This document shows, piece after piece, positions 1 to 44,961 of a stretch of 44,961 nt of DNA. A model generated the notes under the pieces. That model did not search any database. It saw only the letters and a program-made list of their open reading frames with translations, and was not told where the DNA came from. The translations under genes were made by a program, and so were the position numbers. How positions within the stretch are numbered: position 1 is the first letter of the stretch; each line of letters opens with the position of its first letter. The stretch is from Rhodospirillaceae bacterium TMED23 (GTDB lineage Bacteria > Pseudomonadota > Alphaproteobacteria > Rhodospirillales > UBA2165), in NCBI GenBank assembly GCA_002168115.1, contig NHCC01000021.1, forward strand, positions 39,102 through 84,062, given 5' to 3'.

Positions 1-1967
1 TCATCATTCGCTGTTGTAGGCGTTAACTCAGGCGCGCTCCACATGGCAGTTTCTCTGATTGCCGGCTCCATCCCCTCTGGCAAACTACCTGGCGACCAAT
101 GGGCAATTCCGCCAACCCTATAAAAGGGAACCGAATTTTCTGGATTGTTTCTCGCATAAATTTTATTATTAGAAAATTCAATTTCCTCTGCACTAACATT
201 AAGCATTGTAGCTGCAATTCGAGCCATTTTTTTCTTTACGCGCTCTGCAGCTAAGTCAGCCGCACTCGCGGATGCTGGAGAGAATCGACACGAATAATTT
301 CCTGCTGCAATTGACCAACCATCTTTCGCCGTATCTGTATCAAGAGAAACGACCACATTTTCTGGATCTATGCCCAACTGATCAGATATAATTTGAGCGA
401 GAGCTGTTTTGTGCCCTTGCCCTTGAGGCACAGAGTCGCCAACGACATTCACAGACCCCAAAGCGTCAACTGATACTGTAACTGATGCAACGGCCCCATC
501 TTTTGGCCCTGCTCTATTCCTCTCCTCACCTGTCTTCAGAGTTGAAATGTACCCCATATTTGATTGGCTCGGCTCAACACAAGAAGCATAGCCAATTCCG
601 TATAACTTTCCTGATCTACGCGCTACATCTCTCCTCTTCAAAAGATCGTCCAGACCCCCCTTTTTGACGGTTTCTTCGATAGTTTTATGATAATCACCTG
701 AGTCTAAAAGGGCGCCTGCGATTGTCTTGTAAGGAAATTCAGAAGACTTGATCAAATTACGTTTCATCAAATCTAAAGGGTCAATTTTTAGCTGTGAGGC
801 AATCTTTTGCATAACACGCTCGACAGCGAAATAAAGTTGAGGACCACCAAACCCCCGAACTGCTCCAGTCGGACACTTGTTTGTTATCATTATATGATTT
901 GTAACTTCCAAATTTCTGATAGTATAACCGTTTGTTGAGACCCCATGCATCCTATATATTGGAGCCGGCATTGGAGCTCTCAGATATGCTCCATGATCAT
1001 CCCAATGGTTCAAACGCAAGCCGTTTATTATTCCATCACTTGAATATGCGGCTTCAACTTCAGTAACGCGATTAGGCGCAACACTTGATGCCGATAAGTG
1101 TTCTAATCGATCTTCAATCCATTTAATGGGCCTTTTAGCTTTTCGCGCTAAGATACACAAAACTACGATATGAGGAAATATTACGAGTTTAGTTCCAAAA
1201 CTTCCACCCGAGTTCTCTGGACTTCTATGACGCAACGCAGCAGTGCGAATCCGTAATGCCAATGCCATCACAGTATGTACTGAAAAAGGGCCCTGAAAGT
1301 TTGATAGAACATCGAAGCCCTGGGTTGCCTCTGCGTACTCAGCGACAATTGCATACGTTTCCATCGGAGTAATTGAATTCCTAGGATACTTAACTTTTAT
1401 CTTAGTAATATTCTCTGCCTCATCGAATGCTTTTGCGGGATTACCGTGAACAAAATGTCTCTTCGAGACACAATTAGATTTTGATCGAGGATGTATCAAC
1501 GGGGCATCTTGGCCTTCAGCCTCTACAGGATCCACAACTGCCTCTAGAACATCATACTCAACCTTAATAAGGTCAAGGGCATCTTCTGCGATATAACGAT
1601 TAGTTGCAGCTACGACGGCTACCGGATCACCCACATGCCTTACTTTATCTACCGCCAGTCCATAGTAATCGATTGGATTTTCAAATCCAACAATTAGTGG
1701 ATCAGTCTCACGGGCCATGTCCTCGCCAGTTACAACAGCGTAAACGCCTGACATTTTAAGAGCTTCGGTGTAATCTATTGAAACAATTACTGCATGGGCG
1801 TGCGGAGATCTTAAAAACGCCGCTTCCAAAGTGTTCTTCTTTACAGGAATATCATCAACAAATTGTCCTTGCCCCTTCAATAACGCATAATCCTCGACCC
1901 TCAGCATTCTTCGGCCGATGTTTTTATCTTTATTTTTCTGTTCAACAGGAATAGAAAAATTGGTCAT
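1..1967 (-). CDS. Molybdenum hydroxylase large subunit (xanthine/CO dehydrogenase family), 3' end cut off
   Basis: This reading frame is absent from the ORF track because it runs off the window edge; I read it by reverse-complementing. It starts at ATG 1965-1967 and stays open for about 655 residues to position 1. The family normally has about 760-790 residues, so the C-terminal part with the catalytic glutamate lies outside. Visible family motifs are an N-terminal 'GRRMLRVEDYALLKGQG', 'SGGSFGTK' (the GGGFGxK site) and 'PTGAVRGFGGPQ' at the molybdopterin site. Such enzymes hydroxylate heterocycles, aldehydes or CO with a Mo-cytosine-dinucleotide cofactor, and need separate FeS and FAD subunits not seen here. 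The CO dehydrogenase loop AYxCSFR is not seen, so CO oxidation is unlikely. It is divergent from hyuAB, suggesting N-heterocycle oxidation feeding ring opening. Substrate unknown. Confidence 0.9.
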   Translation of the reverse strand, partial: MTNFSIPVEQKNKDKNIGRRMLRVEDYALLKGQGQFVDDIPVKKNTLEAAFLRSPHAHAVIVSIDYTEALKMSGVYAVVTGEDMARETDPLIVGFENPIDYYGLAVDKVRHVGDPVAVVAATNRYIAEDALDLIKVEYDVLEAVVDPVEAEGQDAPLIHPRSKSNCVSKRHFVHGNPAKAFDEAENITKIKVKYPRNSITPMETYAIVAEYAEATQGFDVLSNFQGPFSVHTVMALALRIRTAALRHRSPENSGGSFGTKLVIFPHIVVLCILARKAKRPIKWIEDRLEHLSASSVAPNRVTEVEAAYSSDGIINGLRLNHWDDHGAYLRAPMPAPIYRMHGVSTNGYTIRNLEVTNHIMITNKCPTGAVRGFGGPQLYFAVERVMQKIASQLKIDPLDLMKRNLIKSSEFPYKTIAGALLDSGDYHKTIEETVKKGGLDDLLKRRDVARRSGKLYGIGYASCVEPSQSNMGYISTLKTGEERNRAGPKDGAVASVTVSVDALGSVNVVGDSVPQGQGHKTALAQIISDQLGIDPENVVVSLDTDTAKDGWSIAAGNYSCRFSPASASAADLAAERVKKKMARIAATMLNVSAEEIEFSNNKIYARNNPENSVPFYRVGGIAHWSPGSLPEGMEPAIRETAMWSAPELTPTTAND

Positions 1968-2106
1968 ATACAATTAAGCTCTTTTCTTTTTAATAAACCG
2001 TTAGTTGCAAATATTTCTGTAACTATAAACAAAATAGCGGTTTTTTCTTATTTGCCAAGCTCTCTTCTTTCCGCTGAGTAATATTAAAATTCATAAAATC
2101 TATCCA

Positions 2107-2135
2107 TTGCATCCAATTAATTCAATCTTTATATA
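2107..2135 (+). promoter_or_regulatory. Candidate sigma70-type promoter of hyuA
   Basis: TTGCAT (2107-2112), a 17-base spacer and TATATA (2130-2135) lie 34 bases upstream of the hyuA ATG, in the 201-base divergent gap. An AAGGAT ribosome site (2156-2161) sits 7 bases before the start codon. This is a pattern match only. Confidence 0.4.
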
Positions 2136-2168
2136 CAAGAAGTATTTAATTTATTAAGGATATTTTAA

Positions 2169-4226
2169 ATGGGGTGGTTAATTGGTGTTGACGTTGGAGG
2201 AACCTTTACGGATTTTTTTGCTACAGAACGAGAAACCAATTCTGTAAAATATTTTAAACGACCATCGACGCCTAAAAATCCCGGGGAAGCAATTTTTCTT
2301 GGCCTGAAAGAAATGTGTGAGAGCCTTAAAATTGCGCCAGACACTATCGAACAACTTTGTCATGGAACTACCGTCGCAACAAATGCATTAATTCAAAGAA
2401 AAGGTGGCAAAGTAGCACTCGTTACAACAGAAGGTTTTAGAGATCTATTAGAGATAGGTCGCCAAACTCGGCCACATATGTACTCACTTCAAGAAGACCA
2501 GCCAGAGAGCTTGGTGCCACGTAAATATCGATTTGAAGTAAAAGAGCGTACTAATTCAGACGGAACTATCATAAAAGAAATTGATAAAAATAATTTAAAA
2601 GTTTTATTCGATGAAATAGAACACTCAAAGGTAGATTCTATAGCCATTTGTTTTTTGTTCTCTTTTATTAATAATAAGCCAGAAGAATTAGTCGCTAAAT
2701 TACTTAAAAATAGATTCCCAAATATTCCAATTTCCCTTTCATCTGAAGTGCGCCCAGAATTTAGAGAATACGAGCGCTTTTCTACCACCGCGTTGAACGC
2801 CTATCTACAACCAATTATGGGCTCTTATTTGGACTATCTTGATAATAATATAAAATTAAATATTCCAAATGCACCACTTAGAATTTATCAATCCAGCGGC
2901 GGATTAATGTCAATTAATACTTCAAAAAAATTTCCAATCAGGACCGCATTGTCAGGTCCCGCAGCTGGAGCTGTAGGAGCAGTTAATATTGCAAAAGAGA
3001 GCAACCGCTCAAAAGTAATAACTTTAGATATGGGGGGGACCAGTGCTGATGTAGCCCTAGTTAGGGACTTTGATGCCGGTACAAGCCTCGATCGTGAAGT
3101 CGCTGGTTTTCCGGTTCGCCTTCCTATGGTCGACATTCATACGGTTGGGGCTGGGGGTGGCTCAATCTCTTGGGTAAGCAAGGATGGACTGATGAAAGTA
3201 GGCCCGAAAAGCGCGGGTGCTGACCCTGGACCTGCTTGCTATAACCTAGGCGGCAATGAACCAACGGTGACCGATGCAAATTTGGTTTTAGGGCGACTTT
3301 CTGGACAAGGCCTGATTGGTGGCGCAATGAAGTTAGACCTAGAATCAGCAAGAGCTTCCATTAAAAAACTAGCAGATAAATTTGGCTTTAGTATCGAAAA
3401 AACAGCTCAGGGTATCATTAAAATTGTTATTTCGAACATGGTAAGAGCGGTTCGTGCCATGTCAGTAGAAAGAGGACATGACCCCCGAGACTACAGCCTA
3501 ATGGCATTTGGCGGTGCCGGCCCTTTGCACGGCTCGCAGGTTGCAAAGTCGATAGATATAAAGGAAATCATTGTTCCTCTAGCACCAGGTATTTTATGCG
3601 CGCAAGGATTAATAGCTTCAGATATTAAGGAGGATTTTATTAAAAGTGGTCGGTTCCATGTAAATGCGGATTGGTCAATTAATGTTCGAGAAATAATGGA
3701 TTCATTGAGTCACGAAGCTAAAGAGTGGTGCAAAACCGAACGAATAGAGAAGAAAAAACAACTTTACAGTGTAACATTAGATGCGCGGTATGTTGGACAA
3801 AATTTTGAACTTCAGGTCACCTACAAAGAAGCAAAAAGTTGGGAAATTCCAATGCCCTTAGATGCAGATGAGGTTATTGATAGATTTAATGCTGCACATG
3901 AGCAGTTATATGGCTTTGCTAATACCGATGAACAAATCGAAGTCGTAAATATTAGATTAAATGTCAGCGGAAATTTTAATGAACCCTCAGAATCAAATAA
4001 AAAAAATACGACAATAAAAAGTGTTAATCCGATAAGTGAAAGGCTGGTTTGGTTTGATGATGAAAAACCATTAAAAACAAATGTTTTTGATCGTAACGAT
4101 CTCAAGGCTGGCTTTGAAATAGAAGGTCCCGCAATAATTGAACAATTTGATTCAACAACTGTTATTTACCCGAAAGACCGGGTTGTAATTGACAAATCCT
4201 TAAATATTGTTATTTCAATATCTTAG
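2169..4226 (+). CDS. hyuA: Hydantoinase/oxoprolinase subunit A (HyuA-type)
   Basis: Predicted ATP-dependent amidohydrolase subunit of the N-methylhydantoinase/5-oxoprolinase family, cytoplasmic, working with HyuB encoded next door. The 685-residue length is normal for separate A subunits. The actin-like ATPase fold is shown by 'IGVDVGGTFTDF' at residues 5-16, 'HGTTVATNALI' near residue 65, 'SGPAAGAVGA' near 262, 'DMGGTSADVALV' near 290, 'GADPGPACY' near 350 and 'RGHDPRDYSLMAFGGAGPLHG' near 435 (only the family core is quoted). ATG at 2169 has an AAGGAT site 7 bases upstream. HyuB begins 18 bases after the stop, so the two form an operon. The exact substrate (hydantoin, oxoproline or another lactam/imide) cannot be read from sequence. 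Confidence 0.93.
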   Translation: MGWLIGVDVGGTFTDFFATERETNSVKYFKRPSTPKNPGEAIFLGLKEMCESLKIAPDTIEQLCHGTTVATNALIQRKGGKVALVTTEGFRDLLEIGRQTRPHMYSLQEDQPESLVPRKYRFEVKERTNSDGTIIKEIDKNNLKVLFDEIEHSKVDSIAICFLFSFINNKPEELVAKLLKNRFPNIPISLSSEVRPEFREYERFSTTALNAYLQPIMGSYLDYLDNNIKLNIPNAPLRIYQSSGGLMSINTSKKFPIRTALSGPAAGAVGAVNIAKESNRSKVITLDMGGTSADVALVRDFDAGTSLDREVAGFPVRLPMVDIHTVGAGGGSISWVSKDGLMKVGPKSAGADPGPACYNLGGNEPTVTDANLVLGRLSGQGLIGGAMKLDLESARASIKKLADKFGFSIEKTAQGIIKIVISNMVRAVRAMSVERGHDPRDYSLMAFGGAGPLHGSQVAKSIDIKEIIVPLAPGILCAQGLIASDIKEDFIKSGRFHVNADWSINVREIMDSLSHEAKEWCKTERIEKKKQLYSVTLDARYVGQNFELQVTYKEAKSWEIPMPLDADEVIDRFNAAHEQLYGFANTDEQIEVVNIRLNVSGNFNEPSESNKKNTTIKSVNPISERLVWFDDEKPLKTNVFDRNDLKAGFEIEGPAIIEQFDSTTVIYPKDRVVIDKSLNIVISIS

Positions 4227-4244
4227 AGCGCCAAGGGTATGAAA

Positions 4245-5939
4245 ATGTCTAAAGCAAATAGTTCACTTGATCCCATTACATTAGAAATAATATTCAATGC
4301 ACTCAGATCTGTCGCTGATGAAACTTTTATAACATTAATGAAGAGTGCATACTCAACCAATATAAAAGAGCGTCGAGATCATTCTACAGCTATAATGGAT
4401 AAGTATGGCCGTTTAATAGTCCAAGCTGATGCATCACTTCCTGTGCATCTAGCATCAATGGGCGGACTTATGGTTTCACTTTTAAAAAAATATAAAGGAA
4501 ATATTTTCCCGGGTGATATATTCATTGGCAATGATCCGCACGTTGCTGGCGGCACACATTTGCCAGATATCAATATGGCTATGCCTCTTTTTTTTGAAGG
4601 ACAGTTAATTGCATTTATGTGCAATATTGCGCACCACGCCGATGTTGGTGGGTCGGTTCCAGGAAGTATGGCCGGCGGTATGACCGAAATATTTCAAGAG
4701 GGCATTAGACTTCCAGTAACGCGACTTTTTGAGGCTGGGGAACTTCAAGCCGATATTATGGAATTAATATTACTAAATGTTAGAATTCCAGAGGAGCGGC
4801 GCGGAGATTACTACGCGCAAATCGCATCATGTCGTCTTGGGACAACACGGCTATCTGAGTTAATTGAGAATTATGGTATTACACAACTAAATAACAGCTT
4901 TGACGAGATCATTCATCGAACTAAAAAAAGAATGAAAGAAGCTATAATTGAGATACCTGACGGCATCTATGAATTTAGCGATATTATGGATGATGATGGA
5001 ATGGGCACGTTAGAAATCCCAATTTGCGTGTCAATAATGGTAAAAAATGATTACATATTATTCGATTTTACCGGAACCGCAGATCAAGTAACGGGCAACA
5101 TTAACGTAACACTAAATGCCACTCAGGCCTCTGTATGCTATGCATTGAAGGCTTTGCTTGATCCAGATGTACCAAATAATCAAGGCGTCTTGGATTTACC
5201 AGAAATAATTGTCAAAAAAGGTTCATTACTTGATGCTCAATTTCCTGCGCCCGTAGCGGCGCGCGCGAATACATGCCAAAGAATAATCGATGTCATACTT
5301 GGTGCTTTAGCGAAAGCAAAACCGGAGGCCGCAGTTGCTGCGGCAAACGGAGCAAATACTACGGCTGTATTTTCAGGTGTAAATCCCAGCACTGGCGTCA
5401 GTTATGTCTATCTTGAAACACTAGGAGGTGGGTTTGGAGGACGCGCAACAAAGGACGGAAAAGATGGTGTTCAGGTACACATAACAAATACTTCCAATCT
5501 ACCAGTTGAAGCAATAGAAATGGAGTACCCTCTTATGGTTCATTCTTATAAATTAATTGAGGACTCAGGTGGCGCGGGGCGTAATCGGGGAGGACTTGGA
5601 TTAGAAAGAATTATCGAGCCAATAAAACATGATTGTACTTTCAATGGAGCAGGTGAGCGATTTGAAAATCAACCATGGGGAATTTTTGGTGGTGAAGATG
5701 GAAAATCAGGCGAATTTATTAAAGTCGATAAATCAGGCAAAGCGAGCAGGCTAAATAATAAGCCGATAGCAATAGAAGTTAAGGAAAATGAGAGCATTGT
5801 AATTAGAACTCCCGGTGCCGGCGGGTATGGGCCCGCTAAAGAACGTGAGATTAAAGATATCTCTGCAGATGCTGTAAATAAAAAATTTAGCTATAATTTC
5901 CTCGAGAAAAAATATCCACAATGGAAAAATGGCACATGA
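4245..5939 (+). CDS. hyuB: Hydantoinase/oxoprolinase subunit B (HyuB-type)
   Basis: Second subunit of the hydantoinase/oxoprolinase. The N-terminus has 'DPITLEIIFNALRSVADE', followed by 'GDIFIGNDP', 'HLPDIN' and 'AHHADVGGSVPGSM' (residues about 85-145), all typical of the HyuB family. A glycine-rich C-terminal segment 'TPGAGGYGPA' is also typical. The ORF track starts at 4239, but its AAGGG site would be only one base from that ATG. The in-frame ATG at 4245 lies 7 bases after AAGGG, so I prefer it (564 residues). It is the obligate partner of hyuA. The next gene overlaps its end, suggesting translational coupling. Confidence 0.92.
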   Translation: MSKANSSLDPITLEIIFNALRSVADETFITLMKSAYSTNIKERRDHSTAIMDKYGRLIVQADASLPVHLASMGGLMVSLLKKYKGNIFPGDIFIGNDPHVAGGTHLPDINMAMPLFFEGQLIAFMCNIAHHADVGGSVPGSMAGGMTEIFQEGIRLPVTRLFEAGELQADIMELILLNVRIPEERRGDYYAQIASCRLGTTRLSELIENYGITQLNNSFDEIIHRTKKRMKEAIIEIPDGIYEFSDIMDDDGMGTLEIPICVSIMVKNDYILFDFTGTADQVTGNINVTLNATQASVCYALKALLDPDVPNNQGVLDLPEIIVKKGSLLDAQFPAPVAARANTCQRIIDVILGALAKAKPEAAVAAANGANTTAVFSGVNPSTGVSYVYLETLGGGFGGRATKDGKDGVQVHITNTSNLPVEAIEMEYPLMVHSYKLIEDSGGAGRNRGGLGLERIIEPIKHDCTFNGAGERFENQPWGIFGGEDGKSGEFIKVDKSGKASRLNNKPIAIEVKENESIVIRTPGAGGYGPAKEREIKDISADAVNKKFSYNFLEKKYPQWKNGT

Positions 5940-6841
5940 CCGAGTTAATAATTCCAGAACCCAATGAAGTTTTCAGTGTTGAAGTTAAGGGTGGAACAGA
6001 GATAATTGTAAGGCGATATTTTAACTCATGCAGGCCTTGCCTTTTACTTAGCCACGGTAATGGATTTGCAATTGATGCCTATTCACCCTTTTGGGGCCAG
6101 TTAAGGTCCGAATTCGAACTTTGTGTATATGATCAACGTCATCATGGACACAATCAGCCATCTAGTTCTAACGACGCTGACTTCGATCTATTTGCCGATG
6201 ATTTAGACAAAATAATTTCCAAGGTTAGGCAAATAATAACAGATGTCTCAATATATGGCGTTTATCACTCCCTTTCAGCTGTCGCCTCTCTACTTCACGC
6301 AAAAAATTATAAAAACCATTTGGACGCCCTTGTTTTATTTGATCCGCCTTTGCAACCTCCAAAAGACCATAAATTGTACTCCATAGCTCATAATTTTGAA
6401 ATGAAGTTATCAGATTGGGCAAAAAATCGACAAAGTCAATTTACCTCTCCAGCCGAACTAGCGCATCAATTTCGTAAGTCACGATCTTTATCTGGTTGGG
6501 TCGATGGTGCTCACGAGCTAATGGCTAAATCCGTACTTAAAGAAACGGGATCGAACTGGGAACTAATTTGTCCCCCAGATATTGAGTCCCAAATTTATAG
6601 ACACAACGCTTCCTTAATTCTTTGGGACTTTTTTGAAAACCAAACAGTGCCGATCGCACTAATTATTGCTGATCCTAGTCATCCTGCCGAACAGGCACCA
6701 GCCAAAGTTTGTTCAAGTTTGGTAAAAAAATCATCAATACCATTTATAACAATATCTGGTACTACTCACCTACTTCAGATTGAGAAGCCCGAAGAATGTA
6801 GAGTGGCATTAAAAAAACTTTTACGGGAAATTACACTTTAG
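5936..6841 (+). CDS. Alpha/beta hydrolase with unusual nucleophile elbow
   Basis: Alpha/beta-hydrolase fold: oxyanion-type 'LLSHGNG' near residue 42, 'YDQRHHGH' near 70 and a late 'TTHLLQIEKPEE' supplying the likely catalytic histidine. The nucleophile elbow reads 'GVYHSLSA', with Ser117 (track numbering) flanked by Tyr and Ser where GxSxG has glycines, so activity is not assured. The ORF track starts at 5921. The in-frame ATG at 5936 overlaps the hyuB stop as ATGA, which is the usual coupling arrangement, so I prefer it (301 residues). Being the third gene of the hyuAB operon, it probably acts on a product of heterocycle opening such as an ester, lactone or amide. Substrate unknown. Confidence 0.8.
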   Translation: MTELIIPEPNEVFSVEVKGGTEIIVRRYFNSCRPCLLLSHGNGFAIDAYSPFWGQLRSEFELCVYDQRHHGHNQPSSSNDADFDLFADDLDKIISKVRQIITDVSIYGVYHSLSAVASLLHAKNYKNHLDALVLFDPPLQPPKDHKLYSIAHNFEMKLSDWAKNRQSQFTSPAELAHQFRKSRSLSGWVDGAHELMAKSVLKETGSNWELICPPDIESQIYRHNASLILWDFFENQTVPIALIIADPSHPAEQAPAKVCSSLVKKSSIPFITISGTTHLLQIEKPEECRVALKKLLREITL

Positions 6842-6843
6842 AT

Positions 6844-7575
6844 TTAAAACGTTTTCACTAGATTGATTGATGTCTTTGGATCTTTATTTATTGAGGCCAT
6901 AAATCGTTCGTGAAATAATTTAGTATGTTTTCTGGCCACTTCTTCCGCCATCTCAATATCTTTATTTGAAATGGCTGTAATCATTTCCTTGTGCTGGTTA
7001 ACCACCTCGCTGTAATAATTGTCATCATAGTAACTATTTGATACCCCAGTCCCAAAAGCTGATAAAGATAATCTTAGTCCCGTGGAAAGAAGTTTTCCAT
7101 ACAGTGCTCCAACATATTTATTTCTGCATGCATCTATCATTACAGAGTGAAATTCGTTATTCGTTTCACCCATTTTAACGATATTCCGTAAATCAGTAGC
7201 TGCAATAAAATCTTCATTAATACGCCTTAAGAGTTTCAACTGATCGTCATAACACCTCTCCGCACATAACTTTAGGACCATCCGCTGACAAACGTCCAAT
7301 GCTTCAAAATACTGTGGTATATCAGATATATCTATTGCTGAAACATGAGCTCCCTTATTTGGGTGTAAATTTACTAAACCCTCAGAAGCTAGGCGAATTA
7401 GGGCTTCCCTGACAGGAGTTCTAGATAGATTAAACCGATCTTTTAAAATCGATTCTTCGATATGCTCCCCAGGCTTTAAACGCAGTTGTAGTATATCCTC
7501 TCTCAAACCAACATAAATACTCTGGGCCCCTGTTCCACGAGGTCGACCGCGTGTTTTCTTTTCGTTACCATTCAT
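6844..7575 (-). CDS. GntR-family transcriptional regulator, FCD (FadR-like) subfamily
   Basis: Residues about 17-82 form the winged helix-turn-helix, with 'LKPGEHIEESILKDRF' and 'LSRTPVREALIRLASEGLV'. Residues about 95-225 form the all-helical FCD ligand domain. Its metal ligands appear as the histidines in 'NNEFHSVM', 'NQHKEM' and 'ARKHTKLFH', with Asn in the usual Asp position. The extreme N-terminus has 'KKTRGRPRGTG', which matches the AT-hook core GRP. The gene converges on the hydrolase with only 2 bases between them and is divergent from the CoA ligase, so it most likely regulates the aromatic acyl-CoA genes and itself. The ligand is unknown; a carboxylate or acyl-CoA is usual for the family. 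Confidence 0.9.
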   Translation of the reverse strand: MNGNEKKTRGRPRGTGAQSIYVGLREDILQLRLKPGEHIEESILKDRFNLSRTPVREALIRLASEGLVNLHPNKGAHVSAIDISDIPQYFEALDVCQRMVLKLCAERCYDDQLKLLRRINEDFIAATDLRNIVKMGETNNEFHSVMIDACRNKYVGALYGKLLSTGLRLSLSAFGTGVSNSYYDDNYYSEVVNQHKEMITAISNKDIEMAEEVARKHTKLFHERFMASINKDPKTSINLVKTF

Positions 7576-7591
7576 AATTACATCTCGGCAA

Positions 7592-7619
7592 TTTATAAAA
7601 AACCTTTTTGACGAATCAA
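7592..7619 (-). promoter_or_regulatory. Candidate promoter of the GntR gene
   Basis: Read on the minus strand: TTGATT, a 16-base spacer and TATAAA, ending 16 bases before the GntR start codon. A perfect inverted repeat TTTGA-CGAA-TCAAA (7607-7620) overlaps the -35 element and could be an autoregulatory operator. Pattern match only. Confidence 0.35.
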
Positions 7620-7673
7620 ATATTTTAAACCTTTAATATCGTTATTGCACGCTTGTTTTTTTTTATGATTAAA

Positions 7674-7686
7674 TACATTATATGTA
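7674..7686. promoter_or_regulatory. Small palindrome, possible GntR operator
   Basis: TACAT-TAT-ATGTA is a perfect inverted repeat with 5-base arms in the GntR/CoA-ligase divergent region. It lies 78 bases before the ligase start, a sensible site for regulator binding. It is short and AT-rich, so chance is possible. Confidence 0.2.
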
Positions 7687-7764
7687 AATTGATTAGTATT
7701 ATATTTTTCTAGAATTTTTATGATATTAGCTGTCACAAAACTTTGATATCGGGGGTATGAAGTT

Positions 7765-9381
7765 ATGACAAAAGGATTATCTTTCCCAAGACATTCAGAA
7801 AATTTAGCAAATCAATTCCGCGAATTAGGATATTGGAACGATGATACACTAACTACTTATATTGAAAAATGGGCAAAGAAGACTCCAGCAAAAGTTGCTG
7901 TCGTATCGCCAGACACAGAGTTGACCTTTGAAGATTGGCATTTACAGTCGTTGAAATTTGCAAATGGCCTTTTAAAGCTCGGCCTTAAACGGGGAGACGT
8001 TATTGCTATTCAGTATCCCAATACCCCGGAGTTCTTGATCGCCTATATTGGAATTGCACTTATGGGTGGTGTAATGTGCACTCTTCATATGCCTTATAGA
8101 GCTGGAGAAATGGCCCCATTAATGAATCATGGTAAAACAAAAGCGGTTATCTGCGGACAAGGTGATGAAAAATATGATGCCCCAAATACTATGATGAAAT
8201 TAAAAGAAAAGGTTGCTAGCCTGCAACATATAATTGTCATTGGAGAAAAACCATCTGATTACTATAATTTTAATTCATTAATCGAAGAAGCCAATACAAG
8301 CCCAATAGCAGATCCACCTATTGCAAGTGATCCGTGCATTTTATGTTTTACATCTGGCACTTCCGCATCACCAAAAGGAGTTGTAAGAACCTATGAAACG
8401 CTAACTGCAAATGCTAGAATTTATTCACCGACGATCAACTTAAACTCAGAAGATCGTGTAATGGTTGCTCCTCCATTTACCCACGTCTTCGGACTAACAT
8501 GCGGAACGCTGGCTTTATGTTGGGGGTCAACAAATATTTTAATGCCATTATTTACGCCCGAGCTTTATGCCGATAGACTAATAAATGCCCAACCAACGAT
8601 TGTATTTTCAGCACCCGCCCACGTTGCTGCTACGATAAAGGCTGGCTTGCTCGACGATGTCGATTTATCCTCTTTGAAAGAAGTTATAATCGCGGGCTCA
8701 GTATGCCCGCCAGAGGTAGCCGCCAACCTCGAGCGACGAATGCCAAACGGCAGGTCGGGTCAGCTTTTTGGTATGACAGAAACAATTTTAATTATGCAAA
8801 CCCCCTTAGATGAAAAACCAGAAATACGCCATTCCAGCACTGGACGAAAAACAGAAGGAATTGATGTTCGGATAGTAAACCCAATAGATGGTACAGATGT
8901 CCAAATAGGAGAAGAGGGTGAATTGTTATTACGGGGTTATGCAATAATGGCTGGATATTTAAACAATGATGAGGCAAATCGATTAGCTTTTACCAAAGAT
9001 GGATTTTTCCGTTCCGGAGACCTCGCTACTTGCGACTCTGATGGTAATATTATTATTACAGGAAGGGTAAAAGACATAATAAATCGCGGAGGAATAAAAA
9101 TTAATCCAACCGATATTGAAAATATTTTGCAAGGACATCCAAATATAATTTTAGCTGCTCTAGTTCCAATGAAAGATGATGTTTTGGGAGAACGAATTTG
9201 TGCTTTTGCTACCTTAACACCAAATACCAAACTTACGTTTGATCAGATGACCGACCACCTAAGTAAGAACGGAATAGCCAAAATGCGTTGGCCAGAAAAA
9301 CTAGAGATCATCGAAGAAATGCCAATGACGCCTACCAAGAAAATTCAGAAGGGTGAATTGGTCAGAATTCTTGAAAAATAA
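7765..9381 (+). CDS. Acyl/aryl-CoA ligase (AMP-forming)
   Basis: ANL-superfamily adenylating enzyme of 538 residues that would convert a carboxylic acid, ATP and CoA to the acyl-CoA. Motifs: P-loop 'FTSGTSASPKGVV' near 196-208, 'GMTET' near 336, 'GDLATCDSDGNIIITGRVKD' near 418-437 and the C-terminal catalytic lysine region 'PMTPTKKIQKGEL' near 522. The N-terminus ('GYWNDDTLTTYIEKWA') resembles the dihydroxybenzoate-AMP ligase/cyclohexanecarboxylate-CoA ligase branch. A GGGGG ribosome site lies 9 bases upstream of the ATG. It is the first gene rightward of the GntR regulator and lies beside hcr genes, so 4-hydroxybenzoate or a related aromatic acid is a good candidate substrate; that part is inference. 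Confidence 0.88.
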   Translation: MTKGLSFPRHSENLANQFRELGYWNDDTLTTYIEKWAKKTPAKVAVVSPDTELTFEDWHLQSLKFANGLLKLGLKRGDVIAIQYPNTPEFLIAYIGIALMGGVMCTLHMPYRAGEMAPLMNHGKTKAVICGQGDEKYDAPNTMMKLKEKVASLQHIIVIGEKPSDYYNFNSLIEEANTSPIADPPIASDPCILCFTSGTSASPKGVVRTYETLTANARIYSPTINLNSEDRVMVAPPFTHVFGLTCGTLALCWGSTNILMPLFTPELYADRLINAQPTIVFSAPAHVAATIKAGLLDDVDLSSLKEVIIAGSVCPPEVAANLERRMPNGRSGQLFGMTETILIMQTPLDEKPEIRHSSTGRKTEGIDVRIVNPIDGTDVQIGEEGELLLRGYAIMAGYLNNDEANRLAFTKDGFFRSGDLATCDSDGNIIITGRVKDIINRGGIKINPTDIENILQGHPNIILAALVPMKDDVLGERICAFATLTPNTKLTFDQMTDHLSKNGIAKMRWPEKLEIIEEMPMTPTKKIQKGELVRILEK

Positions 9382-9456
9382 TAGACATATCGTAACATTT
9401 AGAGGTCTTTGCTACTTACGATCAAATAAAATATTTGAACACTTTAAGGAAAATAC

Positions 9457-10458
9457 ATGAAGGGCTTAGTTATACACCAATTTGGAGATATTAATACCCA
9501 CCGAGTGGAGGATTTTGTCGATCCTATCGCAGGAGCTAATGATGTCATAATTGACGTTCATGCTATAGGTTTAAACTTTCCTGATACTCTTATGTTAAAA
9601 GGTAAATATCAAATGTGGCCGGAACGACCGTTCATTCCTGGAAGAGATGCAGCGGGGATTATTTCCTCCATAGGAGCAAATGTAACCGATTTTAAGATAG
9701 GTGATAGAGTATCTTGTCAAGTTTTATGGGGCGCGTTTGCTGAGAAAGTAAAAGCGCCTGAAACTAAGGTTTTTAAAATCCCAGATAAACTCAATTTTTC
9801 AACAGCTGCTGGGATGGTAACTACTTATAATACAGCCTATGTGGCAGTTTACGAGAGAGGTAACGTACAAGCCGGCGAGACCGTTTTAATAACTGGAGCC
9901 TCTGGTGGGGTAGGACTGGCTATGATAGAACTAGCTAAAGCTAAAGGTGCTATCGTAGTTGCTGGGGTTACTTCAAAAGAAAAAGGACAAATAGCGATTG
10001 CACATGGTGCCGATCACTGGATCGATCTCTCAGTTGAAAACCTTTATGATAATCTAAAAGAACAAGTTATAAATGCTATTGGCGAAAATCTTTGTGATGC
10101 AGTATTTGATGTAGTTGGAGGGAAAGTCTTTGATGCTTCGATGAGATGCTTAGCTTATCGAGGACGCATGGTGATAGTCGGTTTTGCTACCTTAGATATC
10201 TCTATGCCCAAGGGGCACCATATTTTACTAAAAAATATTTCAATAATTGGAGCCCCACTTGATATTAATTTTAAGAAGTCCATCAATGTTATTCACACCG
10301 GCGTGAGGACACTTTTTAAATTATGGGAAACAAATCAAATTAATCCTGCAGTTGCCACAATCATTCCACTTGAACAAATCACGCAAGCAATTGAAACAAT
10401 AGAGAATCGTTCGGCTAAAGGAAAAATTGTTGTTACAACTGATTCCATAAGATTATAA
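9457..10458 (+). CDS. Zinc-free MDR-family NAD(P)H:quinone/enoyl reductase
   Basis: Medium-chain dehydrogenase/reductase of the quinone oxidoreductase type, 333 residues. An N-terminal GroES-like domain carries 'GLNFPDTLMLKGKY' and 'PGRDAAGIISSIG'; the Rossmann motif 'ITGASGGVGLAMIELAKA' is near residue 147. The structural zinc-cysteine cluster of alcohol dehydrogenases is absent. An AAGGA site precedes the ATG and the gene lies 75 bases after the CoA ligase, so co-transcription is likely. Family members reduce quinones or the double bond of enoyl groups with NADPH. A role on an unsaturated acyl-CoA or aromatic-derived intermediate is possible but not shown. Confidence 0.85.
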   Translation: MKGLVIHQFGDINTHRVEDFVDPIAGANDVIIDVHAIGLNFPDTLMLKGKYQMWPERPFIPGRDAAGIISSIGANVTDFKIGDRVSCQVLWGAFAEKVKAPETKVFKIPDKLNFSTAAGMVTTYNTAYVAVYERGNVQAGETVLITGASGGVGLAMIELAKAKGAIVVAGVTSKEKGQIAIAHGADHWIDLSVENLYDNLKEQVINAIGENLCDAVFDVVGGKVFDASMRCLAYRGRMVIVGFATLDISMPKGHHILLKNISIIGAPLDINFKKSINVIHTGVRTLFKLWETNQINPAVATIIPLEQITQAIETIENRSAKGKIVVTTDSIRL

Positions 10459-10484
10459 TTCGATAAAATCATCAAAACCAAAAC

Positions 10485-10946
10485 TCAGGTGCGAGAAAAA
10501 TCAATTTCACCACCGGGCAAAAGATATAGCACAATGGCAGTGCCTCCTGTCACTGTCGGTCGATGAGAGGAGCCAGGGCCATACACAACCCATCCAGCAG
10601 CGTGATTGTCGAATTTAGCATTACCCTCAATTGGCATAATTAAATCAATTTCCCCTCTTGGGTGAGCATGATGTGGCCCAACGATGTCAGTCATCACTAC
10701 AACGTCAACACTGAAACCATTAATGTCCTTAACCACCCTTCCATACTTAATTCCGCCATGTTCATTTTGACATAACCAACCTTGTTTGACCCCCGTTTCA
10801 CATGATATCTGGATTTTTTTAAATATTTCGGTTTCAAAGGAGTAATTGGAATTCAATTCAACCGCCAATGAATGGTCAAGTTTTTTATCATAAATGTCTA
10901 AGGTTAAATCACCCATCAACGCCTTAAAATCATCTTTAGTTTGCAC
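10485..10946 (-). CDS. DUF4863 / 4-hydroxylaminobenzoate lyase-like cupin protein
   Basis: A 153-residue protein whose C-terminal half is a cupin-like beta-barrel with metal-ligand candidates in 'GPHHAHPRGEIDLIMP' and 'GPGSSHRPTVTGG'. From memory, the whole resembles the DUF4863 family, which includes 4-hydroxylaminobenzoate lyase (PnbB) and members found next to aromatic CoA-ligases. The start is GTG at 10944-10946, supported by a strong GGGAGAGG ribosome site (10950-10957 on the minus strand). It lies 15 bases downstream of the thioesterase gene, forming a two-gene minus-strand unit inside an otherwise plus-strand aromatic cluster. The reaction in this organism is unknown; an aromatic substrate is the most economical guess. 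Confidence 0.62.
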   Translation of the reverse strand: MQTKDDFKALMGDLTLDIYDKKLDHSLAVELNSNYSFETEIFKKIQISCETGVKQGWLCQNEHGGIKYGRVVKDINGFSVDVVVMTDIVGPHHAHPRGEIDLIMPIEGNAKFDNHAAGWVVYGPGSSHRPTVTGGTAIVLYLLPGGEIDFSRT

Positions 10947-10961
10947 GAACCTCTCCCTTAG

Positions 10962-11408
10962 TTAGTCATTACTTATCATTTGATATTTTTCAAGTTTTGA
11001 TCTCAGCTCGTGTGGTATGGGAATAGACTTAAAAGTCTTTGAGTTAACAAAACACGACACCTGTTTTACTTCAAAACAATGAACTTTTTTTTCGTTATAA
11101 CCATTTATCGAGTAATGGATCGAAGCATTCCCCATTTTCTCAATCTTTAGACTTATCTCAACAAAATCACCAGTCCTCAGGGGGTGAAAGAATTCACACC
11201 CCATTTTAACGGTCGGTGTATCTAGCTTTAAATCGCTTTGAAGAGACATCCAATTATGGCCTAAGATTTTAATTAACCACTCTTCTACCGTCTCGATCGC
11301 ATAATGAAAGATTCGAGGCGTGTAAATAACACCAGCTGGATCACTATCTCCCCATAAAACGCGACGACGACACATGAAAACATTAGCCATAAATTTTAAA
11401 TACCACAT
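10962..11408 (-). CDS. Hotdog acyl-CoA thioesterase, 4-hydroxybenzoyl-CoA thioesterase type
   Basis: Single-domain hotdog-fold thioesterase, 148 residues. The N-terminal 'LWGDSDPAGVIYTPRIFHY' closely matches the catalytic segment of Pseudomonas-type 4-hydroxybenzoyl-CoA thioesterase (GDCDPAGIV); the Asp before Pro (Asp23) would be the catalytic residue. In-frame ATGs at residues 7 and 12 are alternative starts, and none has a clear ribosome site. It is transcribed away from iorA and probably together with the DUF4863 gene. Next to a 4-hydroxybenzoyl-CoA reductase it could release 4-hydroxybenzoate or rescue trapped CoA. A broader acyl-CoA substrate range is equally possible. Confidence 0.82.
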   Translation of the reverse strand: MWYLKFMANVFMCRRRVLWGDSDPAGVIYTPRIFHYAIETVEEWLIKILGHNWMSLQSDLKLDTPTVKMGCEFFHPLRTGDFVEISLKIEKMGNASIHYSINGYNEKKVHCFEVKQVSCFVNSKTFKSIPIPHELRSKLEKYQMISND

Positions 11409-11450
11409 TTATTTACTGATTTTTATAAGCTTAACTTATGACGAAATATG

Positions 11451-11479
11451 TTGAATGACGCAAGTTCCTCAAATATATT
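11451..11479 (+). promoter_or_regulatory. Candidate promoter of the iorA-iorB-hcr genes
   Basis: TTGAAT (11451-11456), a 17-base spacer and TATATT (11474-11479) lie 53 bases upstream of the iorA ATG, in the 124-base gap divergent from the thioesterase. An AAGGA ribosome site (11520-11524) lies 8 bases before the ATG. Pattern match only. Confidence 0.35.
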
Positions 11480-11532
11480 AAAAAAATATAATCTGAGTAC
11501 CAGTAACATAAGACGACTGAAGGAATAAAAAA

Positions 11533-13698
11533 ATGGATGGCGGAACTGCTATAGAACGCGTTAATCTGGGGGGAGAACGATCTTTTGTAAAAGAGATTGG
11601 CAAACTAACAATGGGTGCTGGAGAAGAATTCCATGGCGAGGGAATTTTGGCAGTAACTAAAGCATTGTTGCAGTCTGGAATATCTTATGTTGGAGGTTAT
11701 CCAGGAGCCCCGATGTCCCATCTAATCGATGTATTCGCGGAAGCAAGCAAAGAAATTTTGGAACCCATGGGTATTACTTATGAACAATCTGCTTCTGAAG
11801 CCGGTGCGGCTGCCCTTTTAAGCGCCTCAATTCACTATCCAATCAGAGGGGCTGTAACTTGGAAGTCTGTCGTTGGAACAAATGTAGCATCAGATGCCTT
11901 ATCTAATTTAGCCTCAACAGGTGTAACAGGAGGATCGTTAATAATTCTTGGCGATGATTACGGTGAAGGCTCAAGCATCATGCAAGAACGCACCTACACC
12001 TTCGCAATGAAATCTTCAATACCGCTTGTTGATCCCAGATATGATATGGAAAGACTAGTAGATCTAACCGAACATTGTTTTGGTATTTCAGAAGCTTCTA
12101 ACATGCCAGTATTTCTAAATATGAGAATTAGGGCATGCCACCTAACGGGCAGTTTTATTACAAAAGAAAATAAAATAGCCCAATTCAATACTAATAATCC
12201 AGTTCCTGAACAGCGCTACGATGTTAATAAAATAGTACTCCCTCCTCAGTCTTATCATCATGAAAAAGCTAAATTTGATCAACGTCTTCCAGCCGCTGTA
12301 GCATATTCAAAAGAAAACTCGATAAATGAAATTTTCTCGGGCAATAATGAGAAATATGGCATCATTACCCAAGGTGGAACATATAACGTAGTTATGAGGG
12401 CTCTCAGCCGTCTTGGCGCTGCTGATGCATTTGGTAATACTGATATTCCAGTCTACTGTTTAAATCTTGTTTATCCTCTCATTGAAGACGAAATTATTGA
12501 TTTTGTTAAAGATAAAGATAGTATTCTAATAGTTGAAGAAGGAAACCCCAATTACATAGAAACTCAAATTGCAACGATTATTCATGCACAAGGCTTGGAT
12601 TGCCGCGTCCATGGCAAAGGCATGCTGCCAATGGCAGGTGAATATGTTTCTAACGTTGTGAGAGAGGGCGTTGCACAATATTTAGCTGAAGAGGCAAGCG
12701 GTGCTACTGGTGAATTAGCCCTTGAAAAAAATAGTATAATTAATTCGAATACACACAAAGCACAAGAATACCTTCCAGAACCGATGCCCGTACGTCCTCC
12801 ATCATTTTGTACAGGATGCCCTGAGAGACCGATTATGGCTGCATTGAAAATACTGATGAAAGAACGAGGGAAATTTCATATTTCTATGGATATCGGGTGC
12901 AATTTATTTGGATCTCTCCCCCCGTTCAACGTGGGAAATACGGTTCTAGGATATGGACTTAGTCTTGCGAGTAGCGGCGCTGTAGGTCCAGCATTAGGCC
13001 AATCAAATGTTGCAATCATGGGTGATGGTGGTTTTTGGCATAATGGATTTACTACCGGGATTATAAACGCAAAGTGGAATAAATATGATTCGGTTCTTGT
13101 CATTCTAGATAATGGATATGCCGCCGCGACCGGACATCACAAATTACCATCTACCGGCATGACCCCAAAGGGAACGCCCTCCCTTCTATCGATAGAAAAA
13201 GCTTTACGAGGCGTAGGTGTTGAGTGGATTAAACATGTTGACTCCTATAGTTTGGAGGAAACGATCAATGTTCTGCGAGAGGCTATGGATGCTAAGGATA
13301 AAGGTCTTCGCGTTGTAATTTCTAACAAAGAGTGCATGCTTGCATTACAAAGGCGAGAGAAACCTGCGAAAGCGGCAGCATTAAAGGCTGGCCAAACGGT
13401 AATTAAGGAAAAGTTTGGAGTTGACGAAGAAGTTTGCACCGGAGATCATTCTTGTATGAGATTAAGTGGATGTCCTTCTTTAACTCTGAAAAAAAGTAAT
13501 GATCCATTAAAGGAAACACCAACAGCGCATGTAGACGAAACTTGCGTTGCATGCGGTAATTGTGGCGAAGTGGCTCACGCCGCTCAACTTTGTCCATCTT
13601 TTTTTAAAGCGCAAGCTGTTCAAAACCCAAGTATGGTTAGAAAATTAAGTTCGAAAATAAATCGAGCTATGCTCTCAATGCTTGGAGCACAATCATGA
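11533..13698 (+). CDS. iorA: Indolepyruvate ferredoxin oxidoreductase, alpha subunit (TPP and FeS)
   Basis: A 721-residue thiamine-diphosphate 2-oxoacid:ferredoxin oxidoreductase subunit. The pyrimidine-binding domain at the N-terminus has 'EGILAVTKALLQSG' and 'GGYPGAPMSHLIDV'. A TPP/Mg region lies near residues 500-535 ('MGDGGFWHNGFTTG', 'LDNGYAAATGHH'), preceded by the cysteine pair 'CTGCPERP' near 428. The C-terminus carries cysteine motifs 'CTGDHSCMRLSGCP' and 'CVACGNCGEVAHAAQLCP' for iron-sulfur clusters. The reaction is oxidative decarboxylation of an aryl-pyruvate (indolepyruvate, phenylpyruvate or hydroxyphenylpyruvate) with CoA, yielding reduced ferredoxin. It overlaps iorB by 4 bases. 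The position directly before the hcr genes suggests electron supply to the reductase. The true 2-oxoacid is not determined by sequence. Confidence 0.92.
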   Translation: MDGGTAIERVNLGGERSFVKEIGKLTMGAGEEFHGEGILAVTKALLQSGISYVGGYPGAPMSHLIDVFAEASKEILEPMGITYEQSASEAGAAALLSASIHYPIRGAVTWKSVVGTNVASDALSNLASTGVTGGSLIILGDDYGEGSSIMQERTYTFAMKSSIPLVDPRYDMERLVDLTEHCFGISEASNMPVFLNMRIRACHLTGSFITKENKIAQFNTNNPVPEQRYDVNKIVLPPQSYHHEKAKFDQRLPAAVAYSKENSINEIFSGNNEKYGIITQGGTYNVVMRALSRLGAADAFGNTDIPVYCLNLVYPLIEDEIIDFVKDKDSILIVEEGNPNYIETQIATIIHAQGLDCRVHGKGMLPMAGEYVSNVVREGVAQYLAEEASGATGELALEKNSIINSNTHKAQEYLPEPMPVRPPSFCTGCPERPIMAALKILMKERGKFHISMDIGCNLFGSLPPFNVGNTVLGYGLSLASSGAVGPALGQSNVAIMGDGGFWHNGFTTGIINAKWNKYDSVLVILDNGYAAATGHHKLPSTGMTPKGTPSLLSIEKALRGVGVEWIKHVDSYSLEETINVLREAMDAKDKGLRVVISNKECMLALQRREKPAKAAALKAGQTVIKEKFGVDEEVCTGDHSCMRLSGCPSLTLKKSNDPLKETPTAHVDETCVACGNCGEVAHAAQLCPSFFKAQAVQNPSMVRKLSSKINRAMLSMLGAQS

Positions 13699-15146
13699 AT
13701 AAAGTTAACAAAATTAAGTCTAACGTTCGGCCTATATGTATTTTAGTTGGTGCACTTGGCGGACAAGGTGGTGGTGTATTAGTAGATTGGTTGGTAGATG
13801 CCGCGCGAAAAGCCGGCTATCATGCTCAAGGCACATCAACACCAGGCGTGGCTCAAAGAACGGGTGCAACCACCTACTATTTTGAACTCTTTCCAGAGAA
13901 AAATCTCCAGAAAACCCCAATTTTCACATTCTTCCCTGGCTCAGATGATTTAGACTTAATGGTAGCGATGGAGCCAACTGAGGCTGGTCGAGCCATTGAA
14001 AGAGGATTTGTAACAAAATTCACAACCGTTATTTCAGCAACTGACAGAGTATACTCAACAGCGGAAAAGGTGTCTGCAGGAGATGGGCGAATTAATATTG
14101 TTCCTGTTGTTGATGCTATTCAGAAGGCTTCAAAAAAACTAGTTCAGTTGGATCTAACAGCCCTCTCTAAAGGAACTAATGCGCGCGGCAACGCTATTGT
14201 TCTGGGAGCAATAATCGGAAGCGGCATCCTCCCATTAACAAAGGATGAGTGTCGAGACTCAATAAAATCAAAAAATGTTGCCGTAGAAAGTAATCTAGCG
14301 GGCTTTGAAATTGGTTTAAAAGCGATACAAAATAACAATTCAGTCAACTCATCTGACCCAGACCTAATTTTCGAAAAAGCTCCCTCAGCGTTCGACGAGA
14401 AAATTACATTATTTCCAGAGAATGCTCATCTGATAATTTCCCATGGAATAAATCGGCTCATTGATTACCAAAACTCAGATTATGCCAATTTTTATCTTGA
14501 ACGGTTAAAAAAAATACACAATGCGACCAACTCTTCAGACGGCAAATTAGTCTCTGAAGTTGCACGCCATCTTGCGCGTTGGATGAGTTTTGAGGATGTA
14601 ATCCGAGTTGCTCAATTAAAAACTAGGCCGGGTCGATTAGCGCGCATAAGGAAAGACTTAAATATTAACGATCAAATTCCACTTAAGGTAACAGATTATT
14701 TTAAACCGGGAAGAGAAGAATTCATGGGAATGTTGCCAAAATCAATCAGTTGGCTCATCCCTAATGTAGGAAAATTAAAAAAGGGGAAAGGCATCTCTCT
14801 TCACTTACCAACAGGGTCTGCTTTTGGATATGGAATGTTAAAAATTCTATCTTCTTTTAGACCCTTTAGGGCAAAAAGCACTCAATATAAAGAAGAGCAG
14901 AAAATAATTGAACTTTGGTTAGCCGCAATTACTGCTTCAGCGAACGTTAATGAAGATTTAGCCTGTCAGACTGCCGCACTTGCAATTTTAGCCCGCGGTT
15001 ATGGACCTGTTCGAAAATCCGGACTTGATAAACTAATATCCCTTTTTAACGACTGGGACGCACGATTAGAAAGTGATAAAAACGGCTTGAGTATAGAAGT
15101 TGACCAACATATTTTATTGGCTCACTCTAATCCCGATGCCACATAA
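13695..15146 (+). CDS. iorB: Indolepyruvate ferredoxin oxidoreductase, beta subunit (long form)
   Basis: Begins with the gamma-domain signature of 2-oxoacid oxidoreductases, 'LVGALGGQGGGVLVDWLVD' (residues about 16-34), followed by 'STPGVAQRTGATTYYFEL'. The 483 residues are far longer than archaeal IorB (about 200). The extra C-terminal half, seen in proteobacterial homologues, is a helical region of poorly known role (I believe DUF6537). The ATG overlaps the iorA stop (ATGA), implying translational coupling and equal stoichiometry. The next gene starts 23 bases later, so iorAB and hcrCAB are probably one operon. Confidence 0.9.
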   Translation: MNKVNKIKSNVRPICILVGALGGQGGGVLVDWLVDAARKAGYHAQGTSTPGVAQRTGATTYYFELFPEKNLQKTPIFTFFPGSDDLDLMVAMEPTEAGRAIERGFVTKFTTVISATDRVYSTAEKVSAGDGRINIVPVVDAIQKASKKLVQLDLTALSKGTNARGNAIVLGAIIGSGILPLTKDECRDSIKSKNVAVESNLAGFEIGLKAIQNNNSVNSSDPDLIFEKAPSAFDEKITLFPENAHLIISHGINRLIDYQNSDYANFYLERLKKIHNATNSSDGKLVSEVARHLARWMSFEDVIRVAQLKTRPGRLARIRKDLNINDQIPLKVTDYFKPGREEFMGMLPKSISWLIPNVGKLKKGKGISLHLPTGSAFGYGMLKILSSFRPFRAKSTQYKEEQKIIELWLAAITASANVNEDLACQTAALAILARGYGPVRKSGLDKLISLFNDWDARLESDKNGLSIEVDQHILLAHSNPDAT

Positions 15147-15169
15147 TCACAAGACTTAGGAAATTTAAT

Positions 15170-15670
15170 ATGTCTGACAAACGAGCTAAAACTCACCTAC
15201 ACTGCACCGTTAATGGTAAAGAACGTGATAATTTTGTAGCCGATAATATGCTATTAGCTGACTATCTTAGAGAAGAATTAGCATTAACAGGAACTAAAAT
15301 TGGGTGCGATGGCGGAGAATGTGGATGCTGTACGGTCCTAATTGATGGAAACCCTCAACATGCTTGTTTAAGGCTCGCCGCTACTTGTCAGGAATTGGAG
15401 ATTGAGACCATCGAAGCCATATCAAATCAAAGCAGAATGTCCGCGATACAAAGAGGGTTCCATGAAAAACTAGGTACCCAATGCGGATTTTGTACTCCTG
15501 GTATGATTATGGCAGCTGAAGCACTATTACGTAAAAACCCTGACCCAACGATAGATGAAATTCGGAGCGGTCTAGCCGCAAATATATGCCGATGTACCGG
15601 ATATATTAAAATAATAGAGTCAGTCCAATTTGCTGTAAATGAAATGAAATTAGAGAGTACGCAAAAATGA
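15170..15670 (+). CDS. hcrC: 4-hydroxybenzoyl-CoA reductase, [2Fe-2S] gamma subunit
   Basis: A 166-residue small subunit of a molybdenum hydroxylase-family enzyme. The N-terminal plant-type [2Fe-2S] site is 'GCDGGECGCCTVLIDG' (residues about 45-60) and the second cluster uses 'QCGFCTPGM' (near 104) and 'ICRCTGY' (near 141). It passes electrons between the FAD/FeS subunit and the Mo active site. Its stop overlaps the start of hcrA (15667-15670, ATGA). By itself this subunit could belong to any xanthine dehydrogenase-family enzyme; the call as Hcr rests on hcrB downstream. Confidence 0.88.
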   Translation: MSDKRAKTHLHCTVNGKERDNFVADNMLLADYLREELALTGTKIGCDGGECGCCTVLIDGNPQHACLRLAATCQELEIETIEAISNQSRMSAIQRGFHEKLGTQCGFCTPGMIMAAEALLRKNPDPTIDEIRSGLAANICRCTGYIKIIESVQFAVNEMKLESTQK

Positions 15671-17979
15671 ATGAGATCAAGCCAACATCATCAATAGGAA
15701 TTCCAAAACCCCTCGTCGATGGTCCAGAGAAGGTGACTGGTAAAGCTCGTTATTCAGCGGATTTTATTCCTTCAGACTGTCTTGTAGGTCGAATATTTAG
15801 AAGTCCAGTTTCGCATGCGGAAATTATGGAAGTCGACATATCGGATGCACTGTCGTTACCCGGCGTCAAAGCGGTAATTACAGGTGAGGAGACGGATGAA
15901 CCTTATGGCGTTCTTCCGATAGCACGCTTTGAATATCCAATGGCACGCGATAAAGTTAGATACAAAGGTGAACCCGTTGCCTGTGTTGCTGCCGTCGATG
16001 TTGAGACGGCTCAAAAAGCGATTGATCTGATTAAATTTAAGTATAAAGAGTTACCTGCATATTATACCTCTCAGGACGCTATGGCGGAAGGTGCAGTCAA
16101 TTTGCATGATCACAGGCCGGGTAACGTAGAACGTGATGTGGATTTTGATCTAGGCGATACAGACAATGGCCTCACGGAGGCAGACCTAATAATGGAAGAA
16201 AAATATAATTGTGCTGAAATTGCTCAGGTACAAAGTGAACCTCATGCAGCGATTGCAGAATATGATTCGACTAGAGAGTTCTTAACTGTGCACGCAAGCA
16301 CTCAGGTTCCCTACTATGGACATAAAATGCTAGCTAAAGTCCTCAAAATGAAAGAGAGCCAAATTAGAATGATCAAACCTTTCGTGGGGGGAGGATTTGG
16401 TTGTAGAACTGAATGTTTAAATATTGAATTAATTTGTGCATTAGTCGCACGAGCCGCCAAAGGAACGGTTAGGATCGTTGCGAGCCGCGAAGAAACATTT
16501 ATTACTCATCGAGGCAGGCCCGAAACAGACGTGGAAATGAAGATAGGGGTTAAAAATGATGGGACAATAACCGCGGTAGACTTTAAAGCAATTCAGCGCG
16601 GCGGTGCCTACAGCGGATATGGTGTAGTAACTATCTTATATTCTGGTGGTTTAATGTTTGGTTTATATGATCTGCCCGCCGTGCGCTATCGGGGATTACG
16701 TATTTTAACAAATACACCTCCACCAGGTGCAATGCGAGGTCATGGTATAACAGATGTCAGATACGCTTTTGAAAATTTACTCGATAAAGTTGCCAATAAA
16801 CTAGGCGTTGATCCAATTGAAATCAGGCGAAAAAACTTATTAGAGGGTCCCAAATACGAGACCCTAAATGAGATGTTCATTAACTCTTACGGATTACCTG
16901 AGTGTTTAGATTGGGTTGAGGAAAAGAGTGGTTGGAAAAGTAGAAAAGGTAATTTAGGACCAAACAGAGGTTTGGGAATAGCCTGTGCCCATTATCCGAG
17001 TGGCGCATCAAAGCCTGTTAATTGGACTGGAGAACCTCATGCTACGATACACTTAAAATTAGATTGGGACGCTTCAATTACTGTACTTACAGGTGCTCCC
17101 GAAATTGGACAAGGCTCGACTACGATGGCCACTCAGTGTGCTGCAGAGGTCTTGGGATTAGATATGTCTCGTTTTCAAAGTTTGACAAGTGATAGCAAAC
17201 TAACACCAAAAGATAATGGCTCCTACTCGTCGCGCGTAACCTACATGGTTGGCAATGCATCCATCGATGCGGCTAAAAACTTAAAAAACATATTAATTGA
17301 AGCTGCAGCTCGAAAGCTCGAAGTAAAACCTGAGGATATTGAGTGTCTTGGAGAAGTATATCGAGCAGGTTCGCAAGATGAGGGGCTTTCATTTCCTGAG
17401 GTGGTTCAGGCAGCTTTAGAAGGCACTGGAACAATAACCGTTAAAGGTAATTTTGACACTCTTCCAGAGTCATGGGGCACAAAAAAGTATCGCGGAGGAG
17501 CCATAAGTGGAAGTATGGCTTATGCTTACGCAGCTCAAGTTGTTGAGGTCAGTGTTGATCCAGATACAGCAGAAATTACTGTCGAAAAGGTTTGGGCTGC
17601 TCAAGATGTTGGAAAGGCTTTAAATCCACTCGCCGTCGAAGGCCAAATCGAAGGTTCGGTTTGGATGGGAATGGGACAAGCTATTTCTGAAGGTACCAAA
17701 TATGTAAATGGTCTAGGAATTACAAACAACATGCTTGATTATCGAGTACCAACAATAATAGAGTCTCCTCCAATTGATGTTGGCATTATTGAAAGTGTTG
17801 ACCCCCATGGGCCCTTCGGAGCAAAAGAAGCTGGAGAGACATCACTTGTAGCATTTATACCCGCCTTAACCAATGCAATCGCAGATGCTGTTGGCGTTAG
17901 ACCTCTTGACTTACCTGTAACATCGGACCATTTACTTGAACTTATGGAAAACTATAAGACCAGAGAGGCTGCTGAATAA
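15667..17979 (+). CDS. hcrA: 4-hydroxybenzoyl-CoA reductase, molybdopterin alpha subunit
   Basis: A 770-residue Mo-cofactor subunit, a usual length. Motifs: N-terminal 'GIPKPLVDGPEKVTGKARYS', 'VGGGFGCRTE' near residue 240, 'GAMRGHGITDVRYAFE' near 353, 'GQGSTTMATQCAAE' near 480, and the C-terminal 'GPFGAKEAGETS' near 715 supplying the active-site glutamate. 'GPFGAKEA' and 'GGGFGxRTE' are closer to the 4-hydroxybenzoyl-CoA reductase branch than to xanthine or CO dehydrogenase. The enzyme reductively removes the para-hydroxyl of 4-hydroxybenzoyl-CoA to give benzoyl-CoA using low-potential electrons. It overlaps hcrC by 4 bases, and its last base (the A of the TAA stop) is the first base of the hcrB ATG. 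Confidence 0.88.
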   Translation: MNEIKPTSSIGIPKPLVDGPEKVTGKARYSADFIPSDCLVGRIFRSPVSHAEIMEVDISDALSLPGVKAVITGEETDEPYGVLPIARFEYPMARDKVRYKGEPVACVAAVDVETAQKAIDLIKFKYKELPAYYTSQDAMAEGAVNLHDHRPGNVERDVDFDLGDTDNGLTEADLIMEEKYNCAEIAQVQSEPHAAIAEYDSTREFLTVHASTQVPYYGHKMLAKVLKMKESQIRMIKPFVGGGFGCRTECLNIELICALVARAAKGTVRIVASREETFITHRGRPETDVEMKIGVKNDGTITAVDFKAIQRGGAYSGYGVVTILYSGGLMFGLYDLPAVRYRGLRILTNTPPPGAMRGHGITDVRYAFENLLDKVANKLGVDPIEIRRKNLLEGPKYETLNEMFINSYGLPECLDWVEEKSGWKSRKGNLGPNRGLGIACAHYPSGASKPVNWTGEPHATIHLKLDWDASITVLTGAPEIGQGSTTMATQCAAEVLGLDMSRFQSLTSDSKLTPKDNGSYSSRVTYMVGNASIDAAKNLKNILIEAAARKLEVKPEDIECLGEVYRAGSQDEGLSFPEVVQAALEGTGTITVKGNFDTLPESWGTKKYRGGAISGSMAYAYAAQVVEVSVDPDTAEITVEKVWAAQDVGKALNPLAVEGQIEGSVWMGMGQAISEGTKYVNGLGITNNMLDYRVPTIIESPPIDVGIIESVDPHGPFGAKEAGETSLVAFIPALTNAIADAVGVRPLDLPVTSDHLLELMENYKTREAAE

Positions 17980-18956
17980 TGGAATATATGCCAAATTTTA
18001 AACTCCATAGGCCGAAAAGTAAAGACGAGGCGGCTCAAATAAAGAATGAAAGCTCTGACTCACTATTCGTAGCCGGTGGAACGGACATGATCGTAAACGT
18101 TCGGAGAGGAATAGAGCAACCACATCACTTAATTGATTTAAGCGATATAGCCGAAGTGAAAGAAATTAGTCAGGATAAATCGGAATTAGTTATTGGGTCT
18201 GGAGTAACATTAAATAGCTTAGCAAACAGCGAGAAAATTAAATCTGATTACCCAGCAATCGCTGATGCTGCACTTTCAATAGCTGGAAGTACACACCAAC
18301 AATATGGCACTGTTGGTGGCAATTTATGCCTCGATACACGATGCCTTTTTTATAACCAAAGCGAGTGGTGGCGACAGAGTAACGACTACTGCATGAAAGA
18401 AAGAGGAGAAATATGTCATGTTGCTCCAGGAGGAAAGAGATGCTTTGCAGCATTTTCAGGAGATCTAGCGCCTGCTATGCTCGTTTATAATGCTGAAGTA
18501 AAGATTCATGGACCGAATGGAGTACGCCAATTGGCCCTTCAGGATTTATATCGCAATGATGGCATGAACCATCTAACACTTGAATCTAATGAGCTAATTG
18601 CATCAATTCACTTGTCAAATAATCTTGCCGGGTCTCCATCTAAATATGAGAAAGCCAGGATTAGAGGATCCATAGACTTTCCATTAGCTGGGGCTGCAGT
18701 GAGATTAGAAAAAGAAAATAATAAAATTAAAGATATAACAGTGGCGTTAACCGGCGTTAATCCGTTTCCTCAGATTATAAAGAATACTGAAGCAATGATA
18801 GGGATGGATATTAATGAAAAAACTTTAGATCTACTCCGGGAAAATGTTCGAAAACAGGCAAAACCAATGAAAACAACGACTGTGGCACCTTGGTATCGAA
18901 GACGTGTAGTTGGTGCAATAGCTAAGCGCCTTATGCACGAGCTTTCAGTCGAATAA
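17979..18956 (+). CDS. hcrB: 4-hydroxybenzoyl-CoA reductase, FAD/[4Fe-4S] beta subunit
   Basis: FAD subunit, 325 residues, with flavin motifs 'VAGGTDMIVNVRRG' (31-44) and 'TVGGNLCLDTRC' (111-122). Between the FAD motifs and the C-terminal domain lies an insertion with cysteines 122, 138, 146 and 155 ('TRCLFYNQSEWW', 'DYCMKERGEICHVAP', 'GGKRCFAAFSGD'). These positions match, to my memory exactly, the extra [4Fe-4S] ligands of Thauera aromatica HcrB. The extra cluster distinguishes 4-hydroxybenzoyl-CoA reductases from other xanthine dehydrogenase-family enzymes and suits electron entry from ferredoxin. This is the strongest evidence for the identity of the whole complex. Confidence 0.9.
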   Translation: MEYMPNFKLHRPKSKDEAAQIKNESSDSLFVAGGTDMIVNVRRGIEQPHHLIDLSDIAEVKEISQDKSELVIGSGVTLNSLANSEKIKSDYPAIADAALSIAGSTHQQYGTVGGNLCLDTRCLFYNQSEWWRQSNDYCMKERGEICHVAPGGKRCFAAFSGDLAPAMLVYNAEVKIHGPNGVRQLALQDLYRNDGMNHLTLESNELIASIHLSNNLAGSPSKYEKARIRGSIDFPLAGAAVRLEKENNKIKDITVALTGVNPFPQIIKNTEAMIGMDINEKTLDLLRENVRKQAKPMKTTTVAPWYRRRVVGAIAKRLMHELSVE

Positions 18957-19071
18957 TTTTAACAGGTTTTTGTCTTTAATAATTTATTGCTATCCCGATA
19001 GATATGTGAACTAAAATAAAGAGTAAACCCGTATACGAGAAAAATAATGAATTTTTGGATTAAATAATAAA

Positions 19072-20256
19072 ATGTCAGATAAATTAAAATTTCAGTGGGA
19101 TGACCCATTCTTCTTTGAAAGTCAGCTTTTAGAAGAAGAGCGTTTAGTGCAAGAGACAGCCCGAAATTATGCTCAAGAAAAATTAATGCCTAGAGTTCTC
19201 AATGCTAACCGTGAAGAGCGCTTTGATCGAGATATCTTTTTTGAAATGGGCGAATTAGGTTTTTTTGGAATTACCCAACCAGAAAAGTATGGTGGTGCAG
19301 ATCTTAACTACGTTTCCTACGGTCTCGTTAATCGTGAAATAGAGCGCATAGACTCTGGCTATAGATCAATGATGTCAGTGCAATCCTCGCTGGTCATGCA
19401 TCCAATTCACGTTTATGGCAGTGAAGAGCAAAGAGTTAGGTTTTTACCTAAACTGGCGTCAGGAGAGTTTATAGGATGTTTTGGCCTTACTGAACCTGAC
19501 TACGGCTCTGATCCTGGTAGCATGATTACTCGCGCTGAAAAGAATGGCAATGGGTATATTCTGACTGGAAATAAAATGTGGATCTCGAATTCACCTGTAG
19601 CAGATGTATTCGTAGTTTGGGCAAAATTAGACGACGTCATTCGAGGCTTCATTCTAGAAAAAGGAATGGAGGGTTTGAGCGCCCCAAAGATTGAAGGTAA
19701 GTTTTCACTTCGTACGTCGGTAACTGGAGAGATCGTTATGGATCGTGTTTTCGTTCCAGAAGAGAACTTATTGCCTAATGTAAAAGGATTGGGAGGGCCA
19801 TTCGGTTGCCTAAATAAAGCGCGCTATGGAATTTCCTGGGGAACAATCGGAGCTGCTGAGTTTTGTTGGCATGCAGCAAGACAGTATACCCTAGACCGAA
19901 AACAATTTAATAGACCGCTAGCCTCAAACCAACTTATCCAAAAAAAATTAGCTGATATGCAAACTGAAATAACGCTTGGGCTACAAGGGGTTTTACGAAT
20001 TGGTCGTTTAATGGACGAAAATAGGTGCCCGCCAGAGGATATTTCTTTGATGAAGCGCAACAATGCGGGAAAAGCTCTAGATATAGCTAGAGCTTCTCGT
20101 GACATGCATGGTGGAAATGGAATTGTTGATGAATTTCATGTTATACGGCATCTTATGAATTTGGAAACCGTCAACACTTATGAAGGGACCCACGATATTC
20201 ACGCTCTTATATTAGGAAGAGCCCAAACAGGTTTACAGGCTTTTTTTCCAGAGTAA
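19072..20256 (+). CDS. gcdH: Glutaryl-CoA dehydrogenase
   Basis: Acyl-CoA dehydrogenase-fold flavoenzyme, 394 residues. The specific glutaryl-CoA dehydrogenase signatures are present: '[19 protein letters not shown]' near residue 98 with the substrate-binding Arg, '[15 protein letters not shown]' near 143, and '[20 protein letters not shown]' near 366 with the catalytic Glu. It oxidises and decarboxylates glutaryl-CoA to crotonyl-CoA, passing electrons to ETF. It follows hcrB by 115 bases and the ATG has no strong ribosome site. It fits as the late step of aromatic acyl-CoA breakdown, but it also serves lysine and tryptophan catabolism, so its link to the hcr genes is by position only. Confidence 0.93.
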
Positions 20257-20363
20257 GAAGAGCCATGCAATAGTATATTTATTTGCGCTAATTGTATAAA
20301 TAATTCTAACGTCCACTTCGCATATATAAATGGAGTCAAGCCATAAAAACATAGGCGATTAAC

Positions 20364-21143
20364 ATGAGAAACGATGAAAAATTTCCAGTAATAGGAATAC
20401 CGACGTCGGTCCTTAATTTATCAGACTCTAACTTTAAAGCCCATATTAGTGGTCACAAGTATATTACTGCATTACTAGAATACTCAAAATGCATAGCATT
20501 TCAAATACCCTCGATGGGAAAAAACTATAATTATTCGTATCTGGTTGACCACTTTGATGGAATTTTATTAACCGGTGGACGCGCAAACATTGAACCACAT
20601 TATTATGGAGGCGAGCCATTCCCAGACGGGGAACTAATTGATCCCGAACGAGACTCAACAGTTTTAGAATTAATCCCCATTTGCATTAAATTAGGTGTTC
20701 CATTATTTGGCATCTGTAGGGGGCTTCAAGAAATAAATGTCGCTATGGGCGGCTCCCTTCACTATAGAATACACAAACTGCCAGGGAAAAATGATCACAG
20801 AATGCCAAAGGGCAATAATATTGATGACCAAGAAATTTATGCACTGCGTCACCCCATCACTTTAACTAAGAACGGATTCTTTCATAAGTTATCTGGTAAA
20901 TCAGAATTGAATGTAAATAGTTTACATGGCCAAGGCATTGACCGTCTTGGGCAAGATCTAGCTATTGAAGCAATTTCTGACGATAATATAATCGAAGGGA
21001 TTAGAATAATAAACCATCCTAATTTTGGTATAGCTGTTCAGTGGCATGCTGAATATCAACCAGGACAGGAAGATCACAGATTATCGCGATGTCTCTATGA
21101 GGCCTTTGGTCATGCAGCGAGACAAAGAATGCTAAATCGTTGA
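20364..21143 (+). CDS. Class-I glutamine amidotransferase-like hydrolase (peptidase C26, PuuD type)
   Basis: A 259-residue protein with the triad of class-I glutamine amidotransferase folds: nucleophile Cys in 'GICRGLQEINVAMGG' near residue 119 and the His/Glu pair in 'AVQWHAEYQ' near 228. Upstream 'DGILLTGGRANIEPHYY' and 'NSLHGQGIDRLG' match the gamma-glutamyl-GABA hydrolase (PuuD) family. It would hydrolyse a gamma-glutamyl amide in polyamine or amine catabolism. No puuA-like glutamine synthetase is in the window, so the substrate is open. It stands 107 bases after gcdH and could be a separate transcript. Confidence 0.85.
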   Translation: MRNDEKFPVIGIPTSVLNLSDSNFKAHISGHKYITALLEYSKCIAFQIPSMGKNYNYSYLVDHFDGILLTGGRANIEPHYYGGEPFPDGELIDPERDSTVLELIPICIKLGVPLFGICRGLQEINVAMGGSLHYRIHKLPGKNDHRMPKGNNIDDQEIYALRHPITLTKNGFFHKLSGKSELNVNSLHGQGIDRLGQDLAIEAISDDNIIEGIRIINHPNFGIAVQWHAEYQPGQEDHRLSRCLYEAFGHAARQRMLNR

Positions 21144-21153
21144 TTATTATAAA

Positions 21154-21663
21154 ATGAGAAGAACACCTAATAATCTCAAATCATTCACGCTAATACTTTC
21201 TTTATTGTTACCCATTAACTTTACATCTAAAGATAGTAGAGCGGATATAAGTCAACATTTTGGAATAAAATTTGGAAGCGATTTTAATAGCGTCATCCAC
21301 AAAAGTATAAATATTAGAAAAAATATTCGCACAGTACTCATTGAAACTGAGAATACACCAACGGACACCAAATCTCTTAGAGCCGAAATTTGCGATAATT
21401 TTGGAATACAAATAATTACTTGGCGCAGCATTGAAAGGTCTCTCAGTTCAGGCGTAGAAAGACAAGAGAAAATTCGAAAAGATTTATCAATACTTTTTGG
21501 GCCCTCTAAATTTAAAAATGGGTCTTATATTTGGACAAATAATTCCATTAATATTATTACTAAAATTCGAGCTAATGAGAACAATTACCAAAATCAAATC
21601 CGATATTTTGGACCTAAAAACAACGAGTGTTTTAACCAATTAATCGATACTCAAAACCAATAG
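21154..21663 (+). CDS. Hypothetical secreted protein
   Basis: A 169-residue protein with a plausible N-terminal signal segment: basic 'MRRTPNNLK', hydrophobic 'SFTLILSLLLPINF', polar tail ending near 'DSRA'. The remainder is basic and polar, with one late Cys pair (in 'RAEICDNF' and 'NNECFNQ') that might form a disulfide. I recognise no family. It starts 10 bases after the amidotransferase-like gene without an obvious ribosome site, so coupling to it is likely if it is real. It converges with the cNMP-binding gene, with 18 bases between. Confidence 0.55.
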   Translation: MRRTPNNLKSFTLILSLLLPINFTSKDSRADISQHFGIKFGSDFNSVIHKSINIRKNIRTVLIETENTPTDTKSLRAEICDNFGIQIITWRSIERSLSSGVERQEKIRKDLSILFGPSKFKNGSYIWTNNSINIITKIRANENNYQNQIRYFGPKNNECFNQLIDTQNQ

Positions 21664-21681
21664 ATTGATTCCTTAAACTAT

Positions 21682-22107
21682 TCACGTTACGCAACTATTG
21701 GATTTGCTCAAGTGCTCTGCCATTTTTCGAACATGGCCAGTTAGTATATTAATTAAAGCCCTTTGGAACGGGTCAGCATTAATTAACTTCTGCTTAAATT
21801 GATTGCGATCGATCACGAGGACTTCCACTATTCCACCAGATGCTCGGGCAGAACCCATCCGTTTCGCATTATCAATTAAAGCCATCTCCCCAAACATGCC
21901 CCCCTTTCCAACAGTTCCAATAACGACATCCTTTTCTCCTACGAGCCTAGAAATACAAACTGTGCCCGATAGCACTACAAAAGCAAGGTCTCCAATTTCC
22001 CCTTCGCGAAAAATATACTTTCCCTCTTTAAATGTTCTTTTTTCAGAACCCAAAGGTATTTGAATTTCTGAGTCCTCGTTATCCGTATTTGGCTGTTCAT
22101 TTATCAT
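21682..22107 (-). CDS. Stand-alone cyclic nucleotide-binding domain protein
   Basis: A 141-residue protein consisting of one cNMP-binding beta-roll: 'FKEGKYIFREGEIGDLAFVV' then 'LSGTVCISR', and the phosphate-binding cassette 'GGMFGEMALIDNAKRMGSA' near residues 80-98. The Glu and a downstream Arg that grip cyclic nucleotides in CRP-type domains are present in slightly altered context (AKRMGSA rather than PRxAT). There is no helix-turn-helix, so it is not a CRP/FNR regulator. Such proteins may act as soluble sensors or partner subunits. A second, more canonical copy of this domain ends the ABC fusion gene at 35151-38252. Confidence 0.85.
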   Translation of the reverse strand: MINEQPNTDNEDSEIQIPLGSEKRTFKEGKYIFREGEIGDLAFVVLSGTVCISRLVGEKDVVIGTVGKGGMFGEMALIDNAKRMGSARASGGIVEVLVIDRNQFKQKLINADPFQRALINILTGHVRKMAEHLSKSNSCVT

Positions 22108-22192
22108 AACTATTCCACGCTTTCTTTATAAATTTTAGATTTAATTATTTGGAAAATCGTATCAAAAGTAAAAAAAATCGAATAAATTTTAT

Positions 22193-23272
22193 CTATGACA
22201 GACGTCCTCTTACTTGTTTTGAATCGGCTGCATAACGATAACATCTAAAAATTATATTTGTTCCTGTATATGCTGGATGATCATACTCAACAAAGTAAGG
22301 TGAAACATACTCCCAAACTATCTCATGGTCGGGAGTAACCTCAAATAATCTTCCCCACAACCCCTCACAAATGAGTGTATTTCCAGATGAAAGGCGTTGG
22401 CATCCACTAATAAACCAGCTCATAAATGACCTGGGTGGTGTGCCAGAGTAGCTCCAAACCTCTTTTTTACTAATTGGATTTATCTCAATAACCCGCGAAC
22501 CAGTCTCTGGTCCATGCACATGAACGTCAGCTCCATTAGCAAAAAAAAGGATATTACCATTATCCAACATTTGAACATCATGATGCTGGCCATATAAAGT
22601 ATCATTTAATGACCATTTTATTTCTTTTGTATCTCTATCAATAATAATCATAGTATTATTATTACGCCAATTTACGATCACATCACCATCCAGAGTTAAA
22701 GCGACAGTATTAGCATGCGCATACTCGCGGCGATTTATAGTTGGATCGATTGGGAACTGAGTCATATCCATATTCTCCAAAACATCCCATTCCCAGACTA
22801 ATTTTCCGTTTGGGTCGACTTCTCTGATTACATCGGTATAAATTGCACCATCATTTTCTGTCCCCGGCATCCCCCCCGGTATCGACTTTAGAATCATTGG
22901 ATCCGTTTGTTTAACCCATGCAGCATAAATAGTATTACCATTTTTTTTTCGCCTAAAATCATGGTGCTGCAAAGGATCATTATGCTCCCAAATTATTTTA
23001 CCATCCCAGTCATATTCAACTAGTCGTCCACCCTTTGCTGGAAGACCAGCATCTTGCTCCTTAGTTCGAATAGCCGCGAGAAGATTACCATTTTCAAGCA
23101 AGTATGCATAATTACCAACGTCACTTGGTAAATCCCACTTATGAACAACCTCACCATCCATATCGATTAAATATGTATTGTACTGTCCTAGCGGAGTAAA
23201 CAATGTATACCCATTAGTAGATTTATTTTTCTTATGCTGAAGAATACCGTATCTGGTGTCAATTGCGGGCAC
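22193..23272 (-). CDS. Arylsulfotransferase (ASST)-like beta-propeller protein
   Basis: A 359-residue repeat protein with recurrent blades such as 'LIDMDGEVVHKWDLP', 'EYDWDGKIIWEHNDP' and 'EVDPNGKLVWEWDVL', and histidine motifs 'DPLQHHDFRRK', 'EYAHANTVAL' and 'GQHHDVQMLDNGNILFF' that match the aryl-sulfate sulfotransferase family. Classical ASST is periplasmic, but no signal peptide is visible here, so it is probably cytoplasmic or misassigned in function. The start is GTG (23270-23272) with an AGGAG site just upstream. The upstream gene is the hotdog thioesterase, 83 bases away. PQS-independent sulfotransfer between phenols is the family reaction; substrate unknown. Confidence 0.72.
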   Translation of the reverse strand: MPAIDTRYGILQHKKNKSTNGYTLFTPLGQYNTYLIDMDGEVVHKWDLPSDVGNYAYLLENGNLLAAIRTKEQDAGLPAKGGRLVEYDWDGKIIWEHNDPLQHHDFRRKKNGNTIYAAWVKQTDPMILKSIPGGMPGTENDGAIYTDVIREVDPNGKLVWEWDVLENMDMTQFPIDPTINRREYAHANTVALTLDGDVIVNWRNNNTMIIIDRDTKEIKWSLNDTLYGQHHDVQMLDNGNILFFANGADVHVHGPETGSRVIEINPISKKEVWSYSGTPPRSFMSWFISGCQRLSSGNTLICEGLWGRLFEVTPDHEIVWEYVSPYFVEYDHPAYTGTNIIFRCYRYAADSKQVRGRLS

Positions 23273-23355
23273 TCTTTTCTCCTAAAAATAATCAGTTATA
23301 CGTGGTTATGATTTATCAATAAAAATATAACTTTAAAAGGTTTTAAATATTAATT

Positions 23356-23808
23356 TCATCTGCCTTTAATAGGCCCTTGTAAACCGTTTAAAACTTCTCT
23401 TAAACGTTCATCAATTGGCTCGGGCCGCTTACTGTTAGGGTTTAAAAACACTGTAATTGCCTCGGCAATAGAAAGACAATCAGTTCCGCTAAAAAGTGCT
23501 TGTCCCAATGTATACGAGGTATTCCCAACTTTTTTCACCATTGTTCCCACTTCAATTACATTAAGATATTTTATTTCTTTTAAATATTCCACAGTAAATC
23601 GGACTAACGCGAAACCACTTAAAATATTTTTATCTAATACAGCCATCCGTTCAGCACGAAGATTAACCCTACCTTCTTCGAAAAATGAGTTAATTGCCCC
23701 ATTGTTAACATGTTCGTTAGGATCAAGGTCACTGTATCGAGCAGATACATTTATCCAGCTTGAATATGACTCCCTTAACAATAAACTTTCCGTGACTAAT
23801 TTAGACAT
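23356..23808 (-). CDS. Hotdog-fold acyl-CoA thioesterase
   Basis: A 150-residue single hotdog domain. 'VSARYSDLDPNEHVNNGAI' (residues about 21-39) is the YbgC/4HBT-type active-site segment with the catalytic Asp and the HVNN turn. The gene starts 7 bases after the stop of the gene to its right (23816-24709) on the same strand, so the two are likely co-transcribed. It belongs to a different subgroup from the thioesterase at 10962-11408, with HVNN in place of PAG. It would hydrolyse an acyl-CoA; substrate unknown. Confidence 0.82.
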   Translation of the reverse strand: MSKLVTESLLLRESYSSWINVSARYSDLDPNEHVNNGAINSFFEEGRVNLRAERMAVLDKNILSGFALVRFTVEYLKEIKYLNVIEVGTMVKKVGNTSYTLGQALFSGTDCLSIAEAITVFLNPNSKRPEPIDERLREVLNGLQGPIKGR

Positions 23809-23815
23809 AATTATT

Positions 23816-24709
23816 TTATCCCTGTTTCCAAGTCCTGTTAATGACTTCTTTCATAATACTCTTCATGGGTAAGTGTTTTTCTAAATATTTATATTTTTCA
23901 TTTGCCAAATCAAAAAGATCTATTTCATTTAGAAAAAATTCTGCTTTATCTACGAATTCGTCACTTCCAGCCACCAAACAAAGGTCAGAATATATATTTG
24001 CAGGTCCTGAATACTCCAACAGAACTGGGATACGATTAATAACTGAGTGACATATGCGAGTCATAGATATAATTCTATGTCGACACGTTTTTTGGATAGA
24101 CAAATTAATTTGACTTCGTTGCATTAAAGAATTTCTTAAATATACGGGAATCGGTTGGTTAAAATAACTTACGTTGTGACCTCGACTTTTCAAGGCATCA
24201 GTAACACCTTTCCTATGCGCTGTGGGTACTCCACACATTAAGAAATCTATGTCTAAATCCTCTTTATTTCTCAGATTATAGTTTGGCTTTAATCTCTCGA
24301 GAAAACCAATAGGTAAAAATATTGTATTGGGATTGAATTTTCTGCATGCTTCGACAGACTCTTCAAATAAACACCAAACAAATTCTGCATTTTCTGCAGC
24401 AATTTGAAAATTTACAACCGAACTTTTTGTTCTTCCTTCTGCCCCAGAATTCCATATACCATCAACAGACAGAACTTCGGTGCAAACCAGACCGTATTTA
24501 ATTTTTAAAATTTTCATTTTTAAAGGTAGGGATGGATTAGTATCAAAGTGATCAAAAAACAAATTAAGTATGTCAGGTTTGAGTTGGTTTACACCAACCT
24601 TTACTTTTATTCCACACTCTTCAAGTGCGATACGAACAAAGTCAATAGTATCTGATAGCATTCCCCACAAATGCGGTTTTAGATTGTTTAACTCAATATT
24701 AATTATCAT
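23816..24709 (-). CDS. Unrecognised protein with GT-like C-terminal domain
   Basis: A 297-residue protein I cannot place confidently. The second half has 'IDFLMCGVPTAHRKGV', 'ALKSRGHNVSYF', 'LMQRSQINLSIQ' and 'SVINRIPVLLEYSG'. This layout resembles the C-terminal Rossmann domain of GT1/CgeB-like glycosyltransferases (sugar-nucleotide site following an 'R..INL' segment). The N-terminal half opens with a degenerate Rossmann-like stretch ending in 'KPDILNLFFDHF'. There is no signal peptide or membrane segment. It sits between the MBL-fold hydrolase (20 bases upstream) and a thioesterase (7 bases downstream), a combination without an obvious pathway. Confidence 0.5.
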   Translation of the reverse strand: MIINIELNNLKPHLWGMLSDTIDFVRIALEECGIKVKVGVNQLKPDILNLFFDHFDTNPSLPLKMKILKIKYGLVCTEVLSVDGIWNSGAEGRTKSSVVNFQIAAENAEFVWCLFEESVEACRKFNPNTIFLPIGFLERLKPNYNLRNKEDLDIDFLMCGVPTAHRKGVTDALKSRGHNVSYFNQPIPVYLRNSLMQRSQINLSIQKTCRHRIISMTRICHSVINRIPVLLEYSGPANIYSDLCLVAGSDEFVDKAEFFLNEIDLFDLANEKYKYLEKHLPMKSIMKEVINRTWKQG

Positions 24710-24729
24710 AGAAAACTCTACGCTAGAAA

Positions 24730-25644
24730 TTATAATTTCTCATATTCTGCATCAATACCAACCTCTCCTCTGGTGCAGATAATATCACGTTTAACAAGAT
24801 CAATAATATGAGATAAAATTGAATGTTGTGCAGCCTTAATTAAGCGTTGATCTAAACCTTCATACATCGCAGATACCATATCAGGAATATTATTTATTTC
24901 TTTAGAAATACAATCGAGTATTTGATTTTCTCTTAATTTCCTGTGAACAATAATCGCGCGTACATATTTTTGTGGCTCAAAGATTGCCCCCCCATGAGTT
25001 GGGTAATATATTTTATCCTCCCGAATTAGAAGTTTTTTTAAACTTAAAATATAATCGGACATGTCGCCGTCAGGAGGAGAAACGACCGTTGTTGACCAGC
25101 CCATCACATGATCTCCTGTAAAAAGAGAATTCTCCTCAATCAATGATAAACATAAATGATTAGACGTATGACCTGGAGTATGGACACACTCAAGGCTCCA
25201 TCCATTCCCTTCAATTATATCACCATCTTTCACCAAAATGTCAGGTGTAAAACTCATATCACCACCGGCTTCAACTGTAATTTCTTTAGCTATTTTACCT
25301 AATCCATGAGGTCCGATTGCGTAAGTTTTAGCCCCTGTTTTTTCTGAAACGTAACGCGCAGCTGGAGAATGATCTAAATGCGTATGCGTAATAATCTGAT
25401 GCGTAATTTTTTCCCCTTGAAGAGAATTTAGTAGAGCGTTAACGTGATCTTGATCGTCGGGCCCAGGGTCAATAACCCCGACATCCCCATAGCCGATAAC
25501 ATAAGTTCCGGTACCCTTAAAAGTATAAGGTCCCGGATTATTAGCAACAATACGGCGGATTAATGGCGAAACTTGAGTAATTTGTCCATACTCGCACTCA
25601 AAGTTTCGATTAAACTCCATCTGATTCTTAGATGACCTTACCAT
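24730..25644 (-). CDS. MBL-fold metallo-hydrolase (LACTB2-like)
   Basis: Metallo-beta-lactamase fold with the binuclear metal motifs in order: 'THTHLDHS' (HxHxDH), 'HTPGHTSNH', 'FTGDHVMGWS' and the final 'YPTHGG'. Family members cleave RNA, thioesters or glutathione conjugates; this layout is closest to the LACTB2/hydroxyacylglutathione hydrolase-like group with a C-terminal winged extension. The ORF track start at 25668 is a TTG without a ribosome site. The in-frame ATG at 25642-25644 has GAGAGG upstream (25656-25661 on the minus strand), so I choose it (304 residues). It is divergent from nadA and leads a three-gene minus-strand run. Confidence 0.85.
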   Translation of the reverse strand: MVRSSKNQMEFNRNFECEYGQITQVSPLIRRIVANNPGPYTFKGTGTYVIGYGDVGVIDPGPDDQDHVNALLNSLQGEKITHQIITHTHLDHSPAARYVSEKTGAKTYAIGPHGLGKIAKEITVEAGGDMSFTPDILVKDGDIIEGNGWSLECVHTPGHTSNHLCLSLIEENSLFTGDHVMGWSTTVVSPPDGDMSDYILSLKKLLIREDKIYYPTHGGAIFEPQKYVRAIIVHRKLRENQILDCISKEINNIPDMVSAMYEGLDQRLIKAAQHSILSHIIDLVKRDIICTRGEVGIDAEYEKL

Positions 25645-25928
25645 ATGTAAAAAAACCTCTCTTATCAAAAACTATAATAAATTACGCCAAGCTCATTCGA
25701 AAGAACTGTTCGTTCACGGTATCATTTTGCTCTTCTCATACAAACAGAATACTAATTTAAAATTACAAAAAACTGTATATGATTTTTTATTTTTATTTGA
25801 GAGTAAGAAAAATTCAAACAAAATATTTATCAACGAAATGAAAGGCTTGACATAATCACTATAATCTACAAATTTCACTATTATATGTTTTTGATTATTT
25901 TTTACAGCGGTGAGGAGCCGTTGGATAC

Positions 25929-26951
25929 ATGATACAAACTGTTGTGGATAAATCTGATATTAACGTTATCTCGGAAACACTCGATCCATTCATCAATATT
26001 GAAGAAGAAATCGATCGCCTTCGTAAAGAGAAGAATGCAGTTATTTTAGCCCATTATTACCAATCGGCGGAAATCCAAGATATTGCTAATTTTGTGGGCG
26101 ACTCGCTTGATCTCTCGCGAAAAGCAGCAGAAACAGATGCTGACATGATTGCTTTTTGCGGTGTTAAATTTATGGCTGAGTGTGCAAAGATCCTGAGCCC
26201 TGATAAGACCGTTGTACTTCCAGACAAAGATGCGGGCTGCTCTTTAGAAGAATCGTGTAAGCCAGATAATTTTAAAGTCTTTAAAAAAAACCATCCAGAT
26301 CACCTTGTTCTAAGTTATGTAAATTGTTCTGCAGAAATAAAAGCTCTTTCGGATATTATTGTAACCTCGTCAAATGCTAAAATAATTATAGACCAGTTAC
26401 CAAAAGGTCAAAAAATTATTTTTGGTCCAGATAAACATCTAGGAGCATATTTAAATAAGGAAACAGGACGTAATATGGTTCTATGGCCTGGAACTTGTAT
26501 TGTACACGAACAATTCAATGAGCGCGAGTTGATCAAATTAATGACCCGCCACCCTAGCGCATCATTAGTAGCTCATCCAGAATGTCCCGAAGAGATCTTA
26601 AAACATGCAAATCACGTGGGTTCAACGCGTTCGATCCTTGAGTATGCGACAAAAGCCTCTGGCACTGAATTTATCGTCGCAACAGAGCAACACATAATAC
26701 ATCAAATGCAGTTAGAAACTCCTGACAGAACCTTTATACCAGCGCCTGGCTCTGATGGAACTTGCAATTGTGCAAACTGTCCGTACATGGCTCTTAATGA
26801 TCTAGAAAAATTATATTTCGCGATGTTAAATGAAATACCTAGAATTGAAATTCCGGAAGAACTTAGATTATCCGCTCTCAAGCCTCTTAACAAGATGTTA
26901 GATATGACGCCAAAAAACGTTAATCCAGCAAGTAAAATTGTAGCTGCGTAA
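25929..26951 (+). CDS. nadA: Quinolinate synthase
   Basis: A 340-residue [4Fe-4S] enzyme condensing iminoaspartate with dihydroxyacetone phosphate to quinolinate in NAD biosynthesis. Family landmarks: 'AVILAHYYQSAEIQDIANFVGDS' (the start of the first of three similar domains), 'SYVNCSAEIKA', 'LVAHPECPEEI' and 'DGTCNCANCPYMALND'. The cluster cysteines in the last three motifs are present. The ATG follows a GAGGAG site 11 bases upstream. A 260-base AT-rich gap separates it from the divergent MBL gene. It is followed after 10 bases by nadC, but nadB (aspartate oxidase) is missing from the usual nadABC group. Confidence 0.97.
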   Translation: MIQTVVDKSDINVISETLDPFINIEEEIDRLRKEKNAVILAHYYQSAEIQDIANFVGDSLDLSRKAAETDADMIAFCGVKFMAECAKILSPDKTVVLPDKDAGCSLEESCKPDNFKVFKKNHPDHLVLSYVNCSAEIKALSDIIVTSSNAKIIIDQLPKGQKIIFGPDKHLGAYLNKETGRNMVLWPGTCIVHEQFNERELIKLMTRHPSASLVAHPECPEEILKHANHVGSTRSILEYATKASGTEFIVATEQHIIHQMQLETPDRTFIPAPGSDGTCNCANCPYMALNDLEKLYFAMLNEIPRIEIPEELRLSALKPLNKMLDMTPKNVNPASKIVAA

Positions 26952-26961
26952 GCAAATTATA

Positions 26962-27819
26962 ATGGTAGACACTTGGCCTTCTGAACTTAATATCAAAATA
27001 GTAGATCAAATTATTGATATAGCCCTTGAAGAAGATATAGGATATGGTGACCTAACTTCAAAGGCAGTTATAACACCTGAAACTATTTTTACGGGAGTAA
27101 TGTCAGCCAGAGAAGAAATGGTATGTGCGGGGCTTCCAATTGCCGGACGTATCTTTAAAAGATATTCAAAAGATATCCTTTGGGAGGCCGATGTTATAGA
27201 TGGAGAGAAGGTTGCCGGTAACACAACACTTGCGCGTATTTCTGGGCCTGCAATTGACCTACTTACAGCAGAACGCACAGCAATTAATATATTGCAATAC
27301 TTATCTGGCATAGCCACTCTAACTCGAAAATACGTTGAAGCTATATCAGACCTGGATACCATTTTGCTGGATACAAGAAAAACGACACCAGTATATCGTC
27401 ATCTCGCAAAATATGCGACGAGGATGGGCGGAGCCACGAATCATAGAATGTCATTAGATGATGGAGTACTAATAAAAGATAATCATATAGCAGTAGCTGG
27501 AAATATTACTGAAGCAGTTAAAAGAGCTCAGAAAGCTAATTTACAAAAGATTGAAGTAGAATGTGATAACTTAGACCAAGTAAAAGATGCCCTAAAAGCC
27601 GGGGCGGATATGATCTTATTAGATAATATGACAGTTAATCAAATGAAAGAGGCAGTTGAAGTAATTGAAGACAAAGTACCAACTGAAGCTTCTGGTGATA
27701 TTAATATAAAAACTATCAGGGCAAAAGCGGCAACTGGTGTAACATATCTTTCTGTAGGGCGTCTCACCCATTCGGCTCCGGCGGTAAATATTGGGCTCGA
27801 CTGGACCCACAGAGTTTAG
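26962..27819 (+). CDS. nadC: Nicotinate-nucleotide pyrophosphorylase (carboxylating)
   Basis: Quinolinate phosphoribosyltransferase, 285 residues, converting quinolinate and PRPP to nicotinate mononucleotide and CO2. Signatures: 'ALEEDIGYGDLTSKA' near residue 16, 'ERTAINILQYLSGIAT' near 102, 'LDTRKTTPVYRHLAKYA' near 136, 'NHRMSLDDGVLIKDNHI' near 156 and 'IEVECDNLDQ' near 195. The stretch after DTRKTTP (VYRH instead of the common GLR) and GGATNHR instead of GGGxNHR are mild departures; the substrate-binding Arg, His and Lys residues remain. It is co-directional with nadA, and the methyltransferase gene follows 7 bases after its stop. Confidence 0.96.
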   Translation: MVDTWPSELNIKIVDQIIDIALEEDIGYGDLTSKAVITPETIFTGVMSAREEMVCAGLPIAGRIFKRYSKDILWEADVIDGEKVAGNTTLARISGPAIDLLTAERTAINILQYLSGIATLTRKYVEAISDLDTILLDTRKTTPVYRHLAKYATRMGGATNHRMSLDDGVLIKDNHIAVAGNITEAVKRAQKANLQKIEVECDNLDQVKDALKAGADMILLDNMTVNQMKEAVEVIEDKVPTEASGDINIKTIRAKAATGVTYLSVGRLTHSAPAVNIGLDWTHRV

Positions 27820-27826
27820 ATAATTT

Positions 27827-28675
27827 ATGTCCATAAAACCGCACCTACGCATTTTCATGATGGCGTTGCAAACACTCTTCGGAATTAGGAGACAAGGATT
27901 TTTTATTCCATATAGGTATTGCGATCAATTGGCAGACACTGGAACCCAGCAGAAGTACTCAGCTCTAAATAATATATTTTTAGCTTCTCATGAAAGACAC
28001 CGCGATTTTATAAAACAGCTAAATTCTTATGAGAATGAACTGAACTTTGAAAACATTACGTCGCCACCTGGACCCAGATGGCACCAGACATGGTTTCCGC
28101 GGTTAGATGGTGCATCAGCATATACTATTGTTAGAAAACAGAAGCCTTCAAAAATTATTGAAATTGGATCTGGGCATTCAACTCGATTTATGGCTCAAGC
28201 AATACAAGATGAAAGACTAAAGACTGAGTTCATTTCAATTGACCCAGAACCTAGAGCTAATATATCTGAGGTTAAAGTCAGAACTGAAAAAATAACTCTA
28301 GACAAAGTTGACATGAGTATATTCGAAACTCTTAAAAAAAATGATATTCTTTTTATAGACTCCAGTCATATACTGATGCCAGGAACGGATGTTGATTTTC
28401 TTTTTAATCGAATATTCCCTATTATTTCAATTGGAACACTTATTCACATTCATGATATTTTCCTACCGTATGACTATCCTCGTGAATGGTCATGGAGAAA
28501 CTATAACGAACAACAAGCTGTTGGAACCTTAATTCAAGGTGGTAATTTTGAAATTATATTTTCAAGCCAATATTCATTGATAAATTTCGCAAAAGAGCTT
28601 TCCCAAGGTCCTATTAATCAGATACACCTACCTAAGAACTCGTATGAGACAAGCCTCTGGCTCAAAAAAGTTTAA
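27827..28675 (+). CDS. Class I SAM-dependent methyltransferase-like protein
   Basis: A 282-residue protein with a Rossmann methyltransferase core: motif I 'IIEIGSGHSTRFMAQAI' near residue 104, acidic 'FISIDPEPRANIS' near 136 and 'DILFIDSSHIL' near 173, then 'GTLIHIHDIFLPYDYPREW' near 203. This pattern matches the Methyltransf_24-type group often linked to sugar or cell-surface modification. It begins 7 bases after nadC without an obvious ribosome site, so it may be co-translated, though a function in NAD synthesis is not implied. Only 2 bases separate its stop from the stop of the converging permease gene. Confidence 0.8.
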   Translation: MSIKPHLRIFMMALQTLFGIRRQGFFIPYRYCDQLADTGTQQKYSALNNIFLASHERHRDFIKQLNSYENELNFENITSPPGPRWHQTWFPRLDGASAYTIVRKQKPSKIIEIGSGHSTRFMAQAIQDERLKTEFISIDPEPRANISEVKVRTEKITLDKVDMSIFETLKKNDILFIDSSHILMPGTDVDFLFNRIFPIISIGTLIHIHDIFLPYDYPREWSWRNYNEQQAVGTLIQGGNFEIIFSSQYSLINFAKELSQGPINQIHLPKNSYETSLWLKKV

Positions 28676-28677
28676 AT

Positions 28678-29832
28678 TTACTTATATGGATCGGCAGCAT
28701 CTCTCAGTCCATCGCCAAAAAAATTAAAAGCAAGAACCGTAATAATTACCGGGATTGCTGGGAAAAGCAACCAAGGATAAACTGCTACGGCCTGAAAATT
28801 CTGAGCTTCTACTAGCAAAACCCCCCAACTAGTAACTGGTGGGCGCAAACCTAAACCCAAGAAACTCAATGCTGTTTCAGCCAAGATCATTGATGGAATC
28901 GATAATGTCGCCGACGCAATTAAATGACTCATAAAATTTGGTAGGAGGTGTCGCGCGATAACACGACGCGGTTTTGCGCCCATAAGGGTTGCGGCAGTAC
29001 AAAAATCCTCCTCCCTGAGTGATAACAACTTTGATCTAACTGCCCGCGCCAACCCCGGCCAATCGACTAAACCCAAAATAATTGTTAAACCGAAAAAAAC
29101 TGTCAGAGGGCTCCAATCTTCAGGCATAGCTGCCGATAAGCCCATCCAAAGGGGCAATTCTGGTATTGATCGCAAAATTTCAATTGAACGCTGGGCTAAA
29201 TTATCAACCCAACCTCCAAAAAAACCCGCCGCGCCTCCTATTGTCAGACCTAAAAAGAAGCTGATGGCAATTCCGATTAATCCAACCGTTAGCGAAATTC
29301 TGGCCCCATATATTATTCTAGACCAAATGTCGCGCCCCAACCTATCGGTACCGAGAAAGAAGAAAGTACCCCCGGGAGCTGGACATATGAAATGCAGGTC
29401 CATCTCATATAAACCCCAAAGTTTATACGTATCACCATGGCATATAAAACGAAGCTTTTGCACTTTATCTGGATTTGGAGTATATTCTCGGCGCAATGTT
29501 TTTAAATTTAAGTTATAGTCTAGACCCAATACAAATGGCCCAACAAACTGCCCTTTATTAAAGAATTGAACAGACTGAGGCGGAGCAAAAATATGATCTG
29601 TATGCCTATGGGGTAAACTATAAGTAGCTAAGAATTCTGTAAATAAGATTGATACGTACATCAAAACTAAAATACTCCCCGAAAGTACAGCTATCCTGTG
29701 ACGTTTCAGGCGCCACCACATCATTTTCCATTGGGATGCCATGTAGAAACGCTCTTGCTCAGGAGTTAGCTCCTGGGTTTCATTTGGATTGAACATTGAT
29801 GTCGAGACATAATGTCTTAATTTATCACTCAC
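28678..29832 (-). CDS. Peptide-type ABC transporter permease (DppC/OppC/YejE-like)
   Basis: A 384-residue inner-membrane permease. TM1 is near residues 50-72 ('IAVLSGSILVLMYVSILFT'). A loop of about 100 residues, probably periplasmic, follows before the conserved 'FLGTDRLGRDIWSRIIYGAR', then the five-helix core with the EAA coupling loop 'GAKPRRVIARHLLPN'. The long loop after TM1 is larger than in ordinary DppC proteins. It overlaps the upstream permease by one base (29832). The operon (membrane protein, ATPase, binding protein, permeases) forms a complete importer for a peptide, opine or similar nitrogen-rich solute. Confidence 0.9.
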   Translation of the reverse strand: MSDKLRHYVSTSMFNPNETQELTPEQERFYMASQWKMMWWRLKRHRIAVLSGSILVLMYVSILFTEFLATYSLPHRHTDHIFAPPQSVQFFNKGQFVGPFVLGLDYNLNLKTLRREYTPNPDKVQKLRFICHGDTYKLWGLYEMDLHFICPAPGGTFFFLGTDRLGRDIWSRIIYGARISLTVGLIGIAISFFLGLTIGGAAGFFGGWVDNLAQRSIEILRSIPELPLWMGLSAAMPEDWSPLTVFFGLTIILGLVDWPGLARAVRSKLLSLREEDFCTAATLMGAKPRRVIARHLLPNFMSHLIASATLSIPSMILAETALSFLGLGLRPPVTSWGVLLVEAQNFQAVAVYPWLLFPAIPVIITVLAFNFFGDGLRDAADPYK

Positions 29833-30824
29833 TATCGGCTCCCTTCTAATCTTATACGGGGATCAAGTACCGCAAGTAATAAATCTGATATAAAAGTACC
29901 TAATACCGTTAATAAAGAGACAAACAAAAGAAATGATCCCGCCAAATACGTATCCTGGCTGATCAAAGCGTCTAAAATAACAGGTCCAGTCGTTGGTAGA
30001 TCCATTATTACAGCGACAATAACTGAGCCTGAAATTACCTGAGGGAGAAGGTTTCCAATATCTGCAATAAAAGGATTTAAAGCCATTCGTAAAGGGTATT
30101 TTATTAAAACTTTACTTTCCGATAGGCCTTTAGCACGGGCTGTAATAACATATTGTTTATTAAGCTCATCGAGTAAATTGGCCCTAAGTCTTCTGATCAT
30201 CCCAGCCGTTCCTGATGTACCAATAACAACAACGGGAACTACTAAGTGTTCCAATAATGAAATAATTTTATCCAACGTCCAGGGTTGGCCCTCAAAACTT
30301 GGATCAACGAGTCCTCCGATTGAGGTTCCAAAGTACTTACGAGCAAGAAACATCAATATTAATGCTAAGAGAAAATTAGGCGTCGCTAAACCAATAAATC
30401 CGATAAAGGTAAGGCCATTATCCCCCCAGCTATATTGATGAGTTGCCGAGTATACGCCGATCGGGAATGCTACAACGTAAATAAACAATATAATAGTAAA
30501 GTTCAGAATAAGTGAAAATAAAAAAACATCGCCAATTACATCTACCACGGGTAAATCAAATTCAATTGAACGTCCAAAATCACCCTGAACAATTCCAGTA
30601 ACCCAGTTAATATATTGCAACCAAATCGGTTTATCTAAACCATACTCCTCTTTGAGATATGCTATTTTTTCAGGATCAACCGCCTCTCCTTGACTTTCAA
30701 GTTCAGCAATATAGCTGGTGAGATAGTCACCCTCCGGTAATTGAATAATTATAAACACCAGGGCACTCACTACTAAAAGTGTTACCAACATAGTGAATAT
30801 TCGACGAACAAAATAACTAAACAT
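29832..30824 (-). CDS. Peptide-type ABC transporter permease (DppB/OppB/YejB-like)
   Basis: A 330-residue permease with an N-terminal anchor 'MFSYFVRRIFTMLVTLLVV', then 'YGLDKPIWLQYINWVTGIVQGDFG', about five further hydrophobic helices and the EAA-type loop 'TARAKGLSESKVLIKYPLR' that docks onto the ATPase. The C-terminus ends with 'LDPRIRLEG', typical of DppB proteins. It pairs with the permease downstream and starts 18 bases after the binding-protein gene. Confidence 0.92.
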   Translation of the reverse strand: MFSYFVRRIFTMLVTLLVVSALVFIIIQLPEGDYLTSYIAELESQGEAVDPEKIAYLKEEYGLDKPIWLQYINWVTGIVQGDFGRSIEFDLPVVDVIGDVFLFSLILNFTIILFIYVVAFPIGVYSATHQYSWGDNGLTFIGFIGLATPNFLLALILMFLARKYFGTSIGGLVDPSFEGQPWTLDKIISLLEHLVVPVVVIGTSGTAGMIRRLRANLLDELNKQYVITARAKGLSESKVLIKYPLRMALNPFIADIGNLLPQVISGSVIVAVIMDLPTTGPVILDALISQDTYLAGSFLLFVSLLTVLGTFISDLLLAVLDPRIRLEGSR

Positions 30825-30842
30825 ATCTTAAATTATAAACCT

Positions 30843-32747
30843 TTATTTATTTTTTCTGAGTGCTGGATCATCCAGCCAAAATTGGTCTGGGCGATGAACA
30901 CCAAAATGGGCCCCAGGGTCCCAATTATAAATAGCTGTTTTAGGAATATTTTTAATATTTTTATTAGCAACAATTACTTTAGGAACACTAGCAATAATAC
31001 CAATGGAAAACATCTGATCGGTATAAATTTCTAACATTTGATGCCAAATATTCCTCCTATTAGCTGTCATAGCACTCGTCGCCCATTTTTTATTCAATAA
31101 CAATAATTTTTCTGCTGGCCCCATATCAACAGGTAGTCCAGAATTCCCATTCGTTTCAGCATATTGGCCCCATTTTGGCCACTGCAACTGTTGTTGGGAA
31201 GTTGGCGACAGTTCGTGCGGACTCGACTGGGCATTAGGAATTCCATTTTCCAAACCAGACCACATTGACATTTTGATAGCGCCACTAAATATTCTGTTAC
31301 GAAGTACTTCTCGTTGCATAGGTTTTAAAAATATTTTCACACCAATTCTTCGCCATGTATCACTAATAAGCTCCAAAACGTCAGAAGACTCGGTCTCTTC
31401 AGTCGAAAACGCAATGGTAAATTCTAATTTCTTTCCATTTGGAAGCAAACGGATCCCAGAGTTTGTTTTCTGCGTTAAGCCCATTTGATCAAGTAAACTA
31501 TTAGATTTATCAATATCAAAATTAGCCCACTTTTTCTGATATAAGGAACGATAAAGGGGGCTCTCCGGAAGCACGGTATTATTTCCAGGCCTCGCTAATC
31601 CATAGTAAATGACTTGATTAATCTCATGACGATTAATTGCCAGAGATAGTGCCCTTCTGAAACGCACGTCTCGTAATATTCTTCTCCATTGAGCATCATT
31701 TGTATTAAGGTTAGGGAATAAAGCCCAACGGGATCCTTTGGCAGTTTTCCATAAAAGTGTTCTAAAACCAGAACCCTCCTCCGATTGCTTCAACGCTGTA
31801 ACATTGCTGAAGGAAAGCCCCCTTCCTTGCAAATCCGTCTCACCACCACCAGCTTTTATAGGAATCAATTTACTATTCGTGACATTCATCCTAATCTCAT
31901 CCAAGTACGGCAATTGGTGCCCTGCACGATCTATTCTATGATAATATTTGTTTCTTAAAAATCTAAACCGTTTTGAAGGAGGTCGAGTCGATAAAATCCA
32001 AGGCTGGAGGCTTGGTAGATCTGGATTAGAGTTTTTATACTGTTCACTTACAGAATAATGGAGTGCAAGCCAATTTCGTTTATTTGCGTATTTAGCCTTA
32101 GACTGAAGAATGCTTTTATCTACATACTTTATATGAAATTTCTTAAGATAATGCGCTGGTCTGTATATATAAAGTGGCCTTGCACCAGCCAACCTCGGCA
32201 GAAAAAATGGGTTTGGCTTTTTCCAAGTATATCTTATGGTAAATTCATTTAAGATTTTAAATTCCGGCTTTTGGCCCTCTATAATCATGGAACTTGGAAC
32301 ATTCTCATTCGCAACTTCATTATTAGTGGCAACATCTTCCCAATAATATCGAAAGTCCTCTGCCGTGAATGGATGACCATCTGACCACTTATGACCTTTA
32401 CGTAGATATAACGTGAATATCCTTCCATCCTGAACGTCTATCTTTGACAAAATATCTGGTCTAATATTAAATTTACTATCATATCCTACTAATCTTGCGT
32501 ATCCATAAACTACTAGCTGGCGCGTATCCTTCTTTCGTCCCATCAGAACATTTATAATTCCACCCGGCTTGCCACTAGTGTCTACAATTGATGGTTCAGA
32601 TGGAATCCTATCCCTGATTGAAGGCAACTGTCCCTTTGAAACCTCATCTATTAGGATTGGGGTTTCAATTAATTCAAAACTGCTCGCAGTACTAATATAA
32701 AAAAGAAAGAGAACTAATATAAAAAACGATTTAGTATTTCCAAACAT
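30843..32747 (-). CDS. ABC transporter substrate-binding protein (SBP_bac_5, peptide type)
   Basis: A 634-residue extracytoplasmic binding protein. The N-terminus is a signal peptide (basic start, 'FFILVLFLFYISTASSF') without a lipobox cysteine, so the mature protein should be soluble in the periplasm. 'FTLYLRKGHKWSDGHPFTAE' near residue 110 is the family signature. It is longer than E. coli DppA/OppA (about 535-545 residues) and belongs to the large COG4166/YejA-like set. Its ATG directly abuts the stop of the ATPase gene (zero bases between), so its ribosome site must lie in the ATPase coding region. Ligand unknown. Confidence 0.9.
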   Translation of the reverse strand: MFGNTKSFFILVLFLFYISTASSFELIETPILIDEVSKGQLPSIRDRIPSEPSIVDTSGKPGGIINVLMGRKKDTRQLVVYGYARLVGYDSKFNIRPDILSKIDVQDGRIFTLYLRKGHKWSDGHPFTAEDFRYYWEDVATNNEVANENVPSSMIIEGQKPEFKILNEFTIRYTWKKPNPFFLPRLAGARPLYIYRPAHYLKKFHIKYVDKSILQSKAKYANKRNWLALHYSVSEQYKNSNPDLPSLQPWILSTRPPSKRFRFLRNKYYHRIDRAGHQLPYLDEIRMNVTNSKLIPIKAGGGETDLQGRGLSFSNVTALKQSEEGSGFRTLLWKTAKGSRWALFPNLNTNDAQWRRILRDVRFRRALSLAINRHEINQVIYYGLARPGNNTVLPESPLYRSLYQKKWANFDIDKSNSLLDQMGLTQKTNSGIRLLPNGKKLEFTIAFSTEETESSDVLELISDTWRRIGVKIFLKPMQREVLRNRIFSGAIKMSMWSGLENGIPNAQSSPHELSPTSQQQLQWPKWGQYAETNGNSGLPVDMGPAEKLLLLNKKWATSAMTANRRNIWHQMLEIYTDQMFSIGIIASVPKVIVANKNIKNIPKTAIYNWDPGAHFGVHRPDQFWLDDPALRKNK

Positions 32748-34631
32748 TTAAGATACTCTTCTTACAAAATGATTGGGGTCAATCTCAGTTAATTTTGCAT
32801 CACTGCCGTTTACCAGATTAAAAGGCTGAGGCCATGTTTCAGGATTTGAGGCTCTACCATCCATTAACTCTGTAAAATCTAATTTTTGGTTTATATCTGG
32901 ATGCGGAATAGCCGAAAGCAGGGCTTTAGTATAGGGATGAACGGGATTATCAAATAGAACTTCTCGAGGCGCCATTTCAACCAATCTACCTGCGCACATT
33001 ACAGCTATATTATCAGCTATATAGTTAACCACGGCCAAATTATGAGAGACAAATAAATATGTTAACTCTAATTTTTTCTGAAGATCTTTTAATAAGTTTA
33101 ATATCTGAGCCTGAATCGAAACATCCAACGCTGATACTGGCTCGTCACACAGTAGTAAAGTCGGTCTCAAGGCAAGAGATCGCGCAATACTTATACGTTG
33201 TCGCTGCCCACCTGAAAAACTATGAGGATATCGATTTAAGAATTGAGGATCTAAACCAACTAAATCCATTAACTCTTTTACCATTTCAATCCGATACTTT
33301 CGATCACCTATTTTGTGTATCTCTAAGGGTTCAGTTATTATATCAAATATGGTCATGCGTGGATTAAGGGCACCAAAAGGATCCTGAAAAATATATTGGT
33401 ACTTAGTTCTATAAGGTATAAGTTGACGCGCCTTTAAGCTCGTAAGGTCAGTTTCTTGACCATCATGGTTAAAAATAACCTCTCCCTGATCAGGATCAAT
33501 AGCACGCATAATTATTTTACTGAGTGTTGTTTTACCACACCCACTCTCCCCTACAAGGCCCAACGTCTTTCCTCTTTCTATCTCAAAACTTACATCGTCT
33601 ACCGCATTAATTAGGTTTTTCTTGGAACTAACCATTCCAGCAGAACGCACACTGTACGATTTAGAGATATTTTTAACCTTTAATATAAGTGAACTCTGGT
33701 TCTCAATAGCTGTTATATCATGAGCTTTAGAAATCAAATGTCCCGTTGTGGGCTTTATATCTCTGAGAGGTTTAAGACGTTCACCTTCCAGCATATTGAA
33801 ACGCGGTACTGCAGAAAGTAAAGATTTTAAGTATGGGTGAGATGGATTCTGAAAAATATCAACAATACTTCCCGCCTCCATGACTTCGCCTTTATACATA
33901 ACGATTACTGAATCCGCTACATTTGCAACAACACCCAAATCATGTGTGATCAAAAGAACGGCCATTTTCCGTTTTATTTGGAGATCGCTAATTAATTTGA
34001 GTATTTGAGCCTGAATGGTAACGTCAAGAGCGGTAGTTGGTTCATCAGCAATCAACAAGGCTGGCTTGCAAACCAGAGCCATCGCAATCATAGCTCGTTG
34101 ACGTAATCCACCTGAAAGCTCAAATGGATAAGTTTTTATAGCTCTATTTGGGTTAGGAAAACCAACAACACTCAAGATCTCAATTGCAGCTGCCTTAGCT
34201 TCAGACCTTGATATAATTGAATGCAACCTAACCGCCTCAATAATCTGGTTACCAATCGTATGAAGTGGGGACAAGGAAGTCATGGGTTCTTGAAATATCA
34301 TCGATATTTGCGAACCTCGTATCGATTGTATTGCGGCACTGTTGTTTCTGAGTTTAGCGATATCGATAATCTTACGATCAAAGAAACCTTGTTTCTTTCT
34401 ACGTTCCACTTTTTGACTTCTAAATAAAATCTCTCCCTCTGTTATCGTGGCAGGTTTTGGAAGAATACCCAGAATCGCTTGAGCTATAGTCGATTTTCCT
34501 GAACCAGACTCACCCACTATGGCAACAGTTGTGGATTCTTTTATACCAAATGTAACACCATTCACCGCCTTAACAGTTCCAGATGGTACTCGGAATTCAA
34601 TAGAAAGGTCTCGAACTTGCAATAGATTCAT
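32748..34631 (-). CDS. Double ATPase of peptide-type ABC importer (DppD-DppF fusion, YejF-like)
   Basis: Two complete nucleotide-binding domains in 627 residues. NBD1 has Walker A 'GESGSGKSTIAQ', signature 'LSGGLRQRAMIAMAL' and Walker B 'LLIADEPTTALD'. NBD2 has 'GESGCGKTTLSKI', 'FSGGQRQRISIARSLAL' and 'LLLCDEPVSALD'. Each half ends with the 'SHPYLKSLLSAVP' / 'VHPYTKALLSAIP' oligopeptide-transporter extension. All catalytic motifs are intact, in contrast to the neighbouring fusion gene at 35151. The gene overlaps the upstream small membrane protein by 4 bases (ATGA). Confidence 0.95.
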   Translation of the reverse strand: MNLLQVRDLSIEFRVPSGTVKAVNGVTFGIKESTTVAIVGESGSGKSTIAQAILGILPKPATITEGEILFRSQKVERRKKQGFFDRKIIDIAKLRNNSAAIQSIRGSQISMIFQEPMTSLSPLHTIGNQIIEAVRLHSIISRSEAKAAAIEILSVVGFPNPNRAIKTYPFELSGGLRQRAMIAMALVCKPALLIADEPTTALDVTIQAQILKLISDLQIKRKMAVLLITHDLGVVANVADSVIVMYKGEVMEAGSIVDIFQNPSHPYLKSLLSAVPRFNMLEGERLKPLRDIKPTTGHLISKAHDITAIENQSSLILKVKNISKSYSVRSAGMVSSKKNLINAVDDVSFEIERGKTLGLVGESGCGKTTLSKIIMRAIDPDQGEVIFNHDGQETDLTSLKARQLIPYRTKYQYIFQDPFGALNPRMTIFDIITEPLEIHKIGDRKYRIEMVKELMDLVGLDPQFLNRYPHSFSGGQRQRISIARSLALRPTLLLCDEPVSALDVSIQAQILNLLKDLQKKLELTYLFVSHNLAVVNYIADNIAVMCAGRLVEMAPREVLFDNPVHPYTKALLSAIPHPDINQKLDFTELMDGRASNPETWPQPFNLVNGSDAKLTEIDPNHFVRRVS

Positions 34632-35131
34632 TTTTCAGTAGACCTAAAATCTGATATATCTATGTTGGAGGCTTCCAAATTTAATAGAGTTGTACGCTTT
34701 AAAGTTAGATTATTAACCTTTGCAGCAGCGACCACTCTTTCTAAAATTACATCGAAATCAGATAAACTGGATTCAAGACACATTTTTTTATTTATCCCAT
34801 GAATACACAATTGCGCCCAGTTTAAATTTGACCCACGCGATGTTGTAAAGCATGAAACTGTAACATCTGAGACAGTATTCCAATAAATAATTTTTGGGAA
34901 TGGCAAATTAACGCTAATTTTTTTCTCGTCAGTAATCACTCTTAATTTATGCCATAATAATGTTCTTAAACCGTAAAGCGCAAAAATAAAACCTAACCCA
35001 ATAAAAAACGGAACTATCCCAGTCATCTCAGCACCTAGGTAAAAGGGAGAAAGACAAATCGCCAAGCCTATAAACGCACGTATGTAACTATTTCTTAAAT
35101 TAGCAAAACTATAGCGATATTCCTTAATCAT
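34628..35131 (-). CDS. Small membrane protein with PH-like C-terminal region
   Basis: A 167-residue protein with two adjacent hydrophobic helices ('IRAFIGLAICLSPFYLG' and 'GIVPFFIGLGFIFALYGL', residues about 18-60) followed by a soluble domain of beta-rich look ('LRVITDEKKISVNLPFPKIIYWNTVSDVTV'). The two-helix hairpin plus 'VTDEKI' pattern resembles bacterial PH-domain (bPH/YdbT-type) membrane proteins, but I am not certain. It lies 19 bases downstream of the ABC/cNMP fusion and its stop overlaps the ATPase start. It might be an accessory of either transporter. Confidence 0.6.
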   Translation of the reverse strand: MIKEYRYSFANLRNSYIRAFIGLAICLSPFYLGAEMTGIVPFFIGLGFIFALYGLRTLLWHKLRVITDEKKISVNLPFPKIIYWNTVSDVTVSCFTTSRGSNLNWAQLCIHGINKKMCLESSLSDFDVILERVVAAAKVNNLTLKRTTLLNLEASNIDISDFRSTEK

Positions 35132-35150
35132 CAGTAGTAACTATATTCAG

Positions 35151-38100
35151 TTATTTTTTTGCTTCACTTAAATCTTTCGTTGTACGAACCAATCGATCTG
35201 CCAGGAAACGCGTTACTCTCGCACTCATATTTACATCTTCAGAAATTAGCTTAAAGAAAACATCTTTGGAAATACTCATAAGACTCAGTTCCGTGGAAGC
35301 TCTGATAGTAGCTGTCCTCGGGGCATCACAGAGCAATGCTAGCTCGCCAAATAGATCATTTTTTGACATGGTCACCAACTTCTGTGGTCCATCTTCTGTT
35401 TCGAGAATGACATCAGCATCACCACTTATAATGACATATGCTTTATCACCAACGTCGCCTTGCTTAAAAACATTATCATCTGTGGCATATTTATGTCGTT
35501 CACTCGCAAATGATAGAAGTTTTAATTTTGAACGATCTAAACCACCAAATAGTGGTACTCCAGCTAATACATCTATCTCATCGCCGAAGCCACCTTCACT
35601 TCTTGTTTCAGATCCTTCATCAGAGTTCTCAGTATGATCGACTGTATCACCTTCAGATAAAACTTTTCCACTTTTAACCGAAAATATTTTATCAAAACCT
35701 TGACCCGCCTCAGCTTCACTTGGAACAAATAGTAAACTTTTGCCTTCTTGTTCCTTACGAATACTCTCCAAAACGTTTTGCTGACTCTCTTGGTCCAAAC
35801 CTGTTAATGCCTCATTCATAACAAAAATGTCAGGCTCCTTAAACATTCCTCGAGCCAAAGCAAGTTTTTGCCTTTGAATATTTGATAACCTAGACCCACC
35901 ATTTCCAACGTCATAGTTTAGACCTAGATCAATTATTTCAGAATGGAGGCCAGTCTCTCGAATGACTGCTATCATCAACTCTCCAACGGCCTCTGTACTC
36001 CCTGCTCTCTCACTTGCAAGTTTTCCAAATAATATATTATCCTGAACCGAACTCGCCGAGTTATAACTCTCCGAATCGAAGAACTCTACCGACGCCCGCA
36101 GATCTTCTGGTAAACCTTCAGAAAAGGCAATTCGTGCCTTTAATAATTGAGAGCAGAAATCATCATCTACCAGACCAACGTGATGCCTGGCCGGTATCAA
36201 TTTAAAAGGTAAAACTCTTAATCTAGATCTATCCTCATCTGCCAAACTATCTAAGCCCTTATTAGTTATTTTAGTAAGCAAACTTTCAAATTCAGGAAGA
36301 TCATCAGAACTTATAAAACTAAAGCGTTCAAAAAACTCGTGGTCCGATGGCAATCCCCTAAACAGATCAACCATAATTTCCGCTAGTTTCTGGCCCTTTT
36401 GCATGAAGGCTTCAGTAAGTCCACAAGTATTGAGCACTTCCTGAACATACTCGTTCTCGCCCAAAGACTCGATATTAAAATTCTCTCCAACAGGTGTGCC
36501 AAATAATATATTTTCCGCAACCGATGCATTACTGTTGAATTTTTCTTTATCGAATGACTCAACAAATCCCGACATTTTTGCATCATTCAAACGTTTACGA
36601 AGTTCCTGGCGAGCACTCAATATTTTATTCGCTAGATCGTCCTGATTTGTTTTATCAATAGTTTGTCTAAGCCCTATTTGGTAAACATCATCCTCTAATC
36701 CAACTTTGGATAAATAATGAACAGCTTTAACGTTCAACTCTGTTTCGGTATCAATACCAATTGATGCCATATCAACCCAATCAGCTCGAATATCATTTGA
36801 ACTGTTTCCAGCACCACCAGACTCCTCAAGAAAACGCTCTCTAACAACTTTTTCTTCTTCTGAATAATCCGCTTCTTTTTTCGGCCTGTGTTTAAGTCCG
36901 TAAAGTAAGTTATCTCGAATGGTACCAGAAAAGATATATGGTTCTTGACTAACATAAGAGACTTTTCGCCCAGTAATCGCTTCAGGCATCTCATTTACAT
37001 TACTATCATTAATTGTTACGCGTCCAGAAGTAGGCTCTAACAATCCGGCCATAATTTGGGAATATTCATTCTTACCACTACCTGGAGCGCCGACCACCGC
37101 AACATGCGCTGGGAGTTCAACAGACATTGATGCACTATCCAGGATTTTAAGACCATCATCCTCAACTAAACTAATATTTGCAGCTGCTAGTTTCCCCTCA
37201 AGATTAGGCAAACTATCTGGCTCAATAGTTTGCTTTTCGACATCTTTTAAGTCAGGTAACTCAAATTTTTCAATAAGCTGCTCATACTTTATTCGAGAAT
37301 CCTCCAAGCGTTGGTAATAGGTAAGCAACATTTTCCAAGGCGCGGAGACATCCTTGTATGCACCCAAAATAGCAATCAGGGCTCCCACGGAAATATCACC
37401 TTGTATTACTAGATAGCCACCTATGGAGTAAAAGAAAAATGGCGTAAGCAAAGCTAGAAAATTATTAACAAATTTAATAAAAAACTTCTTCTTATAAATT
37501 TCGAAACGAATATTATAGAGTGATCCTAGCCTCTCTGATAGATCAGCCAGCTCAAATTGTGAAGTATCATTCGCATGAATTTCATGAGCTCCTGACACAG
37601 CCTCTCCAATGCGCTCAGATAGCCTACGAACCGTTAATACCCTTTGTTTTCCAAGTAAGTTAACTTTTCTTTGTAGTTTTGGAATCAGATAGCCTTGAAC
37701 TGGATATAATGCGACCGCCGCTAATCCAAGCTTCCAATCTTGAACAAACATAAAGATCATGAGGGTCAATAAAGTACCACCTTGATAGGTGGGAAGGGAT
37801 AGTGCCTCGCCAAAAAAACCACCGAGTGGCTCAGTTTCTAGCGCAACCATAGATACAACTTCACCTTGAGATGTTTTTTTAAATTGGGGCAGAGGAAAGC
37901 GAAGAACCCGCTCTAACAACTGATATCTTAGACGCCGTAACATTCTCTCTCCGGCAGCGCCACGATAAACATTGATGAAATATTTGAACCCACCATTAAT
38001 AAATACTAGAGCTAAAAAAGTAAAACAAAGTACAAGTAAATAACCTACTTGGCTAAATTCAAAGCCCAGAACTTCGACAGGGAAAGAAGCACTCTTTTCT

Positions 38101-38252
38101 CCCCCTTTACCACCAAGAGCTTTATCAACAATTTGCTTAGGAATATCCAAGGAAACAAAATAAAAAGGGAAAGAGAGCGCTGCCATTAACATCAAAAACA
38201 ATTGTTCTTTCTTGCTATACCGCAATACGTAGCTAAATATTCCTTTATCCAT
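35151..38252 (-). CDS. ABC-transporter-like membrane protein with degenerate ATPase, repeat insertion and cNMP-binding domain
   Basis: A 1033-residue fusion. Residues about 1-330 form an exporter-type membrane domain ('RYQLLERVLRFPLPQFKK' coupling helix region, about six hydrophobic segments). Walker A is 'GAPGSGKNE': Lys394 is kept but Asn395 replaces Ser/Thr. The Q-loop 'YVSQEPYIFSGTIRDNL' is near 432-448. The helical part then expands to about 340 residues and contains three 'xVxxNILFG'-like segments. The signature is LSNIQ rather than LSGGQ, Walker B reads 'FVMNEAL' (Asp to Asn813), and the H-loop His is Ser (VPSE, about 845). Residues about 895-1020 are a canonical cNMP domain with 'FGELALLCDAPRTATIRA'. 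A clear promoter (38296-38325) and an AAGGGG site precede it. Substrate unknown; possibly a regulated, non-hydrolysing ABC protein. Confidence 0.85.
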   Translation of the reverse strand: MDKGIFSYVLRYSKKEQLFLMLMAALSFPFYFVSLDIPKQIVDKALGGKGGEKSASFPVEVLGFEFSQVGYLLVLCFTFLALVFINGGFKYFINVYRGAAGERMLRRLRYQLLERVLRFPLPQFKKTSQGEVVSMVALETEPLGGFFGEALSLPTYQGGTLLTLMIFMFVQDWKLGLAAVALYPVQGYLIPKLQRKVNLLGKQRVLTVRRLSERIGEAVSGAHEIHANDTSQFELADLSERLGSLYNIRFEIYKKKFFIKFVNNFLALLTPFFFYSIGGYLVIQGDISVGALIAILGAYKDVSAPWKMLLTYYQRLEDSRIKYEQLIEKFELPDLKDVEKQTIEPDSLPNLEGKLAAANISLVEDDGLKILDSASMSVELPAHVAVVGAPGSGKNEYSQIMAGLLEPTSGRVTINDSNVNEMPEAITGRKVSYVSQEPYIFSGTIRDNLLYGLKHRPKKEADYSEEEKVVRERFLEESGGAGNSSNDIRADWVDMASIGIDTETELNVKAVHYLSKVGLEDDVYQIGLRQTIDKTNQDDLANKILSARQELRKRLNDAKMSGFVESFDKEKFNSNASVAENILFGTPVGENFNIESLGENEYVQEVLNTCGLTEAFMQKGQKLAEIMVDLFRGLPSDHEFFERFSFISSDDLPEFESLLTKITNKGLDSLADEDRSRLRVLPFKLIPARHHVGLVDDDFCSQLLKARIAFSEGLPEDLRASVEFFDSESYNSASSVQDNILFGKLASERAGSTEAVGELMIAVIRETGLHSEIIDLGLNYDVGNGGSRLSNIQRQKLALARGMFKEPDIFVMNEALTGLDQESQQNVLESIRKEQEGKSLLFVPSEAEAGQGFDKIFSVKSGKVLSEGDTVDHTENSDEGSETRSEGGFGDEIDVLAGVPLFGGLDRSKLKLLSFASERHKYATDDNVFKQGDVGDKAYVIISGDADVILETEDGPQKLVTMSKNDLFGELALLCDAPRTATIRASTELSLMSISKDVFFKLISEDVNMSARVTRFLADRLVRTTKDLSEAKK
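36024..36929 (-). repeat. Repeated 'V..NILFG' segment inside the ABC/cNMP fusion
   Basis: Three related stretches: 'SGTIRDNLLYG' (36897-36929), 'NSNASVAENILFG' with flank 'FVESFDKEKF' (36498-36566) and 'NSASSVQDNILFG' with flank 'SVEFFDSESY' (36024-36092). The last two are similar over 23 residues and share an identical 14-base string (CCAAATAATATATT) on the plus strand. Spacings between copies are 133 and 158 residues. Each copy is followed by a '..V....GL' helix ('YLSKVGLED', 'VLNTCGLTE', 'VIRETGLHS'). This suggests tandem duplication of the helical lobe of the nucleotide-binding domain. Confidence 0.7.
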
Positions 38253-38295
38253 CTAAAATCCCCTTGGTTAAATAACCCGCTAAGAATGAAGTTAA

Positions 38296-38325
38296 ATTAT
38301 AGAGACTGTACTATGCCTCATGCAA
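38296..38325 (-). promoter_or_regulatory. Candidate sigma70-type promoter of the ABC/cNMP fusion gene
   Basis: On the minus strand: TTGCAT, 18-base spacer, TATAAT (consensus -10), ending 43 bases upstream of the ATG. It sits in the 161-base gap after the glycosyltransferase cluster, so the ABC/cNMP gene and those behind it can be transcribed independently. An AAGGGG ribosome site (38260-38265) lies 7 bases before the start codon. Confidence 0.5.
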
Positions 38326-38413
38326 GCTTCTTATAATACAATTGATCGTACAATAATTTTTTGATAATCTATGAAACTCAAATAAAATGTTTATCATGTT
38401 TACCTCTGAACGA

Positions 38414-39559
38414 TTATACTAGTGAAGATATAATATCAGCCGTCTTTTCTGCTCCTGAAATATTAATATTATGCTTTACATTAATTGGCTCTTCTAACGA
38501 AAGATTAATCATAATAACTAATTTTTCGAGAGTTAAATCTTCTTCTGGTATCTGACGGATCAAACCACGTTGTGCAAGAAGTCTCGTTCTGAGAGTTTGC
38601 TCCGTTTCATGGCCTCCAGCATACGGTACGGAAATACTATTCGCTTTAGTTGCCAGAGTTTCCATAAGAGTGTTATAGCCTCCCTGCGAAATGGATAACC
38701 GACAATTTTTCAAAAGACCTATAAAATCAGGCCGGGCTCTCTCAACTACCAGTCCTTTTTCCTCAGATTCTTTCAAAGAATGAAAAACAATATCACTAAT
38801 ACTATAGCCCACTAAAATACGCCAAAGATGATTTTTTGCATTAGTAAAGGGTCTGGCCTTGATAGCAAGTTTAAGTAAATTTTCCCCAACCGCGCCGCTT
38901 CCTGATGAAACTAAAATTTCAGATGGTCTCGCCGCAACCTCTTCGTTTCTAATTTTTTCCTGATCAACAACATAGCCCGTATATTTGATTAAATTTATAA
39001 TTTCATTGGACTTTGGGAAAGTTTTATCAAACGGAATTAAGCTAGGATCGCCATGAACGAGAACCAAGTCAAAGTATTGTTTTACTCTTTCAATCATTTC
39101 TTTATCTCGATGCGGTTTATTTTTTTCAACCAAAATATCGCGAACAGAACAAATAATTTTTACGCTCGATTTCAATTTTTTTGCCTTCTCAAGTAAAGGT
39201 AATAGTTCAAATTCGAGTTGACGCCGACCAAACGGATATAATTCTATAATTAAAATATCAGGATCAGTAAGTGTAAAAACCTCAAGAAGTTTGTTCCGAC
39301 GAAGCATTTTAAGTTCATTGCTTATTTGCTGACCATCGGAATCAATTAAAGATTCAAATTTACGATTGCTTGCCTTAATTGAAGGGAGTTGAATAAAGGT
39401 CATTCCAGTATCATCGATAACTGGAACATTCTCTCCACCAGAAATTATTGACACCTCCAAATTTTTTTTCAGCATCGATCTAGCTAATGTAATTGTTCTC
39501 TTAACATGCCCTATACCCAATAAATGTTGGACATAAAAAAGTACTTTAGATCTTGACAT
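38414..39559 (-). CDS. MurG-like glycosyltransferase (COG4671 type), copy 2
   Basis: A 381-residue GT-B glycosyltransferase. The N-terminal domain opens with 'VLFYVQHLLGIGHVKRTITLA' (glycine-rich GHxxR loop). The C-terminal sugar-nucleotide domain has 'ILVSSGSGAVGENLLKLAIKA' and 'LSISQGGYNTLMETLATKANSI', the MurG/GT28-like G-N-T-L-E region. It is a distant paralogue of the gene at 42561-43802; both have the same opening (LGxGHxRR/K) and the same 'DIFVVDKEPLG/DILIIELYPFG' acidic site after strand 4. It is the last gene of a five-gene run, 12 bases after the phosphatase. Donor and acceptor unknown. Confidence 0.82.
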   Translation of the reverse strand: MSRSKVLFYVQHLLGIGHVKRTITLARSMLKKNLEVSIISGGENVPVIDDTGMTFIQLPSIKASNRKFESLIDSDGQQISNELKMLRRNKLLEVFTLTDPDILIIELYPFGRRQLEFELLPLLEKAKKLKSSVKIICSVRDILVEKNKPHRDKEMIERVKQYFDLVLVHGDPSLIPFDKTFPKSNEIINLIKYTGYVVDQEKIRNEEVAARPSEILVSSGSGAVGENLLKLAIKARPFTNAKNHLWRILVGYSISDIVFHSLKESEEKGLVVERARPDFIGLLKNCRLSISQGGYNTLMETLATKANSISVPYAGGHETEQTLRTRLLAQRGLIRQIPEEDLTLEKLVIMINLSLEEPINVKHNINISGAEKTADIISSLV

Positions 39560-39571
39560 AATTTTATTTTT

Positions 39572-40156
39572 CTATTTTAGGTTAATATTTAGACTAACTA
39601 TTCTCGGCTCTCCGGTATTATTTAATTCAAATAAATGCATACATCCATCATTCAATTTCTCTTCGGGCTTTTCAACCATATCCCAGCCCACTGAAAGAGC
39701 GTATAAAGCTCTTATAAACCCCTTATGTGTAACTATGATGGTTGGTTTTCCTTCTTGAGCTATCTCTTTTAATAGAGGCTGCATCCTATTTTGTACTTCT
39801 CTAGGACTTTCGCCATTAGGACCACGAAAATCTAACCCCTTTGCCTCCCAAGCGACCATAAGATCACCTAACTCGCTTCTTAAGTCTACCAGGCTTCGTC
39901 CTTCCCAATCCCCCCAAGCCATTTCAACGGCTCTTGAGTCTAATCGTGGCTTAAAACCAGCTAGTATTTGTGCGGTTTGATAAGCTCGTTTCAATGGGCT
40001 CGCAATCCAATTATAATTATCAAAATCCCGAGGCAACGACCATTCAGAAACTTCTTTTACACCATAATCACTCAGTGGGATATCAGTGCTGCCTTGAACC
40101 AAACCTGTTAGGTTCCAATGAGTTTTTCCATGCCGAATAAGGCCTATTTTTGTCAT
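39572..40156 (-). CDS. Histidine phosphatase (phosphoglycerate mutase-like)
   Basis: A 194-residue branch-2-like histidine phosphatase. 'GLIRHGKTHWNLTGLVQGST' (residues 5-24) holds the phospho-accepting RHG histidine; 'ASPLKRAYQTAQIL' has the second Arg, 'EMAWGDWEGRS' the acid and 'IIVTHKGFIRAL' the second His. All catalytic residues are present. It overlaps the upstream glycosyltransferase by 4 bases, so it probably dephosphorylates a sugar-phosphate intermediate or product of these glycosyltransferases rather than acting in glycolysis. That role is inference from context. Confidence 0.88.
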   Translation of the reverse strand: MTKIGLIRHGKTHWNLTGLVQGSTDIPLSDYGVKEVSEWSLPRDFDNYNWIASPLKRAYQTAQILAGFKPRLDSRAVEMAWGDWEGRSLVDLRSELGDLMVAWEAKGLDFRGPNGESPREVQNRMQPLLKEIAQEGKPTIIVTHKGFIRALYALSVGWDMVEKPEEKLNDGCMHLFELNNTGEPRIVSLNINLK

Positions 40157-41277
40157 TGAATTACACTTCCTATTGCATCATTAATAATCTCAGCAGCCCG
40201 CTCAATCGAATGTTCATCCCGAGCAATTCTGCGTGCTTCTTCAGACATTCTCTCCCTTAGACTCACGCTTGATATCATCAAATCAATTGCCTCAGAGAAT
40301 TGTTTAACATCGCCAACATCACATAATAAGCCAGTTTTATCATGGCGTACAATGTCACTAACACCCCCGCTCCTTCCAGATATAACAGGCAATCCAGACA
40401 TTTGGGCTTCGAGCATTGCCATGCCATAGGCTTCATCCACCGCAGGCCATAAAAATAAATCACTTCCAGACAAAATCTTATTGATATCCTCCTGATTTAG
40501 CTGTCCCAAAAAGAAAATATTATCGCGGTTTAAGTAAGAGGTAACTTTATCTCTCGCTGGTCCATCACCTACCACCAATAACTGCCAATTATTATGGTTA
40601 CATTGATCTAGAGACCGACCCAATAATTCATATGATTTAAGCTTAGCATCATCTCTCATCATAGCTACTGTTACTAAAATACACTTTGAATTATCCAATT
40701 GATATTTTTCAATTAATTCTATACGGGATATTTTTCGGAATAAAAAAGAAGGCGAAATATCTGTAAATGGCCTTAATAATATATGTTTTTGGGAATTACT
40801 CAAAAGGGGCAATACACAATGTGTGTCAGCTGAATTAACACTAAAAATAATATTTGCGTATTGTATTATTTTGATGACCTCTGAATGACTTGCGCTCCAA
40901 TTACCTTTAGAACGTTTAGGAGCATGCGAGACTTCAGCTGCTATATATGGTATGCTTAATTCCTTCGAAACCGTTGGCCCTATCCAATCAACAGCTTTAT
41001 AATAAAGATGGTAAGTAAACCAAAGTTCAGGCCGCTCAGACTGATTAATATTCTTAAACGACCTAATTAAAGACTCAGCTATCTGTTCTCCTTTTTCTTT
41101 AAATTCTTTTTGAGTTTGGCTACTACCGTGAGGATCACGAGACTGAAAGTCAGAAACAATTGAAACTTTATGTTTCTTGTGTTCAAGTGCTCTAATAAAC
41201 GCCCTAGCTATTTTTCTATCTCCAGACGGCACATCAGAGTTCGGTGATTTTAATGGTGCATAAAATGCAATCTGCAT
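40153..41277 (-). CDS. Glycosyltransferase family 4 protein A
   Basis: A 374-residue GT-B retaining glycosyltransferase. The N-terminal acceptor domain begins 'IAFYAPLKSPNSDVPSGDRKIAR'; the C-terminal domain has 'VTVAMMRDDAKLKSYELLGRS', 'LLVVGDGPARDKV' and the EX7E-type donor site 'DEAYGMAMLEAQMSGLPVIS'. It starts 4 bases after the stop of the next GT4 gene and overlaps the phosphatase start, so the three are tightly coupled. The donor (a nucleotide sugar) and acceptor are unknown. Confidence 0.88.
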   Translation of the reverse strand: MQIAFYAPLKSPNSDVPSGDRKIARAFIRALEHKKHKVSIVSDFQSRDPHGSSQTQKEFKEKGEQIAESLIRSFKNINQSERPELWFTYHLYYKAVDWIGPTVSKELSIPYIAAEVSHAPKRSKGNWSASHSEVIKIIQYANIIFSVNSADTHCVLPLLSNSQKHILLRPFTDISPSFLFRKISRIELIEKYQLDNSKCILVTVAMMRDDAKLKSYELLGRSLDQCNHNNWQLLVVGDGPARDKVTSYLNRDNIFFLGQLNQEDINKILSGSDLFLWPAVDEAYGMAMLEAQMSGLPVISGRSGGVSDIVRHDKTGLLCDVGDVKQFSEAIDLMISSVSLRERMSEEARRIARDEHSIERAAEIINDAIGSVIQ

Positions 41278-41281
41278 TGGA

Positions 41282-42529
41282 CTATCTCTTCAATTCTCTT
41301 TTTAGAGGCAAATCAAACAAGGGAAATATCTTCTCGATACAGTCTCTAAAATCAAAACCGTTGAGTACCTTCAGTCGACCGGCCAAGCCCATTTTTGAAC
41401 GATCATCTGGACTGGTAATAAAGCGAGTTAGCGCGTTTATAAGCATTTCATTATTCTCATAGGAAACTAATAATCCTGTCTTTTCGTGATCAATTAACTC
41501 TGGTATTGCTGAAATGTTAGTCGATATGCAAGGCAACCCAATGGATTGGGCCTCCATTAGCACGTTAGGCAAACCATCCCTGTCGCCGTTGTGGGCGATG
41601 ATGCATGGTAAGACGAAAATATCCGTTTTTTTATACTCGAGTATTACAGCTTCTTGTGTTTGAGAGCCGAGCCACGTGATATTATTATTAATCCCCAATT
41701 TATCTGCTAATCGTTGAAGTTTTGGTTTAAGTGGCCCTCCACCCACATGTGTAAAATGCCAATTTAAATTATCTTGTATTGCTGCCAAAGCCTCTAAAAG
41801 ATTTACGTAACCTTTCTTTTCAACAGCTCGCCCAACTGATAAAATACGAACTGGGTCCAACTTCTTTAATCCTGTTCTATCGCTATAATTTGGAGAAGTA
41901 TTCCGAAATCTATTTAAATCAATACCATGATAAGCTAAAAAAACTTTGGAAGAGTCATGCGCTAAAAAGGAGAGCCGTTCATAATTCGTTCTAGTACACG
42001 TCACTATCCAACTACAACTCATCAACTTGCCTTTAAGTTCAGCCTCCGGCGTTGTCCAGATGTCAACAGCGTGAGCTGAGCAAGACCATTCCAAGCCTCT
42101 AAGAATAGCCGTATATTGGGCAACTGAAGCTGGAGTATGAAGAAAATGAGCATGAATATGTTCAATATTACTGGGCAATTCGGCCGCTAGAACGATAGCT
42201 TGGCCGAAACGACGAAATCGGCTTAATGAAAAATCAGACTTTAAATCTTTCCTCCATACTAAATAGGCCTTCCTATAACCTTCACATTTTTTAATTTTCC
42301 ACCAGGACTTAACAACACGACTCACTTCGAGATACAAGTATTCTGGTAAGTATTTTACTAGTGATTTAATCTCGTTATGAATAGGATGAATCTTATGATC
42401 CGTTGGTTTTCTAAGCGAAATTATATGAATATTTAACCCGGACTTTTCTAACTCTAAGATCTCTTGCGCAATAAAAGTTTCTGAGAGACGTGGATAACCT
42501 TTAACAATAATAGCGATATTTTTTGGCAA
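41282..42529 (-). CDS. Glycosyltransferase family 4 protein B
   Basis: A 415-residue GT4 protein. 'IAIIVKGYPRLSETFIAQEIL' at the N-terminus and 'EHIHAHFLHTPASVAQYTAIL' near residue 118 resemble the WcaL/AmsK-type exopolysaccharide transferases. 'RILSVGRAVEKKGYVNLLEAL' (residues about 228-248) opens the donor domain, and 'RDGLPNVLMEAQSIGLPCIS' carries the EX7E-like region (Asp-Gly-Leu-Pro variant). No membrane helix. It lies 31 bases after the copy-1 COG4671 glycosyltransferase and 4 bases before GT4 A. Confidence 0.88.
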   Translation of the reverse strand: MPKNIAIIVKGYPRLSETFIAQEILELEKSGLNIHIISLRKPTDHKIHPIHNEIKSLVKYLPEYLYLEVSRVVKSWWKIKKCEGYRKAYLVWRKDLKSDFSLSRFRRFGQAIVLAAELPSNIEHIHAHFLHTPASVAQYTAILRGLEWSCSAHAVDIWTTPEAELKGKLMSCSWIVTCTRTNYERLSFLAHDSSKVFLAYHGIDLNRFRNTSPNYSDRTGLKKLDPVRILSVGRAVEKKGYVNLLEALAAIQDNLNWHFTHVGGGPLKPKLQRLADKLGINNNITWLGSQTQEAVILEYKKTDIFVLPCIIAHNGDRDGLPNVLMEAQSIGLPCISTNISAIPELIDHEKTGLLVSYENNEMLINALTRFITSPDDRSKMGLAGRLKVLNGFDFRDCIEKIFPLFDLPLKRELKR

Positions 42530-42560
42530 CCCAATTCCCTCAAATTTTAAGCTCTCAAAA

Positions 42561-43802
42561 TTATCCCATAAGAGCAGAAATATCTATCGCTTCTTGATTG
42601 CTTCTGTTCTTTTCAAGATGTCGTCCCACTAAACGACTAATATTTGGCAAACCATCCAGTAATCCCGGTAAAACTATATCTGATGGCGGACGTTGCTGAG
42701 GAAGTTGTCGCAATGCCGTTATCATAGAGCATGTATCTCTAAATCCATCGTCATTTAAGACTGACATTAGCCCAAGTTCTTGAGCCCTCGAAGCTCTAAT
42801 ATATTGCTCTAATCTTGGCTTAGTGCGAGGTATAATTAAAGCGGGCTTATTAAATGATAAAATTTCACAAAACGTATTATATCCCCCCATGGCTATAATA
42901 CCGATTGCGTTTTTCATTAAGTGCTCAATATGTGAATCAAAAACAATTGATTCGACATTTTCTAGCGTCTCAATACGTTTAATAAATTTCTCCTGATCAT
43001 CGTTTTGCATGAAAGGCCCAAAGACGATCAGAGCACGGTGAGGAATAAATTTGGAGGACTCATAAGCCCTTAGCACCCAATCAATTAAATCCTCACCATC
43101 ACCCCCTCCCCCAGCGGTAACCAAAAAATAGCTACTTTCGTTCTTCACAGCAGGTACCGTTGCGGAAGCGTCTGGAACTGCGTAACGTAAATAACCTGTA
43201 TAAATAATTTTACGCCGCACAGAGGCCGAAAGAGAAATGCCTCTAAGAGGCTCATATATTTGAGGCAATCCATAAACCCAAATTTCATCATATAGATTTT
43301 CAAGCGATGGCATTACGTTCTTACGCTCCCACTCGGGGACCAAAAGTTTGGCTTCATCCATAACATCTCTTAATCCAAGAACAAGTCGGGTTCCGCGTTT
43401 TTTTAAGATTTTTAAGGTCTCCTCCACTTCACCTCTTAGGCCCAATGGTTCTTTATCAACTACAAATATATCAGGATCAAAGACTTCAGCTGTGTGTTGT
43501 ATGATCGAGCCCCGCAACTCCATAGTTTTTTCAATATCCATATGAAGGCTTAGCGACGTATAATCGCCATTTCTCAACTTAATTACTCCTGGAACTCGGA
43601 CGAAATCTACTCTTGATCGAAAATCAAAACTTCCAATTATTGGCGAACCAGAGAGAATTAAAATAGATAAACTCTCATAACACCCAACGAGCGAGTGAGC
43701 GATCTCTCGACATCTTCGCAAATGTCCCAAACCAAAGCTATCATGGCTATAAATTAAAATGCGGCACTCTGGTGAGTTAATGTCAACGTTATCTTCAGCC
43801 AT
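42561..43802 (-). CDS. MurG-like glycosyltransferase (COG4671 type), copy 1
   Basis: A 413-residue GT-B protein with 'ILIYSHDSFGLGHLRRCREIA' near residue 14, 'DIFVVDKEPLGLRGEVEE' near 112, 'FLVTAGGGGDGEDLIDWVL' near 228 and 'IAMGGYNTFCEILSFNKPALII' near 308 (donor site). It is the probable first gene of the glycosyltransferase cluster, 112 bases downstream of the ABC ATPase gene. It is a paralogue of the gene at 38414-39559, and the two bracket the GT4 pair and phosphatase. The product is unknown. Confidence 0.84.
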   Translation of the reverse strand: MAEDNVDINSPECRILIYSHDSFGLGHLRRCREIAHSLVGCYESLSILILSGSPIIGSFDFRSRVDFVRVPGVIKLRNGDYTSLSLHMDIEKTMELRGSIIQHTAEVFDPDIFVVDKEPLGLRGEVEETLKILKKRGTRLVLGLRDVMDEAKLLVPEWERKNVMPSLENLYDEIWVYGLPQIYEPLRGISLSASVRRKIIYTGYLRYAVPDASATVPAVKNESSYFLVTAGGGGDGEDLIDWVLRAYESSKFIPHRALIVFGPFMQNDDQEKFIKRIETLENVESIVFDSHIEHLMKNAIGIIAMGGYNTFCEILSFNKPALIIPRTKPRLEQYIRASRAQELGLMSVLNDDGFRDTCSMITALRQLPQQRPPSDIVLPGLLDGLPNISRLVGRHLEKNRSNQEAIDISALMG

Positions 43803-43914
43803 TCAACTTCCCCATATTGAGGGTAACAATACCATAATCCAGTTACACAATTTGAAAAAAGTAGCGCGTATACTGAAATCTCATACGAAAATATTATTAT
43901 ATCAAGAAAAGGTT

Positions 43915-44958
43915 TCAGTCACGTTTAAAAATAATCACTTTATCTCTATTAAAATTAATATTACCTCTATCTCCAACCTTTAATTGATTTTCCGCAGATT
44001 GCGAAATAAATACATACTCTTTATCCTTATCCTGTTTGAGCAAACTGCAACGAATATGTTCCATACCTCCAATAATTCTTACTTCTTCTACTTTTGCCCC
44101 TAAGTCCTTCTCATCCATTCGTTCATTGGGAATTAACTTAAGTGTGTCGGGCCTCATTACAACATTTAGTTCTTTTTCAGAGCATGGTTCATTATAGGGA
44201 ATATCTCCGATAGCAGTTTTAATTAAGTTGTTAGAAAACGTTCCTTTAAAACAATTAATCGGGCCGAGAAACGAAGCAGCGAACTTATCCACCGGCTCAT
44301 GATAAAGTTCAAAAGCCGACCCACTTTGTGTAATTTCACCGTTATTCATTAAAATAATTCTATCGGCTATTAACATAGCCTCTTCAGGATCATGAGTAAC
44401 TATTACAGCGGTAATACCCATTTGTTTTAAAAGTGATATCGTATAGTCCCTGATTTCATTGCGTAGATTTGTGTCTAGGCTTGAAAAAGGCTCATCTAAA
44501 AGCAAAATACGCGGGTTTGTCACAATTGATCTTGCTAGAGCTACTCTTTGTTGCTCCCCACCCGACATTTCATGAGGATATTTATGCTCATGGCCAACCA
44601 TATTAATCTGTTCAAATAATTCTGCTACCTGTTTATTATGAGTTCTTTTTCCCAGAGCCCAAATAATATTTTGTTTCGCGGTCAGATGGGGAAATAGCGC
44701 AAAATCTTGAAATAGAAAACCCACCTTCCGTTTATGAGGTTCAATAAAAATTTTATCGCTCGTTACATTTTGATTTGCTATTGAGATGGTCCCAGAAATT
44801 GGTCTTTCTAACCCAGCGATTAATCGTAATGTCGAAGTTTTACCGCAACCCGAAGGACCAAGTAAACAGATGATTTCTCCAGATTTTGCTTCCAAAGAAA
44901 TTTTATTCAATATTAATTTTTGTTGTACTTTATAACTTAAACCCGAAATTCGTAACAT
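43915..44958 (-). CDS. ABC transporter ATP-binding protein (FbpC/PotA-like, iron or polyamine uptake)
   Basis: A 347-residue importer ATPase. Walker A 'GPSGCGKTSTLRLIAGL' near residue 34, Q-loop 'FLFQDFALFPHLTAKQNI' near 81, signature 'MSGGEQQRVALARSIV' near 130, Walker B 'ILLLDEPFSSLD' near 150, H-loop 'IVTHDPEEA' near 184. A TOBE-type C-terminal region (about 235-345, 'VVMRPDTLKLI') matches the Fe3+/spermidine/molybdate class. The ATG is 3 bases from the window edge; its 'TAATG' context suggests it overlaps the stop of an upstream gene, probably the permease. The N-terminus looks complete. Substrate not determined. Confidence 0.9.
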   Translation of the reverse strand: MLRISGLSYKVQQKLILNKISLEAKSGEIICLLGPSGCGKTSTLRLIAGLERPISGTISIANQNVTSDKIFIEPHKRKVGFLFQDFALFPHLTAKQNIIWALGKRTHNKQVAELFEQINMVGHEHKYPHEMSGGEQQRVALARSIVTNPRILLLDEPFSSLDTNLRNEIRDYTISLLKQMGITAVIVTHDPEEAMLIADRIILMNNGEITQSGSAFELYHEPVDKFAASFLGPINCFKGTFSNNLIKTAIGDIPYNEPCSEKELNVVMRPDTLKLIPNERMDEKDLGAKVEEVRIIGGMEHIRCSLLKQDKDKEYVFISQSAENQLKVGDRGNINFNRDKVIIFKRD

Positions 44959-44961
44959 TAG

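Follow-up and report, generated by a model that had tools for sequence, protein, structure and literature searches.

A widespread alphaproteobacterial family of ABC-fold membrane proteins with degenerate ATPase motifs and an associated cyclic-nucleotide-binding module

ATP hydrolysis is the defining trait of ABC exporters. SUR and CFTR share the ABC architecture and receive a signalling input, and their output is thought to be other than ordinary pumping. Cyclic-nucleotide-binding (cNMP) domains of the PKA, PKG and MloK1 type, in turn, carry an FGEL...PRTA phosphate-binding motif containing a Glu and an Arg, the latter being followed in PKG by a Thr.

Here we describe a gene, referred to as pABC (pseudo-ABC), located on a 44,961-nucleotide stretch of contig NHCC01000021.1 of Rhodospirillaceae bacterium TMED23 (hereafter, the window). 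The encoded protein is assembled from known parts, namely a type IV ABC exporter fold and a cNMP domain. It resembles type IV exporters (ABCB1/MsbA/TmrAB) in the fold of the membrane domain, the half-transporter layout, the framework of the nucleotide-binding domain (NBD) and the presence of partial motifs. Unlike them, it belongs to a family that has lost the ATPase residues and the A-loop aromatic residue, it includes an insert of about 300 amino acids between the Q-loop and the signature as well as the cNMP domain, and its most conserved part is the membrane domain rather than the NBD. A literature search, with limited coverage of subscription journals, returned no described family with this combination of features. 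Because the catalytic features of an exporter were looked for and found to be lacking, we class pABC as an ABC variant and not as a functional ABC exporter.

The features of the locus are collected in Table 1. Specifically, Pfam searches of the window protein gave an ABC_membrane match at residues 40-296 (E 1.7e-26), a split ABC_tran match and a cNMP_binding match (PF00027) at residues 920-1006 (E 4e-19, 68.8 bits against a cut-off of 27.5). A six-helix exporter membrane domain followed by a C-terminal NBD was recognised by Pfam, in the AF2 model and through Foldseek matches to P-gp and TmrAB.

Table 1. Features of the pABC locus (window positions; residues refer to the pABC protein)
Feature	Positions	Strand	Basis
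Yej/Opp-type ABC system: fused ATPase, SBP family 5, two permeases	28678..34631	-	Pfam, synteny
Conserved small membrane protein, downstream neighbour	34628..35131	-	related gene in 31/77 loci; no Pfam family over cut-off
pABC gene, whole, 1033 aa	35151..38252	-	ORF, Pfam
cNMP-binding domain, residues 893-1033, FGELALLCDAPRTATI motif	35154..35576	-	Pfam, family-wide motif
NBD C-terminal part, residues 718-868: degenerate signature, Walker B, H-loop	35649..36101	-	hhalign
H-loop position, Ser845	35718..35720	-	sequence, homologue alignment
Walker B, residues 809-814, with FVMNE (Asn813-Glu814)	35811..35828	-	sequence, homologue alignment
Signature LSNIQ, residues 789-793	35874..35888	-	sequence, homologue alignment
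Q-loop-like block copy 3 (VEFFDSESYNSASSVQDNILFG), residues 722-743	36024..36089	-	hhalign
Insert, helical domain, residues 455-717	36102..36890	-	no fold match in the PDB, no Pfam family
Q-loop-like block copy 2 (FVESFDKEKFNSNASVAENILFG), residues 563-585	36498..36566	-	hhalign
Degenerate NBD, N-terminal half, residues 350-454, A-loop aromatic absent	36891..37205	-	homologue comparison
Q-loop block copy 1 (VSYVSQEPYIFSGTIRDNLLYGL), residues 431-453	36894..36962	-	hhalign
Walker A GAPGSGKN, residues 388-395 (Asn395)	37068..37091	-	sequence, homologue alignment
Type IV (ABCB/MsbA-like) transmembrane domain, residues 1-330	37263..38252	-	Pfam ABC_membrane, conservation, AF2/Foldseek
GT28-like glycosyltransferase b, upstream neighbour	38414..39559	-	Pfam, synteny
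Histidine phosphatase	39572..40156	-	Pfam, synteny
GT4 glycosyltransferase	40153..41277	-	Pfam, synteny
GT4 glycosyltransferase, most conserved neighbour	41282..42529	-	Pfam, synteny
GT28-like glycosyltransferase a	42561..43802	-	Pfam, synteny

The initial annotation of this sequence had reported four substitutions in the ATPase motifs, and all of them (Asn395, LSNIQ at residues 789-793, Asn813 and Ser845) proved correct. It had also pointed to an alignment of homologues as the way to verify them, and to homologues with intact motifs as the observation that would contradict it. The alignment of about 80 homologues, comprising pABC relatives at 94-30% identity drawn from related genomes and genome contigs, revealed that the same positions are degenerate across the family: among the 79 homologues scored, no catalytically intact member was found, and each one retains at most four of the seven catalytic features. 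The Walker A Ser/Thr, most often replaced by Glu or Asp, is retained in 12/81 sequences, the Walker B Asp in 13/80 and the H-loop His, the most variable of the four substitutions, in 18/80. The Walker A Lys is kept in 45 of the 81 sequences and lost in 36, and the A-loop aromatic residue has disappeared as well, with position 364 being Asp or Glu in 78/81. Across the aligned homologues, the working set of Walker A, signature, Walker B and H-loop expected of an exporter is therefore missing.

These losses have consequences for the proposal of a 'nucleotide-gated' protein which, in the sense of ATP, is tenuous in view of the missing A-loop aromatic and of the Glu or Asp that mostly replaces the Walker A Ser/Thr; some weak binding of ATP is possible, given that K394, Q436 and E814 are kept in the window protein despite Asn395 and Asn813. 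The same three residues would favour the idea that pABC still works as an ATP-driven exporter whose catalysis comes from non-canonical residues or from a partner in a heterodimer; heterodimeric exporters commonly have a degenerate site and keep the other one intact (PMC7756269). We consider this explanation improbable: the Walker A Ser/Thr, the signature, the Walker B Asp and the A-loop are jointly lost in most members, more than a third of the sequences have also lost the Walker A Lys (see above), the cluster shows no canonical half-transporter that could act as partner, and the NBD is less constrained than the membrane domain, as reported below. Moreover, the second pABC copies that were read in some genomes are likewise degenerate. 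At least two pseudo-ABC copies occur in the genomes of L047, L048, L050/L051 and L134/L135, some of them within about 12 kb and in opposite orientation, and such copies could possibly form heterodimers. SUR and CFTR are full-length ABCC proteins which keep one competent site; in pABC, both sites of the presumed homodimer are degenerate, so that the pairing of one degenerate with one competent site is not found when pABC is taken as a homodimer. Unlike SUR and CFTR, the ligand sensor of pABC is the cNMP domain.

By comparing the window gene with its 94% relative, dN/dS values of 0.011-0.054 were obtained in every structured domain, and therefore the pABC protein is under purifying selection. 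Within the pABC family, the mean pairwise identity is 55% in the membrane domain and about 40% in the NBD and insert, while canonical exporters of similar membrane-domain divergence (n=19) display 53% in the membrane domain and 66% in the NBD. This reversal of the canonical order indicates that selection acts most on the membrane domain. The motif losses, together with one gene split over several frames (genome G034), could be taken as signs of a decaying pseudogene or an assembly artefact. Long open frames in more than 100 species and dN/dS values of 0.01-0.05 led us to reject this explanation, to which we assign a negligible likelihood. With no homologue out of the 79 keeping more than four of the seven features, with dN/dS at 0.01-0.05 and with an occurrence in 131/385 species, the motif losses are not decay. 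Judged from sequence, the family-wide catalytic loss appears to be a conserved, hitherto undescribed use of the ABC fold and not a broken pump. The split gene itself (L053, G034:C51) reflects either decay or an assembly error.

The family is present in 131 of the 385 Alphaproteobacteria species sampled, and 301 plasmid records in PLSDB, mainly from Rhizobium and Sinorhizobium, carry a relative. A member from Mesorhizobium is currently annotated just as 'ABC transporter ATP-binding protein'. Two loci of the gammaproteobacterium Motiliproteus (L039, L041) also have the family together with most of the gene cluster, which was probably acquired by horizontal transfer.

The distance between Walker A and the signature is 402 residues in pABC, compared to 104 in a canonical exporter from the same genome, and in the extra segment of about 300 residues the Q-loop/'NILFG' block occurs two more times. 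The insert is conserved, with 10 invariant columns in an alignment of 34 rows, and is confidently predicted by AF2 as a helical domain (pLDDT 92.0, pTM 0.80). A Pfam search of the insert gave no family over the cut-off, and Foldseek against the PDB returned nothing at E <0.001, with no match better than E 0.6. Profile comparisons with hhalign matched copy 1 to the canonical Q-loop (95.2%, E 2.5e-8) and copy 3 (R3) to the canonical ABC-alpha/helical subdomain through Walker B (99.5%, E 2.2e-22). Copies 2 and 3 matched each other at 97.7% (E 1.6e-12), and copies 1 and 3 more weakly, at 64.6% (E 6e-5); as a background, the majority of unrelated segments taken from this protein stay under 2%. The claim of a repeat is thus weaker for copy 1 against copies 2 and 3 than for copy 2 against copy 3. 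In the full AF2 model, the secondary structure recurs in the same order. We read the insert as an expansion that may have arisen when the Q-loop/helical-subdomain block was copied several times, the sequence of these steps being inferred.

The cNMP phosphate-binding motif FGEL..PRTA, including its Glu and Arg, is kept in the pABC family. In this respect, the domain is of the PKA/PKG/MloK1 type, and as in PKG the residue following the Arg is mostly Thr (75/88 motif matches, with duplicate loci counted), a weak hint at a preference for cGMP. Unlike PKA, PKG and MloK1, the domain is fused to, or encoded beside, an ABC-fold membrane protein: it is in cis in the window protein and encoded by a separate gene immediately downstream in most relatives. 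Elsewhere in the window, away from the pseudo-ABC cluster, a 141-aa cNMP-binding protein is encoded on its own (21685-22107, - strand; Pfam E 1.2e-19).

A class III cyclase gene comes after the pABC-cNMP pair in L035-L038 and L148, and lies just upstream in L139 and L150; in the cyclases inspected by eye, the metal-binding Asp and the Asn/Arg positions seem to be retained. Among the 385 Alphaproteobacteria sampled, a class III cyclase is found in 130/131 pABC carriers compared to 119/254 non-carriers (Fisher p 9e-31, a statistic that ignores phylogeny and genome size), and the window genome, a 2.6 Mb draft (G000), has 11 class III cyclase matches. The sole carrier devoid of a class III cyclase (G166) is also devoid of a cNMP domain near pABC, and retains pABC beside GT28a and a GT4. 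This one case, from a draft assembly, suggests that the cNMP module is an input and the glycosyltransferase link the core of the system. In the same genome, a glycerophosphodiester phosphodiesterase-like gene (L174, 2154-2870, - strand), identified by eye, directly follows the pseudo-ABC gene at the usual place of the cNMP gene.

Many single-chain relatives add a C-terminal GGDEF-like domain, a tail that the window protein does not have. The tails of several relatives resemble GGDEF domains in passing the Pfam cut-off (most of those tested exceeded it; L020 did not) and differ from them in the absence of GG(D/E)EF, the active-site motif of diguanylate cyclases, from all 15 single-chain relatives longer than 1180 aa. 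An equivalence of this extension with the adjacent 167-aa ORF was considered and rejected, the extension being GGDEF-like. In G018, G022 and G023 a single GGDEF match was found genome-wide (E about 1e-13 to 1e-12), equal in score to the tail of L013, and on this score the match would be the tail itself. Since no other match accompanies it, a c-di-GMP role for the tail is unsupported in these three genomes. A search of the window genome for GGDEF gave no match.

As for the gene neighbourhood, the most frequent neighbours in the 77 loci compared are a GT4 glycosyltransferase (47), the Yej-type ATPase (45), the two GT28-like proteins (45 and 44), a separate cNMP protein (44), the histidine phosphatase (38), the small membrane protein (31) and a polysaccharide-deacetylase-like protein (30). 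The glycosyltransferase/Yej cluster is found at about 44-47/77 loci, and all these counts are descriptive because among the 77 loci some overlap, some come from nearby species, a few are partial contigs and one does not contain the family. On the Mesorhizobium plasmid pWSM1497 the same cluster is interspersed with several cyclase genes, and in some loci (for example L043, L137, L140 and L147) neither the glycosyltransferase cluster nor a cyclase is near pABC. Within the part of the cluster covered by the window, the Yej-type system would be the only other possible glycan translocator.

Another hypothesis, which takes by itself one of the two outputs considered below for the preferred model, is that pABC is a pure signalling protein or scaffold which transports nothing and which, in response to a cyclic nucleotide, would recruit or control the glycosyltransferases (at certain loci, the cyclase). 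The neighbouring glycosyltransferases would belong, on the basis of their families, to soluble or peripheral types, some loci pair pABC with a cyclase only, the GGDEF-like tail of the relatives lacks its motif, and the insert would offer a plausible docking surface. The strongest constraint falls on the membrane domain and not on the insert or the NBD, which a docking-only role explains less directly; we regard the hypothesis as a serious one with odds somewhat against it.

All together, these data point to pABC as probably being an ABC-fold membrane module that is regulated by cNMP, does not hydrolyse ATP and serves a glycan pathway. The view of a pseudo-ABC protein that is not a normal pump and is controlled by cyclic nucleotides is well supported by the catalytic loss, the purifying selection, the cNMP motif, the cyclase operons and the co-occurrence in 130/131 genomes; between the flippase, channel and sensor that the initial annotation had listed, the sequence does not discriminate. 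Under the preferred model, pABC would dimerise like other half-transporters, would not hydrolyse ATP and probably would not bind it. Binding of cAMP or cGMP produced by class III cyclases would change its conformation, the enlarged NBD would pass this change on to the membrane domain, and the output would benefit the pathway of the adjacent glycosyltransferases. Such output may consist either in the gated passage, without energy input, of an intermediate that is a glycan or a lipid, or in a membrane docking and regulatory platform for the adjacent glycosyltransferases, two options that we hold to be about equally probable. More tentatively, and with the balance leaning towards the negative, cyclic-nucleotide binding instead of ATP hydrolysis might drive or gate the membrane domain through the repeat-expanded NBD and thereby control glycoconjugate traffic in Alphaproteobacteria, which would make pABC a new mechanistic class.

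In conclusion, a widespread family that appears to have abandoned the ATPase, to have its membrane domain under the strongest selection and to use a cNMP switch may tell what the ABC fold does without ATP. In addition, pABC is a candidate effector for many class III cyclases of Alphaproteobacteria, including those of rhizobia that carry pABC on plasmids such as pSymB.
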